Assembly (NCBI GenBank): GCA_900299185.1
Contig: OMIV01000003.1
Location: 1-62,895, forward strand
DNA length: 62,895 bases
Reading direction: 5' to 3'
Source: Planctomycetaceae bacterium
GTDB lineage: Bacteria > Planctomycetota > Planctomycetia > Planctomycetales > Planctomycetaceae
Within the stretch, counting starts at the first letter, position 1, and every line of letters begins with the position of its first letter. Shown here piece by piece: positions 1 through 62,895 of the stretch. A program made the translations under genes and the position numbers. Below the pieces are notes generated by a model. That model saw nothing but the letters and a program-made list of their open reading frames with translations, was not told the DNA's origin and did not search any database.

Positions 1-115
1 GCTGCGGCGACATCCTCGAAGACTCACGTCCCTCACGGGCGAATGATTGGAGGAAATCTTACCCCCGCTGCCAAGCCCACTTCGCCAATCTCCGGCAGAA
101 TTCTCGGACAGGCTC
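1..115 (-). mobile_element. End of an insertion sequence (partial, continues off the left edge)
   Basis: Positions 103-115 read CTCGGACAGGCTC, the exact reverse complement of GAGCCTGTCCGAG at 62781-62793, where a transposase-like reading frame ends 42 bases inward. Both copies abut a CTAG tetranucleotide (116-119 here, 62777-62780 there), as expected for an element with 13-bp terminal inverted repeats that targets CTAG. On the minus strand an ATG at 13-11 followed by three codons (M-S-P-Q) may be the transposase start, so this would be the 5' end of the element. The boundary is well supported; the family (IS5/IS1182-like) is a guess. Confidence 0.7.
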
Positions 116-523
116 CTAGGTAGCCGATCGATTTCGGTCGCCGAAGCTCACAGCATTATCAACTCGGCGTCGGTTGCGAACGCCGCCGCGGTATCTGGAG
201 CGACAGCCTTTTCCACGCAGTCCATCGTGCCTTCAGCATTCACGACTCAATCTTTCGCTCCAGTTGTGCAGGCCGCTCCAGTGACGACCTACTACTCGGC
301 GCCTGCGGCAACCGCTTGGACTCGTGTGACTGCGGGTGGCTTCACGACGATCTCGTCCTACCCAGTCGATACCGGGACCACGACTTATTACGTGCCTCAA
401 GCAACGGTCGCTCCGACTTCGACCTACACGACAACCTACTATTGGGGACGGACTCCGGCACCGTCTCATCGTCCGTATGGCCAGCCTTATGGAACACCAT
501 CGAACTTCTATTTCCGACGCTAA
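116..523 (+). pseudogene. Thr/Tyr/Pro-rich secreted-type protein, 5' end lost to IS insertion
   Basis: An open frame runs from a TTG at 47, inside the IS end, across the junction at 115/116 to a stop at 521-523. The host-derived part is about 135 residues of low-complexity sequence rich in Thr, Ser, Ala, Val and Tyr, with repeated TTYY blocks and a basic end (NFYFRR). No signal peptide, ATG or ribosome site belongs to the host portion, so the original N-terminus was probably removed by the insertion. The composition suggests a cell-surface or secreted protein. I do not recognise a family. Whether the fused frame starting at 47 is translated is unknown. Confidence 0.5.
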
Positions 524-544
524 CGCTCAGCTGGAATTGATGTG

Positions 545-571
545 GTGATGCTCGTTCGACGCGAGCATCAC
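545..571. terminator. Hairpin between convergent genes
   Basis: GTGATGCTCG and CGAGCATCAC form a perfect 10-bp stem with a 7-nt loop between the plus-strand fragment ending at 523 and the minus-strand exbD gene ending at 605. There is no strong T-run on either side, so its role as a bidirectional terminator is inferred from position. Confidence 0.45.
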
Positions 572-604
572 GCATCGCTTTGCGATATCTGCCATCGAGT
601 GCGT

Positions 605-1051
605 TCAGCGAGTCGCAGGCTTCGTCAGTAACGAAACCTTCTGCATCTTGAGCGAAGCCAAGAGGTCGAGCACCGACATGATCTCGCCATAGGCTTCAGT
701 TCGATCTCCGGCCAATCGCACTTCTTGAGTCAAACGCGCGGGACCGAGTGCTTTGAGTTTCTCTTCGAGCTGTTCGCGGCTGATGAGCTCGCGATTGAGA
801 AACATCGCCGTGCGTCCTTCGTCGTTCTTGCGAACCACAATCTCCCAGGGCGAAGACGCCACCGCTGCGGCACCGTTAGCTGACTCGGGCAGATTCACTT
901 TCAGCGCGTTGTTGCCAACGACCGACGGCACGGTCATCAGGAACACGATGAGCAACACCAGCACAACATCCACCAACGGAGTGATGTTGATGTCGGTCAT
1001 GAGTCCTGCATCTTCTTCATCCGAATAGCCCGAACTCGATCCTGCTCCCAT
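605..1051 (-). CDS. ExbD/TolR-family biopolymer transport protein
   Basis: This 148-residue protein has the ExbD/TolR layout: a short cytoplasmic N-terminus, the motif TDINITPLVDVVLVLLIVFL around residues 20-40 with the conserved membrane Asp, and a periplasmic domain. With ExbB/TolQ it forms a proton-driven motor in the inner membrane that energises TonB-type transport or Tol-type envelope work. The ATG at 1051 is preceded by AAGGAG at good spacing, whereas the longer frame starting at 1093 would overlap the upstream gene. It lies 31 bases downstream of the ExbB-like gene and is surely co-transcribed. No tonB or outer-membrane receptor is nearby, so the partner system cannot be named. Confidence 0.9.
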   Translation of the reverse strand: MGAGSSSGYSDEEDAGLMTDINITPLVDVVLVLLIVFLMTVPSVVGNNALKVNLPESANGAAAVASSPWEIVVRKNDEGRTAMFLNRELISREQLEEKLKALGPARLTQEVRLAGDRTEAYGEIMSVLDLLASLKMQKVSLLTKPATR

Positions 1052-1082
1052 GTCTGTTCTCCTTAACTCAGCTCCAACGCGG

Positions 1083-1760
1083 TTACGAGCCACTGCTCGC
1101 GACGGAATTGGCTGCCCGTTGTCGAGCCGCCACCACGATCGCGCATCGCGACAGAACCAAATGAGCGAGAGCGTCGGTCTGCAAGAGCGTGACTTTCACT
1201 TGGCGTTGAAAGTAGTTGAAGCTCAACACGGCGGGGACAGCGACGAACAATCCAACGGCGGTCGCGACAAGAGCCTCGAACACACCAGCCATGACGGCAT
1301 TGGGATCAGAAGCCGCGCCTGGAGTTGCACCGACGAGATCATGAGCCGCTTTGATAATGCCCAGCACCGTTCCGAGCAGGCCGACGAATGGAGCGTTACT
1401 GCCGATGCTGCCTAAGACCGCCAAGCTTTGGTCAAGGTAACGACGTTCGCGAGCCTTGACGCTGAGCATGGCTTCGCCGCAGACCTGAGCACCACGAGTG
1501 ATTTCCGACAGCCCGGCTGCGACGACTTTGCATTCAATGGATGTGGCACCTTGCACGAGTTCATTCGCGCCGCGCACGTCACCGTTCTGCAATCGTAGTT
1601 CAAGCTGAGATCCAAGTTGCTCGGCATCGACCTTGTTGCGACGAAAATAGAGCACGCGTTCGACGATCATCCCGACGCTGATGATGCTCAAGAGGACTAA
1701 GCCCCATAAGACCCACTCGGCGCCGACATTGGTCGCTCGCAGAAAGAACTCCGTCAGCAT
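1083..1760 (-). CDS. MotA/TolQ/ExbB proton channel family protein
   Basis: The 225-residue product has an N-terminal membrane helix (WVLWGLVLLSIISVGMIVER), a cytoplasmic loop, and two further membrane helices with the family signature NAPFVGLLGTVLGII and ALVATAVGLFVAVPAVL. This is the stator-channel subunit partnering the ExbD-like protein downstream. The start at 1760 is preceded by GAGGGGGTGGGGC. An open frame extends upstream to 2075, but it runs through a terminator hairpin and the end of the DUF1559 gene and is rejected. The gene order ExbB then ExbD is the usual one. Confidence 0.9.
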   Translation of the reverse strand: MLTEFFLRATNVGAEWVLWGLVLLSIISVGMIVERVLYFRRNKVDAEQLGSQLELRLQNGDVRGANELVQGATSIECKVVAAGLSEITRGAQVCGEAMLSVKARERRYLDQSLAVLGSIGSNAPFVGLLGTVLGIIKAAHDLVGATPGAASDPNAVMAGVFEALVATAVGLFVAVPAVLSFNYFQRQVKVTLLQTDALAHLVLSRCAIVVAARQRAANSVASSGS

Positions 1761-1900
1761 GCCCCACCCCCTCGCTTCCGTGCTGGAGCGCGTCCTCATT
1801 CGGAACTTTGAGGTCATCGCGCTTAGTCGTGGGATGCTATGAGTGATCTTCGAGTTCCTGAAGATCAGCTTGCATGCTGTCGGCGAACGATGTTGCAAAC

Positions 1901-1940
1901 AAAAAAAGACGGCGGCCTGAAAACTACAGGCTGCCGTCTT
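1901..1940 (-). terminator. Rho-independent terminator of the DUF1559 gene
   Basis: On the minus strand, AAGACGGCAGCCTG, a 7-nt loop and CAGGCCGCCGTCTT form a 14-bp stem with one mismatch, followed by a run of seven Ts. It begins 29 bases after the DUF1559 stop and separates that gene from exbB. Confidence 0.9.
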
Positions 1941-1968
1941 CATTCGATATGAAAGCAAACTCCGAGTG

Positions 1969-2919
1969 TTACTCGATTGCCATTTGCACGTCGTGCTCGC
2001 CACCTTGGGTGGTGCTGAGCCCACGCCAGATCGACAACGAGACGTTTTCGGAGACGAACTTCGCCGAGCCATCACACATCACCAACTGCACGCCGCCAAC
2101 ATGCCGGCTTCGCGCGGCAAACATGGTGGGATCTGTCGTCGTCGAGACCGCACACGGCAAGTTACGGGCTGGCAAGTTATTGCAGTAGCCCGCCGTGTAG
2201 ATGCGATCGGGAGTGGGATCATTTGGCATGAGGTAGGTCGTGAATTGGCTCGCATCTCCCCACCACGAAAAGCCACGCAAGTCAGAACCTTGTCCCTGTA
2301 TCACTTCTGCCACGCAGATCGTGTTGGAAGTGCCGTCGGTGATGTCGCGAATCTTTGCCGTCCGAGCCGGTGTGTTTTGACCGTTCGTGTAGAACGGCGC
2401 TCCGCCAAACGTGACGCCATTTAGCGTCGCTTGCTGCGAGTAGCTCGTGTTGCCGTGGTTGACTGCGTAGTTGTGCGACGTGATTCCGAGGATGGGTTTG
2501 TTTTCTTGATCGCTGGGGCAGGTGTAGGCTGAGATCCGATTCGTCGTCACCGGCAGATTCAGCACACCGCTGTAGCGTCCATCCGATATTCCATATGGAG
2601 CCGGTGCGGTGTCGTACTTGAAGTTGTAGACATATCGATCTGCCAGAGCTTGCTGGTCAACGTAAGGCAGCAGAGCCACCAGCCACGTGCCCCAGCAGCA
2701 GCTATACGAGCCGACTGGAAACGTCAGATAGACCTCTTCGTAGGACTGCATGCCGAGTCCGATTTGCTTCAGATTGTTTTTGCACTGGCTGCGTCTCGCG
2801 GCTTCGCGAGCTTGTTGCACGGCTGGCAACAGCAAGGCGACTAGAACCGCAATAATGGCAATGACAACTAACAATTCGATGAGCGTGAATCCTCGTGGGC
2901 GGGCACTCTTCAACGACAT
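1969..2919 (-). CDS. DUF1559 family prepilin-like protein
   Basis: The 316-residue protein begins with a type IV prepilin/pseudopilin leader ([19 protein letters not shown], residues 9-27), with Phe+1 and Glu+5 after the Gly cleavage site, followed by [19 protein letters not shown], which is typical of planctomycete DUF1559 proteins. The C-terminus carries the family's His...DG pattern ([15 protein letters not shown]). These proteins occur in many copies per planctomycete genome and are thought to be secreted pseudopilin-like proteins of unknown role. The start has AAAGGA upstream. A small lipoprotein gene lies 70 bases upstream, a frequent pairing. Confidence 0.93.
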
Positions 2920-2989
2920 GGCTTCGTTCCTTTGCTGAATCTAATGAGTGGAAGCAAGTAGGAGACGCGTTGAGTAACTTGCGATCGAT

Positions 2990-3409
2990 CTACTTGGTTA
3001 GATCAAAAACATGTGGCTGATTTGCTCCGGCATTAACCGTGATTTTCAGTTGGCTGTTGGAGTTGTAGGCCGCCGGAATGAGTTCTTCGGCGAGCTTCGA
3101 AGAATCTCCCGGAGCAGCTTCTGCGGCGACACCTTCACCGGCGGCGCTGATGCGAACGATGTACTCACCAGGAGGCAGTCCACGTTCGGCTGGGATGTCG
3201 AACTTACCTTGTGAGATCGTTGTTCCCGACGCGACGCCTTGTGGGCCAGCCGGTTCAAAGCGAATGGAGCCGTTGGCGACCGGCTCCTTGTTGAGCGTCA
3301 CAGTTCCCGTCACTCGTTGGCGACTGAGTTTGTTCTCGCTGCCGCATCCTATGAGGAGCGACAGAAGCAGTGCCGCATACGAAAAACATTTGAGGCCCGA
3401 CATCGTCAT
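2990..3409 (-). CDS. Small lipoprotein with carboxypeptidase-regulatory-like fold
   Basis: A lipoprotein signal (MTMSGLKCFSYAALLLSLLIGC) ends in a lipobox LIGC near residue 21. The mature part begins VTGTVTLNKEPVANGSIRFEPAG and later has GLPPGEYIVRISA, the pattern of the transthyretin/carboxypeptidase regulatory-like domain seen in planctomycete lipoproteins. I chose the ATG at 3409 because GGAGAA precedes it by six bases; the frame stays open to 3496. It is upstream of, and probably in an operon with, the DUF1559 gene. The function is unknown; a role at the cell envelope next to the pseudopilin-like protein is inferred. Confidence 0.8.
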   Translation of the reverse strand: MTMSGLKCFSYAALLLSLLIGCGSENKLSRQRVTGTVTLNKEPVANGSIRFEPAGPQGVASGTTISQGKFDIPAERGLPPGEYIVRISAAGEGVAAEAAPGDSSKLAEELIPAAYNSNSQLKITVNAGANQPHVFDLTK

Positions 3410-3781
3410 GCAATTCTCCATCGGAAAAGGGCGGTGACCAATACTGGTACGAGCCGCAACAGTGAGTGTCGCGAGCGCTGTCATAATCGGGTTCATATCT
3501 CATCGGCTCGGAATGAAGCCAGCAAAGAGATCTCGCGAATGCGTTATGAACGGAAAACCGCTCATCCCGCGTTTGACGACCTGACCATCAGATTTCTCAT
3601 CAATTCAAGGCATTTGGATGATTCACGCCCAACGAATTTCTCACGGTACGGTGTGGACGCGCTATAGGGCCGTTGCCAGAATCCCGCCCCCTCGAAGTCC
3701 CCGCCGATCTCAATACCCTGCCTTCCCAACGTTCGGGTTGATTCTCCCCGCAACGATTCCCGCCACTCACAGGAGCGACCG
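3410..3781. other. Intergenic region between divergent genes
   Basis: These 372 bases separate the divergent lipoprotein and HTH-EIIA genes and should hold both promoters. Short open frames here lack ribosome sites and I see no convincing structure or promoter motif. Confidence 0.6.
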
Positions 3782-4501
3782 ATGTCTCACGAGGTCTTTA
3801 GCCTTGATGAACTCGCCCGCCATTTGGGACGGGATCGACGTGAAATCGAGAAGCTCGCGAATCGCGGTCGACTGCCTGGTCGTCGAGTTGGCTCGAGTTG
3901 GGTCTTTCATCAAGCCGAGGTGACGCGCTGGCTCGAGCAGGAGATGCGCGAGTACTCAAATGCCGAATTGCGTTCGGTCGAGCGGTCTCAAAAGTCCGAC
4001 GAGTTTTGCCATCTGTTGCCGGTCAGTGCGTTGATGACGGTCGATACGGTGCAGGTGCCGTTGGAAGCTCGCAACAAGCGAGCGGTTCTTGAATGCTTGA
4101 TCGAAGTCGCTGGCCGTTCGAGCTCGATTTGGAGCCCCAGTGATTTGTTGAAGGCCGTGCAGCAACGCGAAGAGATCTTTGCCACGGCTTACGAGGGCGG
4201 CGTCGCGATTCCTCACCCTCGTAACCCGCTGCCCGATGCTCATTCGGATTCAATCATTGTGTTTGGACGAACCTATTCGGGGATCCCGTTTGGTGCTCCG
4301 CATGGTGGTCTGACTGACTTGTTCTTCCTCGTGCTGTGTCGCGACTCGCGGGCTCATTTGCAGATCGTCGCTCGGCTCGGTCGCATGTTTCAGTTGCCCA
4401 ATTTCTTAGACGGCTTGCGAGAGCAGGAAGACGCTTCAAGCACCTATGACTACATCGTCGCCGCTGACCGATTGGTCGCTCAACAAGACGGCCCACACTA
4501 A
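3782..4501 (+). CDS. PTS EIIA (PtsN-like) domain fused to an excisionase/MerR-type HTH domain
   Basis: Residues 5-52 (SLDELARHLGRDRREIEKLA...GSSWVFHQAEVTRWLE) match the helix-turn-helix of excisionase/MerR-like DNA-binding domains. After a linker, residues 80-232 form a fructose/mannitol-type EIIA domain with the phospho-acceptor His145 in GVAIPHPR, matching PtsN. PtsN proteins receive phosphate from NPr/EI-Ntr and act by protein contacts; here a DNA-binding head suggests a phosphorylation-responsive transcription regulator. The ATG is preceded by AGGAG. It is a single gene followed by a strong hairpin. No other PTS gene is in the window. The domain calls are firm; the regulatory role is inference. 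Confidence 0.85.
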   Translation: MSHEVFSLDELARHLGRDRREIEKLANRGRLPGRRVGSSWVFHQAEVTRWLEQEMREYSNAELRSVERSQKSDEFCHLLPVSALMTVDTVQVPLEARNKRAVLECLIEVAGRSSSIWSPSDLLKAVQQREEIFATAYEGGVAIPHPRNPLPDAHSDSIIVFGRTYSGIPFGAPHGGLTDLFFLVLCRDSRAHLQIVARLGRMFQLPNFLDGLREQEDASSTYDYIVAADRLVAQQDGPH

Positions 4502-4527
4502 CGTGGCTTGCGACCTGGTAGTCCTTA

Positions 4528-4597
4528 CTCTGCGTTCTCTAATCCTCTGTGGTGAGTAATTCTTTCCCCACAGAGGACCAGAGATCGCAGAGTTTTT
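4528..4597 (+). terminator. Long composite hairpin with T-run
   Basis: An outer 7-bp stem (CTCTGCG 4528-4534 with CGCAGAG 4586-4592) encloses an inner 10-bp stem (TCCTCTGTGG with CCACAGAGGA), followed directly by TTTTT. It lies 27 bases after the HTH-EIIA stop and looks like its rho-independent terminator, though it is unusually long. Confidence 0.75.
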
Positions 4598-4738
4598 CAG
4601 AAGACTTGTTGCAACCCGCTGGATTAAGCGAGCTCTGATTTCAACGTGATGAGATTCGAGGTCGCGTTCGCAGTGCTGTTTGTATTTCAAGTCGGAGTCC
4701 TGAGTCGCACTTAATGTCCTTCATAAGGAAACCGCTTC

Positions 4739-6205
4739 ATGTCGCGACTTGTACCGGCGCTTTTGGTGTTGTTCGTGGTCTCGGAACTGTTGGCTGCCGA
4801 CCGTCCTTTTGAACTGCGAGTCATCGACTCGGATACCGGACGCGGCATTCCATTGGTCGAAATCGAGACCGTTAATCGCATTCCTTACGTCACCGACAGT
4901 GCGGGCCGCGTGGCGTTTGATGAACCAGGACTGCTTGGGCAACGAGTCTTCTTCGAGATGCGCAGTCACGGCTATGAAGTTCCGAAAGATGCCTTTGGAG
5001 CAGTCGGAGCGAGCGTCATGGCAACGCCCGGTGGGCGAGCGGAAGTCAAACTCAAGCGGCGAAACATTGCCGAGCGACTCTACCGCATTACGGGACAGGG
5101 TATTTATTCCGACAGCATCAAGCTCGGTCATCAAGCTCCTCTGAAGCAGCCTCTGCTAAATGGTTTGGTCGTCGGTCAGGATTCGACACTGGCCGTGCCG
5201 TATCGCGGCAAGGTGCGGTGGTTCTGGGGCGACACTTCTCGACCTGCTCATCCTCTCGGCCATTTCCAAACAGCGGGAGCGACTTCGTTACTCCCGAAAG
5301 ATGGCGGTCTCGACCCCAGCATTGGAGTCGATCTTACATACTTCACGCGAGAGGATGGTTTCAGTCGTCCCATGGCTCCGCTGCCCGAGCAAGGATTGGT
5401 TTGGATCGACGGTGTTCTGACTGTTGCCGATGGCGCCGGACGAGAAGTCATGGTCGCGCACTTCTCGCGCCGCAAAGACTTGGGAACTCAGCTTGAGCAT
5501 GGCTTGCTGACCTACGACGACAACAAAGATGTCTTTGTGCGAGCGAAGACGTTAGATGAGAAGAATTCTTGGAGACATCCGCGCGGGCAAGCGACGCTTC
5601 ACGAGGGGTACTGGTACTTCTCGCATCCGTTCGCGACGACGCGAGTTCGCGCAACCTTGGCCGATGTTCTCAACCCCGATCGGTACGAAGCCTTTGGCCC
5701 TGGCCAGCAAGCAACAGGTTCTTCGGCATATGAATTTGGAGTCGACCGCGAACCGATCGACCAGAAGTCGGAAGCGGCAGCACTCAAGAAGAACGCTGCT
5801 CAACTGCCGAGCCCGCAGTTGCAACTTGTGGCTGCCGATTCGGGACAAGCAGTGACGGCTCACGCGGGTTCGATCCGCTGGAATCAACATCGCCAGCGCT
5901 GGGTGTTAATCACCGCGCAGATTGGCGGCACATCTTTCTTGGGCGAAGTTTGGTACGCGGAAGCTCAACACATCACCGGGCCGTGGAGCAAAGCGGTGAA
6001 GGTGGTCACGCACGAGAAGTACTCGTTCTACAACCCGGTTCAACACGCGTTCTTTGATGCTGACAATGGAAAGTCGATTTACTTCGAGGGCACCTACACG
6101 CTGACGTTTTCGGGCAATACGCGGCCAACGCCGCGCTACGAGTACAACCAAGTGATGTATCGCTTGGACGTCGACGATCCTCGCCTAGCTGCAGTACGAC
6201 AGTGA
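4739..6205 (+). CDS. Secreted protein of unknown function, N-terminal regulatory-like domain
   Basis: The 488-residue product has a signal peptide (MSRLVPALLVLFVVSELLA, cleavage before ADRP). Residues 22-105 (FELRVIDSDTGRGIPLVEIETVN...DSAGRVAFDEPGLLGQ) look like a small beta-sandwich of the carboxypeptidase-regulatory type. The rest contains repeated Trp/Gly/Asp-rich strands (VRWFWGDTSRPAHPLG, GQATLHEGYWYFSHPF, GGTSFLGEVWYAEA), which resemble glycoside-hydrolase-type beta-propellers. I cannot name the family or a substrate. AAGGAA precedes the start. The gene stands alone, probably exported to the periplasm. Confidence 0.75.
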   Translation: MSRLVPALLVLFVVSELLAADRPFELRVIDSDTGRGIPLVEIETVNRIPYVTDSAGRVAFDEPGLLGQRVFFEMRSHGYEVPKDAFGAVGASVMATPGGRAEVKLKRRNIAERLYRITGQGIYSDSIKLGHQAPLKQPLLNGLVVGQDSTLAVPYRGKVRWFWGDTSRPAHPLGHFQTAGATSLLPKDGGLDPSIGVDLTYFTREDGFSRPMAPLPEQGLVWIDGVLTVADGAGREVMVAHFSRRKDLGTQLEHGLLTYDDNKDVFVRAKTLDEKNSWRHPRGQATLHEGYWYFSHPFATTRVRATLADVLNPDRYEAFGPGQQATGSSAYEFGVDREPIDQKSEAAALKKNAAQLPSPQLQLVAADSGQAVTAHAGSIRWNQHRQRWVLITAQIGGTSFLGEVWYAEAQHITGPWSKAVKVVTHEKYSFYNPVQHAFFDADNGKSIYFEGTYTLTFSGNTRPTPRYEYNQVMYRLDVDDPRLAAVRQ

Positions 6206-6774
6206 CCGAGATGCTTGCTCTTGGGTTTCTGACAGGGGCACCTTTTGATGTGAGGTAGGTTTTCAACCTGCCAATTCCATAGCTGTTTCACTGGTTGAAA
6301 ACCTGCGCCACGGACTCTTGTAAGCCACGACTGCTCTCAACTTTCGTAATCACGTCTTCCGAGTTTGCGTTTGTGTTGCTGCTTGATTGACTCGTCGACT
6401 TGATCGAGGTGGGCCGAGCGTGCTTAAGAAAACACTGGCCACCGCCAACGGTGCGAAGAAGGTTGTTCGTTGCGGCGCTGAACTGTGGACTGATTTTCCT
6501 TCTGCGGTTTCGATGAGGCTGGCGACGTGGCCGAGTTGCATGGGCGTGTTCCTTGGTGATGCGTCGTTGTTGTTTCTGATTGACGTTGGGGCCTACATGA
6601 GAAGACAGACGCGTTAAGACAGAATGTCGTTCGCGTGAATCTCAGAATGCAGACAGTTCGTGCTCTGTGATTTGATTGAGCGTTGTCGTCACCTTGTCCG
6701 CTCAGATTCAAATGCCACGATACGAGCCTGCGATTTGATCATCGTTCCGCACTCCATCAAGAAGGCGAACTCCA
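6206..6774. other. Intergenic region with a 12-bp inverted repeat
   Basis: This 569-base gap has no convincing gene. It contains AGGTTTTCAACC at 6257-6268 and its exact reverse complement at 6293-6304, separated by 24 bases, shortly after the preceding stop. This may be a terminator or a dispersed intergenic repeat. The short frame at 6387-6617 has no supporting features. Confidence 0.55.
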
Positions 6775-7548
6775 ATGAAACTCGGACTCGTGACCTATAT
6801 GTGGGGCGCAGAATGGGACGTTCCAACGCTGATCAAGAATTGCGAAGCGACCGGCTTCGAAGGCGTTGAGCTGCGGTCGACTCATAAGCACGGAGTCGAG
6901 CCGACTTTGGACGAGACGGCTCGTCGTGAGATCAAGAAGCAGTTCGCCGATTCCAAAGTGGCCTGCGTCGGACTTGGTTCGGCTTGCGAATATCAAGACC
7001 CAGATCATGGCATCGTGCAGCAAAACATCGAGCTCACTAAGAAGTTCATTGTCCTGTCGCATGATGTCGGAGCGTCGGGAGTCAAAGTGCGTCCGAACAA
7101 ACTGGTGACGGGCGAGGAACGCAAACGAACGGTCGCTCGGATCGGTGAAGCACTGGTGGAGTGCGGTAAGTTCGCTGCCAACTACAACCAAGAGATTCGC
7201 GTCGAAGTTCATGGCAACGGCACATCGAAGCCGGAAGTGATGCGCGAGATCATGGACATCGCTCAGCACCCCAACGTGAAGGTCTGTTGGAATTCGAACC
7301 CCGGTGAGACCATCAACGGCTCCATCAAGTCAAACTTTGATTTGCTGAAGGGACGCTTCGGGCAAACGGTCCACATTCACGACTTGTTCGACGACTACCC
7401 GTATCGCGAACTCTTTGCGTTGCTGCGGGACATGAACTATCGCGGCTATTGCTTGTCCGAAAGTCCCGCGACGACCGACACGATCAAGGTCATGCGTTAC
7501 TACCGAGCTCTCTTTGATGAGATGAATCGAACGATGACTGCTCAATGA
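6775..7548 (+). CDS. Sugar phosphate isomerase/epimerase-like TIM-barrel protein
   Basis: This 257-residue cytosolic protein has the xylose-isomerase-like TIM-barrel (AP endonuclease 2 superfamily) pattern: KLGLVTYMWG at strand 1, GFEGVELRSTHKHGVEP at strand 2, then EVHGN, VKVCWNSNPGET and VHIHDLFDDYPYRELFALL with the metal-binding Glu, Asn/Asp and His positions. Relatives isomerise or epimerise sugars or sugar derivatives; the substrate cannot be read from sequence. AAGG precedes the ATG. It converges with the hydrolase gene at 7561, only 12 bases away. Confidence 0.8.
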   Translation: MKLGLVTYMWGAEWDVPTLIKNCEATGFEGVELRSTHKHGVEPTLDETARREIKKQFADSKVACVGLGSACEYQDPDHGIVQQNIELTKKFIVLSHDVGASGVKVRPNKLVTGEERKRTVARIGEALVECGKFAANYNQEIRVEVHGNGTSKPEVMREIMDIAQHPNVKVCWNSNPGETINGSIKSNFDLLKGRFGQTVHIHDLFDDYPYRELFALLRDMNYRGYCLSESPATTDTIKVMRYYRALFDEMNRTMTAQ

Positions 7549-7560
7549 TCTGGCAAACGC

Positions 7561-9870
7561 CTAACGAGCCAACCACTCGATCGCATCGGAGAGGGAGCCT
7601 TCTGCGGATGTCGCTTGGTTGCCGCTGCTCCGCAGATTCATCACGCGGACGTTTTGCGTCGGCAAGAGTTGTGTGAGATCGGCTACATCTCCAAGTGTCA
7701 GCATGTCGGGAATGATGGCGTCGTGAGGGACATGTACCGTCGGTCGATCCAGGATCGCTTGAAAGCTCGACAGCCCGCCGTTGATGAGTACGGACTCCAC
7801 GTCGTCGTCGAACATCGCAGCAAACAGCGCCAACAACTGACCGGTTGGCTCGACGAGCTTAGGACGATCATCAATCGCATGCGGCACAATGAGCCGAGCT
7901 TCAGAAGCATTGACGGGCGCAAGAGAGTCGCCCCAAACGGCGATCTTTTGACCGTCGATATCGGGACGCTGCTTGAGAAAGCTGAGTACCGCAAGCAGAT
8001 CGCGGAGCCGTTTGCCGATCATCGAACCGCCGAGCATAAGCTGCGTCGACGCACGCGACGTCATCTCGCCGGAGCGGTCACGATCGTTTCCGACCGAGGT
8101 CTCGCCGATGCCCCGAGGGTCGAGCAAACAAACTGCTTGCCCGCATTCGAGCAACTTGGCGATGTGTGGAGCGCGGGCTTTGAGCGTCGCTGATTTTCCG
8201 GCTTGAGACACGATGACGACGAGCGGTCGCTTGCCGTCAACTTTGCCTTGGCGAGTTAGCAACAGAACTGGGACTGTGATGCCCGATTCCGTCTCAAGCA
8301 TCAATCTCTCGGAGCTAAATGATGCTGAATCTGTTTGAGACGTTGATGCGGCGACCATGTGACTGACGTCTTTGGCGACAGGCTTGCTGTCGTCGACTTT
8401 GTCGAACAGCAGCGGGCTCCATTCGCGCCGCGCGATCGCTCGTTGCATCTCCAGCGAAGGGGTTGCGGTGCGACGGCGACGTGCTCCCAATTGCTGCGTC
8501 ACTTTCTCTTTCTGAAGTTCTCGCCACGCACGCGGCTTAAGCGTCGCCTGACTCTCGTTCGTCCAACACAACAACTCGGACGAATCTCGCCGTTGTGAGT
8601 ACTCGGCCTTTGCACCGTCAGGCAGACCGAACCACTGCGATAACGCAGCATGAATGGCGACTCGATGCAGCTTCCCGATGTGAGTGCAATGCGAGCCGTC
8701 AGATTGTTTCACTGATCCGTAACCATGAGTTTCAGCGAGGCCGCTTGCAGGTTGATGCCACTGCGAGATTGTTTGCAGTCGTTTCCAAACTGGATCGCGA
8801 GCGGCATCGAATGTGAATTCGTGTCCGTAGACCAAAGCTCGAGGAGCGATGCTGCCAACGATAACCCACGGTAAGAAGCCGTCGGCTGCGGAACGCTTCA
8901 AGTTGCGAGTTGATTCCCAACTACCGCTGCCCGCGTAATTGAATGTGGTCTCGGCATCGTCAGGCAGCGGATAAACGGTCTCTGGCTGTGGTCCGCCGAA
9001 GTTGAACGGGACCGCGACTTGAATGCGGCGATCAAGTGCCGCGGCCACTGCAGCGGGATCTCCGCCGCCCGCGACAGCTCCCAACAATGCGATGCACTTG
9101 GAGTCGATGCCGGGTTGAGCGAGCAACAAATCAACTCCGCGTGACAAGTCCCAAACAAGCTGGCCGACATAACTCTCTCCTGCCAAATGAGCCTGCAGGG
9201 CGAGGTCATAACGAAAGTAGTAGTCCTGCCGACTTACTCGAAAGCTGGTTGGGTAGTCGCGTTCGGTCGAGAAGGGGTGCTGGCGTCGCTCTCCATGTCC
9301 CATGTGATCGGGCACCAGCACGAGACATCCCATTCGAGCCCAGGTCATGCCCATATCTTGAAGTTCGCCGTGTGTCTTCGAAGTGTGATGGCTATGCGAG
9401 ATAACGAACCCAGGCATTGAGGCTTGTGGTTCGGCGGGCTGATAGAGATTTGAGCTGACCCACACACCGGGCCGACTTTCAAACAGAACGCACTTGATGA
9501 CGAATCCATCGCCCGCGATCTGCTTCGTGACTCGCCATGACATCGAACCTGCCGCCGGTGCTTCTGGAAAACGGCCGAGTGACGCTTTCAATGCTGCGAG
9601 CTTCTCGTCGCGATATCGCTGCCACTCTGGAAGCGACTTGATGGCCGCCCAATCCGCTGACGAGTTGGCGTTCGCCGCCTTGATTCGCGCTGAGTAGTAC
9701 TCACCGACCATACGAGCCGCGCGATCTCGACTGTCCGGGGGGATGACTCGCGTATCAAGCTCTTGCAGCGACTTCACGAGGATCTCGTCGTCTGCGACGA
9801 CATCGATGCAGCTCAACGCCAAACCAAGGACTAAGACCACGCTAACGATTCCGTTCCCATAGCAGCGCAT
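7561..9870 (-). CDS. Secreted protein with two alpha/beta-hydrolase domains
   Basis: The 769-residue product starts with a signal peptide (MRCYGNGIVSVVLVLGLALS) and has two consecutive alpha/beta-hydrolase folds. The first (about 120-410) has FVISHSHH, LVPDHMGHGERR and the nucleophile-elbow position ALLGAVAGGG, where the usual Ser is Val266. The second (about 520-769) has LVVIVSQAG, LLDPRGIGE and an intact elbow AVWGDSLA with Ser649, but I see no clear catalytic His near the C-terminus. Relatives include acetyl-xylan esterase and prolyl-oligopeptidase-like proteins. A TTG at 9894 could start the frame; the ATG at 9870 begins the signal peptide and is preferred. Confidence 0.8.
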   Translation of the reverse strand: MRCYGNGIVSVVLVLGLALSCIDVVADDEILVKSLQELDTRVIPPDSRDRAARMVGEYYSARIKAANANSSADWAAIKSLPEWQRYRDEKLAALKASLGRFPEAPAAGSMSWRVTKQIAGDGFVIKCVLFESRPGVWVSSNLYQPAEPQASMPGFVISHSHHTSKTHGELQDMGMTWARMGCLVLVPDHMGHGERRQHPFSTERDYPTSFRVSRQDYYFRYDLALQAHLAGESYVGQLVWDLSRGVDLLLAQPGIDSKCIALLGAVAGGGDPAAVAAALDRRIQVAVPFNFGGPQPETVYPLPDDAETTFNYAGSGSWESTRNLKRSAADGFLPWVIVGSIAPRALVYGHEFTFDAARDPVWKRLQTISQWHQPASGLAETHGYGSVKQSDGSHCTHIGKLHRVAIHAALSQWFGLPDGAKAEYSQRRDSSELLCWTNESQATLKPRAWRELQKEKVTQQLGARRRRTATPSLEMQRAIARREWSPLLFDKVDDSKPVAKDVSHMVAASTSQTDSASFSSERLMLETESGITVPVLLLTRQGKVDGKRPLVVIVSQAGKSATLKARAPHIAKLLECGQAVCLLDPRGIGETSVGNDRDRSGEMTSRASTQLMLGGSMIGKRLRDLLAVLSFLKQRPDIDGQKIAVWGDSLAPVNASEARLIVPHAIDDRPKLVEPTGQLLALFAAMFDDDVESVLINGGLSSFQAILDRPTVHVPHDAIIPDMLTLGDVADLTQLLPTQNVRVMNLRSSGNQATSAEGSLSDAIEWLAR

Positions 9871-9982
9871 AGTCGTCTCACTGAGGATGGCCAAACGAAT
9901 GAATTGTTGGAGTGAAAACGACCAGCAATGTAGCCCTCAGAACTGAAGCGCGAACGGAATTGTTGGCAGAAGTGAGCTCCAT

Positions 9983-10018
9983 AAAACGAGAAAGGCTCCT
10001 CTTCGTGAGGAGCCTTTC
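9983..10018 (-). terminator. Rho-independent terminator of the sigma/anti-sigma operon
   Basis: GAAAGGCTCCTC and GAGGAGCCTTTC form a 12-bp perfect stem with a 5-nt loop. On the minus strand it is followed by TCGTTTTAT. It lies about 50 bases past the anti-sigma stop. Confidence 0.85.
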
Positions 10019-10070
10019 GATGTCCACGCACGGGTTCGAGGCGCGTGGACCAGCAGCAAAGACAACGAAT

Positions 10071-10589
10071 CTAGTAGCCGACATTCCGCAGTGGCTCACG
10101 ACCCAGTCGAGAGTGGTCAAGTTGCTCTAACGACTGCCAAGACGGCTCGCCGTATACCGGGACGAATGCCGGAGACAATGCTCGGGCATGCATACCAATC
10201 CCGCTCGTTGTCCCGACGTTTTGAAGTTCCGGATAAACTCGCGAGCCCGAGTTATCGGGCAATTGAATCCCGATCAGAAACAAGGCCACTCCGACCAAGC
10301 TCGGGACCAACGTATTGCGAAATGACAAACGCCACCGATTTCGCACAGCCAAATCTCTATTGGGCTGAGCCAATGCGGCTTCCAGCTTTGGCAGCACGCA
10401 GCGGTGAGTCGCTTCCAGTTGTTGCGAATTTACGGCATCCAGCGCGCTCATGGCAGCTTGTAATTCAGTGTAATGTTTCTGACAGTCGAAGCAGCCTCCC
10501 AGGTGATTTCGCACTGCTGCTGCGTCCGCCGGAGAGAGATCGTCTCTCACCAGCAGTGCCAATTCATGGCGAGCAATCTTGCAGATCAT
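10071..10589 (-). CDS. Anti-sigma factor with zinc-binding domain
   Basis: The 172-residue protein begins with a zinc-finger anti-sigma domain: His29-x3-Cys33-x2-Cys36 in HLGGCFDCQKH. A single membrane helix follows near residues 92-108 (LVPSLVGVALFLIGIQL) with a short extracytoplasmic tail. It should hold the ECF sigma factor encoded immediately upstream at the membrane until a signal releases it. The ATG lies inside the sigma gene (26-base overlap), indicating translational coupling. The inducing signal is unknown. Confidence 0.88.
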   Translation of the reverse strand: MICKIARHELALLVRDDLSPADAAAVRNHLGGCFDCQKHYTELQAAMSALDAVNSQQLEATHRCVLPKLEAALAQPNRDLAVRNRWRLSFRNTLVPSLVGVALFLIGIQLPDNSGSRVYPELQNVGTTSGIGMHARALSPAFVPVYGEPSWQSLEQLDHSRLGREPLRNVGY

Positions 10590-11250
10590 CGTCGTTAACC
10601 TCTGAATTATCGGGAAGAGGCTGTTGACCAGCGCGAGCCGTCCACAACCGTTGAAACTTCATGCGGGCCTCTGCCAACCGCCAACGTATCGTCGCTTCTT
10701 TACGATTAAGGATGGCAGCAATCTCGGCCGTCGAAAAACTTTCGAGATCTCGAAGCACCAGAACTGTTCGGTACTTCTCCGGGATCATCTCTAAGACCTT
10801 CCGAACCTCCTGCGAAAGATCGAGCTGCTCGCGAGGATCAGGCGTGGCCGGATCGAGATCGGGAGCGTCTTCATCTCGCTTTTGGCTGAAAAGTGACCAT
10901 CGAATGCGTCGCCGAGTCCGTCGCATATAGTCTAGGGTCATGTTAACCCCGACTTGGAACAACCACGGACCGAATCGTCGCGATGGATCAAAGAGTTCCA
11001 TACGACGATAGACTTTCAGGAACGCTTCCTGAGCAAGATCTTCGACGATTGCGGCGTCGGAAATGAATCGCGAGATGACGCGCATCAAACGCGCTTCGTA
11101 ACGACGCACCAATTCCCCGAAGGCAGCTCTGTCATCGTGTCGCGCGAGTTCAACCAGTCGAGCATCACTGAAGCTTACATAGATGTTGGCTTCGTCCATG
11201 ATGTCGTTGCTGGTGGGCCTAGCGACGTCGGCCGTCATTGTCGCTGTCAT
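10564..11250 (-). CDS. ECF-type RNA polymerase sigma-70 factor
   Basis: The 228-residue product has sigma region 2 (AAFGELVRRYEARLMRVISRF...EDLAQEAFLKVYRRMELFD...WLFQVGVNMTLDYMRR) and region 4 (IPEKYRTVLVLRDLESFSTAEIAAILNRKEATIRWRLAEARMKF), with no region 3, as in ECF sigma factors. It directs RNA polymerase to a dedicated promoter set. Several in-frame ATGs lie near the start (11250, 11238); conservation begins only around residue 26. It overlaps the anti-sigma gene downstream. Confidence 0.92.
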   Translation of the reverse strand: MTATMTADVARPTSNDIMDEANIYVSFSDARLVELARHDDRAAFGELVRRYEARLMRVISRFISDAAIVEDLAQEAFLKVYRRMELFDPSRRFGPWLFQVGVNMTLDYMRRTRRRIRWSLFSQKRDEDAPDLDPATPDPREQLDLSQEVRKVLEMIPEKYRTVLVLRDLESFSTAEIAAILNRKEATIRWRLAEARMKFQRLWTARAGQQPLPDNSEVNDDDLQDCSP

Positions 11251-11563
11251 GGCTCCGCATCCCTAAGAAGGACTGTTCTGGCCAAAGTTACGCCCGCAAT
11301 GGCAATCGTGTTGGCCGGACCTGCCACAATTGCATTTTTGATTGAGAAGCAAACGCCGGACCTGTTCGACATCGCCTTGAGATTCAAGGCATCCGCAGCA
11401 CTGTTCGGGATGTTGGATGTCGCGTCACTGAGGACAGTTACGATCAATTTTTGATACGCGTCCTCATTACCTCGAACGCGATCCCGAACGGCGATCAACG
11501 GCTAGTGATTTGTCGAAAATTCATTCCTCGATCGCTGTGTCTACAAACTCTTGGCCACCCCAG
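11251..11563. other. Upstream region of the ECF sigma gene
   Basis: About 310 bases upstream of the sigma gene. An 83-codon minus frame (11247-11498) overlaps the sigma ATG by four bases but has no family features. The region probably holds the sigma operon promoter; I cannot identify it. Confidence 0.5.
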
Positions 11564-11615
11564 AAAAAACTGAAGCCCCGGCAACCTTCTTCGAATCGAA
11601 GGTTGCCGGGGCTTC
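11564..11615 (-). terminator. Strong rho-independent terminator of the PH-domain gene
   Basis: An 18-bp perfect stem (GAAGCCCCGGCAACCTTC with GAAGGTTGCCGGGGCTTC) with an 8-nt loop is followed, on the minus strand, by an A and then GTTTTTT. It lies 27 bases after the stop of the PH-domain protein. Confidence 0.92.
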
Positions 11616-11642
11616 TCTGTGTATTTGCCGAGGCCAGTCGCG

Positions 11643-12161
11643 TTAGACCGGCTGTCGAGCTGCGATTACTTTCTGAGTCAGTTGAACCTGCACCTCAGCA
11701 TCGCGAGTTTCGAGAATGTTGGCTTTCAAAATTTCAGGATACGGGACGCCTCGCAACACCATGACGGGGTCACCTTTGGCATTGATCAAATACACGTCGC
11801 CGGCGTCGTAGAATTCCTGTCCGTGCTGTTGATCGACAGTCACTTCAGCGATGTCCGCCAGAGGCACAGACTGCAACATCGTCGTTCCCAGCGAGGCCCA
11901 ACGACCGATTGAGCGGTTTGTGAGGACATAACGCTCGCCAATGATCTTCTGAACGGCGTAGATCAAAACGGCCAACGGTGCGACAGCTAAGCCAAAGAGC
12001 AGATACGAGATTTTGACGCCCCAAATCTTGACGGGGACCATCTCCAGCACATCACCCAAGAACTGACCCAGACCGGTCGCCGCAATAGAAGGGTAACGCA
12101 CGGCAATTTCGCATTCGGAGGAAGAATGGACTCCAGCGATTGGCTGAACTTTCTGCGGCAT
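11643..12161 (-). CDS. PH-domain (bPH) membrane protein
   Basis: The 172-residue protein has an N-terminal region, two adjacent hydrophobic stretches around residues 47-75 (KISYLLFGLAVAPLAVLIYAVQ) and then the bacterial PH-domain pattern ERYVLTNRSIGRWASLGT...SVPLADIAEVTVDQQHGQEFYDAGDVYLINAKGDPVMVLRGVP. Such proteins are membrane-anchored and of unknown function. The ATG at 12161 is chosen; a TTG at 12173 is also possible since neither has a strong ribosome site. It is transcribed alone with its own terminator. Confidence 0.78.
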   Translation of the reverse strand: MPQKVQPIAGVHSSSECEIAVRYPSIAATGLGQFLGDVLEMVPVKIWGVKISYLLFGLAVAPLAVLIYAVQKIIGERYVLTNRSIGRWASLGTTMLQSVPLADIAEVTVDQQHGQEFYDAGDVYLINAKGDPVMVLRGVPYPEILKANILETRDAEVQVQLTQKVIAARQPV

Positions 12162-12753
12162 GTTTAGGCTCAAATCCAGTTTCAGAAGGACAACGGCTTC
12201 AGTCTCAAAGCCGAGCTTTGAACGGCGGAGCGGGAAACTATCAAAGGCACTGCAGTGATTCCAGCTTCCTCCACATCAACACTCGCTGGGATTGCATGAC
12301 GTGAGAACTCCAGGATCGCCCAAATCGCCTGGCCATTAACTCATGAAGCGAATTCAGGTCAGAGTGCTGTCCGGTGTCATCGACGCTGTTGACGGTCTCA
12401 AATCTGCCCCCCAGAGTTTAGTGGTTAGTGGATTCCGAAGTTCGATGTTGGAATAGGGGATCGCTCTTGATGGACTCCAGGAGCGGCCCCCTCTTTCAAC
12501 AGAACGACGGCCCGACCGACTCCACACTTCGTTTGAGTTGGTTGCAGCCGTTCTCGAAGAGCGACAATTGAGCCGTCTCCACATGATCCGTTTACTGAGC
12601 ATGCAAACTCACGGGCAGCCTGTGGCTCGAGTGAGTGCATCAGACTTGGCTGCGGAGGAGTGCTTAGATGTCAGGTTCTCGCTCGCATCTCGGTGGTGCC
12701 AATTGAATCCGCTGGGAGGATGATGCGAAGTCCTGACATGAAAGACAGCGGCC
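12162..12753. other. Intergenic region between divergent genes
   Basis: About 590 bases between the PH-domain gene and RNase III. The short frames here (for example 12354-12640, minus) show no family features, and no clear hairpin or promoter was seen. It may contain decayed sequence. Confidence 0.5.
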
Positions 12754-13851
12754 ATGAGTTATCGGGACCATGACGAAGTCGATGATTGGGAATTGATCTA
12801 CCCTGAAGACATCGACGAATTGGACGACCTAAATGACGAAGACGACGACGATGCGGAAGAAGACTTCGAAGATGAAGACGACTTCGAGGACGATGAATTC
12901 GATGATGAAGAGCTAGACGAAGAGGACGAAGCTGACTTCGAATTCTCTGAAGAGCCTCGTCCCATTAAGAAGGACGCAGAACCGACTCGTCGTTCGTTCG
13001 TTTCTACGAACCGGGCCTCGAAAGACAGCCCGAAGCATTGTTCGACTCCGTCCAAAGATGTCGCAGCTCCCGCCGAGAAGCTCAGTGCGTCTGCTCGTGC
13101 GCGGCAACGACGCGAGGCACTGCTACCGTCCGACACGTCTCTTCGTGTGATGAGTGAGAAGCTCGCGGATGAGTGCGAAGAGTCTTTGGGTTATCGCTTC
13201 AAGGACCGTCGGAAGTTGGAGCACGGTTTGACCCACTCGTCGATTGCCCGCACTCGGTTAGAGTCGAACGAGCGGCTGGAATTCTTGGGCGACTCGATCA
13301 TGGGGGCCGTGATTTGCGAAGAGTTGTACCGACAGTTTCCCGACTTGCCCGAAGGCGAAATGACGCGCATCAAATCGGCAGTGGTCAGCCGACTCACTTG
13401 CGCTAAGGTCGGGAAGAAAATCGAGCTGAATCGTTACTTGTTGCTTGGCCGAGGCTTCCCAGCGCGGGACCGTTTGCCGGGGTCGATCATCGCTGGCGCG
13501 TATGAGGCCATCGTTGCGTCGATCTATTTAGATGGTGGCTTCGATGCTGCGAAAAAATTTGTGTTGGACACGCTCAATGAGGAAGTCACCAAGACCGCTC
13601 GTTCGGCTCATGCGCAGAACTACAAGAGCCACTTGCAACAGATGGCTCAGCGGCATTTCGGTCAAACTCCCAACTATCGTGTGAACGACGAGAAGGGGCC
13701 CGATCACTCCAAGTGCTTTGAGATCTCGGTCTCGATTGGTGGTCGTCTCTTTCCGTCTGCCTGGGGACCAAGCAAGAAGGAAGCCGAGCAAAATGCAGCT
13801 CGTGCTGCCATTGAAATCATCGCCGAAGAGAAGGGCGAGGCCGTCGATTAG
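12754..13851 (+). CDS. rnc: Ribonuclease III with long acidic N-terminal extension
   Basis: RNase III cleaves double-stranded RNA in rRNA and mRNA processing. The catalytic domain starts near residue 132 and carries the signature NERLEFLGDS (Glu173, Asp180), followed by a double-stranded RNA-binding domain (about 285-358; NYKSHLQQMAQRHFG...GPSKKEAEQNAARAA). At the second acidic pair the usual ADAxEA reads AGAYEA: Gly248 replaces Asp, while Glu251 is kept. The first 130 residues are extra, and residues 8-65 are almost entirely Asp/Glu. The extension makes the protein 365 residues against about 230 in E. coli. The gene is monocistronic. Confidence 0.93.
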   Translation: MSYRDHDEVDDWELIYPEDIDELDDLNDEDDDDAEEDFEDEDDFEDDEFDDEELDEEDEADFEFSEEPRPIKKDAEPTRRSFVSTNRASKDSPKHCSTPSKDVAAPAEKLSASARARQRREALLPSDTSLRVMSEKLADECEESLGYRFKDRRKLEHGLTHSSIARTRLESNERLEFLGDSIMGAVICEELYRQFPDLPEGEMTRIKSAVVSRLTCAKVGKKIELNRYLLLGRGFPARDRLPGSIIAGAYEAIVASIYLDGGFDAAKKFVLDTLNEEVTKTARSAHAQNYKSHLQQMAQRHFGQTPNYRVNDEKGPDHSKCFEISVSIGGRLFPSAWGPSKKEAEQNAARAAIEIIAEEKGEAVD

Positions 13852-14007
13852 ATAATCGCGTCAACGCGGCGAGCGTTCCCGGTTTCACTATCTCGGTTGA
13901 ACTGGGACTCGCACTGGTGGGGTGTAATTTGAGTTTCAGCTTGCCATGGATGAGATCCACAATTCGGAAGGACGAGCGATGGACATGATTCCTACAGAGG
14001 CCAATTC

Positions 14008-14220
14008 ATGAGCGATCCCTCGCCAACTCGATTCCCGGTTGGAGCTTTGATCACAGGCACTATGGCGATTGTCTGTTTGCCGTTTCTGCCTTTGTTGTTC
14101 TCGATCATTGAGAGCTTCGTGTTTGGTACTCGCAAGGTTGAAGAGTTCTTTGAGAGGCTGGGAATTCACGACGAACTCGGTGACTTCTACAACTTCGTGG
14201 GTCACTTGTTTGTTCGCTGA
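14008..14220 (+). CDS. Small single-pass membrane protein
   Basis: A 70-residue product with one hydrophobic helix (GALITGTMAIVCLPFLPLLFSII, residues 12-34) and an amphipathic tail. GAGG precedes the ATG at suitable spacing. It ends 23 bases before the cysteine-cluster protein frame and is probably co-transcribed with it. I do not recognise a family. Confidence 0.55.
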   Translation: MSDPSPTRFPVGALITGTMAIVCLPFLPLLFSIIESFVFGTRKVEEFFERLGIHDELGDFYNFVGHLFVR

Positions 14221-14243
14221 CGACCTTTGGTCTTCGCATCGAA

Positions 14244-15524
14244 TTGAAAGAGAACTTGCCCGTGCTGCCGCTTACTTTGCCGACGATCCAAAACTGGAGC
14301 TGTCACAACTGCTCGGGGTGCTGCAAGCAGCATCTCATTGAAATCACGGAAGCTGAGCGGCAGCGCATCGTCGATCAAGACTGGACCGAGGCCGATGGCA
14401 TTCCGCATCGGCAAGCGGTTGTCGAACCACATGCGGGTCCGTTTTGGAAGCGGCGTTATCGGCTCGCTCATCAGTCCGACGGTGCGTGTGTTTTCTTGAA
14501 CGAGCAGGGCTTGTGTCGCATTCATGCGAAGTTTGGCGAAGCCGCGAAGCCGTTGGCTTGCCGCATCTATCCCTACGCGTTTCATCCCGCAGGCAAACGG
14601 ATCACTGTCAGTCTGAGATTCAGTTGTCCGTCAGTCGTAAAGAACTTGGGGCGTTCGTGTTCGCAGAACAAAGACGAGATCAAGACGCTCGCCAAATTGG
14701 TGGTGCCAGAAGGATCCGACCGAATCCCAGCACCGCTCTTGAACTCACGATGTTCGAGCAACTGGGATGACGTGTTGAGAGTCACTCAGGTCTTTCACGA
14801 TTTCATCTCAGACGCCGAGACGCCGTTGATCGAACGGCTTTATCGCACTTCGTTAATCGCATCTTACTTTGAGCAAGCAGACTTGCGGTCGTTCTCTGGC
14901 GAGCGACTTGATGAACTGCTGGAAGTTCTGGGGGGCGCGGCGACTCAAGATGAATTGCCCCAACCAGTGTTGCCTGAGAAGTTAGATGCGTTGCACTTCC
15001 GATTGCTGGTGGCCCAGTACGCGAGGAAGGACACCACTGCGGATCTCGGGGCGGGTTGGTGGCACCGCTTTCAATTGCTGAGATCGGCACTCAAGTTTGC
15101 TCGCGGTATCGGCATGACTCCGAAGTTGCGAGAAGAGTTTGCCGAAGTGCCGTTCACCGCACTCGATGAGCCATTTGGTCCATTGCCGCGCGAGACCGAC
15201 GAACTACTGACTCGATACTTGCAGGTCAAAATCGAGGGGCTGCATTTCTGCGGTCGTGCCTATTACGACGTCGCAGTGTCGGGAGGATTACAGAGTTTGT
15301 TGCTCGTCATTCCGGCGGTCTTGTGGATCGCTCGATGGATCGCACTGAGTCAGAACCGCCGACGCTTGGTGATCGATGACATTCAGCGTGCCTTGGCCAT
15401 GGCCGATCATCAGCATGGATACTCGCCCTTATTCGGCAGCTTCAGCTTTCGCTCACGCGTGAGTTATCTCAGCAACAAAGGCGGCCTTGCGAACTTGCTG
15501 TTGTGGTACGGTCGCGATGCATAA
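14244..15524 (+). CDS. YkgJ-type cysteine cluster protein
   Basis: The N-terminal half has the zinc/iron-chelating cysteine cluster pattern: WSCHNCSGCCKQH (CxxCxxCC) near residues 18-30, then CVFLNEQGLCRIH and KPLACRIYPYAF, as in YkgJ/flagellin-methylase-like proteins. The C-terminal 250 residues are unassigned. The product probably binds an Fe-S cluster or zinc; the reaction is unknown. The frame opens at a TTG (14244) without a clear ribosome site; GTG at 14262 is an alternative, so the start is uncertain. It follows the small membrane protein gene. Confidence 0.78.
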   Translation: MKENLPVLPLTLPTIQNWSCHNCSGCCKQHLIEITEAERQRIVDQDWTEADGIPHRQAVVEPHAGPFWKRRYRLAHQSDGACVFLNEQGLCRIHAKFGEAAKPLACRIYPYAFHPAGKRITVSLRFSCPSVVKNLGRSCSQNKDEIKTLAKLVVPEGSDRIPAPLLNSRCSSNWDDVLRVTQVFHDFISDAETPLIERLYRTSLIASYFEQADLRSFSGERLDELLEVLGGAATQDELPQPVLPEKLDALHFRLLVAQYARKDTTADLGAGWWHRFQLLRSALKFARGIGMTPKLREEFAEVPFTALDEPFGPLPRETDELLTRYLQVKIEGLHFCGRAYYDVAVSGGLQSLLLVIPAVLWIARWIALSQNRRRLVIDDIQRALAMADHQHGYSPLFGSFSFRSRVSYLSNKGGLANLLLWYGRDA

Positions 15525-15544
15525 CCCTGACTGTGGGAACGAAG

Positions 15545-15576
15545 CAGCCCTTACCGAGAAGCACTCGGCAAGGGCT
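15545..15576. terminator. Hairpin between convergent genes
   Basis: CAGCCCTTACCGAG pairs with CTCGGCAAGGGCTG (14 bp, one mismatch) around a 4-nt loop, 20 bases after the cysteine-cluster gene and 24 before the end of the minus-strand hydrolase. T-runs are weak on both sides; a bidirectional terminator is likely. Confidence 0.65.
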
Positions 15577-15599
15577 GTTTGGACCATTCAAAGTCACGC

Positions 15600-16760
15600 T
15601 TACTTAGCGGTTCCATAGATGTCTTGAGCCGCTTTCACGAACGCGCCTTGGCTCTTGTTGCCTTCGCCAGGGAAGCCTGCGTGTTGCACCAAGAAGACCG
15701 TAATGATTCCTCGTTGCGCATCGATCGACATGTTCGTCGACAATGCCCCGCCGTGGCCGAAGGTCGCGCCATTTGCGGACCATCCAACGCCGTAACCGTC
15801 CTTTACGGCGTCGCCCGTTTGCTTACTGGTCATCGCCTTGATGGCGGCTTCGGAGAGATACCGTTTGCCGTTGAGTTCGCCGCCGTTGAGCACCATGCGG
15901 CAGATCGTGGCGCAGTCGGTGGCGGTTGAGAACAAGCCACCAGCCGGCATTGGATAACGGTTGTCGCGGCGAGATAGCGGATAAGTCAGTTGGCCAATCG
16001 TTGTCTCTTCGAGCTTCGTCTTATCGGCACTGGGCTTGTACGGCTTTGCGAGCCGCGAGACTTGTTCTTCGTTTGGCCAGAAGGTCGTGTCTTTCATGCC
16101 GAGAGGCTTAAACAGTCGCTGGTCCATGAAGTCCTCATAAGACTGACCGGTGACGACTTCGATGATTCTTGCACCGGTGTTGATGCCCGCGTTGGAGTAC
16201 GCGTACTTGGTACCCGGTTGGTGCATCAGCGGAGTCATTGCATAGCTGCGAACGGCATCCTTCAGAGGCAGCCCATCGAGCGTTGGGGTTTCCAATGCAG
16301 ACTTGAAAGGCATGCCGCTCGTGTGGCTCATCACATCCCGCACGGTGATCAGCCGCGACGGCTTCTTCAGCAGGACGTGCTCGGCGTCTTGCTCAGCGGT
16401 CTCCCACAAGTTCTTGAACTCCGGCAAGAACTTTTCGATCGGGTCATCGAGCGACACCTTGCCTTCGTCGACCAAGATCATCAGCCCCACACCCGTGATG
16501 GGCTTGCTCATGGACGCGATCCAGAAGATGCAGTCATGGCGCATGGCTTGCTTGGCGGTGACGTCCATGAAACCCACGCTTTCAAGGCTCACCAATTTCT
16601 CTTTGGTGGCGACGGCCGTGACCGCCCCTGCCAGCGAGCCGTTCTCAACGAATGGCTTGAGTGCTGCCGCAGGGCTTGGCTCCGCAGCAGACAACATCAC
16701 AGGCCCGCTCAATAGAACGAACCCCAGCAAGCTCAACAGCGACGCACGGATCAATTTCAT
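15600..16760 (-). CDS. Serine hydrolase, class C beta-lactamase/esterase family
   Basis: The 386-residue exported protein has a signal peptide (MKLIRASLLSLLGFVLLSGPVMLS). The three family motifs are present: SxxK as Ser83-Met-Ser-Lys86, YxN as YSN near residue 188, and HGG (GATFGHGGAL) near residue 346. Relatives act as penicillin-binding-like carboxypeptidases, esterases or beta-lactamases; substrate cannot be told. AGGAG lies at correct spacing before the ATG. It is monocistronic. A role in antibiotic resistance is not implied by this sequence. Confidence 0.9.
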   Translation of the reverse strand: MKLIRASLLSLLGFVLLSGPVMLSAAEPSPAAALKPFVENGSLAGAVTAVATKEKLVSLESVGFMDVTAKQAMRHDCIFWIASMSKPITGVGLMILVDEGKVSLDDPIEKFLPEFKNLWETAEQDAEHVLLKKPSRLITVRDVMSHTSGMPFKSALETPTLDGLPLKDAVRSYAMTPLMHQPGTKYAYSNAGINTGARIIEVVTGQSYEDFMDQRLFKPLGMKDTTFWPNEEQVSRLAKPYKPSADKTKLEETTIGQLTYPLSRRDNRYPMPAGGLFSTATDCATICRMVLNGGELNGKRYLSEAAIKAMTSKQTGDAVKDGYGVGWSANGATFGHGGALSTNMSIDAQRGIITVFLVQHAGFPGEGNKSQGAFVKAAQDIYGTAK

Positions 16761-16882
16761 GAAGCAGACTCCTAAGTGAAAAGGACTGAGACGAGACGCA
16801 TCAATGCAATCGTCGAACTGACCTCGCTCGTGATGAGAGGTGTCTTACAGACGTTCTAAAGTGGCTCACGCTGTCGATCGTG

Positions 16883-17989
16883 TTACGACATCACTTCGGC
16901 AATTTCGATAGCTCGATGCTCGGCAACTGAGCGATAGCAAGCTTCGACCAGAGCCATCGTTTCCAAGTTGTCGCGACCACTGATCTCAGGCTCGGAACCC
17001 GTTTCGATCGCGACCAGCAGTTGAGCCATCGGACCAACGAAGGCGTCTGGGAACCAGACTTCTTTCCAACGAGGTTGGAACCAATAACCTGGTTGGCGAG
17101 TTGTCGTGTAATCCAAAGTGCTGGGCGTGCGAGCGGGATAGCTGGGCCAACCGATCGTGCCTTTCGCCAGCCCCTGAGTTCCTTCAACTCGCCACTTAAT
17201 CCCAATGTCGCTCTCGGAGCCTTCGAGCGCCGGGCCGGTCCAAACATCGTCCCACGACGATGCTCTTAGGCCGCAGTCGTATTCGAGGATGTAGAGGCAG
17301 ATGCCATCTTCGTGAGCGAACTTCTTTGATGTACGCGGGTCGGGTCGAGCGCTGGCAAAGACTCGACGCGGCGTGCCAAACCAAAAGCGGAATGTGTCGA
17401 GATGATGAATGCTCATGATGCGCAGAGTCACCCAGCCCAATCGCTGCTGCCACGGCATCCAATGAGGGATCGCACGCATGTCGATAGAGCCGAAGATCGG
17501 CTCACCCAAGACGCCGTTCTTTAGCAACGACTTGCACGACCGGACCGACTGGTCGTAGCGCATGTTTTGATTAACTCCGAGCACGATGCCGGCGTCTTCG
17601 CACAAACGCACGATCTCAGCGGCTTCGGCGTAATTCATGCCTAATGGCTTCTGAGCCAAGATGCCTTTCAGATACCGACGCTTTACGGCTGCTCGGACAA
17701 CCTCCAGTTGAATGTCGGGCGGCACTGCGATGTCCACAACTTCGATCTGAGTGTCATCCAGCAGCTGCTCGTAGTTGTCATAGACCTTGGGCAGAGAGTG
17801 GCGATCGGCGACCTCTTGGGCTTTCTCTCGCGAGCGTGCTGCAATGGCGACGGGATTAAATCCCGCCTGCCGATACGCCACCAAATGGCAGTCGGCCATG
17901 ATGAAGCCGGACCCAATACAGCCAATTGCGACGTCCCGGCGTTGCGGCAGCGTTGGCAAATAATCAAACGCGATTTGAAGATCGGACAT
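16883..17989 (-). CDS. Gfo/Idh/MocA family oxidoreductase
   Basis: The 368-residue protein starts with a Rossmann fold ([24 protein letters not shown]) for NAD(P) and has the family's EKP-like element as [16 protein letters not shown]. The C-terminal domain carries the substrate part with [15 protein letters not shown]. Members oxidise or reduce sugars, inositols or related compounds. The start at 17989 has AGGAG seven bases upstream; the open frame to 18043 runs through the rpsA terminator and is rejected. No sugar-pathway genes are adjacent. Confidence 0.88.
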
Positions 17990-18020
17990 TCGCTGCTCCT
18001 GTTGATAAGCGGCTTGTGGT

Positions 18021-18056
18021 GAAAAGAAAGAAGGCGTGACCAACGGCCACGCCTTC
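18021..18056 (-). terminator. Rho-independent terminator of rpsA
   Basis: GAAGGCGTG and CACGCCTTC form a 9-bp stem, extended by CC/GG after one mismatch. On the minus strand TTTCTTTTC follows. It lies 26 bases after the rpsA stop and just upstream of the oxidoreductase start. Confidence 0.85.
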
Positions 18057-18081
18057 TGAGGTTTTCAACAATCAAGACGCG

Positions 18082-19872
<1,791 letters not shown>

Positions 19873-20362
19873 ATGACTGACTTTTCCAACAACAGATCCG
19901 TAACGACCGGCAGGCCTTCCAACAAAAAAACGTGTGTCGCAGCGAGGCTGACACACGTTGGGAAATTCGACACCGTCCGCCGTTAAAGAAAGAACCGCTC
20001 TCGGCACCCAAAACCCAGCGTCTTGGAAAACCAGCCCCGAGCGAAGGGCGGGACTATATCTGGGCTCATTTAAGTGATCTACTCAAGAAAGTAGCCAGAT
20101 TCTGACCTAATTTCGGAGTGAGGTGACACCGGCTTGTGTCGCCTGAATAACTCCTTTGAGCGACGTAACCAGACCAACTCGTTTGGGTCCGTGTTGACTC
20201 ATTTTTCCGATCGAGCCTATGAAACAGCCACGAAAGCGTCGGTTGGGCTCTCGCGCTGCTGATGTTTTCGTTCCCACCTTGGCTGTACCTGCCGCTGCTC
20301 TTCGAGCACTTCTCCCGCCGGTTCTGGCGACTCATTTCCCCTCTTGCGATTAGGTCACGCTC
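19873..20362. other. Divergent promoter region, rpsA and TPR gene
   Basis: This 490-base gap must hold the rpsA leader and promoter on the minus strand and the TPR gene promoter on the plus strand. The only clear element is the hairpin at 19924-19959. Minus-strand frames here are open by chance. Confidence 0.6.
19924..19959 (-). promoter_or_regulatory. Intrinsic-terminator hairpin in the rpsA 5' leader (possible attenuator)
   Basis: On the minus strand AACGTGTGTC, an 11-nt loop and GACACACGTT form a 10-bp perfect stem that runs directly into a tract of seven Ts (19930-19924). It sits between the divergent upstream gene and the rpsA ATG, 51 bases before the start. No minus-strand gene lies upstream that would need termination, so attenuation of rpsA is the simplest inference. 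Confidence 0.65.
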
Positions 20363-22888
20363 GTGGCCGATGCTCCTGCCACCGCTGAAAATGCTGAGGC
20401 ACCACCACCGCGTTCCAAGAAGAAGTTGATCATTCTTGGAGTTGTCGCTCTGGCGGTGATAGGGGGCGGTCTGTTCGCGTTTATGGGCAAAGGCGAGAAG
20501 CAACTGACTCCTCCGGAGCAGTTAGCGAAGGCGCTTGAACTGCTGGAAGATCATGACTCGGCGGAAGATCGCATCGTTGCTCGTGATCTCATCGAGAAGG
20601 TCGTTGCGGCAAAATACACCGACCCAGATTTCTCCGGCGCGGTGCCGTATGTGCGCGGAATGTTGGCCTTCTACGAAGCTCGTGAGTTGGTCGGTGTCGA
20701 CATCCAAAAGCCGCTGCTCAAGGCGATCGACTTCTTAGAGGAATCTCGGTTGCGAACCATCCCGCCGGAACGTCGGCACGAATTGGACTACGCACTCGGC
20801 GCGTCGTTGCAGCTCGTGGGTTTGAAGGCGAGGGCACGTGGATTCCTCGAAGACGCGCTGGAGAACTTCAAACCTGAACGTCGTGAGATCTCGACACTCT
20901 TGCTCGGTTCGTATCTCGAAGAGCAGTCCGACGAGACGTTGAAGAAATGCTTACAGCTTGCTGATGAGCTGCTCCAAGACGAGTCGCTGGATGACGACCA
21001 ACAAGAGTTGATTCGCATTCAACACGCGCAAGCTTTGCAGTTGCTCGACCGCACCGAAGAGGCCGAGAAAGTTTTGGCTCAGGCTGAATCAAAGACGACC
21101 AGCACTCAGCAAAGCACGCTGCTCAAGGCGCGGTCCTTGATGGCCAATGCGGACAAGCTGCGAAAGCGCGACGACAAAGCCGCGACCGCCAAGTATCTCG
21201 AAGCACAGCAAATGCTCGCTCCGTTGTTGGCTCCGTTGGTCAAAGATCGAGTCGCTTCACAAGCCAACTTCTTGACGGCTCGCTGTGCCGCACGGCTGCG
21301 TAACGACGAGTCCGCGATCAACTACTTCCAACAGATCATTCGCAAGTACCCCAACACTCACGAAGGGCTGGCGTCGTTGATCGAACTGGCGGATCTCTTC
21401 CGCCGACTTGGACGCAATGAAGAGGCCGTTGCTTCGTATCGCAAGGCGCTGAAGACCATTCGACGTCCCGAAGACTTCCGAAATCGGTGGTTCACCGTGC
21501 GTGAGTTTCAAGAGTCTGCGGAACAGGCTTGGGATGAATGGATTGAAGATGGCGAGTTCGAACTCGCTATCGGCATCGCCGCAGATCTCACGCCTCTCTT
21601 TAGTTTAATGAGAGCCAGTGAACGAGTGGCTGAGACGTATCAGCGGTGGGCTCAACGACTGCAAGCCGATTACGACGCCGCCGGTTACGAGAAGCGGATC
21701 GGCATGACGCCTGAAGTCCGCTCGCGTTGGCGCGAGAGCGCGAAGTCTTTTTCAGACCTGGCGGAGTTACTTCGTCCGACCAAACGCTACGCCGAAGTCA
21801 TTTGGCAAAGCGCGGTCAACTACGCGAACGGCTTCGACTTTGAATCATCCCTTAAGCAGACGACGGCGTTCTTGAACTCTGCTCCGCGCGAAGGAGTGGC
21901 TCCGGCTTACTTGCATCGAGGTCGCATGCAGATGCATCTCGACAAACTCCCGGAAGCGATCGAGAGCTTTCGTCAGGTGATTCGCGACTTCCCACGCGAC
22001 CCGGCCACCTTCGAAGCACAGTTGTGGATCGGCCATTGCTACCTCGAACAAAACAAACTCGAAGACGCCGAGAAAGCCTGGCGAGATCTAATGAATGGCA
22101 GCCTCGATCCACTGGCGAAGGAGTGGCGTGATGCGAAGTTCGCGCTGTCGCAACTGTTGGTTGAGCAAGCAGCCAACGTCTCGAAGCAAGTCGTCGTGCC
22201 GGATGGTCAGCCTCTGACCGAAGCTCAAAAGCAAACACGTGAACGAGCCTTTGATCTCAATCAAGAAGCCATTCGTCATCTCGATGAATACATCCGCCGC
22301 TACCCCACGGCCGACGGACGCTTCGAAGCTCGGCAGCTCATGTCGCGAGCACTGCGATCTTCCATCGAACGGCCTCGCGAGCGATTGCAGGTCAACATGC
22401 CGGCTGCAGCTCGTCAGCAGTTACACAAGGAAATTGAGCGAGCGTTGGATCGGGCGTTGACCGAACTTCGCACGCTGCAAGACGAATTACAGGGGCTGCA
22501 TACCGCGGGCAGATTAGACCGCCTCGGGCAGCAGCTTTATCGCGAGACGTTCTTGGCGATCCCCGACACGCTGTTTGAGCAAGAGCTGTATGACGACGCC
22601 CTCGACGAGTACCGCTCTATCTTAAATCGGTTTCCAGAGCATCCCATGTCGTTGATGGCTTACGTCCAAATGGCGCGGTGCCATGAGAAGCAAGGTCACT
22701 CCGACGAAGCCAGATTGCAGTTCGATCAAGCACGATTGTTGCTGCAACGCTTGCCTGATTCTGCCTTTGTTCCCAGCAACACCAGTCTGACTCGTGCTGA
22801 TTGGACGATCTGGTTGGATTGGGCTCAACAAGTTCGAGGGGGCGGTGGACTCAAGACGGCTTCGGCCGGTTCGCCCGACGTTAAGTAA
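20363..22888 (+). CDS. Membrane-anchored tetratricopeptide-repeat protein
   Basis: The 841-residue protein has a short basic N-terminus, one membrane helix (LIILGVVALAVIGGGLFAFMG, about 22-42), and a long helical region of TPR-like repeats, for example GVAPAYLHRGRMQMHLDKLPEAIESFRQVIRDFP and DTLFEQELYDDALDEYRSILNRFPEHP. It is probably a periplasmic scaffold anchored in the inner membrane. The start is GTG. It ends 77 bases before the flagellar flgN-like gene in the same direction, so a link with motility is possible but unproven. Confidence 0.8.
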   Translation: MADAPATAENAEAPPPRSKKKLIILGVVALAVIGGGLFAFMGKGEKQLTPPEQLAKALELLEDHDSAEDRIVARDLIEKVVAAKYTDPDFSGAVPYVRGMLAFYEARELVGVDIQKPLLKAIDFLEESRLRTIPPERRHELDYALGASLQLVGLKARARGFLEDALENFKPERREISTLLLGSYLEEQSDETLKKCLQLADELLQDESLDDDQQELIRIQHAQALQLLDRTEEAEKVLAQAESKTTSTQQSTLLKARSLMANADKLRKRDDKAATAKYLEAQQMLAPLLAPLVKDRVASQANFLTARCAARLRNDESAINYFQQIIRKYPNTHEGLASLIELADLFRRLGRNEEAVASYRKALKTIRRPEDFRNRWFTVREFQESAEQAWDEWIEDGEFELAIGIAADLTPLFSLMRASERVAETYQRWAQRLQADYDAAGYEKRIGMTPEVRSRWRESAKSFSDLAELLRPTKRYAEVIWQSAVNYANGFDFESSLKQTTAFLNSAPREGVAPAYLHRGRMQMHLDKLPEAIESFRQVIRDFPRDPATFEAQLWIGHCYLEQNKLEDAEKAWRDLMNGSLDPLAKEWRDAKFALSQLLVEQAANVSKQVVVPDGQPLTEAQKQTRERAFDLNQEAIRHLDEYIRRYPTADGRFEARQLMSRALRSSIERPRERLQVNMPAAARQQLHKEIERALDRALTELRTLQDELQGLHTAGRLDRLGQQLYRETFLAIPDTLFEQELYDDALDEYRSILNRFPEHPMSLMAYVQMARCHEKQGHSDEARLQFDQARLLLQRLPDSAFVPSNTSLTRADWTIWLDWAQQVRGGGGLKTASAGSPDVK

Positions 22889-22965
22889 ACAGCAACTGTA
22901 AGTGATCTGACAGACAAACTTCCGAATCGAATCTCAAACTTCTCCTGCCCTGAGGAGTCTTTTCT

Positions 22966-23412
22966 ATGCCAGCCGACACCTCTGTCGAACTGCTGACATC
23001 GCTGCATACACGTCGCGAATACAGCAAGGCCTTGCTGCATCTCTCGCACGAACAGAAGCAGCTCATTGAACAAGATCGGCTCTCGGACCTCATTCAATTG
23101 ATTGGCAAGAAGCAACGCGTGATCGGATTGCTCAATGATCTTGGGCAAGCCTACGGCGGCATGTCGGTGTGGTGGCGGATGACTCGTCACGAACTCTCCG
23201 ACGAGATGCGAGTGGACTGCGAGCGAGTGATTGCACAAACCGAAGCGATCCTGGCCGAGACGTTGGCTTGTGAGCAATCCGGCACCGACGTCTTGACCGA
23301 ACACCGCAATGAGACGCAGCGCGAATTGATGGAACTCGGCGACGTGATGCAAGATCGCCGCGACCGGTCCACTCGCGCGCCGTCGTCGCAATTTTTGGAT
23401 GTCAGTCGCTGA
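22966..23412 (+). CDS. FlgN-like flagellar export chaperone
   Basis: The 148-residue, largely helical protein has the FlgN pattern: leading helix (LLTSLHTRREYSKALLHLSHEQ), a second with the spaced Leu/Lys of FlgN (DRLSDLIQLIGKKQRVIGLLNDL), then a long C-terminal coil. FlgN chaperones hook-associated proteins to the export apparatus. The assignment rests on fold pattern and on position directly before flgB. GAGGAG precedes the ATG. Confidence 0.65.
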   Translation: MPADTSVELLTSLHTRREYSKALLHLSHEQKQLIEQDRLSDLIQLIGKKQRVIGLLNDLGQAYGGMSVWWRMTRHELSDEMRVDCERVIAQTEAILAETLACEQSGTDVLTEHRNETQRELMELGDVMQDRRDRSTRAPSSQFLDVSR

Positions 23413-23491
23413 GTCTGTTTCAAGAACCACCAACAAGTAACCGCGACGAGACGACACGCTCTGAGCCCGTTCAAACGCGAGGTGAAACACG

Positions 23492-23977
23492 ATGTTGCAA
23501 CCTTCATTCGAATCGCGATCAATGCCGCTGCTGAAGCAAGTCGCGCGCTTCGCGGAACGGAGACATGATGCCTTCGTAACTAATATTGCCCACATCGACA
23601 CACCGGGCTACAAGTCGCGCGACCTGCCAGAGACTGCATTCCAGCAGGCCCTTTCCAAAGCCGTTCAAAGGCAAGAACAACCGCAAAGTCCGAGTTCCCC
23701 CTTCTCCTCTGAACTCGCATCGTTGCAGTTTCCGAACTCTCCCTTCCCCCTGCTTCCAACTCCCGCCACTCCGTCACTCGACGATCTCTTCACCCCCGAA
23801 TTATTCCAAGCCCAAGCAGCTCCGTCTGAGAATCTCACATTCCAAGACGGTGGTAATCGCAGCATCGAGCAGCAGTACATGGGCATGACCAAGAACGTGC
23901 TGCTTCAAAATTACGCGCTTCAGTTGATGAACTCGCAGTTCAATACCCTGCAAGCCGTCATCAGCGAACGTGCCTAG
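23492..23977 (+). CDS. flgB: Flagellar basal-body rod protein FlgB
   Basis: FlgB forms the proximal rod of the flagellar basal body. The N-terminus has FVTNIAHIDTPGYKSRDL (residues 28-45), equal to the conserved NxANxxTPGYKxxD of rod proteins, and the C-terminus ends in the matching amphipathic helix (NYALQLMNSQFNTLQAVISE). The central section is rich in Pro, Ser and Gln. The ATG has GAGGTGAAA upstream. It precedes flgC and fliE in the usual order. Confidence 0.9.
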   Translation: MLQPSFESRSMPLLKQVARFAERRHDAFVTNIAHIDTPGYKSRDLPETAFQQALSKAVQRQEQPQSPSSPFSSELASLQFPNSPFPLLPTPATPSLDDLFTPELFQAQAAPSENLTFQDGGNRSIEQQYMGMTKNVLLQNYALQLMNSQFNTLQAVISERA

Positions 23978-24050
23978 TTTGGTTTGCTTCCGCGATCGAA
24001 CCAACAACCGTCTAACAAGTCCTTGAACTCCTCATTGCGGGAGGCCCGTC

Positions 24051-24455
24051 ATGTTTCGCTCTATGGATACAGCGACCGCAGGTTTGGTCGCTCAGCGACA
24101 ACGCATCGAGGTGATTGCGGGCAACATTGCCAACAAGGACGTCACGCGCGACGCAGACGGAAATAAGAATCCGTTTCAACGTCGGTTCGTCGAGTTCTAT
24201 GCCAAACCAGCCCCTTCTGGCGGCGAACCCGGTATCGGAGTGAAGGTCGACATCGATCGCAAAACGCCGCCTCGGCGCGTTGAAGATCGCGGCCATCCCG
24301 ATGCAGGGCCAGACGGTTTCGTGAATTACCCCGGCATCAACATTCAGAGCGAGATGGTGGATGCCATCGCAGCAAGCCGAGCTTATGAAGCCAATCTCAC
24401 GTCGGCCCAGTTCAGCCGCCAGATGATTGAGCAAACCTTGAAGCTGCTGCAGTAG
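24051..24455 (+). CDS. flgC: Flagellar basal-body rod protein FlgC
   Basis: The 134-residue protein has the rod-protein N-terminus (MDTATAGLVAQRQRIEVIAGNIANKD, though the usual NxANxxT is NIANKDV) and the FlgC C-terminal signature (HPDAGPDGFVNYPGINIQSEMVDAIAASRAYEANL). It builds the proximal rod. GGGAGG precedes the ATG. It lies between flgB and fliE. Confidence 0.93.
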   Translation: MFRSMDTATAGLVAQRQRIEVIAGNIANKDVTRDADGNKNPFQRRFVEFYAKPAPSGGEPGIGVKVDIDRKTPPRRVEDRGHPDAGPDGFVNYPGINIQSEMVDAIAASRAYEANLTSAQFSRQMIEQTLKLLQ

Positions 24456-24523
24456 CGGCAGAATTCGAAATCGTTGGTTACGAAAACTACACCTCTCATT
24501 TCAGGCAACTCAGCAAGGTCATC

Positions 24524-24823
24524 ATGGTCCCGTCGATCCGCATCGACATTCCGCAGCTGCCGCCAGTCCCTAGTTGGACTGCGCCGCCGACCAATGCGGG
24601 GGGACCATCGTTTCAAGACGTGTTGCTGCAGTCGTTGAGACAAGTCGGAGGCTATGAGAGCAGAGCTCAAAGTTTGATGACTCAAAGCGTTTCTGGAGGT
24701 GACGTCACTCAAGCCGAAGCCACGATTGCCCTGAGAGAAGCGGACCTGGCCCTCCGAATGATGCTTCAAGTCCGCAACAAACTTTTGGAGGCCTACAACG
24801 AAATCAAAGGCATGCAGTTCTAA
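24524..24823 (+). CDS. fliE: Flagellar hook-basal body complex protein FliE
   Basis: FliE is the adaptor between the MS ring and rod. This 99-residue protein has the family's C-terminal half: GGDVTQAEATIALREADLALRMMLQVRNKLLEAYNEI. AAGG lies shortly before the ATG. Order flgB-flgC-fliE-fliF matches many bacteria. Confidence 0.92.
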   Translation: MVPSIRIDIPQLPPVPSWTAPPTNAGGPSFQDVLLQSLRQVGGYESRAQSLMTQSVSGGDVTQAEATIALREADLALRMMLQVRNKLLEAYNEIKGMQF

Positions 24824-24894
24824 AGCTCGTCGCAATTAACTCGCTCCGTCTGAGGCGGAGTTTGATCCTCATCGACTCACACTGACACCATCCC

Positions 24895-26535
24895 ATGCTC
24901 GCTGCCCTGCAACAAATTCGAGAACAGTTTGCCGCCGTCTTTGGCCCGATGAAGTTGCACCAAAAGGTGACGCTCGTCGTGCTGGGGATCACGGTACTGG
25001 CCCCGTTCGTCTATCTGATGACCGCGCGACCGGGGAGTGATTTCGAACCGCTGCAATGGGGAGCGGCCTACGACCGCGACGTGCTCATTCAAGCCGAGCA
25101 GGCCTTGCTCGAACGAGGCTTCACGGACTTCAAGACCGTCGGTCAACGCATCATGGCGCCGAAACTGAAGGTCGATCAGTACAACGCTGCTCTGAACGCC
25201 GCAGGCATCAACAGCCCGCGAGCGGCACTCGATCAAGAGAAAGAGTTCGACAAGCTCAGCGTGTTTACTCCGCGCGAACAGCTTGATGCGCGACGAGATC
25301 TCATGCTGAAGAAAGAACTGCGGAACATGCTCCGCGATATCTCCGGCATTCAAGATGGTGATGTGATCTGGGCGCGATCGAAGTCCGCTGCTCGCTGGCC
25401 GAACGGGCCGCAGGTCACCGCGACGGTGAAGCTAGTGCCCAAGGCGGGCAAAGAGCTGACCTCGGACAAAGTCGAAGACATCCGCAGTGCTGTCGCGAAT
25501 ATGGTCCCGGACCTGAAGCGCGAGAACGTTGTCATTGTTAATACACGCACCGGTCGGAGCTTTGTGCATACCGATAGTCACGACGATTCGAAGGTCTTGC
25601 AGGTCAAGCACCGAGTGATGCAGGACTATCAGTTGAGGATCACCGAAGCCGTGTCCTACATCCCTGATGTGGTCGTTTCGGTGAATGTCGACTTCGACAA
25701 CATCCGCTCGTCGAAGGAACGCAAACAGCAGATTGACCAGAAGACAGTCGAACTCACGACGATCTCAAAGACTCGCAGCGCAACCAGCACTCAAAACCAA
25801 GCGTCCGGCCAGCCCGGCACGGCGTCGAATCAACCACGCGATCTCAACGCGGTCAGCACTCCGCCTTCTCAGTCCAACGAGAAAGACACCGAGAACGCGA
25901 CGTACGCGGCTCCGTCTGTCACCGTGACAGAAACCGAACTTCTTGGGACGACACCCAAGGCTGTTCGAGTTTCAGTTTCGATCCCTGACGACTACTTCGA
26001 AAAGATCGCGATCCGCGAAGGTGCTCCGTTACCCAAGACGGACCAAGAGAAGGTCGATTTCCGCAAGCGAGTTGACTCAATCAGCACTCGCGAAATCGCC
26101 AAGGTCAAACAGTCGGTGCTGACACTCTTGCCGACGGGTTCAACTCCCGAATCGGTGGCGGTCAACTCCTTCACGCCAGTGACTGTGGAGCAGCCGGTTG
26201 TCACCGTGCCGGTCTCTGAGCAAGTGGGATACATCCTGACGAATTGGGGCAGCACGATTGGGCTGTTGCTGTTTGCCGGTTGGGCTTTGCTGATGCTCAA
26301 GAAGAGCATGCCGGCTTCTCAGCCCTCTGACGGCAAGGCTCTCGACACGCTGATGCAAGCACTACGACCCGAGCCGCCGCCAGTATCGACGGCGGCCGCT
26401 GCGGTGGCTGCTGCGGAAGAAGCCGAGCCGGAAGCACCCAAGCCCAAGAACACACGCGACCTGCTGCAAGATGCGGTCACTCAAGATCCTGCTGCGGCTG
26501 CTGCGATCTTGTCGAAGTGGCTTCAAAAGGTTTGA
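24895..26535 (+). CDS. fliF: Flagellar MS-ring protein FliF
   Basis: FliF forms the MS ring, base of the flagellum and export gate housing. The 546-residue product has an N-terminal membrane helix (VTLVVLGITVLAPFVYLM), the YscJ/FliF ring-building domains (PLQWGAAYDRDVLIQAEQALLERGFTDF; FTPREQLDARRDLMLKKEL...VIWARS), a disordered Ser/Thr/Gln stretch near 295-345, a second membrane helix near 445-465 (GSTIGLLLFAGWALLML) and a C-terminal tail (AAAAAILSKWLQKV) that should bind FliG. No fliG follows: the next gene is on the other strand. Confidence 0.93.
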   Translation: MLAALQQIREQFAAVFGPMKLHQKVTLVVLGITVLAPFVYLMTARPGSDFEPLQWGAAYDRDVLIQAEQALLERGFTDFKTVGQRIMAPKLKVDQYNAALNAAGINSPRAALDQEKEFDKLSVFTPREQLDARRDLMLKKELRNMLRDISGIQDGDVIWARSKSAARWPNGPQVTATVKLVPKAGKELTSDKVEDIRSAVANMVPDLKRENVVIVNTRTGRSFVHTDSHDDSKVLQVKHRVMQDYQLRITEAVSYIPDVVVSVNVDFDNIRSSKERKQQIDQKTVELTTISKTRSATSTQNQASGQPGTASNQPRDLNAVSTPPSQSNEKDTENATYAAPSVTVTETELLGTTPKAVRVSVSIPDDYFEKIAIREGAPLPKTDQEKVDFRKRVDSISTREIAKVKQSVLTLLPTGSTPESVAVNSFTPVTVEQPVVTVPVSEQVGYILTNWGSTIGLLLFAGWALLMLKKSMPASQPSDGKALDTLMQALRPEPPPVSTAAAAVAAAEEAEPEAPKPKNTRDLLQDAVTQDPAAAAAILSKWLQKV

Positions 26536-26551
26536 GGTGCCAATTGGCACC
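26536..26551. repeat. 16-bp perfect palindrome after fliF
   Basis: GGTGCCAATTGGCACC begins right after the fliF stop codon. It has no loop, so it is a poor terminator and a possible protein-binding or recombination site. Confidence 0.6.
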
Positions 26552-26564
26552 GCGTTACTTCTCC

Positions 26565-26610
26565 GTTGCGGAGCGACTGAGCTGCGTAGCCGAGTCGCTC
26601 CGTGACTCGG
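26565..26610. repeat. 46-nt dispersed palindromic repeat, copy 1
   Basis: This sequence matches 41 of 46 positions of the copy at 32821-32866. CGGAGCGACT at 26569-26578 pairs with AGTCGCTCCG at 26593-26602. It lies between the convergent ends of fliF and the esterase gene and may serve as a terminator. Confidence 0.75.
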
Positions 26611-26613
26611 TTC

Positions 26614-27861
26614 TTACTTCGAGATGCTCAATGTCGCAGGCTCGGACGTCAGCTTCATAGCTGGAATCGTGATGGCACCTTGAGCATCCGCTTGGCCTTC
26701 GCCCTTCGCAGCACCGTAGCTCCAACGGAATGCCTCGCCAGGTTTGAGTTGGAACTGCTGCACTCGTCGCAGAGTGACATCAGCGGTTGCTGCCTGAGGA
26801 ATCTCGAACTGCGTCTTCAGCTCTGAAGGCTTCACGAGGAAGAGCGAGATCTCGAACTTCTCAGCCGAGTCGCTGATGTTCTTCCAACGAAAGAACGCGT
26901 TGACCTGACCGGCTACGGTGCTCTTGAGATCGTCGGGCCAGGGCAGCTTTGAATTGCAATTCGCATTCGTGAAGACGGCGTAGGCTTCGTTCTTCTTCAC
27001 GCTCAGCCAGTCGAAGGAATCAATCAGATCATTCACCTTCATGATCTGAGCCGAGTTGTTCGCGTGACCGAACGGCCCCCAATAGAAGAGCAGCGAGTAC
27101 TTGCGATCGTTCATGGCTTGGACGAATCGGTCATGGCCCTCAGCCCATGAATCGTTGGGCGCCGAGTAGTCGATGCAAACTGGCGGGTCAGGCAGCTTGG
27201 CGTTGTCGGGCATGGTGTGTGGCGGGAAATACATGCGGTAGGAGACGTGTTCAACGCCCGCCGGCACGTTGGCTTTGATTGCCGCAAACACGTCGCCGTG
27301 ACGCAGGCCAATGCCGAGCGTGCCGCTGCCACCCATCGAGTTGCCGGAGAGATAGACCCGGTTTGGGTCGATGTCGTATTGCTTGATAGCCCACTTCACG
27401 GTGTCGATGACACGCTTTTCGACGGGCATGGTTTCGCCGCCCGAATTCTTCTTGGTCAGCCCTTGGTCTTTGACGTGCATGCCGCCCCACCACCAATCGC
27501 GCGAGCCGTTCTTGCGGCAGTCGAGATAGAGCGCGTAATGGTCATCGGGCGAACGATAGATGTCGTGATTGCCGACGGTCTTGGTGCAGTTCACGCAAGA
27601 CATCACATCATGTCCTGCGGAGTGCAGCACGACATACAGCGGAGCGTGCTTGCGATCTTCCTTGGGATGAATCACGACGAAGGTGTCTTGCTGAGGTCCG
27701 GCGTAACCCCATTCCGGTTTCACGCCGGCTTCAAAAGTTTCAGTCGCTCGTCCATTGAGCATCGCGTCTTTGGACGCATCTTTGGTCGGTGCCCAAGCCG
27801 ATTCCTGTGCTCGCAACGGAATCGTGACCAGTAAGAACAATGACAGAAACGTGATTCTCAA
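26614..27861 (-). CDS. Secreted alpha/beta-hydrolase (esterase/depolymerase-like)
   Basis: The 415-residue exported protein has a signal peptide (MRITFLSLFLLVTIPLRAQ) and an esterase domain with oxyanion region LYVVLHSAGHD, the nucleophile elbow RVYLSGNSMGGSG (Ser175) and later FYWGPFGHANNS as candidate His. The fold resembles polyhydroxybutyrate-depolymerase/feruloyl-esterase-like enzymes. A C-terminal beta domain of about 110 residues follows. The start is a TTG, supported by AGGAG seven bases upstream. Natural substrate unknown. Confidence 0.82.
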   Translation of the reverse strand: MRITFLSLFLLVTIPLRAQESAWAPTKDASKDAMLNGRATETFEAGVKPEWGYAGPQQDTFVVIHPKEDRKHAPLYVVLHSAGHDVMSCVNCTKTVGNHDIYRSPDDHYALYLDCRKNGSRDWWWGGMHVKDQGLTKKNSGGETMPVEKRVIDTVKWAIKQYDIDPNRVYLSGNSMGGSGTLGIGLRHGDVFAAIKANVPAGVEHVSYRMYFPPHTMPDNAKLPDPPVCIDYSAPNDSWAEGHDRFVQAMNDRKYSLLFYWGPFGHANNSAQIMKVNDLIDSFDWLSVKKNEAYAVFTNANCNSKLPWPDDLKSTVAGQVNAFFRWKNISDSAEKFEISLFLVKPSELKTQFEIPQAATADVTLRRVQQFQLKPGEAFRWSYGAAKGEGQADAQGAITIPAMKLTSEPATLSISK

Positions 27862-27997
27862 AGCCGTGCTCCTCGTGGTTATGATGGATCGCGATCAAGG
27901 ATTCGTCGCAGAAGGGAATGCATCCTAAGGCTGCGAACGATAGAGCCTGACGAGTCGTGCAACAGGAAGTCGAAGCCGTGTGCCCTGCATGCGGAAG

Positions 27998-30829
27998 TCA
28001 TTCGACATACAAGAAGGCATTGCTGGCGAGCACCATTTGAGCGATGTCGGTCAGCGCGCGTTCGCGACCGTTTGCCGCGCCGCCGTATTCGCGAGTCTGT
28101 TCCGCGAGGAAACTACTTGCCGCAGCGAGTTCTCCTGACGTTGCCGCGCGACCGATCGCGATCTCGTACAGACGATTGACGATGGCCGCATCTTCAGAAG
28201 CATCGCGGGTCGCTCGGGCAGCGAATGCTTTCGCACGTCGAATGGCGAAGTCCGAATTGAGCATCGTCAAAGATTGCAGCGGCATGGTGGTTGTCGGTCG
28301 TTGCACGCAGTTCACCACTAAAGATGGCGCGTCGAACAAATTGAGTAGGCTCAGTGTTTGAGTGCGTCGTTGCTGCAAATAGATGGTGCGACGAAATGCT
28401 CCGGGATGTTGTTCGTCGACGAGGACTTCGGCGGTTCCCGAGCGTTGAGTTGGAACGTATGCGCCGCTGAGTCGCGGTTGCAGTTCGTTGCTCACGGACA
28501 GTAGCGCGTCGCGCAAAGCTTCGGCGTCGAGTCGTCGTAGCGGGAATCTTGCGAGCAGCTTGTTGTCGAGATCTTGCTGCGTTGAGTCGTTGAGTTGCGA
28601 TGACTGTCGGTAAGTATGCGAGGTCACGATCTGACGATGCAGCGACTTCAGACTCCAGTTCGAGCGAACGAATTCGGCGGCTAACCATTCGAGTAATTCG
28701 GGATGGCTCGGCGGCGTGCCGCTTGTTCCGAGATTGTCTGCGGTGGGTGCGAGTGCTCGCCCAAAGTGTTGTTGCCAGATGCGGTTGACCTGCACGCGAG
28801 CGAGTAGGGCAGCGGCTCTTGAGTTGGGTTGAGTGACCCAATGAGCGAGAGCCAAGCGACGTCCCGTGGTGCGATTGGGTTTGGAAGGCAGCGCGGGCAG
28901 ATCTCCGCTGCCATCGTCAATCGCCTGCAGCACACCGACTTCAACGACCTCGGAAGGAGTCATTGGGTTGCCTCGATCTAACCGCTTCACAACAGGTGGT
29001 TCGACTTGCAGGTCGGTCGTCCAAGCGAGCTTGCGGGGCTTGGGGAGTCGTTGCGTTTCAAGGTTCTTAGTTTGGCGATCCAGTGACGCGCGGCGTTGTT
29101 CGAGTTCCTTCATGAACTCGGTGAGTTGCTGGCGGTCGCTATCGCTGAGGTCATTTCGGCCTTGAGAGCTTTCGATCAACACGTTGTCGACGATGAAGCT
29201 ACGACCACAGCAGTACTCGAACCCGAAGGCTCCGTTGGGCAAGTCCTCGGCTTTGAGATCGATCGTTCGTTCTTCGGTGGTCCAATCCACCAATTGCTCA
29301 ACTCGAAACTTGCCTTGGCCAATGTTCGTAACCCGCAGGCCAAAGTTGCGACCGGCTTGATAGCCACTCTTTCCAATCGATCCGACGCTGCGTTCATCCT
29401 TGCCGGGATAGTCCACGAAGACCGCAGCACCACCGGCCGGGTTGCCATCGACCAAGATGTTGCCGCCAGCCGTGGAGCCGTTGTCGTTGAAGTCGTGCGC
29501 AGCAATGAAGAAGGCCACTCGTTCGGCGGGAGTGCCTTGTTGATCCAACTTGCGATCAAGCAAATCGAAGGTCACCTGAATCCAGTCGCCTTGCTTGTCG
29601 GGAGTCCAATCGAAGGTCGACTTTGTGACGACCCACTTATCTCCGCCGTTGCCGCCTTCGACGATTCGGAGCGTGCCGTTGACTCGCTCGGCAGCAGGCG
29701 CGGGAGCGACTCCTGCATGAGTGGCGAGCGTGACGACCGACGTGCCTCCAGGCCCATCATCTCCAGGAGCCGTGTTACTCCATTGGGCCGTGAATGACTC
29801 GGCAGGACCATCGTCAAAGGTGTCTTCAAAGAGGACCGCTGACTTCGGACGCGACCGTCGTTGCCAGTCGGCATGAGCGGCTCGCAAAGCTGCGATCTCG
29901 CGATTGATGCGTTCGTCTTCAGTTTGCCAACGCTCGAGTTCGCCGGGTCTTCGAGCAAAGACGACTCGATCGTTTGGGTTCCGCCACTTCTCAATATTGA
30001 ACGCCGGATAGAGCACCGCTTGCAGTCGGTAGTATTCGCGCTGAGTGATCGGTTCAAACTTGTGGTCGTGACACTTCGCGCATTGGATCGTCAGACCAAA
30101 CAACGACGAGACCAGAATCTGTTGCGCGGCTTCGAGCGCGTAGTAACGGTCAGCTCGAACTTCATCGGGATTGCCATCGCTCTCGCCGGAACCGTCGGGA
30201 CCATTGCGCAGGAAGTGAGTGGCTTCGAGGAGTTCGATCTCTTCGGCGGTCGTTGTGACGCCGTCTTTGTCGAGCGTGATTTGGCTGAGTTCGTCACCGG
30301 CGAGTTGCTCGCGGACAAAGACATCGAATGGTTTGTCGGCATTCAAAGAACGAACGACATAGTCTCGATAGCGATAAGCCAATGGTCGGTCTGTGTCGGC
30401 ATTGAAGTAACCGTTGGAGTCCGCATAGCCCGCGACATCTAGCCAATACTTGCCCCAACGCTCGCCATAATGAGGCGACGACAACAAACGATCGACGAGC
30501 CGTTCGTAAGCATCGTCAGCGGGATCATTCACGAACTCAGCCACGTCCTCGGGCGATGGCGGCAATCCAACGAGATCAAACGACAGTCGCCGAATGAGCG
30601 AGCGACGATCTGCTTCTGAGTTGAACTTCAGCCCGGCGGTTTGCTGTCGTGCTGCGATGAAGCGATCGATCGGGTGAGCATCGTTCATCGAAGTTGGTGG
30701 CGTGACTCGCTGCAAGCCGCGGAAAGACCAATGAGTCGGCTCTGCGCCGATCGAGACTTCTGTCGTCCCGATGAGCAGGCAGATCAAACTGCTGAGCCAA
30801 GTTCTCAATCGCATACCGGTCGGGTTCAT
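27998..30829 (-). CDS. DUF1549/DUF1553 (PSCyt2-PSD1) family protein
   Basis: This 943-residue exported protein has a signal peptide, then PSCyt2/DUF1549 (HPIDRFIAARQQTAGL...LVGLPPSPEDVAEF...SSPHYGERWGKYWLDVAGYADSNG, ending with CAKCHDHKFEPI near 255-266, a CxxCH heme-like site), and PSD1/DUF1553 (LAHWVTQPNSRAAALLARVQVNRIWQQHFG...LLEWLAAEFV...SLTMLNSDF) at the C-terminus. Between them, residues about 335-555 (VLFEDTFDDG...AFGFEYCCGR) look like an inserted beta-sandwich domain. The family is a planctomycete hallmark with proposed roles in polysaccharide breakdown. The usual DUF1501 partner gene is absent. Confidence 0.93.
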   Translation of the reverse strand: MNPTGMRLRTWLSSLICLLIGTTEVSIGAEPTHWSFRGLQRVTPPTSMNDAHPIDRFIAARQQTAGLKFNSEADRRSLIRRLSFDLVGLPPSPEDVAEFVNDPADDAYERLVDRLLSSPHYGERWGKYWLDVAGYADSNGYFNADTDRPLAYRYRDYVVRSLNADKPFDVFVREQLAGDELSQITLDKDGVTTTAEEIELLEATHFLRNGPDGSGESDGNPDEVRADRYYALEAAQQILVSSLFGLTIQCAKCHDHKFEPITQREYYRLQAVLYPAFNIEKWRNPNDRVVFARRPGELERWQTEDERINREIAALRAAHADWQRRSRPKSAVLFEDTFDDGPAESFTAQWSNTAPGDDGPGGTSVVTLATHAGVAPAPAAERVNGTLRIVEGGNGGDKWVVTKSTFDWTPDKQGDWIQVTFDLLDRKLDQQGTPAERVAFFIAAHDFNDNGSTAGGNILVDGNPAGGAAVFVDYPGKDERSVGSIGKSGYQAGRNFGLRVTNIGQGKFRVEQLVDWTTEERTIDLKAEDLPNGAFGFEYCCGRSFIVDNVLIESSQGRNDLSDSDRQQLTEFMKELEQRRASLDRQTKNLETQRLPKPRKLAWTTDLQVEPPVVKRLDRGNPMTPSEVVEVGVLQAIDDGSGDLPALPSKPNRTTGRRLALAHWVTQPNSRAAALLARVQVNRIWQQHFGRALAPTADNLGTSGTPPSHPELLEWLAAEFVRSNWSLKSLHRQIVTSHTYRQSSQLNDSTQQDLDNKLLARFPLRRLDAEALRDALLSVSNELQPRLSGAYVPTQRSGTAEVLVDEQHPGAFRRTIYLQQRRTQTLSLLNLFDAPSLVVNCVQRPTTTMPLQSLTMLNSDFAIRRAKAFAARATRDASEDAAIVNRLYEIAIGRAATSGELAAASSFLAEQTREYGGAANGRERALTDIAQMVLASNAFLYVE

Positions 30830-30916
30830 GCATCTTCTCGCGTCAGTAAGGAAATCATGACGCCAGCAGTGTAGCCATCATCGGTCGGAGTAAAGGCTGA
30901 GGACCGGAAACGACAG

Positions 30917-30960
30917 ACCCCACATGCACGAACCGGAGATGTCCGGTGCTTGCATGTGGG
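30917..30960 (-). terminator. Terminator-like hairpin after the fliL-like gene
   Basis: CCCCACATGCA pairs with TGCATGTGGGG (11 bp), with an inner 4-bp CCGG/CCGG pair. It starts 24 bases after the fliL-like stop on the minus strand. The T-run is poor (TCTGTCGTTT). Confidence 0.65.
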
Positions 30961-30983
30961 GCCAATGAGATTGAGATGGAGAC

Positions 30984-31544
30984 TTAACGCTCGATGGTTT
31001 TGTACTCGCTGAGAATGATCTCGCTGACATAGCTCTGTCGGAGGATGCGATTGATCTCCTCGCGAATCTGGCGCTTCAAGGAACTCAACGCGGGATCGTT
31101 GAGATCGTCGAGCGTCGAAGTGCGAATGAGTCGTTCAACAGCTTCTCGAACTCGTGCTTTGTTGTCTTCACGAGCAGCCGTTTCAAAGGCGACTTTTTGA
31201 TCGTGTGCAACTAGAGCATAGAGCTTGAAAGAAACCTGCAAGGTTGTGTCTGCTGCGGCAAGTCGATTGGTGATGCTGTAACCATCGAGCTCGGCTTCCA
31301 CGAAGCTGGTAGGTGGCGGTGGCGGCGGCTCAGCATGCTTCTTCTCCTCGCCATGCCCGTCGGTAGCGGCCTCGACTTCATGGCCACCTGAACCAAACCC
31401 GACAACAAAGAAGACGGCGGCTTCCACAATCATCGCGGCCATGATGATGGCGATGAATTTCAGCTTTCCGCCCTTGGCGGGCTTGGCTTCCGCAGCAGCG
31501 GCTTGACCTTCTTCTGTTTCAGGAGCCGGAGCTTCATGCGACAT
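30984..31544 (-). CDS. FliL-like flagellar basal-body-associated protein
   Basis: The 186-residue protein has an Ala/Glu-rich cytoplasmic start, one membrane helix (LKFIAIIMAAMIVEAAVFFVVGFG, about 28-51), a Pro-rich linker and a periplasmic domain ending in the FliL-type pattern LKRQIREEINRILRQSYVSEIILSEYKTIE. FliL-type proteins surround the stator. It stands alone, away from motA/motB and from the two flagellar clusters here. AAAGG precedes the ATG. Divergence from standard FliL makes this a likely rather than certain call. Confidence 0.72.
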   Translation of the reverse strand: MSHEAPAPETEEGQAAAAEAKPAKGGKLKFIAIIMAAMIVEAAVFFVVGFGSGGHEVEAATDGHGEEKKHAEPPPPPPTSFVEAELDGYSITNRLAAADTTLQVSFKLYALVAHDQKVAFETAAREDNKARVREAVERLIRTSTLDDLNDPALSSLKRQIREEINRILRQSYVSEIILSEYKTIER

Positions 31545-31767
31545 GCCTGCGACCTTTATGCGAGTGGTTGAGACGGCGGCGGTGGGAGTTCGATGAATGT
31601 CGAAGGACCAACGCGCACCGGTTTCAGCAATCAGTTCGCTCTAACCATTGGTCGCCAAACTCAAGTCGGCAAATTGGCCGCGTGCAGCAGTGCGGCAATG
31701 AGGCATTCGCCTGACGACCTCGCTCTCGATTGGGAGGAAGTGACGGCGGCGTCTTCGCAGGTAGGGC

Positions 31768-32610
31768 CTACGACCGACCTTCATTCACTGAAGGGCCGGT
31801 GAGGCAATAGCTGACTGCTCCGCAGATTCGGCTCAGGGATTCAATCGCTTTGGGGCTCAGCCTCAGCAGCCGCGTGAGTGCTTTGATGGAGTGCCGCGAG
31901 ACCACCTTGAATTGAGTCGCTAAGGTCGAGCGACCTGCTCGGTACTTGCACTTGTAGTAGGTCTCGGACCAACCCATGTGAAAGTCGCGTCGAAAACGTA
32001 TGCGAGTGCTGCGCGGTGATGATTCACCGATTAAGTGGCGTGCTCGAGCTTGAGGAACGTAGAGCAGTTTGAGTCCTGCCAACTTAGCTTTCGCGCAGAG
32101 GTCAGTGTCCTCATAGAAGAGGAACAAGTTCGGATCGAAGTAGCCGATCTTCTCAAATGCCGAACACCTCAAGAGCAAGCAAGCTCCGCTGAGCATGTCG
32201 CGATATTCCGATGACACCGTGAGATTCGATTCTGCCGTGTCATCTAACTCTGGCCCCGCAATCGCCGCGCTGCGATCGGCCTCTAAGGCTTCGACCAAGC
32301 GTTCGAGCGAGCCGAATTCCAAGAAGCAGTCAGGATTCAAAACCAGAGAATAAGGCGTTGTGGTGCGCGCGAGGTTTTCGTTGTGACCTCGACCAAACCC
32401 GATGTTCTGAGCTGACTCTGTAACAATAACTTCTGGATGATCGCGTCGGATGATCGCGAGCGTGTCATCACTACTGGCGTTATCGAAGACTCTCACCGTC
32501 GCTCCGCGAGGCAGTCGAGCCAGGCAATCCGAGATCACCTTGCGACTGTTGTAGGTCACGATGCTGATCGTCACCGCTGAGGTCACAGGATTTGAATCGA
32601 CGCTGGCCAT
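31768..32610 (-). CDS. Family 2 glycosyltransferase (rhamnosyltransferase-like)
   Basis: The 280-residue protein has the GT-A fold signature VTISIVTYNSRKVISDCLARLP, VRVFDNASSDDT, NIGFGRGHNENL, and the metal-binding region YSLVLNPDCFLE (a DxD-like site) with FLFYEDTDLCAKAKLAG. These enzymes transfer sugars, often in polysaccharide or O-antigen assembly. The ATG at 32610 follows GGCGGTG. A methyltransferase gene lies upstream in the same direction, 286 bases away. Confidence 0.88.
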   Translation of the reverse strand: MASVDSNPVTSAVTISIVTYNSRKVISDCLARLPRGATVRVFDNASSDDTLAIIRRDHPEVIVTESAQNIGFGRGHNENLARTTTPYSLVLNPDCFLEFGSLERLVEALEADRSAAIAGPELDDTAESNLTVSSEYRDMLSGACLLLRCSAFEKIGYFDPNLFLFYEDTDLCAKAKLAGLKLLYVPQARARHLIGESSPRSTRIRFRRDFHMGWSETYYKCKYRAGRSTLATQFKVVSRHSIKALTRLLRLSPKAIESLSRICGAVSYCLTGPSVNEGRS

Positions 32611-32820
32611 GATGGCACCGCCAAAGTGAGGAGTTTTTATTCCAGCTCGAAATACTTACGCGCGTGATTGCCGGAAACTCCGAGACGCACTCGCGAGCAC
32701 TTGCCGCTGGTGGAACTCGTCCCCAGGCAGTGCTTGGGGACAAGCGAGTCGACGATGTTTCGAACGTCCGTGATGGGACCAGTGCCTCTTCAAAGCTAAG
32801 TTTTCGAAACGCTCATCTCA

Positions 32821-32866
32821 GTCGCGGAGCGACTGAGCTACGTAGGCGAGTCGCTCCGCGACTCGC
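32821..32866. repeat. 46-nt dispersed palindromic repeat, copy 2
   Basis: GTCGCGGAGCGACT and AGTCGCTCCGCGAC form a perfect 14-bp stem around a 14-nt loop. It matches copy 1 (26565-26610) at 41 of 46 positions. It lies 30 bases after the methyltransferase stop on the minus strand. Confidence 0.75.
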
Positions 32867-32896
32867 TTTACTCGAAACTCACGCCTTGAAGATGCA

Positions 32897-33601
32897 CTAA
32901 GCCGCTGACTTCACTCGGACGATGCCGATGCCGAAGCCACATTGCTGCTTGTTGTCGACGAACTCTTCGAACTCGACTGTCGGACGCAAGTGCTTCCAGA
33001 ACTCGAAGACTTGGTTCTCGGGTAGCGGCTGATTCTCAACGATGTCATGGAACGCGATCAGTCCTCCGGGGCGAACCATGTGCTTGTAAAGCTCGTAGTC
33101 CTGACGCACTCCGACTTCCGTGTGGTCGCCGTCAATGAAGAGGAAGTCGACCTTCTCGCCATCAAACATTTTCTCGACCGATGCTGCGAAGCTGGGGTCA
33201 TGGGAGTTCCCAATCACAAGCCGACAATCGCAGTTCGACTTGGGGCTTGCGAATTGTTCGTAGAGCGGACGTTGGCGGCTGAGGTCGTTGATGTCGCAAC
33301 TGATGACTCGCTTCGATGCGAGTTGCGACCAGATAAACAAAGTGCCGCCGCGAGCCGTGCCAATCTCCAAAATGTTCTTGGGCTTCAGAGCTGCGACGCT
33401 CTTGGCGAGATTCAGGATCTCCGAACGAACCTGGGTCGTCGTCACTCGGAAGTAACCATGACCGCCGAAGTTCATGGCTTGATCGACAATCTCATCCAGC
33501 GTGTGCTCGGTGCGATGAAACGCTTTGAGTTTGGAAAACGAGAGGTAGCGATCAACCGGGGCACGCAGACGGCGAATTGTTTCTCGACTCAACAGTCTCA
33601 T
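32897..33601 (-). CDS. Class I SAM-dependent methyltransferase (CmcI/Methyltransf_24-like)
   Basis: The 234-residue protein has the Rossmann-like SAM site KNILEIGTARGGTLFIWSQLA (motif I near residue 77), RVISCDIND (motif II), VDFLFIDGDHTEVGVRQDYELY and VRPGGLIAFHDI. This matches the cephalosporin-hydroxylase/CmcI-like methyltransferases often found with polysaccharide genes. The ATG at 33601 is preceded by AAAGGA. It is followed on the same strand by the glycosyltransferase gene, suggesting a surface-glycan role. Confidence 0.83.
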   Translation of the reverse strand: MRLLSRETIRRLRAPVDRYLSFSKLKAFHRTEHTLDEIVDQAMNFGGHGYFRVTTTQVRSEILNLAKSVAALKPKNILEIGTARGGTLFIWSQLASKRVISCDINDLSRQRPLYEQFASPKSNCDCRLVIGNSHDPSFAASVEKMFDGEKVDFLFIDGDHTEVGVRQDYELYKHMVRPGGLIAFHDIVENQPLPENQVFEFWKHLRPTVEFEEFVDNKQQCGFGIGIVRVKSAA

Positions 33602-33993
33602 GATCAATCCTTTGATTCGATGCGAGCCGCGTTCGACCGTCATCCATGAAGTCGAGATCTCCGCGCGCCTCGGTGTTTGAATTGAGGCACTGACTGTGCC
33701 GCAGCATCATTGGCGATCACCGGGCACATCAATTGAGTCGGCTGAGTTCTCGCGCCCTAAGCATCGCGGACGGACCATAGCGCCGTTTCAAGAAAGGGGT
33801 CAATATGGTCCTGAGGCATACTTATTCGAACCAAATTAGCTCGCTAACCGGGGTTGTCGCGTTGGAATCACCTTTGTAAGGTCCGCCGCCCGTCAGCCCT
33901 GAGCCTAAGATTCCCAGTGGAAATTGGCCCTGTGGCTGCATGGTGATTATGGCTTGGTTTTGCAAAGCGTCAGTCGTGGCAAGGAGGCCCCGT
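33602..33993. other. Intergenic region between divergent genes
   Basis: About 390 bases between the methyltransferase and rimI genes, which must contain both promoters. I see no hairpin, repeat, tRNA or clear promoter. Confidence 0.5.
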
Positions 33994-34527
33994 ATGACCG
34001 TGCGACATCTTGATACCGACTTGCAGGTTCAGATCCGGTGGCTCATCCGCCGTGACATGTCGGACGTGCTCCGCATCGAGCAGGACTGCTTCGAATTCGC
34101 GTGGAGCGAAGATGATTTCTTGGGATGCCTGCGCCAGCGTAATTGCATTGGCATGGTGGCCGAGTGTGATCAGCACATCGTTGGCTTCATGATTTATGAA
34201 CTCCATAAGTCCCGCTTGAGCGTCTTGAACTTCGCCGTCTCGCCGGAGTGCCGTCGTCTCGGCGTAGGGACTCAGATGGTTCAGAAACTCGTCGACAAGT
34301 TGTCTCAGCAGCGTCGCAACGAGATCTTGTTGGAAGTCCGCGAGACGAACTTGGGTGCTCAACTCTTCTTCCGTCAGCATGGCTTTCGCGCGGTCAACAT
34401 CTTGCGTGGGCATTACGACGATACGACCGAAGACGCATACATCATGCGCTATCGACTCGAAGAAGGGGCGACGATTCCGCTCCCGGCTTCCGTTCGAAAT
34501 CGGATCTCAGAATTTGACGCGGCCTAA
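33994..34527 (+). CDS. rimI: Ribosomal-protein-alanine N-acetyltransferase-like GNAT protein
   Basis: The 177-residue protein carries the GNAT acetyl-CoA pattern: LNFAVSPECRRLGVGTQMVQKLVDKL (motif A, RxxGxG/A) and NEILLEVRETNLGAQLFFRQHGFRAVNILRGHY, as in RimI. RimI acetylates the N-terminal Ala of ribosomal protein S18; other targets are possible. The ATG at 33994 has AAGGAGG six bases upstream, so the open frame beginning at 33940 is not used. Confidence 0.82.
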   Translation: MTVRHLDTDLQVQIRWLIRRDMSDVLRIEQDCFEFAWSEDDFLGCLRQRNCIGMVAECDQHIVGFMIYELHKSRLSVLNFAVSPECRRLGVGTQMVQKLVDKLSQQRRNEILLEVRETNLGAQLFFRQHGFRAVNILRGHYDDTTEDAYIMRYRLEEGATIPLPASVRNRISEFDAA

Positions 34528-34982
34528 GCTCTCGCGATTTGTCGTTGATAGCACTAACGCGAGGTTTCTGTGGGCGCTCTCTTTGTGTGGGTGATGCCCG
34601 CCGAGCCAATCGATCCGGTTGTTCCTAGGGCTGCGCGGGCAACGGTGCGATGCTTTATATGACGTTCAGTTGCAGCGGATTTGCTTGGCCTACAGCGAAC
34701 GAGCCAACGATTTGAGGCTCGTTGACAATTAAAAAAAGCAGGACTAAGTTCTGACCGAGCCCTTCGCCGATGGGCTTTGACGCTGCTTGCCGAGTTCCTA
34801 CCTCTCGCTCCTGTCGGCTGATCGAGCTTCCGGAAGCTCGCAATCAATCAGTAGCCGGCCTCGCAGCCGGGTTTGAGACTGCCTACTGAATGCGCTCAGT
34901 CCCGAAACTCAACGGGCCTTTGATTCCGCTCGGTAGCTCCCACACGTTGGCCAAGTCAGCGCACTTCACAGAGAAAACAACT
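34528..34982. other. Intergenic region before the DUF1573 gene
   Basis: About 455 bases. It holds a hairpin AACGAGCC/GGCTCGTT at 34699-34723 and a promoter-like pair of hexamers at 34722-34750. No convincing gene is seen; the 97-codon minus frame at 34554-34847 has no features. Confidence 0.5.
34722..34750 (+). promoter_or_regulatory. Candidate sigma-70 promoter
   Basis: A perfect -35 hexamer TTGACA, an A-rich 17-nt spacer and TAAGTT as a weak -10 lie about 230 bases upstream of the DUF1573 start. Read by eye only. Confidence 0.35.
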
Positions 34983-36008
34983 ATGCAGAACCGACGCCAG
35001 TTTCTTGCTCAATCCGTCGCCACCACATTGGCAACTTCAGTCATTGGAGGGACCGGGATCGCCGTCGCTCAAGACTCCCAAGAATGGGCTTACAAGCTTT
35101 TCGAAAAGCGGTCTCACGACTTTGGTACCGTCGCTCGCGGTGCAGAAACCGTTTATCGGCTCAAGCTGAAAAACATCTACGAGCAAGACGTGCATATCGC
35201 CGAGATCCGCAAGAACTGCGGATGCACCAACGCCAAGCCAGAGAAGGAGACGTTGAAGAGCCTCGAAGAGACCTACATCGCCATCGAGATGAACACCGTC
35301 AAGTTTGAGAACTTGAAGACGTCGAGCATCGTCGTCGTGATTGATCGTCCTCAGTTCGCCGAAGTGACGATTCCAATTCAGGCCTACATCCGACGCGACG
35401 TTGTTCTGCAACCGGGTGCTGCTCAGTTCGGCTCGGTCTATCGAGACGACAAGAACGACAAGGTCTTGAAACTGCAGTACGCAGGGCGTGACGATTGGCG
35501 GATCAAGGACATTAAGACCAACCACGAGCACATCAACGCTAAGGTCGTTGAAACGAATCGGGGAAGTGGCCGTGTCGACTACGACGTCATCGTAGAACTC
35601 TCTCCGAATGCCCCCATCGGCGCGTTGCGTCAATACATGACGATCGTCACTGACGACGAGAAGAGCCCCCACGTACCAGTTTTGGTCGAAGCTGATATCC
35701 GAGCTGATATTTCCGTTGATCCCGCCGTCGTTTCGTTGGGGACTTTGACTCCGGGCCAAGCCAAGACAGTGCAGGTCGTCCTCAAGGGCCGTAAGCCGTT
35801 CTCTGTGGAAAGCGTCACGTGCGAAAAAGTGAAGGACGTATTCCAAGTGCGGTTGCCGAAGAATCCTGGCCCCGTGCAAATCATTCCACTGACAGTGACG
35901 GCTCCTGATACCCCTGGCACGCTCGACGAAGAATTGAGCGTGGCGATTCCAGGACGTGCCGACCCCGTGAAATTCCGAGCCTATGCCAAGATCGTTGCAC
36001 GCGAGTAA
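34983..36008 (+). CDS. Exported DUF1573 family protein
   Basis: The 341-residue protein begins with a Tat-type signal (NRRQFLAQSVATTLATSVIG) and follows with a DUF1573 domain: SHDFGTVARGAETVYRLKLKN and the family Cys motif RKNCGCTNAKPEKETL. A second Ig-like domain (DPAVVSLGTLTPGQAKTVQVVLKGRKPFSVESV) occupies about 235-335. DUF1573 proteins are common in planctomycetes and Bacteroidetes and have no known activity. The ATG at 34983 starts the signal; the frame stays open to 34890. A strong terminator follows. Confidence 0.85.
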   Translation: MQNRRQFLAQSVATTLATSVIGGTGIAVAQDSQEWAYKLFEKRSHDFGTVARGAETVYRLKLKNIYEQDVHIAEIRKNCGCTNAKPEKETLKSLEETYIAIEMNTVKFENLKTSSIVVVIDRPQFAEVTIPIQAYIRRDVVLQPGAAQFGSVYRDDKNDKVLKLQYAGRDDWRIKDIKTNHEHINAKVVETNRGSGRVDYDVIVELSPNAPIGALRQYMTIVTDDEKSPHVPVLVEADIRADISVDPAVVSLGTLTPGQAKTVQVVLKGRKPFSVESVTCEKVKDVFQVRLPKNPGPVQIIPLTVTAPDTPGTLDEELSVAIPGRADPVKFRAYAKIVARE

Positions 36009-36038
36009 GTCTTGGTTTTTGAAGGCGACACGTGGCTA

Positions 36039-36083
36039 AACACGACCATCCGTCGAATCCGACGGATGGTCGTGTTCGTTTTT
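36039..36083 (+). terminator. Rho-independent terminator after the DUF1573 gene
   Basis: AACACGACCATCCGTCG and CGACGGATGGTCGTGTT form a 17-bp perfect stem with a 4-nt loop, followed by CGTTTTT. Confidence 0.95.
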
Positions 36084-36210
36084 ACGGCCAGCATCTCTAT
36101 GTGTTTGCTGATGTGAGAGCGAGGCTGTGACAAGACGAGTGACCGGCACCGAGATCTGGCTAAGATCCGTACCGCGCGACTCCTGTCTTCTCACCGAAAA
36201 TAGGCCTCTC

Positions 36211-39200
36211 ATGGATCTGTCGAAATATCTGGGGTTTCGCGATAGCGAACCGTCTCTGACTGCCTCTGATCGTCAGCGAGTTCTCCAGTACATCATCCTC
36301 AAACTGATTGCGAACGGTCAGCCACATCCGCTGACTGAAGAAACTCCAGAAGTCGCGCTCGACGCCGAGCAGTTCGTTTCGCAGTACTACCAGCGAATCA
36401 AGCGACTCGATCCCATCCGCTGTCCTGCGGATGCTCGTATTGAATTGTTCTTGGCCGAGCACTTCGCGGATGTGCCGTTGTCAGAGCCGCTGCGGTTGCC
36501 GGATCGTTCGATCATCCTCGACAGGCACGGCTTGGCGCGCGAGATGTCGTTGCCCATGAATGGTGACCGTTACCAGAACGACCTCGTGGCATCGTTCCGA
36601 GTTCGAAATGGTGTCTTGCATAATCCTGCGAGTGATCGTCGCACGACAAGCGGCACGTTCCATGTGACAGAAGGCGTCTTGCCCGTTCCTGCCGATAAGA
36701 AAGCTGTTCCGAAACGAACGTTTGCCGAACTCTTTCGTCGAGCGATCAATGCTCCCGACAAGATGCTTGAGCTTCCGTTTAATGAAGGCTGTGCAGAGCC
36801 GGCGCGGACGTTTGCGTCGCTGCTTATTCGCCCGCTCGTCTGTCCTGAAGTCGTGGGCTTCTGTCCGCAAAAGACAATGGAAGTGCGGTTCTTCGCCCCC
36901 GGTTCGCTCATTAGCAATTTAGACTTCGTCGAATCCATCTTCGGTAACAGCGGCGATCCATACTTGCCGAGCAACGATGCCGGACTCGATGTGGAACATT
37001 GGACCGGGCACACCGGTTGTGTAATTTTGGCTCCACACTTAGTGCAGGTCACTAAGCAGCAAGCTGGTCTTCCGCATTGGGACGAAGCGACTGATCGTCA
37101 ACGCCGAGACGGAATGTGCTGGAAGTCGCCGAAGGATCTCTACAACGAAGGGCAAGCATTCAAGCTGACGTGTCGCACTGCGGCAGGAGTAATTGTTACA
37201 CTGATTGCCGACAATTACTTCGGTTACTGCAAGAAGGAAGTCAAAACACAGATCAGCTACGCCGCCAACTTGATGGGCAATGTTGAAGAGGAACATGCTG
37301 GCGGAACGATTGCATTCGCCAGCTTCAATCTAGGCGAAGAGCACTCTGTTGCCGGTCGCCAGTACAACGGTCGCTCATTTGAGGACGTTGCTCGTGACTA
37401 TGGTGGCAAGTTGATGGAGGTTAAGCCCGAGGGGTATGGCGTTGACCTCAATTATCCGAACATCGTCTACATCCCAGAGACAGCTCGAGCGAGCGTCCAA
37501 GGGCAAACGATTACTTGGCCGCGCGACGGGAGAGAACACTCGCTGCCGCTGCTTCCCGAGAAGACCTACATCACGCCTTCTGGCTACAAAATCCGACTCG
37601 AAAAACATCCAACGGCTCCATCATGGAGATTGATTGGAACACTTTTCGAAGGTGTGTTGTGTCACAAGCCTTGCACCGTCAGTGGTGGTGGAAAGAGCGA
37701 GATCAGTAAGTCGCTTGTCGATTACGTGCTCTATGGGCCGATCTTTGTGGCAGACTTGGAACGCGACCTCGATCTGGTGCAGAAGATCTTCGAACGAAAT
37801 TACGCGGACCGCTGGCACAATCCAGAAGATGCAGAACGCCGTGATTACACAGCTCAACCTAGTCGCAAAGTTCTAAGTCCGACTCGTTCGCTGGGCAGTG
37901 TTATCAAGCTGCTGACTCCATCAAGCGATTACACAGATGCCTACAACCGCTGGTTGGAGTCGATACCAAGCTACGTGTACGCACTCGTTTTCATCATTAA
38001 ACGCTTCCATCGCGGCGATGAGAATACGGACTGGCGGAGTGCCTTCACGGTCGACGTGATCAACGGGATGCCGGGGCACGAGCTTAAGTACAAAGGACGT
38101 AAGCTCGTCGGGGACTATCTGCGAGTTGGCTTGCTAGGCGACAACTCTTGGCGGACTTTCAAACTGCGACAGGACTTCGCGCCAGCTGACAAGATTCAGA
38201 CGGAAGACGATCTGAGTGCTTCGGTCATTGTGCCTGCTCAGCAATTGAAGAACCTCGGCGACGTCATGGCACCGGCGCTGTCATACAAGTTTGTTGAGAA
38301 TTGCGAGTACCGACTCTTCCAACGACCTGACGATGCCGTGCACCGCGGATTGGATAAGCAATGCGAGTCCGACATGGCTCGCGGCGACAACTTCATTGTG
38401 AATTTTGAGCCGCTGTCACATTCGCAGGTTGTTGACATCTGCCAGCACGCGGTTGACCTCAGCCAGTTCACGGCGCCAATGCAGCGTTTGATGAAGGACG
38501 TTGCTGAAGCGGGATCGGGTTATGTTGTTTGCTCGGCCACGCCACGCATGATTGATGGCAAGCCGAGCCAGAATCCGCGCTATCTCCAGAACCGTCCTGA
38601 CTTGGTTGATCCTTCGAAGAAGTACATCGCCTCGGTCGGAGTCAGACTATCGCGAGCAGTACCGTTCGATCAGCCAGTTCACATTCCCGTGCAAGCCGTG
38701 TTGTTTGGTCGTCGAAACAATCCGCCTGATTACGCGAAAGGCATTCGGCCTCTCGCTGTTTATAGCCCAATGCACTACCAAGAATTGCCGGAGCTCTTCA
38801 TGGACTTCGTCAGTTCTCTGACGGGCAAGAGTCCCTCAACGACTGGAGCCGGTAGCGAAGGTGCTTTGACGAAAGGGCCGTTCAACGCGCTGCCACCCAT
38901 CACGGATCTCAACAACGCTCTGGTTAGCTATCTGCTGACCGGACTTGGAGGTTTCTCGACGGCTGCGGGCTATGTCGGACCTAACGTGCGTGTTGATCAT
39001 GACATCAGCTTGTTGGTCCCAGAGATCTGGTGCCGAATGAGTCCGTCCGAACGCGATCCACTGGCCATGATCAAAGAGGGCCTCTTGGAGCGATTGGAAG
39101 ATTTCGAACACAACGGGCAGCGAGTCCTTGCCAGTCGTCTTGGCTATCGGATTACGTCGAGGTTTATTCGCAAGTATGTCGGTCGAGTCTTTGACCATCC

Positions 39201-39687
39201 CAACAAGGTCTTTGACGAAGCTTTGCTAAAGCCCGAGACACAAAACCGAGAGGCTTATATCGACGGCATTCACTACATCACCGAAGCGCATGAACGAGTC
39301 GCCAAGCAGTACTTCGATGATGGCTCGATCGACCTCGCTTGCCCGCCGCTGCGAGCCCTGTTGCACATTATGGCTTACGGCCAATACGAAGGTCGCGACG
39401 CTCAGCATCCTGAGATTCGTAAGCTCTTCACTCTCGAATCAATGTTGGCGTCAAACTGGTACCGACGCCGATTAGAGACCAAGCAACAGCGCGATGTATC
39501 GCTGTGGTTGGGCCATACCAACTACCTCAAGAGTTATTTGGCGCAAGCGGCCAATGCGAATGACGCAGCGCGACTTCAACTCGCCGCACGTTTGGATTTG
39601 GCGAAGGCGGAACTCGTTCGAGTTCAAAGTCCGCAGTACCTCAACGATCTCAGCGGTTGCCTTGGAGCTGATCCACTCGGGCGATAG
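36211..39687 (+). CDS. Candidate pyrophosphate-type phosphoenolpyruvate carboxykinase
   Basis: The 1158-residue protein (numbering from the ATG at 36211; a GTG at 36127 would add 28) has PEPCK-like active-site motifs at classical spacing. YFGYCKKEVKTQISYAANLM gives Lys341-Lys342, and EEEHAGG gives His362, 20 residues after Lys342. In rat GTP-PEPCK the metal ligands Lys244 and His264 have the same gap. The P-loop-like SGGGKSEIS contains Lys495; Asp515 in VADLERD follows 20 residues later, as Lys290 to Asp310 in rat. A long insertion separates His from the P-loop. The length fits the PPi-PEPCKs (over 1100 residues) described from Entamoeba and Propionibacterium, which interconvert oxaloacetate and PEP with PPi/Pi. 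Motifs are seen; family and cofactor are inferred. Confidence 0.7.
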   Translation: MDLSKYLGFRDSEPSLTASDRQRVLQYIILKLIANGQPHPLTEETPEVALDAEQFVSQYYQRIKRLDPIRCPADARIELFLAEHFADVPLSEPLRLPDRSIILDRHGLAREMSLPMNGDRYQNDLVASFRVRNGVLHNPASDRRTTSGTFHVTEGVLPVPADKKAVPKRTFAELFRRAINAPDKMLELPFNEGCAEPARTFASLLIRPLVCPEVVGFCPQKTMEVRFFAPGSLISNLDFVESIFGNSGDPYLPSNDAGLDVEHWTGHTGCVILAPHLVQVTKQQAGLPHWDEATDRQRRDGMCWKSPKDLYNEGQAFKLTCRTAAGVIVTLIADNYFGYCKKEVKTQISYAANLMGNVEEEHAGGTIAFASFNLGEEHSVAGRQYNGRSFEDVARDYGGKLMEVKPEGYGVDLNYPNIVYIPETARASVQGQTITWPRDGREHSLPLLPEKTYITPSGYKIRLEKHPTAPSWRLIGTLFEGVLCHKPCTVSGGGKSEISKSLVDYVLYGPIFVADLERDLDLVQKIFERNYADRWHNPEDAERRDYTAQPSRKVLSPTRSLGSVIKLLTPSSDYTDAYNRWLESIPSYVYALVFIIKRFHRGDENTDWRSAFTVDVINGMPGHELKYKGRKLVGDYLRVGLLGDNSWRTFKLRQDFAPADKIQTEDDLSASVIVPAQQLKNLGDVMAPALSYKFVENCEYRLFQRPDDAVHRGLDKQCESDMARGDNFIVNFEPLSHSQVVDICQHAVDLSQFTAPMQRLMKDVAEAGSGYVVCSATPRMIDGKPSQNPRYLQNRPDLVDPSKKYIASVGVRLSRAVPFDQPVHIPVQAVLFGRRNNPPDYAKGIRPLAVYSPMHYQELPELFMDFVSSLTGKSPSTTGAGSEGALTKGPFNALPPITDLNNALVSYLLTGLGGFSTAAGYVGPNVRVDHDISLLVPEIWCRMSPSERDPLAMIKEGLLERLEDFEHNGQRVLASRLGYRITSRFIRKYVGRVFDHPNKVFDEALLKPETQNREAYIDGIHYITEAHERVAKQYFDDGSIDLACPPLRALLHIMAYGQYEGRDAQHPEIRKLFTLESMLASNWYRRRLETKQQRDVSLWLGHTNYLKSYLAQAANANDAARLQLAARLDLAKAELVRVQSPQYLNDLSGCLGADPLGR

Positions 39688-39700
39688 TTGCTATTCAATT

Positions 39701-39733
39701 GAACGGCCGAGCCTGCATGGGGCGCGGCCGTTC
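39701..39733. terminator. Hairpin between convergent genes
   Basis: GAACGGCCG pairs with CGGCCGTTC (9 bp) around a 15-nt loop. It lies 13 bases after the PEPCK-like gene and 21 bases before the end of hemG. TTGTTGG follows on the plus strand. Confidence 0.6.
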
Positions 39734-39754
39734 TTGTTGGTTGAACATGCTCAA

Positions 39755-41245
39755 CTAGGTCGCAACTTGGCAGTTGAGGAGTCGTTCTGCAGCAGACTCT
39801 GCATTGTCGATGCAGTCCGGTAGTCCGACGCCTTGGAATGCGTTGCCAGCGAGGACCATGTTTAGCAGCGCGTTTGCGAGCTGATTGATCTTCTGGATGC
39901 GATCAATGTGTCCGACGTAGTACTGTGGCATCGAGTCGTTGTGTCGCACCACAACCATGAAATCGGGAGTCCCCTTAACTCCAAGGATCGATCGCAACTC
40001 ATCCGCGACAATGGCTTCAATTTGCTCATTGGAGTTTTGGAGTTGCTCTGGTTGCATCGCGCCACCGACGAAGGTCCGCAAGATGACTCGGCCTTCAGGT
40101 GCGCGGCCTACGAACTTGCGGCTGGAGAATGACACCGCGAGCACGCGTCTTCGTACGATTGCTGGAATGACGAGTCCGAAGGAATCGAGCGGATGCTTGA
40201 TGTCTTCGAGCTTGTGGCCGCTGACGACAATGGCCGTTGACGCATATTCGATGGCAGTTAGCTCGCGGCATAACTCATCAAGTCCCTTGATTGATGACGC
40301 ATCGGAATGAGTTGTTTGCTGGAGTGTTCGCAATAGTGCCGCCTGACGAAAGGCCGGCATTGCAATAATTGCTCCATCAAAGTCTTCGGTTCGTTGATCC
40401 GCCAATGTCAAACGTAGGCGTCGACTTGGCAGTGATTTCATTCCAACGACGGGCGAGTTCATCACCACTCGTCCTTTGGCTGTGATTCGTTCGCGAAGAG
40501 TGTCGAACACGACTGACATTCCATCTCGGGGTGCCGCAAACAAGCTGTAGCGTGCGCCGCTTCCTAAGAACTCACGAGACTGCTGAGGCTCGCGTGCAGC
40601 TTGCTTTTTGGATGCTTGAATCAAGCTGCCATATTCCCGCTCCATGTCGATGAAGCGTGGCATGGTGGCTTTCAAGCTCAGGCGTTCTGGGTCTGAGGTG
40701 TAAATGCCGCCCACCAGTGGTTGGATGAGCCGATCAAGTGCCTCGCGTCCCAACCGTCTTCGCACAAAATCCGCCAGGCTCTCATCCCCTTCTTCGGTGC
40801 GGCGAGGTACGAATAGCTCCATTCCCATTCTCAACTTCCCGCTGATCGAGAAGATTGGGGACGTAAGCACTGGCCATACTTTGCCAGGGCTTAACAACAT
40901 AAAGCCATCTGGTACCGGGACTGGTCGGCCATCTTTTAGAACCAGTGAGCCCCGATACTTCGTTTCGGTTTTCAGCAGTTGATCGGCGATGCCGAGGCGC
41001 TCGCAAAGCTTCACCGCCGCGGGCTTGTTGGTGATGAAATTGTCGGCCCCTGTTTCAACGAGGTATTGGCCGATCCATGTTGTTCCCGCCACTCCACCGA
41101 TGCGATTGCTGCCTTCAAACAGAGTGACCTCAATCGATTGGTTACTTTGATTGGCGAGTTCAATTAATCGATGAGCCGCCGCCAAGCCTGTCATTCCGCC
41201 TCCGATTACCGCCAGGCGACGAGCAGGCATTTGTTCCGAATTCAT
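39755..41245 (-). CDS. hemG: Protoporphyrinogen oxidase (HemY type)
   Basis: This FAD enzyme makes protoporphyrin (or coproporphyrin) by six-electron oxidation in heme synthesis. The 496-residue protein begins with the FAD dinucleotide site RLAVIGGGMTGLAAAHRL (residues 10-27) and EGSNRIGG, then GQYLVETGADNFITNKPAA typical of the family, and ends with ALLNMVLAGNAFQGVGLPDCIDNAE for FAD binding. GGAAA precedes the ATG. It is transcribed alone here; other heme genes are outside the window. Confidence 0.92.
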   Translation of the reverse strand: MNSEQMPARRLAVIGGGMTGLAAAHRLIELANQSNQSIEVTLFEGSNRIGGVAGTTWIGQYLVETGADNFITNKPAAVKLCERLGIADQLLKTETKYRGSLVLKDGRPVPVPDGFMLLSPGKVWPVLTSPIFSISGKLRMGMELFVPRRTEEGDESLADFVRRRLGREALDRLIQPLVGGIYTSDPERLSLKATMPRFIDMEREYGSLIQASKKQAAREPQQSREFLGSGARYSLFAAPRDGMSVVFDTLRERITAKGRVVMNSPVVGMKSLPSRRLRLTLADQRTEDFDGAIIAMPAFRQAALLRTLQQTTHSDASSIKGLDELCRELTAIEYASTAIVVSGHKLEDIKHPLDSFGLVIPAIVRRRVLAVSFSSRKFVGRAPEGRVILRTFVGGAMQPEQLQNSNEQIEAIVADELRSILGVKGTPDFMVVVRHNDSMPQYYVGHIDRIQKINQLANALLNMVLAGNAFQGVGLPDCIDNAESAAERLLNCQVAT

Positions 41246-41539
41246 GATGTCAGTTTCCGCTTGCTATCAGCAGTCGAATTGAGGTTGGTCGGCAGGTTTG
41301 GGCGCGAAGCGATTGGTTGGTGAGAGGATCGCTCATCGAGGCGAGAAGTGGAATTGAGCAAGCCTCACTCGTAGGAGAGTGTGGGCTTGCATCGTCGCGA
41401 GGAAAACGAGCGAGCCGTTTAACCGCGATCATCTTCCGAGCGTAACCGCTGAGTCCAACTACTCAGCGAAATCTTGCTCTTGGAATGCTCGCGACTAAAC
41501 GGCTCGTTAACTCAATATCTGGCGTTGAAGAATCGACGC

Positions 41540-41686
41540 TTAAGCAGCGCGACGAATTTCTTCTAACGAGTCCAATAGCGACTCGGCGTTTTCGATCGAC
41601 CCAACGTCCTCAATGAAGTCCAGCAACTGAGCGAGTTCATCTTCGCTGAACTCTTCCAAGCGATCGATCAATTCCTCGTCGTCCAT
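41540..41686 (-). CDS. Small acidic protein, 48 residues
   Basis: A short frame on the minus strand encodes MDDEELIDRLEEFSEDELAQ and ends SLLDSLEEIRRAA. The ATG is preceded by AAAGGACAACTTC, a good ribosome site. The protein is acidic, Glu/Leu-rich and predicted helical, perhaps dimerising or binding a partner. It is flanked by about 235 and 295 bases of noncoding DNA. No family recognised; the ribosome site and coherent composition support it being real. Confidence 0.55.
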   Translation of the reverse strand: MDDEELIDRLEEFSEDELAQLLDFIEDVGSIENAESLLDSLEEIRRAA

Positions 41687-41921
41687 GAAGTTGTCCTTTC
41701 ACAAGTGTGACTTGCTGACGCGTTCCATGACTCAAATCTGGCCGTCGGGTATCCCGACAACATCGCGTCAGCCTGTCTTCGATCGGATCGTTGGGGCGTG
41801 AAAGTTGAGAACTCGTCGGCTAATTGCCTGAAATCGTCGACGGTCATCAAAACAGCTTAAGACGCTCAACGAAATTGGTAACTGATCGACGCCAAGCGGC
41901 GTTGCTGAGGCGGTTGCTCAC

Positions 41922-43130
41922 TTACTTCGAAGAAAGATTGAGAACCAACCTGAATCCGATTTGTGGGTTCTTGTCCGTCATTCGAATGCCGCGACGAGCG
42001 AAAACGCACCAATTCTCATCACCGCCTTTGACCACCCGTAATGAAGTGCCCGATGACGTTTTGGGGCCTAGCCAGTTTTTCCGTCGTTCAAACGGAATCT
42101 GCGCGAGTGGCTTGAATGCCTCTTCGTGGTAGAGATCAGCAATCCACTCCCAGGCGTTGCCTGCCATGTCGTAGACGCCGTAGACGCTGCGGTCTTCTTG
42201 GTGTCGGCCAACCACATCGATTTGGTTCGGCGACCGCGGCTCAGTCCACAGAGGACGGGAGTTGCCCCAGGGAGATGAAAACCCGCCGGGACCACGCGAT
42301 GCTTTCTCCCATTGCACTTCGGTGGGAAGATCGCAGCCCACCGACGATGCGTAGTTCTTGGCATCGATCCACTGGATGCCGAGAACTGGAAGATCGGGAG
42401 CAGATCCAATGTTGGTTGGCTCGCCGAGCGAAGTTCCCTTTGATGCTACCCGCTTCTTGGCATCGGCATATTGACCGACTCGCACCTCTGTGACTCCGAT
42501 GTAGAAGGCGTCGGTATTGGTTTCGATCGCTGGTTGGGCATTCGAAGCACCGTTATTCGAGCCCACCCACGACGCTCCACCGGGAATCAATGCGAGTTCC
42601 GAGCCGTCAACGTTGCACCGGATGCGGCTCGGCAGGCCTCCTATCACTTCAAAATTTGGGATGGGAGTGAAACCAGCTGGCAAACCAGTTGTGATCGATT
42701 CCGAAGATCTAGTCGTAGACTTTTCGCTCGAAACAAGAAACGTCGTCGGTTCAACGATGGCAGTTGGGGGGACTGCGATAAAAGTTTCCGCGTCAGGAAA
42801 ACTAGCGGCGGAGGTGCGACCAACGATTTCGAAGTCTGGTGCGGCTTCCGTGACTTCGAAGATGTCTTCAGGTTTGTGTTTAGAAAAATCAAAAGCAGGA
42901 GCAGCAGGCTTCGTCGAAGCGTTATCGAGTTTCTCGACAGTTGACGATGTCGTAGTCGGAGACGCTTGAGAATCAGTTGTCGTCGTTGGCTTCTCGCCAG
43001 GTGCTTGGTCGGATCTTGCACACCCGAGAGTACTGATCGCTAAAAGCATGGCCATCGAAACGACAACGCCTCGGCATGGGTTGCATGTCGAGGCGATAAC
43101 TTGTCGAAGCTGATGCGGCTGTGAAGTCAT
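41922..43130 (-). CDS. Lipoprotein with a formylglycine-generating-enzyme-like (SUMF1) domain
   Basis: A 402-residue product with a late lipoprotein signal (AMLLAISTLGC), a Thr/Ser/Pro-rich linker of about 130 residues, and a C-terminal SUMF1-like domain: ELALIPGGASWVGSNNG, DAFYIGVTEVRVGQYADAKK, CDLPTEVQWEKASRG, YDMAGNAWEWIADLY and GFRLVLNLS. True formylglycine enzymes have two active-site Cys; the corresponding stretch VVKGGDENWCVFARRG keeps only one. It is more likely a non-catalytic or differently active relative. The ATG at 43130 follows GGGGTG. Confidence 0.82.
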   Translation of the reverse strand: MTSQPHQLRQVIASTCNPCRGVVVSMAMLLAISTLGCARSDQAPGEKPTTTTDSQASPTTTSSTVEKLDNASTKPAAPAFDFSKHKPEDIFEVTEAAPDFEIVGRTSAASFPDAETFIAVPPTAIVEPTTFLVSSEKSTTRSSESITTGLPAGFTPIPNFEVIGGLPSRIRCNVDGSELALIPGGASWVGSNNGASNAQPAIETNTDAFYIGVTEVRVGQYADAKKRVASKGTSLGEPTNIGSAPDLPVLGIQWIDAKNYASSVGCDLPTEVQWEKASRGPGGFSSPWGNSRPLWTEPRSPNQIDVVGRHQEDRSVYGVYDMAGNAWEWIADLYHEEAFKPLAQIPFERRKNWLGPKTSSGTSLRVVKGGDENWCVFARRGIRMTDKNPQIGFRLVLNLSSK

Positions 43131-43307
43131 CACGCACCCCAAACGCTGGACTGAATTAAGCACTAGCAAGTGACCAATTCGAATCGAACCGGCGGCAATT
43201 CAGGAAACGCTACCGAGGACTGACAGAGGCAGCCTTTATTGACGGTTCAATCTCGAAAGTCTGCAAACTGCCGATGCCCAGCTCGAACACCAACGCCAAG
43301 ACCTTCA

Positions 43308-43742
43308 CTAAGAGGAGGCGCCACCTTCTACGACTTCAGAAGCAGCCTTTTGCTTTGCGGCCTGTGGATTGCCTTCTTCAATAGCGACAACCTTACCACG
43401 ACGCTCGGCCAAGCGAGTCGCCTTACCGACGCGGTCACGCAGGTAGTAAAGCTTTGCGCGTCGAACTTTACCGTGACGCTTAACAACCAACTTCGCGATG
43501 TTCGGGCTGTTGTACGGGAAGATTCGCTCAACGCCTTCACCGGCGACGATTCGACGCACCGTAAACATCTCGCTCATTCCGAAGCCTCGGCGAGCAATCA
43601 CCACTCCGGTAAAAATCTGAATGCGTTCTTTGTCGCCTTCCTTGATGCGGCAGTGGACCTCGACCGTATCGCCGATCGTAAACTCCAACTTGTCAGGCCG
43701 CAGAAAACTCTTTTCTACAGCTTCCATAATTGCGTTTCGCAT
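43308..43742 (-). CDS. rplS: 50S ribosomal protein L19
   Basis: The 144-residue protein has the L19 core: [55 protein letters not shown] and [26 protein letters not shown]. It sits at the 30S-50S interface. The ATG at 43742 has GAGGTG seven bases upstream. It is the last gene of ffh-rpsP-trmD-rplS, 29 bases after trmD. A short Ala/Lys/Gln-rich tail extends beyond the usual length. Confidence 0.95.
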
Positions 43743-43771
43743 GACTGCACCTCTTCCAATTTCAAGACCAA

Positions 43772-44620
43772 TCAATCGACTGCGGGCCGTTGATTGGTCC
43801 GACGTCGTTTCTGTTTTTTAGGTTTCTCGGGAAACCGTTCCCGATAGCTGTCGTAAAGTTCGGGCCGCCTATCCCGAGTAATTTTTAGTGCTTCCTCAAG
43901 CTGCCACTCGGCAATTTTTTTGTGATTGCCACTCAGCAAAACTTCGGGAACACCAACTCCGCGATAATCGCGAGGTCGCGTGTATTGCGGATACTCCAGC
44001 AAGCCCGTGTCGGCGAACGATTCGTACTTGCTACTGGTTTCATCGCCCAGCACGCCCGGAATCAACCGGATGACCGAGTCGATAATCATCATGGCTGGGA
44101 CTTCGCCGCCGTTGCAGATGAAGTCTCCGATCGAGATTTCCAAAGGCTTAAGGCCCTCTCGAATCCGATCGTCGAAACCTTCATAGCGTCCACACAGCAA
44201 GAGCAATCTCTTGTATGTTGCTAGTTCCCTTACGACTTGCTGGTCCAACCTCTTCCCCCGAGGAGTCAACATCACCAGTTGACCGGGATCAGGGGAGTCC
44301 GCTTGAACCGCTTCGACGCATTCGAAGACTGGCGGGCACATGATCAACATGCCCGGACCACCTCCGTATGGCGTGTCATCCACTGACTTGCGTTTGCCCT
44401 TGGCCCAATCCCGAAAGTTCCAGAGCCTGACATCTACCAACCCCGCTTGAATCGCGAGCTTCAAGAGGCTCTGACTCATGTAACTCTGAAACATTTCAGG
44501 GAACAAAGTCAGAACGTCGAAACGGATTTCGCGAACAGGATCGAGATACTCAGACTGGTTCATCTCGGAATCCCGCTGGCCTCGACCATCGAGAGTCGCT
44601 TCGGGCTTCATCTCCGCCAT
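43772..44620 (-). CDS. trmD: tRNA (guanine37-N1)-methyltransferase
   Basis: TrmD methylates G37 of tRNAs that read CNN codons. The protein has [33 protein letters not shown] and the knotted SAM site [17 protein letters not shown]...[24 protein letters not shown]. The frame carries an N-terminal extension before the conserved start; ATG at 44620 (AAAGGTG upstream) gives 282 residues and ATG at 44563 gives 263. The second codon pair is not resolved by sequence alone. A Lys/Arg-rich tail follows the domain. Confidence 0.94.
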
Positions 44621-44655
44621 CTGCGAACACCTTTCGGTCACCAACGGAGTTCAAA

Positions 44656-45000
44656 CTACTCGGCAGCAGCTTCTTCAGCAGGGGCTTCTTCGGCAGCGGG
44701 AGGGGCGGGTTGCTTAGGAGCGATAGCCGCTGGAGCTGGCTTAGCAGTACCCCATCGGTTCGTCTTCAGCTTCTTCACCAACATCGCCACGTTGTCCGAC
44801 GGCTGAGCCCCAACGCTGAGCCAATAGTCGTAACGTTCCATCTTGATTGCGAATCGCTTCGACTTGTCTTGGACCATCGGGTCGTAGGTGCCAATGTCCT
44901 CGATCGACTCGCCGTCACGTGCCTTGCGAATATCCATCACCGAAACCCGGTAAAACGGGCGGTGAGTTCGTCCCAGACGCTTCATTCGGATACGAACCAC
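44656..45000 (-). CDS. rpsP: 30S ribosomal protein S16
   Basis: The 114-residue protein has the S16 core VRIRMKRLGRTHRPFYRVSVMD...IEDIGTYDP...RFAIKMERYDYWLSVGAQPSDNVAMLVKK and an Ala/Pro/Glu-rich tail of about 30 residues. The start is a GTG with AAGGAG upstream. It lies between ffh and trmD, with 35 bases to the trmD ATG at 44620. The gene normally found next, rimM, is missing here. Confidence 0.94.
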   Translation of the reverse strand: MVRIRMKRLGRTHRPFYRVSVMDIRKARDGESIEDIGTYDPMVQDKSKRFAIKMERYDYWLSVGAQPSDNVAMLVKKLKTNRWGTAKPAPAAIAPKQPAPPAAEEAPAEEAAAE

Positions 45001-45205
45001 TTTCCCAGACTCCTTACAGAACCTTGCTGCGAGAAGTGCAAAGCGTCGCTCGCTCTACCACTTTCGCTGCCAAAACGGATTCACCCGCAATGCTGCGGGA
45101 CGACTGAAAATCAAAATACTCTCAGAGTTTCTCGCGTGGCACTCTTCATTCAGCAATTGAACTTCGACTAACTTCGAAAACCAACTCAGCCCTCGCGCTG
45201 AACGC

Positions 45206-46687
45206 TTAACGATTCCTCTTACGAGACTTCGCAGCATCCTTACGTTTCTTCTTCTTGGCCTCTTTGGCTTCGTTCGGATCAAGAGGCCCTCTTTTGCTGC
45301 GTTGCTTTTGGGCTTTTAGCTCTGCTCCTGGATTCATGGCTCCGGCGCGAGTTAGTTCGCTCATTGCTCGCATTCGATCAAGCGGACCGAGGCCTGCCAT
45401 TCGACGCATGATTCCAGCCATTTGATCAAACTGCTTGATCAAAGCACCGATCTCATGTGGCTCGACGCCGGCACCTGCGGCAATTCGCATTCGACGCGAA
45501 CGGTCGATCTTGTCAGGGCGTTCGCGTTCAAGGGGAGTCATCGAGTTGATCATGCCGTCGATGCGTCGCAGATCCTTTTCCGGGTCTGCCATCTGAGACA
45601 TCGCATCAGCGATGTTACCCATACCGGGCAGCATCTTGAGGATGTCTCGCATCGAGCCGAGCTTCTTGATCATCTTCATCGTGCGCTGGAAGTCTTGCAG
45701 GGTGAACTTCCCCGCTTTCATCTTCTCTTGCGCATCGAGAACTTCGTCTTCCGAGATCTCTCTCTGAGCTTTCTCGAACAGAGTGACGACGTCACCCATT
45801 CCGAGAATTCGGCCAGCCATGCGGTCTGCATGGAAAAGTTCTAGCCGTTCGAGCTGTTCCCCGACTCCGATGAATTTGATCGGAACGCCAGTGACCGCTT
45901 TGACTGAGAGGGCCGCGCCGCCTCGAGTATCACCATCGAGCTTGGTGAGGATGACGCCGTCTAGTTCCAGAGCCTCATTGAACGCCTTCGCGCTGTTGAC
46001 CGCGTCCTGCCCAGTCATCGCATCGCAAACGAGCAAGACCTGATGTGGCTGGCAGCGGCGATCGATCTCTTGGAGCTCGGTCATCAACTCATCGTCGATG
46101 TGGAGCCGACCGGCGGTGTCGAGAATTACGAGGTCGACATTCCCTTCGGCACGAGCCTTTGACAAAGCGTTATGGCAGACTTGCACCGGATTGCTCTTAC
46201 CCGGTTCTTCAGCGTAAACGGGGACACCAACTTGCTGTCCGACGACCTTGAGCTGTTCGATGGCAGCTGGGCGTTGGAGGTCTGCTGCGACGAGCATGGG
46301 TTTGCGGCCTTGCTCTTTGAGCATCCTCGCAAGTTTGCCGCAGGTTGTTCTCTTTCCAGCTCCTTGCAAGCCGCACATCATCAGGACGCTGATACCGGAC
46401 TTCGCGAAGTGGAGCGAGTGGTCGACCGGTCCCATTAACTCCGCGAGTTCTTGATGAACAATGCCCACGAACTGCTGCGATGGAGTAATAGACTTCAAAA
46501 CTTCCGCGCCGACGGCTCGTTCGGTCACTCGTGCTACGAAGTCTGTCGCGACGTCATAGTTTACGTCAGCTTCGAGCAGGGCCTGGCGCACCTTGTCCAT
46601 TCCCTCGCGGATGTTTGACTCGGTCAAACGTCCCCCGCGAATAAATGACAGGGCATCCTTCAGGCTATTAGTAATGCCTTCGAACAT
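45206..46687 (-). CDS. ffh: Signal recognition particle protein Ffh
   Basis: Ffh is the GTPase of the signal recognition particle, which targets membrane proteins to the SecYEG channel. The 493-residue product has an N domain, the G domain (G1 [38 protein letters not shown]) and a Met-rich M domain (about 330-440) with a basic tail ending in [16 protein letters not shown]. In the G1 P-loop, Arg113 occupies the place of the Mg2+-coordinating Thr (GKTTT becomes GKRTT), a single-base change. The gene heads the ffh-rpsP-trmD-rplS operon. Confidence 0.94.
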
Positions 46688-47059
46688 TCCGAAGCGTCCC
46701 GGCGCAAGTTGAGCGTAGTCGCAATCAAACGCAGAGGGCTACGGCGGCAATTCGCAGCGTGGCGGCGACTCATGGTCGACGCTCTTTTTGAACCCTGAGA
46801 TTGGGTAACGCACGATACCGAGACTGAATTACGCACTTAATTTCAGTCGAGCCTTGCAGGAAGGTGCGGGATGGTAGAGGTCACATAAACGAGACGCAAC
46901 GATTCAGGCTGCGTCTTCCTGGGACGCAAAAACTCGCTCTGAAAACGCCGAGCATTTGGATCAAATCGTTCGTGTCTGACGATTTTGGGCGGCAACCATT
47001 CGTGAGATTGCTCGCCAACCTGGAGCAGCTGCACGAATTCCTTGCGGTCGTCATCAGAG
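46688..47059. other. Intergenic region between pyrC-like gene and ffh
   Basis: About 370 bases. An imperfect hairpin (GACTGAATT/AATTTCAGTC with one bulge) lies near 46825-46850 and may be the end of the pyrC-like transcript. The rest must hold the ffh promoter. No gene seen. Confidence 0.5.
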
Positions 47060-48343
47060 TTACTTCGCAGCGACCGAGTATCGAACTTGGCCATTCACAA
47101 AAACCGTGTGAGCTCGCCCTTTGACTGCTCGTCCGCCAAACGGGGTATTGCGGCTCTTGGAACGAAATAGAGATGGGTCGATTGTCCATTCGGCATTGGG
47201 GTCTATCAAAGTCACGTCAGCATCGGCCCCTGACTGCAAGGTTCCTTTTTGAATCCCCAACAGTTTCGCGGGACCAACAGTTAGCTTCGAAATCAGCTGT
47301 GGCCAAGTGAGATGTCCGGGCTCGATTAAGGTTTGGATGCAAATCGGAAGTAGCGTCTCCAGTCCTACGATTCCAAATGGGACTTGATCCAGTTCTAGAT
47401 CTTTTTCTTCCGACGCATATGGCTCGTGATCGGAGCTTATGATTTCGATCGTGCCGTCTCTTAAACCTGCAATTAGGGAATCGATGTGTTTTTTGGGACG
47501 CAACGGCGGCGAAACTTTGTAATTCGGGTCATAGCTTTGCAGCTCAAAATCGGTCAGTGCGAGGTGATGCGGAGTGACATTGCAAGAAACTTGCACGCCT
47601 TTCTCTTTGGCTCGGCGGATCAGGTCGACACTCACTGTCGTTGAAACACACAAGACATGTAGTCGAGCTTGGGTTCTCGCGGCGAGCGCGATGTCCCGGC
47701 TCACCATGATGCTTTCGGCTGCTGAAGGGATGCCGGACAAGCCAAGCACCGTTGAGAAGTACCCCTCGTGCATAACTCCATTGCGAGCAAGTTCGGGCAC
47801 GAGCGGGAAGCTGATTACCGCACAGTTAAACATCTTCGCGTATTCGAGCGCGCGCCACATGATTTCGGCGTTGGCAATTGGATGCTTGCCATCGGTAACA
47901 GCAACAGCACCGCCCTCTACGAGTTGTCCGATCTCGGCTAGTTCTTGACCGGCGTTGTCTTTGGTGACCGAACCTAAAGGGAACACATTGCAGTTCCCCG
48001 CTCGCTTTGAAAGGAGCGTTACGAACTCGGCGGCACCACGATTATCGATTGCGGGGTTCGTATCAGGTCTGGCTGCGATTGAAGTAAAGCCGCCAGCGAC
48101 AGCAGCTGCGGTTCCCGTCGATGACGTCTCGTCTTCCTCATTGCCTGGTTCTCGCAGGGCAACATGAATGTCTATCAATCCCGGACAGACAATGAGCCCC
48201 GTTGCGTCGATCAGCCGATCTGCGACGGTTGTTCCGTTGTCAACGCCGACCACTCGATCGTCTCTCAGCAAGAGATTGCCAATGCGATCAATGTTCTGGC
48301 TGGGATCGATAATTCGCCCGCCGCGAATCAGCGTTGTCGTCAT
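47060..48343 (-). CDS. Dihydroorotase homologue with most metal ligands replaced
   Basis: The 427-residue protein is clearly a class I dihydroorotase-like amidohydrolase (GLIVCPGLIDIHVALREPG, GGFTSIAARPDTNP, VPFGIVGLETLLP, KLLGIQKGTLQSGADADVTLID). Ligand positions compared with the Aquifex enzyme: His60 kept, second His of HxH is Ala62, Asp151 kept, His to Phe179, His to Cys232, Asp305 kept, with DHAPH read as DHEPY (Tyr309). This is the pattern of an inactive pseudo-DHOase, as with Pseudomonas PyrC', which supports aspartate transcarbamoylase. It starts immediately after glnS (TAGATG), so it is translationally coupled. No pyrB is in the window. Confidence 0.85.
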   Translation of the reverse strand: MTTTLIRGGRIIDPSQNIDRIGNLLLRDDRVVGVDNGTTVADRLIDATGLIVCPGLIDIHVALREPGNEEDETSSTGTAAAVAGGFTSIAARPDTNPAIDNRGAAEFVTLLSKRAGNCNVFPLGSVTKDNAGQELAEIGQLVEGGAVAVTDGKHPIANAEIMWRALEYAKMFNCAVISFPLVPELARNGVMHEGYFSTVLGLSGIPSAAESIMVSRDIALAARTQARLHVLCVSTTVSVDLIRRAKEKGVQVSCNVTPHHLALTDFELQSYDPNYKVSPPLRPKKHIDSLIAGLRDGTIEIISSDHEPYASEEKDLELDQVPFGIVGLETLLPICIQTLIEPGHLTWPQLISKLTVGPAKLLGIQKGTLQSGADADVTLIDPNAEWTIDPSLFRSKSRNTPFGGRAVKGRAHTVFVNGQVRYSVAAK

Positions 48344-50053
48344 CTAGTCGCCCTTTGATTGCACCTTAGCCCATGAGTCTTTGAGTGTGACCGTGCGGTT
48401 AAAGACTAACTGATTCTCCGTCGAATCTTTATCGAGGCAGAAGTAGCCATTCCGCTCAAACTGGAATTTGGCCATTGGAGCCGCTGTTGCAAGGCTCGGT
48501 TCGAGCTTGCAGCCGGCCAGCACCTGCAACGAGTTCGGGTTGAGATACTTCTTCCAGTCTTCCCCTTCCGGAATTGCTCCGGCATCGGGGATCGACAGCA
48601 AGCGGTCATAGAGCCGCACTTCCGCATCGACGGCTTGCGGCGCGGAGACCCAATGAATCGTCCCTTGCACTTTGCGGCCGTCAGGAGCATTACCGCCACG
48701 AGTAGCCGGGTCGTACGTGCAACGCAGTTCGATGACGTTGCCCGCCGCGTCCTTCACGACATCGACGCACTTCACGAAGTACGCATACCGCAGCCGCACT
48801 TCACGACCGGGACCGAGCCGGAAGAATTTTTTGGGCGGGTCTTCCATAAAGTCGCTTTGCTCGATGTACAGCTCGCGTGAGAACGGAACTTGCCGCGTGC
48901 CATAGCTCGCGTCTTCGGGATTGTTGATCGCCTCTAGCTGCTCGACTTGCCCTTCGGGATAGTTGTCGATGACGACCTTCAGCGGGTTGAGCACGCCCAT
49001 CACCCGCGGGGCTCGCTTATTGAGGTCTTCGCGAATCGCCTGCTCAAGCCACTCCATCTCAACGAGGCTATTGAACTTCGCGACACCGATCCGCTCGCAG
49101 AACGCTCGCAGCGACTCGGGCGTATAACCGCGCCGACGCAAGCCGCAAATCGTCGGCATGCGCGGGTCGTCCCAACCGCTGACGTGCTTCGCTTCGACAA
49201 GCTCAAGCAGTTTCCGCTTGCTCATCACGGTGTAAGTGAGGTTGAGTCGCGCGAACTCAATCTGCTGCGGATGATGAATGCCGAGCTGCTCGATGCACCA
49301 ATCGTAGAGCGGTCGATGATTCTCGAATTCGAGCGTGCAGATCGAGTGCGTGATGCCTTCGAGCGAATCGTTTTGCCCGTGCATCCAGTCATACATCGGG
49401 TAGATGCACCACTTGTCGCCGGTGCGATGATGCGACGCATGGCGAATGCGATACAGCAATGGATCGCGGAGATTCATGTTCGGCGAAGCCATATCGATCT
49501 TCGCCCGCAGCACCATTTTGCCGTCGGGGAATTCGCCCGAGCGCATGCGACGGAAGAGCGACAAGCTCTCGTCGATGGGCCGATCACGATAAGGACTATT
49601 CGAGCCGGCTTCAGTCAGCGTGCCGCGTCCCGCGCGGATTTGTTCAAGCGTCTGCTCGTCGATGTAAGCCTTACCGTCGAGGATCAGCTTCTCGGAGAAC
49701 TGATAAATCTGCTCGAAGAAGTCCGACGCATAAAAGAGCCGGTCTTCCCAATCGAAGCCAAGCCAGCGCACGTCCTCCATGATGGAGTCGACATACTCGA
49801 CGTCTTCTTTGGTCGGGTTCGTGTCATCGAACCGCAGGTTGCACTTGCCGCCGTATTTCTTCGCGAGACCGAAGTTCAAGCAAATGGACTTTGCATGGCC
49901 GATGTGCAAATAGCCATTCGGCTCGGGCGGGAAGCGCGTATGAACTCGCCCACCATTCTTCCCGGCGGCGATATCGCGTTCGATGATTTGCTCGATGAAG
50001 TTCAGCGATCGAGCTTCGTCACGAGCCTTCGCATCCGTGTGGTTTGTTTCCAT
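48344..50053 (-). CDS. glnS: Glutaminyl-tRNA synthetase
   Basis: The 569-residue class Ib synthetase has the HIGH motif as [15 protein letters not shown], the KMSKS equivalent VMSKRK, and the GlnRS-specific region [15 protein letters not shown] and [14 protein letters not shown] (here [16 protein letters not shown]). The two C-terminal beta-barrels read [16 protein letters not shown] and [14 protein letters not shown]...[17 protein letters not shown]. The ATG at 50053 has GGAG upstream; the frame remains open to 50179. It is coupled to the pseudo-dihydroorotase gene. Confidence 0.95.
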
Positions 50054-50241
50054 GAGTCGACTCCATTCGTGACGGTGAGCTGATTTCCTGAAACCAGCAG
50101 CGCAGTGGCTATCTGAAGCTAGCATCTGCATGTTTTGCAGATTGGCCATCAAACTCAAAACATCTAGTTCGGCGCGCAAAAATAAGCCGGAACCATCGAG
50201 TGATCCCAGCTTATTTGTATGAGTTGCGAACCAACTAGGTA

Positions 50242-50418
50242 CTAGGTGGCTGGCTGACCTTCGAATTCCACAAACGGACTCATCTTACGAGCCTTCAGGA
50301 AAATTGCTTCCTTATCTGCAGGAGTCTTCGCAGCGGCAAATCGGGCTCGAAGTTTCTTCAGTTTTGCACGGCGAGTTCGTCGGCGAGCGATTTCACGGTC
50401 ACGTTCTACACGACCCAT
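50242..50418 (-). CDS. Small basic conserved-type protein, 58 residues
   Basis: A short minus-strand frame encodes [20 protein letters not shown] and ends [13 protein letters not shown]. It has AGGA upstream of the ATG. The first 25 residues are highly basic, suggesting RNA or ribosome binding. It resembles small planctomycete basic proteins that I recall as DUF6800, an uncertain match. It lies about 190 bases upstream of glnS and is on the same strand. Confidence 0.6.
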
Positions 50419-50729
50419 CTTTGACGTTCCTAATTCACATCGACAGGTGACTTCGACTCATCCATTGGAGTCGGAAATTACTGAGCGGGTCGGGTTTGTA
50501 GTGGCGACCGACTTGATGGTCAACCTGCTTGAAAGGCCTACCTTGGTCGAGAAAAAGGTGAATTCGTGGCATCAACGAGACTTGTTCAATGCTCGTTTAT
50601 TTTGACGAGTAGATCCCTCCAGGAAGCTTGAGTCTTGGAGTCGTTCAGCGGCACGGTCGATCTAACTCCTACGAACGGCGTACAGGGAATGCGCGCCGTT
50701 GATCTGTTTGTTTTCAGGGAGGGGCTCAA
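50419..50729. other. Intergenic region between the small basic gene and flgE
   Basis: About 310 bases between divergent genes, expected to carry both promoters. No sigma-28 or sigma-54 type motif was convincing. Confidence 0.5.
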
Positions 50730-52559
50730 ATGGGTCTGACGACAGCTTTAAACACTTCGCTCAATGGTCTTTCGCTTAACGAAACCCAGATCGAAGTCTT
50801 GGGCAACAACATCGCCAATGCCGGCACGAATGGCTTCAAGGCTTCAAACGTTCACTTCACGACCCAGCTAGCTCGAACTCTCAGTGTCGGTTCTGCTCCG
50901 CAAGGGCAGAATGGTGGTACAAACCCGAGACAAGTTGGTCTTGGTGCCACTACTGCGGCCATCGTTAAGGACTTCTCGCAGGGGGCGATTAGTGGCTCGA
51001 CTAGCCCCTCTGACCTAGCGATCGAAGGTTCCGGGTTCTTCGTTCTGGAAGGCAACAGCGGTCGGGTTTACTCCCGAAATGGAAACTTCGGCCTGAATAA
51101 CGCGAGCAAGTTGGTCAACGATAACGGCCTTCGAGTTCAAGGTTACGGTGTCGATGACGCGTTCAACGTGGTCACCACTCAGCTCGTCGACATCAAGATT
51201 CCGCTAGGCAAATTGAATGTGGCATTGGAGACCACCGAAGTTAATTTGAACGGTGCGTTAAAGACCGGTTCTGGTGCAGATGTCGCGACGCGTCGAGGCG
51301 TTTTAGCGACGCCGGTACTGAACGACATAAGCGGTGCCTCTCCGACGGTCGCGGTCGGAACGACGCTTCTCAAGGATGTTGGTTTCACAGCGGGAAACAA
51401 TTTGTTTCGATCAGGTGAAACGATTAAGTACGCGGCGTCCAAGGGCGGAGCGTCCTATGAACCACAGAGTCTCAAAATCACTGACACCACGACGATTGAT
51501 GACTACATGACGTTCATGCAGAACTCCTTGGGAATCGACGACAAAGATCCCGAGCCAGTTTTGAAAAGAGAAGTTCCGGGGATGGAGAACTTAATCTCTG
51601 GTATCTCTGGTTTCGACACGCTCGCTGACGACGCACAGGTTGGAGTTGCAGGTGTGTCCTTAATCAATGGGCAAATTGTCGCAATCTCCAACCTTGGAAC
51701 TTCTCAAGCTGCAGATCTTCCAGGTGTGAACCTGACTCAGACTGAGGAATTTGCAACGGTCCCGTCTAGTGGGGACAAGCAACTGTCATTGGACTTCAAA
51801 CAACTCAACACAGATGAGAATGCGCCAAATGGCGAGAGTGTTGTGGTGACGTTTCCAGTCTATGACTCATTGGGCGAGCAGGTTGTCGTTCGAATGCATG
51901 CTGTCATGGAAGCGCGCGAGGATGCGACAACGGTTTATCGCTACTACTTCGAGAGTGCCGACGACAGTGATCCCAATCTCTTCTTGGGGAGCGGCAAGAT
52001 TACTCTTGATGGGGAAGGACACTTGACGGGTTCAAGGACCGCGACTGTGGAGATCAATCGAGGAAATACCGCTGCAAACGACATGCATCTCACCGTCGAT
52101 TTCTCTCAGATCAGCGGTCTAACGGACGGTCAGGACGTGTCTTCTGGAGACCCGTCGGCGCCGCGTGGCACGCTAAATTTGTTGGCCCAAAATGGAGCTC
52201 CTCCAGGCACGCTGAGTAGCTTCAACATCAACGAGCAGGGTGTGATCAGCGGTGTCTTTACCAACGGCGTTATTCGAACGTTGGGCCAGATCATGCTGGC
52301 GCAATTCCCGAACCCACAAGGGTTGGTTGAGAACGGCTCTGGCACCTTCATCGAGGGTGTAAGTTCCGGTCCGGCTCAGCTTGTTACTCCCGGCAACCAG
52401 GGTAGTGGTTCGCTGAGATCAGGTGCGATCGAGTTGTCGAACACCGACGTCGGACGAAGCTTGGTGGATCTCATCGTCGCGTCGACCAACTATCGAGGTA
52501 ACGCGCGTGTTATTAGCTCGGTTCAACAACTCGTTGATGAGTTACTACAGCTTCGATAA
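50730..52559 (+). CDS. flgE: Flagellar hook protein FlgE
   Basis: The 609-residue protein has the rod/hook N-terminus (LSLNETQIEVLGNNIANAGTNGFKAS), LAIEGSGFFVLEG, SRNGNFGLNN and the C-terminal DVGRSLVDLIVASTNYRGNARVISSVQQLVDELLQ helix. FlgE polymerises into the flexible hook. A large variable middle domain makes it longer than the 402-residue Salmonella FlgE. GGGAGGGG precedes the ATG. flbD follows 30 bases later. Confidence 0.94.
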   Translation: MGLTTALNTSLNGLSLNETQIEVLGNNIANAGTNGFKASNVHFTTQLARTLSVGSAPQGQNGGTNPRQVGLGATTAAIVKDFSQGAISGSTSPSDLAIEGSGFFVLEGNSGRVYSRNGNFGLNNASKLVNDNGLRVQGYGVDDAFNVVTTQLVDIKIPLGKLNVALETTEVNLNGALKTGSGADVATRRGVLATPVLNDISGASPTVAVGTTLLKDVGFTAGNNLFRSGETIKYAASKGGASYEPQSLKITDTTTIDDYMTFMQNSLGIDDKDPEPVLKREVPGMENLISGISGFDTLADDAQVGVAGVSLINGQIVAISNLGTSQAADLPGVNLTQTEEFATVPSSGDKQLSLDFKQLNTDENAPNGESVVVTFPVYDSLGEQVVVRMHAVMEAREDATTVYRYYFESADDSDPNLFLGSGKITLDGEGHLTGSRTATVEINRGNTAANDMHLTVDFSQISGLTDGQDVSSGDPSAPRGTLNLLAQNGAPPGTLSSFNINEQGVISGVFTNGVIRTLGQIMLAQFPNPQGLVENGSGTFIEGVSSGPAQLVTPGNQGSGSLRSGAIELSNTDVGRSLVDLIVASTNYRGNARVISSVQQLVDELLQLR

Positions 52560-52589
52560 TCGGTAGTTCGATACGCGAGGAACTCCTAG

Positions 52590-52784
52590 ATGATCAAGCT
52601 CACCAAACTCAACGGCGAAGAAGTCATCGTTAACGCGGAACTCATACGTTTTGTGGAGCGTCGGCCGGATACCTACATCACCCTGACTACCAACGACCGC
52701 TTCATAGTGCGGGAGTCTGTTGAGGAAGTGGTCAGTCGCAGTATCGCCTATGCGCGAATTGTCCGATTACCTTTTGCCAGTTAA
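52590..52784 (+). CDS. flbD: FlbD-family flagellar protein
   Basis: The 64-residue protein matches the small FlbD family: MIKLTKLNGEEVIVNAELI, ETxPDT as RRPDTYITLTTNDRFIVRESVEEVVSR. It usually follows flgE in bacterial motility operons; its exact role is unknown. GAGGAA precedes the ATG. The common motA/motB/fliL neighbours do not follow. Confidence 0.88.
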   Translation: MIKLTKLNGEEVIVNAELIRFVERRPDTYITLTTNDRFIVRESVEEVVSRSIAYARIVRLPFAS

Positions 52785-52788
52785 CGAA

Positions 52789-52813
52789 AGCGGAGTCGCA
52801 TCGCGACTCCGCT
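52789..52813. terminator. Hairpin between flbD and the dehydrogenase gene
   Basis: AGCGGAGTCGC pairs with GCGACTCCGCT (11 bp) around a 3-nt loop in the gap of convergent genes. It resembles the stem sequence of the 46-nt repeats. There is no T-run. Confidence 0.6.
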
Positions 52814-52844
52814 ACGTTGGAGCAATTTCGCAAGGTATCAAAAA

Positions 52845-54419
52845 CTACAGGACGTCAGCCTGAGTCGGAGTTCCGTCAATCAGTCGCCAACAGCCGTTGG
52901 GATTCTTGTCTTTCAAGGCAGATGGCAGGCGATGAGCTCGAATGTTGTCGAAGCTTTGCAGCATTCCGAAGCGCTTCAATGAGGCCGGAATACCGACTGC
53001 CGTGAAGCCCGGGTGACCAGTTGCAGGGAATGGACCGCCATGATTCATGGCCGGAGAAACCGCAACTCCCGTAGGCATCTTGTCATTCAGGAGTCGACCA
53101 ACGCGCGCTCGCAACGCTGGAGCGATGCGGTCATAGAGGGCGTCGTCGCTGCCTTGAGTGTCGCTATAAATACAGCCGGTCAAATTGCCTTCGAGGTGTT
53201 CGAGAACCGCTGATAGCTCGGCTTCATTCGCGGCGACCACCAAGAGAGACGCGTTTCCGAAGGCTTCAGTCTGAAGTGCTTCCGGGTTGGACAAGAATTG
53301 CTGTCCCGACACTTTCAAGAGCGTGTTGGCATGTGAGTAACCCTTGCCACCACCTGCCGTACCTCCGGTGAGCATCTCGGCTCCCGCCGCACGTAGCACT
53401 GCGATGCCCGAGATGAAGTTCTTCTGTACGCCTTCACTGAGGAACGTGCCGATTGGTGCTCCTCCAAACTTCTTTGTCAGCGAAGCGACAAAGGCGTCGG
53501 TTTGGGGACCAGCGAGCAATGCGACTAGGCCGGGGTTCGTGCAGAACTGGCCTGTGCCCATCAAGCAACTCGATGTGAAGTCGGCGGCGATGGCTTCGGC
53601 TCGTTCGTTGATTGCACCGGGCATAATCACGACCGGATTGATGCTCGACAGTTCGAGGTAGATCGGCTTGCCGGTTTTGTCTGCTGCATCTTTAAGTACG
53701 AGGCCAGTGTGGCGGGCTCCGGTGTAACCGACTGCACCGATCAGGCGATGGCTCACCAATCGGCAGCCATCAGAGTGACTGGTGCGATAGATCAATTGCA
53801 CGAAACCATTCGGCATGCCGGTGTCGGTGGCTGCTTTCTGAGCTGCTTCAGCAAACAACCGAGTTGTGTTGGGATGTGACGAGTGCCCTTTGGCAATCAC
53901 AGGGTTGCCAGCGGCGACGGCGGCGGCAAAGTCGCCTCCCGAGATACCGTTAAAGGCGAACGGGAAGTTGTTCGGACCAAAGACGACGACGGGACCAATG
54001 GGACCGAGCATCGAGCGAATGTTGTTCTTGGTGTCGATGGTTGGAGCTGCCCAAGAGCCGTCGCGAGCGGCAGCGGCAGCTTGGCGGAGTTGATTTGTCG
54101 TGCGAGGTAACTCGGCAACCTTCAATCTTGGTTCAACAGGCAGACCTGTTTCCGCATTGGCGGTGGCAATCAATTCTGCAGCTCGCGCTTCGATCAACTC
54201 CGCATAGCGTTCGAGGAAAGCAGCGAATCGATCGCCGGGCCAAGATCGCACTTCGCGAGCGGCCGCAGCGGCTGCGTTGATTGCGGCTTCGATCTCTTCC
54301 CACTTCGAAATCGGATAGTCGCTATCGATGGGCTGACAGGTCGCGGGGTTTACGGCTTGAAACAAGCCAGAGTGGTTTGACTGAATCCATTGACCATTGA
54401 TGAGAACGGGATGCGGCAT
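52845..54419 (-). CDS. Aldehyde dehydrogenase (ketoglutarate-semialdehyde type)
   Basis: The 524-residue protein has the ALDH fold: GPVVVFGPNNFPFAF for NAD(P), the general base and nucleophile region YLELSSINPVVIMPG and the active Cys in LMGTGQFCTNPG. The pattern matches (NADP+) alpha-ketoglutaric semialdehyde dehydrogenases of sugar or hydroxyproline catabolism. The ATG at 54419 (MPHPVLINGQWI) is preferred; the frame stays open to 54515. The giant kinase gene lies 123 bases upstream. Confidence 0.85.
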   Translation of the reverse strand: MPHPVLINGQWIQSNHSGLFQAVNPATCQPIDSDYPISKWEEIEAAINAAAAAAREVRSWPGDRFAAFLERYAELIEARAAELIATANAETGLPVEPRLKVAELPRTTNQLRQAAAAARDGSWAAPTIDTKNNIRSMLGPIGPVVVFGPNNFPFAFNGISGGDFAAAVAAGNPVIAKGHSSHPNTTRLFAEAAQKAATDTGMPNGFVQLIYRTSHSDGCRLVSHRLIGAVGYTGARHTGLVLKDAADKTGKPIYLELSSINPVVIMPGAINERAEAIAADFTSSCLMGTGQFCTNPGLVALLAGPQTDAFVASLTKKFGGAPIGTFLSEGVQKNFISGIAVLRAAGAEMLTGGTAGGGKGYSHANTLLKVSGQQFLSNPEALQTEAFGNASLLVVAANEAELSAVLEHLEGNLTGCIYSDTQGSDDALYDRIAPALRARVGRLLNDKMPTGVAVSPAMNHGGPFPATGHPGFTAVGIPASLKRFGMLQSFDNIRAHRLPSALKDKNPNGCWRLIDGTPTQADVL

Positions 54420-54542
54420 GTTGCTGAAGTCTTGATTGAAAAGTGGATGGATGCGGATGACGGGTTTCGCAGCGTTGAGTGGCTGCGAAGCTCGGTTGAT
54501 TGTCGATGGTCCCAAGCGCTTACCGATTAACCAAAGCCAGAG

Positions 54543-57500
54543 TTATTTCGGCGTTTTCGCCCCCGCATAAGGCTTAGTGCCAAATGCAGGATTCGGAGCG
54601 TTGGCATACGGAGCGTTTTTCGCGATGCCCAGGAAGTCGGGAGATTTTGGATCTGAGTTTATGAAGGCGATCGGCTTACCCTTGTTGCCAGATTCGATAA
54701 CGAGTTCTCGTTCGCCCGCATCAGGCTTCGCGGCATCTGCTCGGTCAGAGAAGTTGTTCTCGATGCCTGTGCCGCCTTGCTTGATGAGGAAACTATCGAA
54801 GGCCGTTTGGTCGAATCCGCTGTCGACTTTCAAGTCGGGGCCACTGCTCTTGGCAAAGATGTTGCGATGGAAGACCCAGCCGGCAGAGCGACCTTTGGGC
54901 ATTACATCGAAGTGGATTGCGGCTGCCTTGGTGGCGTGGAACGTGTTGTTCGCAATCAACAGCTGCTGAGCTTCATTTGTCTTCGCGAGTCGAATTGCAG
55001 ACTCAGTCTGATGGAAGATGTTCTCGCGAAGTTCGATTGCCACAACGGGACCGTTGATCTCGATGCCGCTTTTCATTGGCCCGATCATGCGACAGCGTTC
55101 GACCATGATGAAGCGAATTGATTCCGACAGTCCCTTCTCGATCAAAATGCCGGAACTTGCGTCGTTCCCCGGACGGAATTCGCAGTCTTCAACTAAAACG
55201 TGGCTGTTCTTCGCGCCTGTCAAACCAGAGCCATATATGCCGGCCTTGGTGTAGCCAGAAATACTCAGCTTCGAGATCGTGGCGAATGGACAACCAAGGA
55301 CAAACTCAATCGCTTTGTCTTTACCGTTGGCATCGACCTCAAAGTTCTCAATGCGAAGTCCCTCAGCTTTGATGACTCGAATGGCGAGTCCATCGTCACG
55401 TTGTTTGAGTTTGGCTTTTGCCCCTTGAGCGATGACGTGAATGCCCGACGGATACTCGGCATCGGAGTTGTCCAAGATGATGGGCTCGTAGGTCTGACCT
55501 CCAGCCACCTTCACGGTCACGTTGGCTTTGAGACCACGCGACGATGAGACGAACTTGTTGCGGTTCTTGCGAAGATAAGACAACGCTTCCCAGATCTCCT
55601 TGAAGCTGCCATCAGGGCCGACTTCGATCACTTTTCCATTGATGGGCTTAAGTGGTTCAGGGGCCGGTTTGATCTTTTCCTTCTCCTTATCTGGAGCGTT
55701 GGCGATTGCCGGATTCTCCTTCTTAGGCGGCTTCCCACCGGGCTTGGGGTTGGAGCCGGTTTTTGTCGTCGTAGTGGCGATGTTCTTGGGTTTGGCGTTC
55801 GTGTCGCCAGAGAACGCGAAGAACAAAACGACTCCGATGACGACAGCGGCCAGCCCGCCTCCGGCTCCGAGAATGACTTTCATCGGAATCGGCTTCTTGT
55901 TAGTCGCCGTAGCGACTGGAGCGGCTCCCAATGCTGGTGCCTCTGTAGCATATCCTACAGGTGCGGCCGCAGGTACGCCTTGAGGATAACCTGCTGGGTA
56001 ACCGGGCATGGGTTGGCTCGGTAGAGGTTGTCCTGGGACTGGCTGCGCATAAGCCGGACCTGCAACGGGATTCGCAGCAGCAGCCGGTACGACGGCTGGA
56101 GGCTGGTTCCAGTTAGGAGCGACTGCAGCAGGTTGTTCGAACGATTGGTATTCACCTTCGCTCGCATCATCCCCATCGTTTGTTGCTTCTCCCCACGGAA
56201 ACGCTGCAGGTTGTTCGAATGACGGAGCTGGAGGAACAACGACAGAATGAGCTGCTACGGGCGGCGCAGCATAAGTCATCGTCGGCGCAGGAGCGGCTGG
56301 CATCGGAACCGCAGTAGCCATCATGGGAGCCGGCGCTTGCGGCGGTTGACTGACCGGTGCCGCTGCATATGCCAACGGCGGTTGTGCAATTGGGGCTGGT
56401 GCAACCGGAGACGCCGCGACGGGAGCAGCAATCATTTGAGCGGGAATTGCAGGCCACGCAGGTGGCTGTCCGATGTTCTGAGCCACTGCGACAGGTGCTG
56501 CAGGAGCCATGATCGGAGCGGCGGCAACAGGAGCAGCCGTTGCGATCGGCGCGGGTTGGAACTGCGGAGGCTGAAAAGTCGCAGCTGACGAGGCCGTGGC
56601 GAAGCTCAAGGTCTCAGCGAGAACTCCTGCGCTGCCCTCAGTGTGTGAGCGCGATGCAAAGTCGAAGACGTTCGAAGAACCTGGATCAACTTGAGAACCA
56701 GCGGACAAACCATCGTCTTGCTCCCACGGCATTCGTTGAACTGCAGGCGCGGCCGGTTGAGCAGCCATCGTCTGAGGCGGAGCGACTGGTGATGCAACTC
56801 GTGGAGCGGCCGCTTGAGGCATTGGTTGTCGAGCGTAACCAACGGGGGCCGCGTAGACCGGCTGAGCCGTTTGTGGTGCGACTGGAGCAGCAGCAGGAGC
56901 TGCCGCCATTGGTGTTGGTTGAGCTTGAACCCACTGCTGCGCCGGCATGGACGCCGCAACTGAGGGGGCAACTTGAGCGACCGCCCACGGTGCAGCTTGA
57001 GGTGGCATCGCGACCGGTTGAGCCATTTGTGGCTGAGCCGTCGCAACGGCGGGGACGGCCATTTGTGGCTGTGGAGCAATTGATACAGCGGTAGGTTGAG
57101 CGGCTGGCTGCATCTGTTGGAAGAAACCGCTGGCTCCTGAGTGGTCCAGTTCTGTCGGCGGATCACCAACTGTCGGTGGTGCGATCGGTATGGCTCTGCC
57201 TTGAGCTGTCTCCGGTGTTGGAGTGGCTTCCGCTTGGGCGGCCGCGACTGCCGATGCAGCTCGCTTCAGATTGCTGCCCGATCCGGTACCCGATTGAGCC
57301 ATCGCTGGATGAGCTGCTCGCCAGGCATCGCTGGCGTTAAGTTCCAACCAGTTCGACATCGCGTTGGCGACATCGTTCATCGTCTGAAAACGATCATCCG
57401 GTTTCTTGGCCATCATCCGCAACACGATCTGATTGAACGAAGCCGGAACATCCGGGCGTTCGGTCGTGATGAGCGGCGGGTCTTTGGTCTGATGCCACAT

Positions 57501-58379
57501 CAGACGCTGCGCCAACGTGCCGTCAACAAACGGCGGATGCGCCGTCAGGCAGTAATAAACCGTACAACCCAGGCTGTAGATGTCGGCTCGCAAATCAACC
57601 AGATGGCTATCGAGAGCTTGCTCGGGCGAGAGATAGTCAGCAGTGCCCAAGACTTTTTCGTCGTGAGTAACGGTCAGCGGGTTTTCTTCGTCAGTGGTTG
57701 CGAAGCGAGCGAGTCCCAGATCGAGCAGCTTCACCACTCCGTTGGTGTCAACCAGCAAGTTGCCAGGCTTGACGTCGCGATGCACCAAGCCAGCCGTGTG
57801 AGCGTGAGCGAGGCCAAGCGCCGCCTGCCGCATGTATTCGGCAGTGTCTTCGACCGAGAGCATGCCATCTTCTTTGATGACTTCCTGCAAACTGCGGCCG
57901 TTGACGTACTCCATCACGAGGAAGTGGATTTCGGTGTCTTTGTCGATCTCATGATCGATGTCATAAGCACGGACAATGTTGGGATGGTCCAGCGACGCCA
58001 CGGCCTGAGCTTCGCGATGGAACCGAGCCAGATACGACGAGTCCTTTACACGCTTGATCGGCAACACTTTAATCGCGCAGCGGCGACGCATCAATACGTG
58101 CTCTGCGAGATAAACGGAACTCATGCCGCCTTTGCCAAGTAGCCGCAGCAATCGGTACTTGCCGAGCGTGAAACCCTTGTGCTTACCTTGCTGCAACTTG
58201 TCGGCCTGCCATTGCGTGACGACCTCGCGTTGAATCAGGAATGCAACAATGGCATCAGAATCTTGGGTGTTGATCCCGGCTTGCTGCATTTCGTCGACGA
58301 GGCGCTTGAGCTGATCCTTATCGACCAGACCGCTTTGCCTTAGGACGGACAGGAATGATTCCGCGGTGAGTTTGGGCAT
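54543..58379 (-). CDS. Ser/Thr protein kinase with Ala/Pro-rich linker and extracytoplasmic beta-helix
   Basis: The 1278-residue protein has an N-terminal Hanks-type kinase (about 75-335): LGKGGMSSVYLAEH with Lys104, HRDVKPGNLLVD (Asp202), and KLLDLGLARFA, where the usual DFG is DLG. Residues about 365-830 are an Ala/Pro/Gln-rich low-complexity stretch. A membrane helix follows near 833-855 (VILGAGGGLAAVVIGVVLFFAF). The exported C-terminal part (about 930-1278) has right-handed parallel beta-helix features, typical of pectate-lyase-like folds. It could sense a carbohydrate or surface polymer and signal inward. Confidence 0.88.
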   Translation of the reverse strand: MPKLTAESFLSVLRQSGLVDKDQLKRLVDEMQQAGINTQDSDAIVAFLIQREVVTQWQADKLQQGKHKGFTLGKYRLLRLLGKGGMSSVYLAEHVLMRRRCAIKVLPIKRVKDSSYLARFHREAQAVASLDHPNIVRAYDIDHEIDKDTEIHFLVMEYVNGRSLQEVIKEDGMLSVEDTAEYMRQAALGLAHAHTAGLVHRDVKPGNLLVDTNGVVKLLDLGLARFATTDEENPLTVTHDEKVLGTADYLSPEQALDSHLVDLRADIYSLGCTVYYCLTAHPPFVDGTLAQRLMWHQTKDPPLITTERPDVPASFNQIVLRMMAKKPDDRFQTMNDVANAMSNWLELNASDAWRAAHPAMAQSGTGSGSNLKRAASAVAAAQAEATPTPETAQGRAIPIAPPTVGDPPTELDHSGASGFFQQMQPAAQPTAVSIAPQPQMAVPAVATAQPQMAQPVAMPPQAAPWAVAQVAPSVAASMPAQQWVQAQPTPMAAAPAAAPVAPQTAQPVYAAPVGYARQPMPQAAAPRVASPVAPPQTMAAQPAAPAVQRMPWEQDDGLSAGSQVDPGSSNVFDFASRSHTEGSAGVLAETLSFATASSAATFQPPQFQPAPIATAAPVAAAPIMAPAAPVAVAQNIGQPPAWPAIPAQMIAAPVAASPVAPAPIAQPPLAYAAAPVSQPPQAPAPMMATAVPMPAAPAPTMTYAAPPVAAHSVVVPPAPSFEQPAAFPWGEATNDGDDASEGEYQSFEQPAAVAPNWNQPPAVVPAAAANPVAGPAYAQPVPGQPLPSQPMPGYPAGYPQGVPAAAPVGYATEAPALGAAPVATATNKKPIPMKVILGAGGGLAAVVIGVVLFFAFSGDTNAKPKNIATTTTKTGSNPKPGGKPPKKENPAIANAPDKEKEKIKPAPEPLKPINGKVIEVGPDGSFKEIWEALSYLRKNRNKFVSSSRGLKANVTVKVAGGQTYEPIILDNSDAEYPSGIHVIAQGAKAKLKQRDDGLAIRVIKAEGLRIENFEVDANGKDKAIEFVLGCPFATISKLSISGYTKAGIYGSGLTGAKNSHVLVEDCEFRPGNDASSGILIEKGLSESIRFIMVERCRMIGPMKSGIEINGPVVAIELRENIFHQTESAIRLAKTNEAQQLLIANNTFHATKAAAIHFDVMPKGRSAGWVFHRNIFAKSSGPDLKVDSGFDQTAFDSFLIKQGGTGIENNFSDRADAAKPDAGERELVIESGNKGKPIAFINSDPKSPDFLGIAKNAPYANAPNPAFGTKPYAGAKTPK

Positions 58380-58775
58380 GAGTCAACTTCGGCAAGGAAC
58401 TTCACGGCGTTTAAGCGAGCGACCCGACGCAACGCTTGATCGCAGTTGTCAGCTCCTGATGAGCACTCAACAAAGTCGCGGAATTCAACTAGCACTCTGC
58501 GGCAACGACTCGGTTGCGACAGTCTCTGAAGTTTGCGGCTTCAGCCAGGGAATTGAACTCAGCCTTTTCGAATGACATCGCGGCGGCCAAATCCGTCTGA
58601 ACCGCTGTTGGAGCGAGGCGGGACGTTATCGAGGAATGCAGGGAACATGCCACCTTTCGCCTGCCCAACTCCGCAACATTCCTATCTCTCCAGTTTGAGA
58701 CGGCAACAGCGGCTTGAGGCCTATTCCGAGCTTCGAATTCGCTGAATCGACGAAGCAAATTGGTTGTCGTGCAAC
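58380..58775. other. Intergenic region between rarA and the kinase gene
   Basis: About 400 bases. Short open frames at 58366-58575 (plus) and 58489-58758 (minus) show no features, and I see no clear hairpin or promoter. Confidence 0.5.
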
Positions 58776-60074
58776 TCAGTGCTTCCGGCGGCTTCGCAGT
58801 TCATCGAGTCGCTGCTTTAGTCTCGCTTCAAATCCCCGATCGACGGGTCGGTAGTAGCTGCGGTCGACTCCAAGATAGTCCTGATCAACCCAGCCATCCT
58901 TAGAACTATGGGCATACTGATAACCCTCGCCGTGCCCGAGTCGTTCTGCGCCTTTGTAATGTGCGTCTTGCAGATGTGCTGGAACTGGCAGGACAGCACG
59001 AGTTCGAACGTCGTTCAGCGCTTCGTCGATGGCGACGTAGGCCGCATTCGATTTCGGCGCGAGTGCCACGTAAGTCGCTGCCTGCGACAAAATGATGCGA
59101 CACTCGGGCATGCCGACAAACAATGTCGCCTGAGCAGCGGCGTTCGCAACGACCAACGCCTTCGGGTCCGCGTTGCCGACATCTTCCGAGGCCGCGATCA
59201 CGATGCGCCTTGCCAAGAATCGAGGGTCTTCGCCAGCTTCGAGCATTCTGGCTAGCCAATAGACCGCCGCATCGGGATCACTTCCTCGCATGCTTTTGAT
59301 CAACGCGCTTGCGGCGTCGTAATGCGTGTCGGTGTCATAACGCACGGCTTTCTTTTGGATCGATTCTTGAGCAACGGCTAAATCGATCTGCCCACCAATC
59401 ACCGAAGATGCGGCGATCTCCAGCGCGGTAAGCGCGTGCCTCACGTCCCCGTCAGAAATCTCGGCGAGGAAGTCGAGAGCCTCTTCGGACGCCGTAACCG
59501 ACAACTTCCCGAGGCCGCGTTCAGAGTCTCCCAATGCTCTCACCAAGACCTTGCGGATGTCGCTCGCGGTGACCGGCTTAAACTCGAAGATCTGACTGCG
59601 ACTCACTAGCGGCGAGACGAGCGAGAAGAACGGGTTCTCGGTCGTGGCTCCAATGAGCCGCACGACTCCCACTTCAACATCTGGCAATAGCACGTCCTGC
59701 TGAGTGCGATTGAAGTGATGCAACTCATCAATAAAGAGCAGCGTGCGGCGACCGAGGTTTCGTAGTCGTTCGCGAGCTTGTTCCAGCAACTCACGCAGTT
59801 CTTTCACGCCCGACGAGGCGGCATGCAGACGAGTAAACACGGACTTTGTATGAGTCGCGATGATCTCGGCTAGCGATGTCTTTCCGGTTCCCGGCGGGCC
59901 GTAAAAGATGACCGAGGAAAGTCGATCGGCAGCCAAGATCCGTCGCAGCAACTTGCCTTCGCCAAGGAAGTGTTCCTGGCCCACAAACTCGTCGAAGTTC
60001 CGCGGTCGCAACCGCGCGGCCAACGGCTTGGCCTGCTCCATATTCTGAGCCAACTCGCGGTCAAACAGTCCCAT
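58776..60074 (-). CDS. rarA: Replication-associated recombination protein A (MgsA/RarA)
   Basis: The 432-residue AAA+ protein has PRNFDEFVGQEHFLGEGKLL, Walker A GPPGTGKTS, Walker B RTLLFIDELHHF and sensor features LIGATTENPFFSL, with the C-terminal MgsA-like tetramerisation domain (YDAASALIKSMRGSDPDAAVYWLARML). It acts at stalled replication forks. GAGCGACG precedes the ATG. The xerC gene ends 115 bases upstream. Confidence 0.94.
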   Translation of the reverse strand: MGLFDRELAQNMEQAKPLAARLRPRNFDEFVGQEHFLGEGKLLRRILAADRLSSVIFYGPPGTGKTSLAEIIATHTKSVFTRLHAASSGVKELRELLEQARERLRNLGRRTLLFIDELHHFNRTQQDVLLPDVEVGVVRLIGATTENPFFSLVSPLVSRSQIFEFKPVTASDIRKVLVRALGDSERGLGKLSVTASEEALDFLAEISDGDVRHALTALEIAASSVIGGQIDLAVAQESIQKKAVRYDTDTHYDAASALIKSMRGSDPDAAVYWLARMLEAGEDPRFLARRIVIAASEDVGNADPKALVVANAAAQATLFVGMPECRIILSQAATYVALAPKSNAAYVAIDEALNDVRTRAVLPVPAHLQDAHYKGAERLGHGEGYQYAHSSKDGWVDQDYLGVDRSYYRPVDRGFEARLKQRLDELRSRRKH

Positions 60075-60188
60075 AACGTCGCTCGATCAAGAAGAATGAC
60101 GGCCTCAGGCAACACGAGACTGAGAGTAAGCGCCGCTGGCTGTTTCTTCGAGAGACTGCTCGTTCGGACGTCCGTCTTGTTGTCTCGC

Positions 60189-61118
60189 TCATTCCCCCGA
60201 TGCTGCTTTGCGAGTTCGACGGTTTCGTTCGGAATGAGGATGCGCCGCCTCGTAGGTCTCCTGCATGCGTCGAGTGCTGACGTGCGTGTAGATCTGAGTC
60301 GTCGTCAAACTCTTATGGCCAAGTAACTCTTGCACGCTTCTAAGGTCCGCGCCGCCGTCCAATAAGTGGGTAGCAAAACTATGTCGCAAAGTGTGGGGAC
60401 TTGTTTGTGGGTCCAGACCGGCGACTGCTAGATACTTCTCCAACATCCGACCGATGCTGCGAGTCGTCAGACGCTTACCGAAACGATTGAGGAATAATGC
60501 GTCGGCATCTTTGCTTTGTTGATCTGGCTCTCTCACATCAAGCCAATGATTCAACGCCTTAACCGCGTGCCGACCGAGCGGACTGACTCGCTCTTTCCGA
60601 CCTTTACCGCGCACTCTCAACACGTCCGAATCGCGATCCCAATCTTGCAGGTTCAACCCCACTAATTCCGCCACACGCAGGCCCGCCGAGTACATGGTTT
60701 CCAAAATCGCTCGATCTCGAAGCCCTGCCGGTTCATTGGCGGGTGGTGTTTCCAACAACTTCGCGCACTGTTCGATATTCAGCAGATGCGGCAGCTTTCG
60801 ACCGGTACGAGGAGTCCTCAATGCCTGAGCGGGATTGGAGCGACAGAGCCCCTCACGCATACAGTATTTCAACAGTGTTCTCAGGCAGGCGAGTCGACGA
60901 GCGATTGTTGTTTTTGCATATTCGCACTCATGCAAATAAGAGACATATCCACGCAATTGTCCCATCTGAAGATCGCCTGGATTTGGTATAAACCCCACAC
61001 GCTCTTGGAAGTACTCCAACAAACTGACAAGGTCTTCTGAATACGACTTGATCGTCAGCGGTGACGAATTGCGCTCGATCTTCAGGTATCTCAGGAATCC
61101 GTCGATCGCTCGTTCCAT
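60189..61118 (-). CDS. xerC: Tyrosine recombinase XerC
   Basis: The 309-residue protein has the SAM-like N-domain (residues 3-90) and catalytic residues Arg148 in SAGLRVAEL, Lys around 172, His242-x-x-Arg245 in [18 protein letters not shown], His268 and Tyr277 in IYTHVS. XerC with XerD resolves chromosome dimers. AGGAAGTG precedes the ATG. It lies upstream of rarA in the same direction, suggesting an operon for replication and segregation. Not part of an integron or phage here. Confidence 0.93.
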
Positions 61119-61489
61119 AGTTCATCACTTCCTGCATGAGACTGCCGAAGAACAGCTTCTTCAATTTCGCGGAGTACGTTTTCAACATGCTCGAATTCAC
61201 TCGAAATTGAGTTCGATAGAATCGTGCTTCACGTGTTTCCCGAGAGGCTGCTAGCGTTTGATGTTGCTGTTCGATCGCCGCGATCGGACAAATCTTGGAT
61301 TGGGTTGCGGTGCTGCGTCTGAGGATTGAGATCGCGCTGGACGCGCCATGATCTATCGGCGATTTCCAACTCAGAGAAGACGATCTGTCCGAGATCAGTC
61401 CCAACTCCCACTGCCCGATTCATCGCCAGAGTCCTACACTCGTCGCAACAGTCTAACTCTCTCCGAGTAATCAGTTTGGATCGTCTCGC
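61119..61489. other. Divergent intergenic region
   Basis: About 370 bases between xerC and the rhomboid gene, expected to hold both promoters. No hairpin, repeat or further gene was seen; small frames lack family features. Confidence 0.5.
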
Positions 61490-62752
61490 GTGAACTTCTT
61501 CCGTCGAATTCTGACCTTTCTCGGAATTGCCCTCAGACGGCTACCGATGACTACGCTGCTGCTGCTGGCAGCCGGTGGTCTATTTGCGTTGCGATTGACG
61601 ATCCCGCTTTTCGACACCTCGATTGACCCTCGCCACTATTTTCCCGGAGCTCTCGAACCGCTGGCGTTGGTCCAGTACTCCGAAGTGCACGGCTACTTCC
61701 AACTTTGGAAAGGGGAGTGGTGGCGGATCCTGGTCTCGTGCCTGCACCACTTCAACTTGCTGCATTTGGTGATGAATTCGCTCTACATCTGGCCGTGTGC
61801 CTTGGTGCTAGAGCCCCGGTTAGGCAAGTTGGTTTACCCGCTATTTTTGCTGTCTTCAGCGTTGGTGTCGTCGCTCTTCGAAATGGCAAACGAGTCCTAT
61901 TTCGTGGGACTTTCGGGAGTCGCCTACGCTCTCTTCGGAGCACTTTTGATGCTTCGCAGAGTCGACCCACAAGTGGCTCGATTCGTCACTCCATCCTTTG
62001 TTTGGAGCGGCTTTGGTTGGCTGTTTCTGTGCATCGTCTTAACGCTGCTGAAGATCGCTCCAATCGCCAATGGAGCGCATCTCGGCGGATTGCTCTACGG
62101 AGTCCTTGTTGGTTGGCAATTGTTTGTCGTTGGCTGGCGACGGCGTTGGGCGGCGACCGCGATGTTTGGGGTGACTCACGGACTCGTGGTTTTGGCTGTG
62201 CTGTTGGCAATGTCGCCCGTTCGACGAGGCGCCTATTTCTCCTGGAAAGCTGTGAATTCCAGCGGACTAGAAGCCCAACTTTACTGGCACCAGGCAACCA
62301 AACTGGATGCTCGGCAAGTGTTGGCCTGGACTCAGCAAATCAATCACAGCATTCATGAGGAAGACTGGATTGCTGCTTGGTCTTTGACATTGAATGCCGC
62401 TAAGGCCAACCGGACCGAGAAAGCCTTCGTCGAAGTCGCTCAGCAGTTATGGCCTGAAATCAAGAAGTCTTCTCAAGCCGGCCAGGCAGACGAAGTCTTT
62501 GAGCGAACCTTCGGTGCCGAGTCTGCCGCCTGGCGTGAGCGAATCTTCGGGCTGTCGCAGGGTTCGCTCGCTGACCAAAACCATTTGGGAGTCAGTGTTT
62601 CAATCGACGACACCGCTCCCCAACCGACGTTGTCCATCACCATCAATGTTGATGAAGACCTACCGAACTTCGCTCGTCCGAGCGCGAAGCAGCCAATCGG
62701 TGAAGTCGATCCCGACGACCCGCGCAGCGCGCTCCTTGGCGAAACGCTTTGA
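61490..62752 (+). CDS. Rhomboid family intramembrane serine protease
   Basis: The 420-residue protein has six or more membrane helices and the rhomboid features: HFNLLHLVMNSLYIW (conserved HxxxHxxxN), YFVGLSGVAYALFGALLML with GxSG nucleophile Ser, and ANGAHLGGLLYG with catalytic His. It cleaves membrane-bound substrates within the bilayer. The C-terminal 150 residues are soluble, extra to the family, with no assigned fold. The start is GTG. No neighbour suggests a substrate. Confidence 0.9.
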   Translation: MNFFRRILTFLGIALRRLPMTTLLLLAAGGLFALRLTIPLFDTSIDPRHYFPGALEPLALVQYSEVHGYFQLWKGEWWRILVSCLHHFNLLHLVMNSLYIWPCALVLEPRLGKLVYPLFLLSSALVSSLFEMANESYFVGLSGVAYALFGALLMLRRVDPQVARFVTPSFVWSGFGWLFLCIVLTLLKIAPIANGAHLGGLLYGVLVGWQLFVVGWRRRWAATAMFGVTHGLVVLAVLLAMSPVRRGAYFSWKAVNSSGLEAQLYWHQATKLDARQVLAWTQQINHSIHEEDWIAAWSLTLNAAKANRTEKAFVEVAQQLWPEIKKSSQAGQADEVFERTFGAESAAWRERIFGLSQGSLADQNHLGVSVSIDDTAPQPTLSITINVDEDLPNFARPSAKQPIGEVDPDDPRSALLGETL

Positions 62753-62780
62753 GGATTCGCCAGTCGTTCCGTTGGTCTAG

Positions 62781-62895
62781 GAGCCTGTCCGAGTAGGTTG
62801 ATATTGGCGGACATTTTGTCGGGGCGGGGGCCGGTTAGGCCGTTTGGGCGCGGAACAGTTTCAGCAGGTTGTGCGTTAGGCAGATGAGAGCCCAC
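62781..62895 (-). mobile_element. End of an insertion sequence (partial, continues off the right edge)
   Basis: The sequence GAGCCTGTCCGAG at 62781-62793 is the same 13-bp terminal repeat found inverted at 103-115, and CTAG at 62777-62780 is the same target. A transposase-like frame enters from the right on the minus strand and stops 42 bases inward of the repeat. The element continues beyond the window. Confidence 0.8.
62835..62895 (-). CDS. C-terminus of an IS transposase (partial)
   Basis: The minus strand encodes WALICLTHNLLKLFRAQTA and then a TAA at 62837-62835. This is like the C-terminal end (W.L.C..HNL.KL) of DDE transposases of the IS4/IS5/IS1182 superfamily. Only about 20 residues are visible. 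The other minus-strand frame, open through to 62473, is not coding. Confidence 0.6.
   Translation of the reverse strand, partial: WALICLTHNLLKLFRAQTA

Follow-up and report, generated by a model that had tools for sequence, protein, structure and literature searches.

The locus considered here raises the question of whether a gene that reads as a dihydroorotase (DHOase) still encodes that enzyme. The window, a stretch of 62,895 nucleotides, is the entire contig C3 of a planctomycete draft genome (G000; 7.87 Mb, 97% complete). An unbroken open reading frame of 427 codons coincides exactly with the interval in which the first-pass annotation had placed a DHOase homologue; the frame lies on the minus strand, which that annotation had not named, and the plus strand contains many stop codons across the interval.

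47060..48343, minus strand: pseudo-dihydroorotase gene (PyrC'/PyrX-like), 427 amino acids (open reading frame, TIGR00857 match, Aquifex alignment)

The product is a full-length class I DHOase homologue by both its score and its predicted fold. It matched NCBIfam TIGR00857 (class I DHOase) with 364 bits against a cut-off of 279, while no other model among the best 25 exceeded its own cut-off. By sequence its best solved relatives are the Aquifex DHOases, which bears out the homology proposed earlier.

Active-site residues were numbered as in the Aquifex DHOase, by alignment of the 427-amino-acid protein with that enzyme. The following codons are altered.

48158..48160, minus strand: codon 62, Ala for the metal ligand His63 (Aquifex alignment)
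48062..48064, minus strand: codon 94, Asp for Asn95 (alignment and column counts)
47888..47890, minus strand: codon 152, Gly for the metal ligand Asp153 (Aquifex alignment)
47885..47887, minus strand: codon 153, Lys for Gly154 (column counts)
47807..47809, minus strand: codon 179, Phe for the metal ligand His180 (Aquifex alignment)
47648..47650, minus strand: codon 232, Cys for the metal ligand His232 (Aquifex alignment)
47417..47431, minus strand: codons 305-309, DHEPY for DHAPH, with D305 retained and H309 changed to Tyr (Aquifex alignment)

Four of the six metal ligands (H63, D153, H180 and H232) are gone, and N95 and H309 are changed as well, so that zinc ligands and substrate residues are both lost (H63A, D153G, H180F, H232C, N95D, H309Y). 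H61 (as H60), R65 (as R64) and D305 are retained. We take Asn95 and R65 to be substrate-side residues, and His309 of the DHAPH motif to be a substrate residue and no metal ligand. The first-pass annotation had named the changes from HxH to His-x-Ala62, from His to Phe179, from His to Cys232 and from DHAPH to DHEPY, and the alignment reproduces all of them: H61 is kept as H60 and H63 is A62, Phe179 stands at H180, Cys232 at H232 and Y309 at H309. Its description of the four histidines as metal ligands holds for H63, H180 and H232 and fails for H309, presumably a substrate residue. It also listed two retained aspartates. Asp305 does remain; Asp151 arose from a slip of register, the ungapped alignment of TDDGSPV (Aquifex) with TDGKHPI placing the ligand D153 opposite Gly152 and Asp151 opposite the adjacent D152, which rules out Asp151 as a retained metal ligand.

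In one report, zinc in the Aquifex enzyme is bound by His61, His63 and Asp153, and an H180A/H232A mutant retained full activity (PMC3880350). Because that mutant is fully active, the loss of the beta-site residues H180 and H232 by itself proves nothing. It is the changes at H63, D153, N95 and H309 that argue, at the level of sequence, for an inactive protein.

If the protein is no longer an enzyme, its genomic company may indicate what retains it. The gene lies behind a glnS-like gene, as annotated earlier, its ATG starting at the very next base after the glnS-like TAG (zero gap); the glnS-like gene is counted among the surroundings and is no component of the system.

48344..50179, minus strand: glnS-like gene, directly upstream of the pseudo-DHOase gene (named by eye)

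The annotation had also found no pyrB nearby. This is correct for the contig that forms the window and incorrect for the genome, which encodes a standard PyrB at G000:C1:39984-40874 (313.5 bits, over cut-off). The two genes are thus unlinked in the source genome, linkage being usual in the family and not counted as defining. We take the family, f1, as Planctomycetaceae in a broad sense, since the f1 clade of the PyrC tree contains Thalassoglobus neptunius. In 100 of the 111 f1 genomes with a pseudo-DHOase, including the sister species G001, pyrB lies directly upstream on the same strand (median gap, 39 bases). Among the other 11, G117 has a 1.2-kb gap, the genes are apart in the source genome and in genera g16 (four genomes) and g28 (two genomes), and G013 and G030 run into contig edges; in G089 the pseudo-DHOase gene lies 262 bases from the contig start, too near for linkage to be called. 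In two of the four g16 genomes some 7 kb separate the genes, which lie on opposite strands; in the one g28 genome that is a single contig the distance is 3.2 Mb. Since both genes are kept, the missing linkage in the source genome and a few relatives does not count against a scaffold role, and the fact that they persist at separate loci speaks against mere hitchhiking. In G001 the glnS-like gene, an ffh-like gene (also named by eye) and pyrB-pyrC' occupy three different contigs, and for this reason the glnS-pyrC'-ffh neighbourhood of the window looks like a rearrangement.

The analysis of co-occurrence covered 134 f1 genomes with a completeness of 90% or more, the source genome included. A pseudo-DHOase was present in 111. 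Standard PyrB was present in 112, only a longer aspartate transcarbamoylase (ATCase; about 200 bits) in 11 and a split-match type in 10, and G115 was without any ATCase match. The pseudo-DHOase accompanied standard PyrB in 111 of 112 genomes and was not found in any of the 21 whose sole ATCase is a replacement (Fisher p 1.5e-23, with relatedness ignored). In the single exception, G091, pyrB is cut by a contig end on the side where the pseudo-DHOase would be expected. The standard-PyrB group includes G018 and G129, whose matches fall short of the cut-off because contig ends truncate them. First-look candidates numbered more than 13 in 11 genomes of the replacement group; G009, G027 and G032 among them were fully scored separately, and in the other 8 only 13 of 14-20 candidates were scored, so that absence there is less secure.

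The longer ATCase was read in G003, G017, G027 and G034 (G003 and G017 are less than 90% complete and lie outside the 134), and the split type in G009 and G032. In both of the latter the catalytic part is followed by a fused PyrI_C-like zinc domain; against a cut-off of 23.4 bits the domain scores 27.0 in G032 and, marginally too low, 23.0 in G009. All further members of the two types were assigned from match pattern alone. The longer proteins (L133, L134, L135 and L136) are frames of 402-471 amino acids under the TIGR00670 cut-off, and this type replaces PyrB several times in f1. The fusions of ATCase with a PyrI_C-like zinc domain include L137:1495-2892 and L138:1345-2865, and the pseudo-DHOase was not found in those genomes. 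On the RpoB tree the replacements in G027, in G034 and in G009 with G032 are separated by genomes keeping both genes; there were therefore at least three separate replacements of PyrB. G003 and G017 are represented in that tree by less than half of the columns. Genus g34 contains nine genomes with the long ATCase only and without pseudo-DHOase, and four with standard PyrB and pseudo-DHOase. G148, also of g34, carries standard PyrB, the pseudo-DHOase and the long ATCase together (G148:C220, G148:C258), which could reflect an ongoing replacement or mixed binning. Separately, one genome has a second ATCase match of unusual strength (G160:C76:7677-8558, 360 bits), possibly contamination.

These distributions bear on the possibility that the protein keeps the amidohydrolase fold for a new function unrelated to PyrB, whether other catalysis or moonlighting. 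The gene is indeed unlinked from pyrB in the source genome, and new residues have arisen in the pocket: an acid at Aquifex position 95 is paired with a base at 154 in 32 of 39 f1 pseudo-DHOases (some of them near-duplicates), here as Asp94 and Lys153. The pair occurs in 0 of 15 intact enzymes and is not shown by families f4 and f5. Position 307 is Gln or Arg in 36 of the 39, and Glu in the source protein. Our guess is that the acid/base pair might stand in for the metal as a salt bridge, or else serve as an effector site. A function independent of PyrB would nonetheless have to accommodate the position of the gene directly behind pyrB in 100 of 111 genomes and the failure to find it in the 21 genomes with a replaced PyrB, also within g34, whose other members keep both; we consider it very improbable. 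Co-loss of pseudo-DHOase and PyrB could itself be partly hitchhiking, given the usual adjacency of the genes.

Whether the protein could still be a DHOase was considered in the light of its orthologues, which were found in 53 of 59 genomes, G000 included. Among the 30 complete f1 orthologues, H63, D153 and H232 are kept in none, N95 in 1 and H309 in 3; H180 is kept in 16, H61 in 23, R65 in 27 and D305 in 29. The fragment G036 was left out of the ligand counts and the trees. In f4 (n = 3 genomes) H61 and H63 are kept in 3, R65 and D305 in 2, H180 in 1, and N95, D153, H232 and H309 in 0. In f5 (n = 4 genomes) H63, D153, H180, H232, D305 and H309 are kept in 0, H61 in 3, R65 in 4 and N95 in 2. 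All nine catalytic residues are kept in 15 of 15 genomes of f2, f3, f6 and f7. Of 65 named loci, 48 were used and 17 left out; the alpha site is broken in 17 of the 48, including Rhodopirellula and Rubripirellula MAGs and Thalassoglobus neptunius, and 3 of these 17 overlap G001, G007 and G031. Loss is concentrated on catalysis: 109 columns are invariant in 33 intact planctomycete enzymes; of these columns, 69 remain at least 90% conserved across 29 f1 proteins (G036 and G008 left out) and 11 are lost in most, and 5 of the 11 fall in the nine catalytic positions (hypergeometric p 0.0004). On sequence, then, the f1 pseudo-DHOases appear to have lost catalysis and held much of the rest. The lost positions H63, D153, N95 and H309 are filled by varied residues in f1. 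Two very diverged pseudo-DHOases, L118 (G008) and G059:C311, show 35-36% identity and are still directly behind pyrB; that of G008 keeps one of six metal ligands. Another planctomycete PyrC, L174:5001-6272, has H61, H63, D153, H180 and H232 intact with N95D, D305N and H309Q, and may possibly represent an early stage of inactivation.

The first-pass annotation had proposed counting other pyrC genes in the genome, and the count turned up a second DHOase, the L002 ORF (442 amino acids), which matches PRK07575 with 692.8 bits against a cut-off of 529; the source genome therefore has a separate dihydroorotase as judged by sequence only. The ORF carries a motif that is presumably of the carboxy-lysine type, along with HCED, HVLHVS and DHAPH, and has DDQVH in place of HxH. 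DDQVH is also present in Porphyromonas gingivalis structure 2gwn, titled putative dihydroorotase. E. coli-type PyrC was rejected as the real DHOase, TIGR00856 giving only 31 bits, under its cut-off, and that on the other DHOase. A second DHOase-like gene, of the L002 type or of another, was found in 37 of the 38 f1, f4 and f5 genomes with an orthologue and in 0 of 15 intact-enzyme genomes. The exception, G018, has a pseudo-DHOase with no second DHOase found, and is a draft that is 91% complete. The main (D) type has QxH for HxH in 26 of 30; 4 of the 30 rows missed some motif patterns (G040, G044, G049 and G057), and G049 has the residues on full reading. In the other (T) type, of 13 rows, three sequences were read by eye, and the match in G004 was 256 bits against the TIGR00857 cut-off of 279; by sequence, the activity of this type would be less certain.

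A DHOase still active through a modified metal site, possibly a mononuclear one, or through a different mechanism is to be weighed against the residues themselves. Aquifex DHOase works without H180 and H232 (PMC3880350), and H60, R64 and D305 are kept in the source protein, as D305 (29 of 30), R65 (27) and H61 (23) are in f1. Against these stand the 30 complete f1 orthologues, all of which have lost H63 and D153, 29 of them N95 and 27 of them H309, with varied replacements, and the second DHOase-like gene in 37 of 38 genomes. Of the alpha-site residues H61, H63 and D153 of a catalytic class I dihydroorotase, only H61 is retained in the source protein, and an active class I DHOase was rejected on this ligand loss. 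We regard continued activity as very improbable.

The protein has nevertheless been maintained. dN/dS was 0.02-0.07 for nine close pseudo-DHOase pairs (some sharing a member) and 0.02-0.10 for four intact-enzyme pairs, whereas the two pairs of the source genome itself were saturated in dS; purifying selection on pseudo-DHOases is strong, as on the intact enzymes, in related pairs. The structure predicted for the 427-amino-acid protein has a mean pLDDT of 95. The top VIA-align matches were two ATCase-bound Aquifex DHOase structures, 3d6n and 4bjh (Z 63.0 and 62.8), with 1.3 A over 421 residues and 39% identity; free Aquifex DHOase entries, in which fewer residues are present, gave Z 53.8-56.1 over 361-371 residues. 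Ranked by Foldseek E-value, the leading match was Bacillus anthracis DHOase 4yiw, followed by 3d6n. The predicted fold thus appears intact and close to that of ATCase-bound Aquifex DHOase. A decaying pseudogene, or an artefact of assembly or annotation, has a negligible chance of being correct: the surroundings at glnS differ from those in the sister species, but the open frame, the high-confidence predicted fold, dN/dS of 0.02-0.07 in related pairs and presence in 111 of 134 f1 genomes all speak against it, and a pseudogene was rejected on the purifying selection.

Trees were used to ask how often catalysis was lost. In a PyrC tree built without the ligand columns, f5 groups with the intact f7 and a Pirellulales MAG; four duplicate named rows were dropped from this tree, and G008 from its AU test. 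A single origin was not rejected with PyrC only (AU p 0.249) or with RpoB alone (p 0.699, the tree holding the broken ones together being the likelier; G000, G015, G018 and G036 of the 59 had no RpoB match and are absent). The RpoB + PyrC concatenation joined f5 with f7 (100/99) and f1 with them (99/99), left f4 outside, and rejected one clade of all broken proteins (p 0.002). It covers 32 of 59 genomes (LG+G4, rooted on f2 and f3), with 10 hand-picked f1 genomes and f7 represented by one genome; the source genome is outside it and is assigned to f1 from the PyrC tree. Because the concatenated tree rejects a single clade, and on the assumption that a lost metal site is never regained, the result implies that f1, f4 and f5 were inactivated separately. 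We tentatively extend this to a proposal that may well be wrong, though it deserves consideration: the ATCase-bound DHOase was inactivated at least three times in one bacterial class once a second DHOase was present and survived every loss as a scaffold, in the manner of a one-way ratchet, with f1 emptying its zinc pocket and then rebuilding it around the Asp/Glu95-Lys/Arg154 pair and Gln/Arg307, as a salt bridge for the metal or as an effector site controlling ATCase.

In answer to the opening question, the gene encodes a pseudo-dihydroorotase without its metal centre, very probably kept as a structural subunit of the lineage's aspartate transcarbamoylase while a second enzyme would perform the DHOase chemistry. 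The first-pass annotation had suggested a PyrC'-like pseudo-enzyme with a structural job alongside PyrB, and this stands as the best reading, supported by ligand loss throughout f1, purifying selection, the predicted fold, linkage to pyrB in 100 of 111 genomes, absence where PyrB is replaced, and the second DHOase. By analogy with Aquifex and Pseudomonas, two PyrB trimers would be joined by paired pseudo-DHOase chains into a dodecamer, six chains of each protein, and PyrB would thereby be made stable or active; the L002 ORF, of PRK07575 type, would supply the DHOase chemistry. In the source species the gene would have moved from behind pyrB to behind glnS, the subunits then being made from two loci.

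The name 'dihydroorotase' given by TIGR00857 to the source protein and two relatives scanned is probably wrong, also for related planctomycete families, and in reconstructions of the pyrimidine pathway in planctomycetes the second DHOase is the likelier enzyme. The lineage offers a natural series, from intact enzyme through repeated loss of catalysis and retention as a scaffold to disappearance when the partner is replaced, and opens to direct test how a protein that has lost its chemistry can come to be indispensable. In the open-licence literature (titles and abstract openings), no paper on a planctomycete pseudo-DHOase was found among the matches listed.

Several known systems can be set beside this protein. 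Intact Isosphaeraceae PyrC (e.g. of Singulisphaera) is 60% identical to it and has all nine sites, a full active site; no second DHOase was found in the 15 intact genomes. In the PyrC tree the seven f2 genomes fall with Isosphaeraceae, and every one of them has pyrB immediately upstream. The class A1 DHOase-ATCase complex of Aquifex aeolicus (3d6n, 4bjh) provides the nearest solved structures by VIA-align; its DHOase is an active subunit with all metal ligands, whereas the source protein has lost four of six. Pseudomonas has a separate DHOase elsewhere in its genome. Likened by description, the planctomycete arrangement resembles Pseudomonas class A2 PyrC'/pDHO, an inactive-looking class I DHOase homologue with PyrB and a separate DHOase; P. 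aeruginosa pDHO is inactive yet needed for ATCase activity (PMC7053772). Also likened by description is smc01361 (the proposed PyrX) of the alphaproteobacterium S. meliloti, a gene annotated as a dihydroorotase and adjoining pyrB; its disruption led to pyrimidine auxotrophy despite an essential PyrC elsewhere (PMC5929573). From P. aeruginosa and the proposed PyrX we infer dodecamer assembly with PyrB and a need for the pseudo-DHOase. Unlike Pseudomonas PyrC', the source gene is unlinked from pyrB and the f1 pseudo-DHOases are nested among intact planctomycete enzymes; because of this nesting we infer an origin separate from that of Pseudomonas PyrC'. The planctomycete pseudo-DHOase is thus best read as a class A2-type ATCase scaffold subunit, of a kind known from Pseudomonas PyrC' and Sinorhizobium PyrX and here in a new lineage, notable for the recurrence of its inactivation and for its co-loss with PyrB, a retention that depends on the partner.
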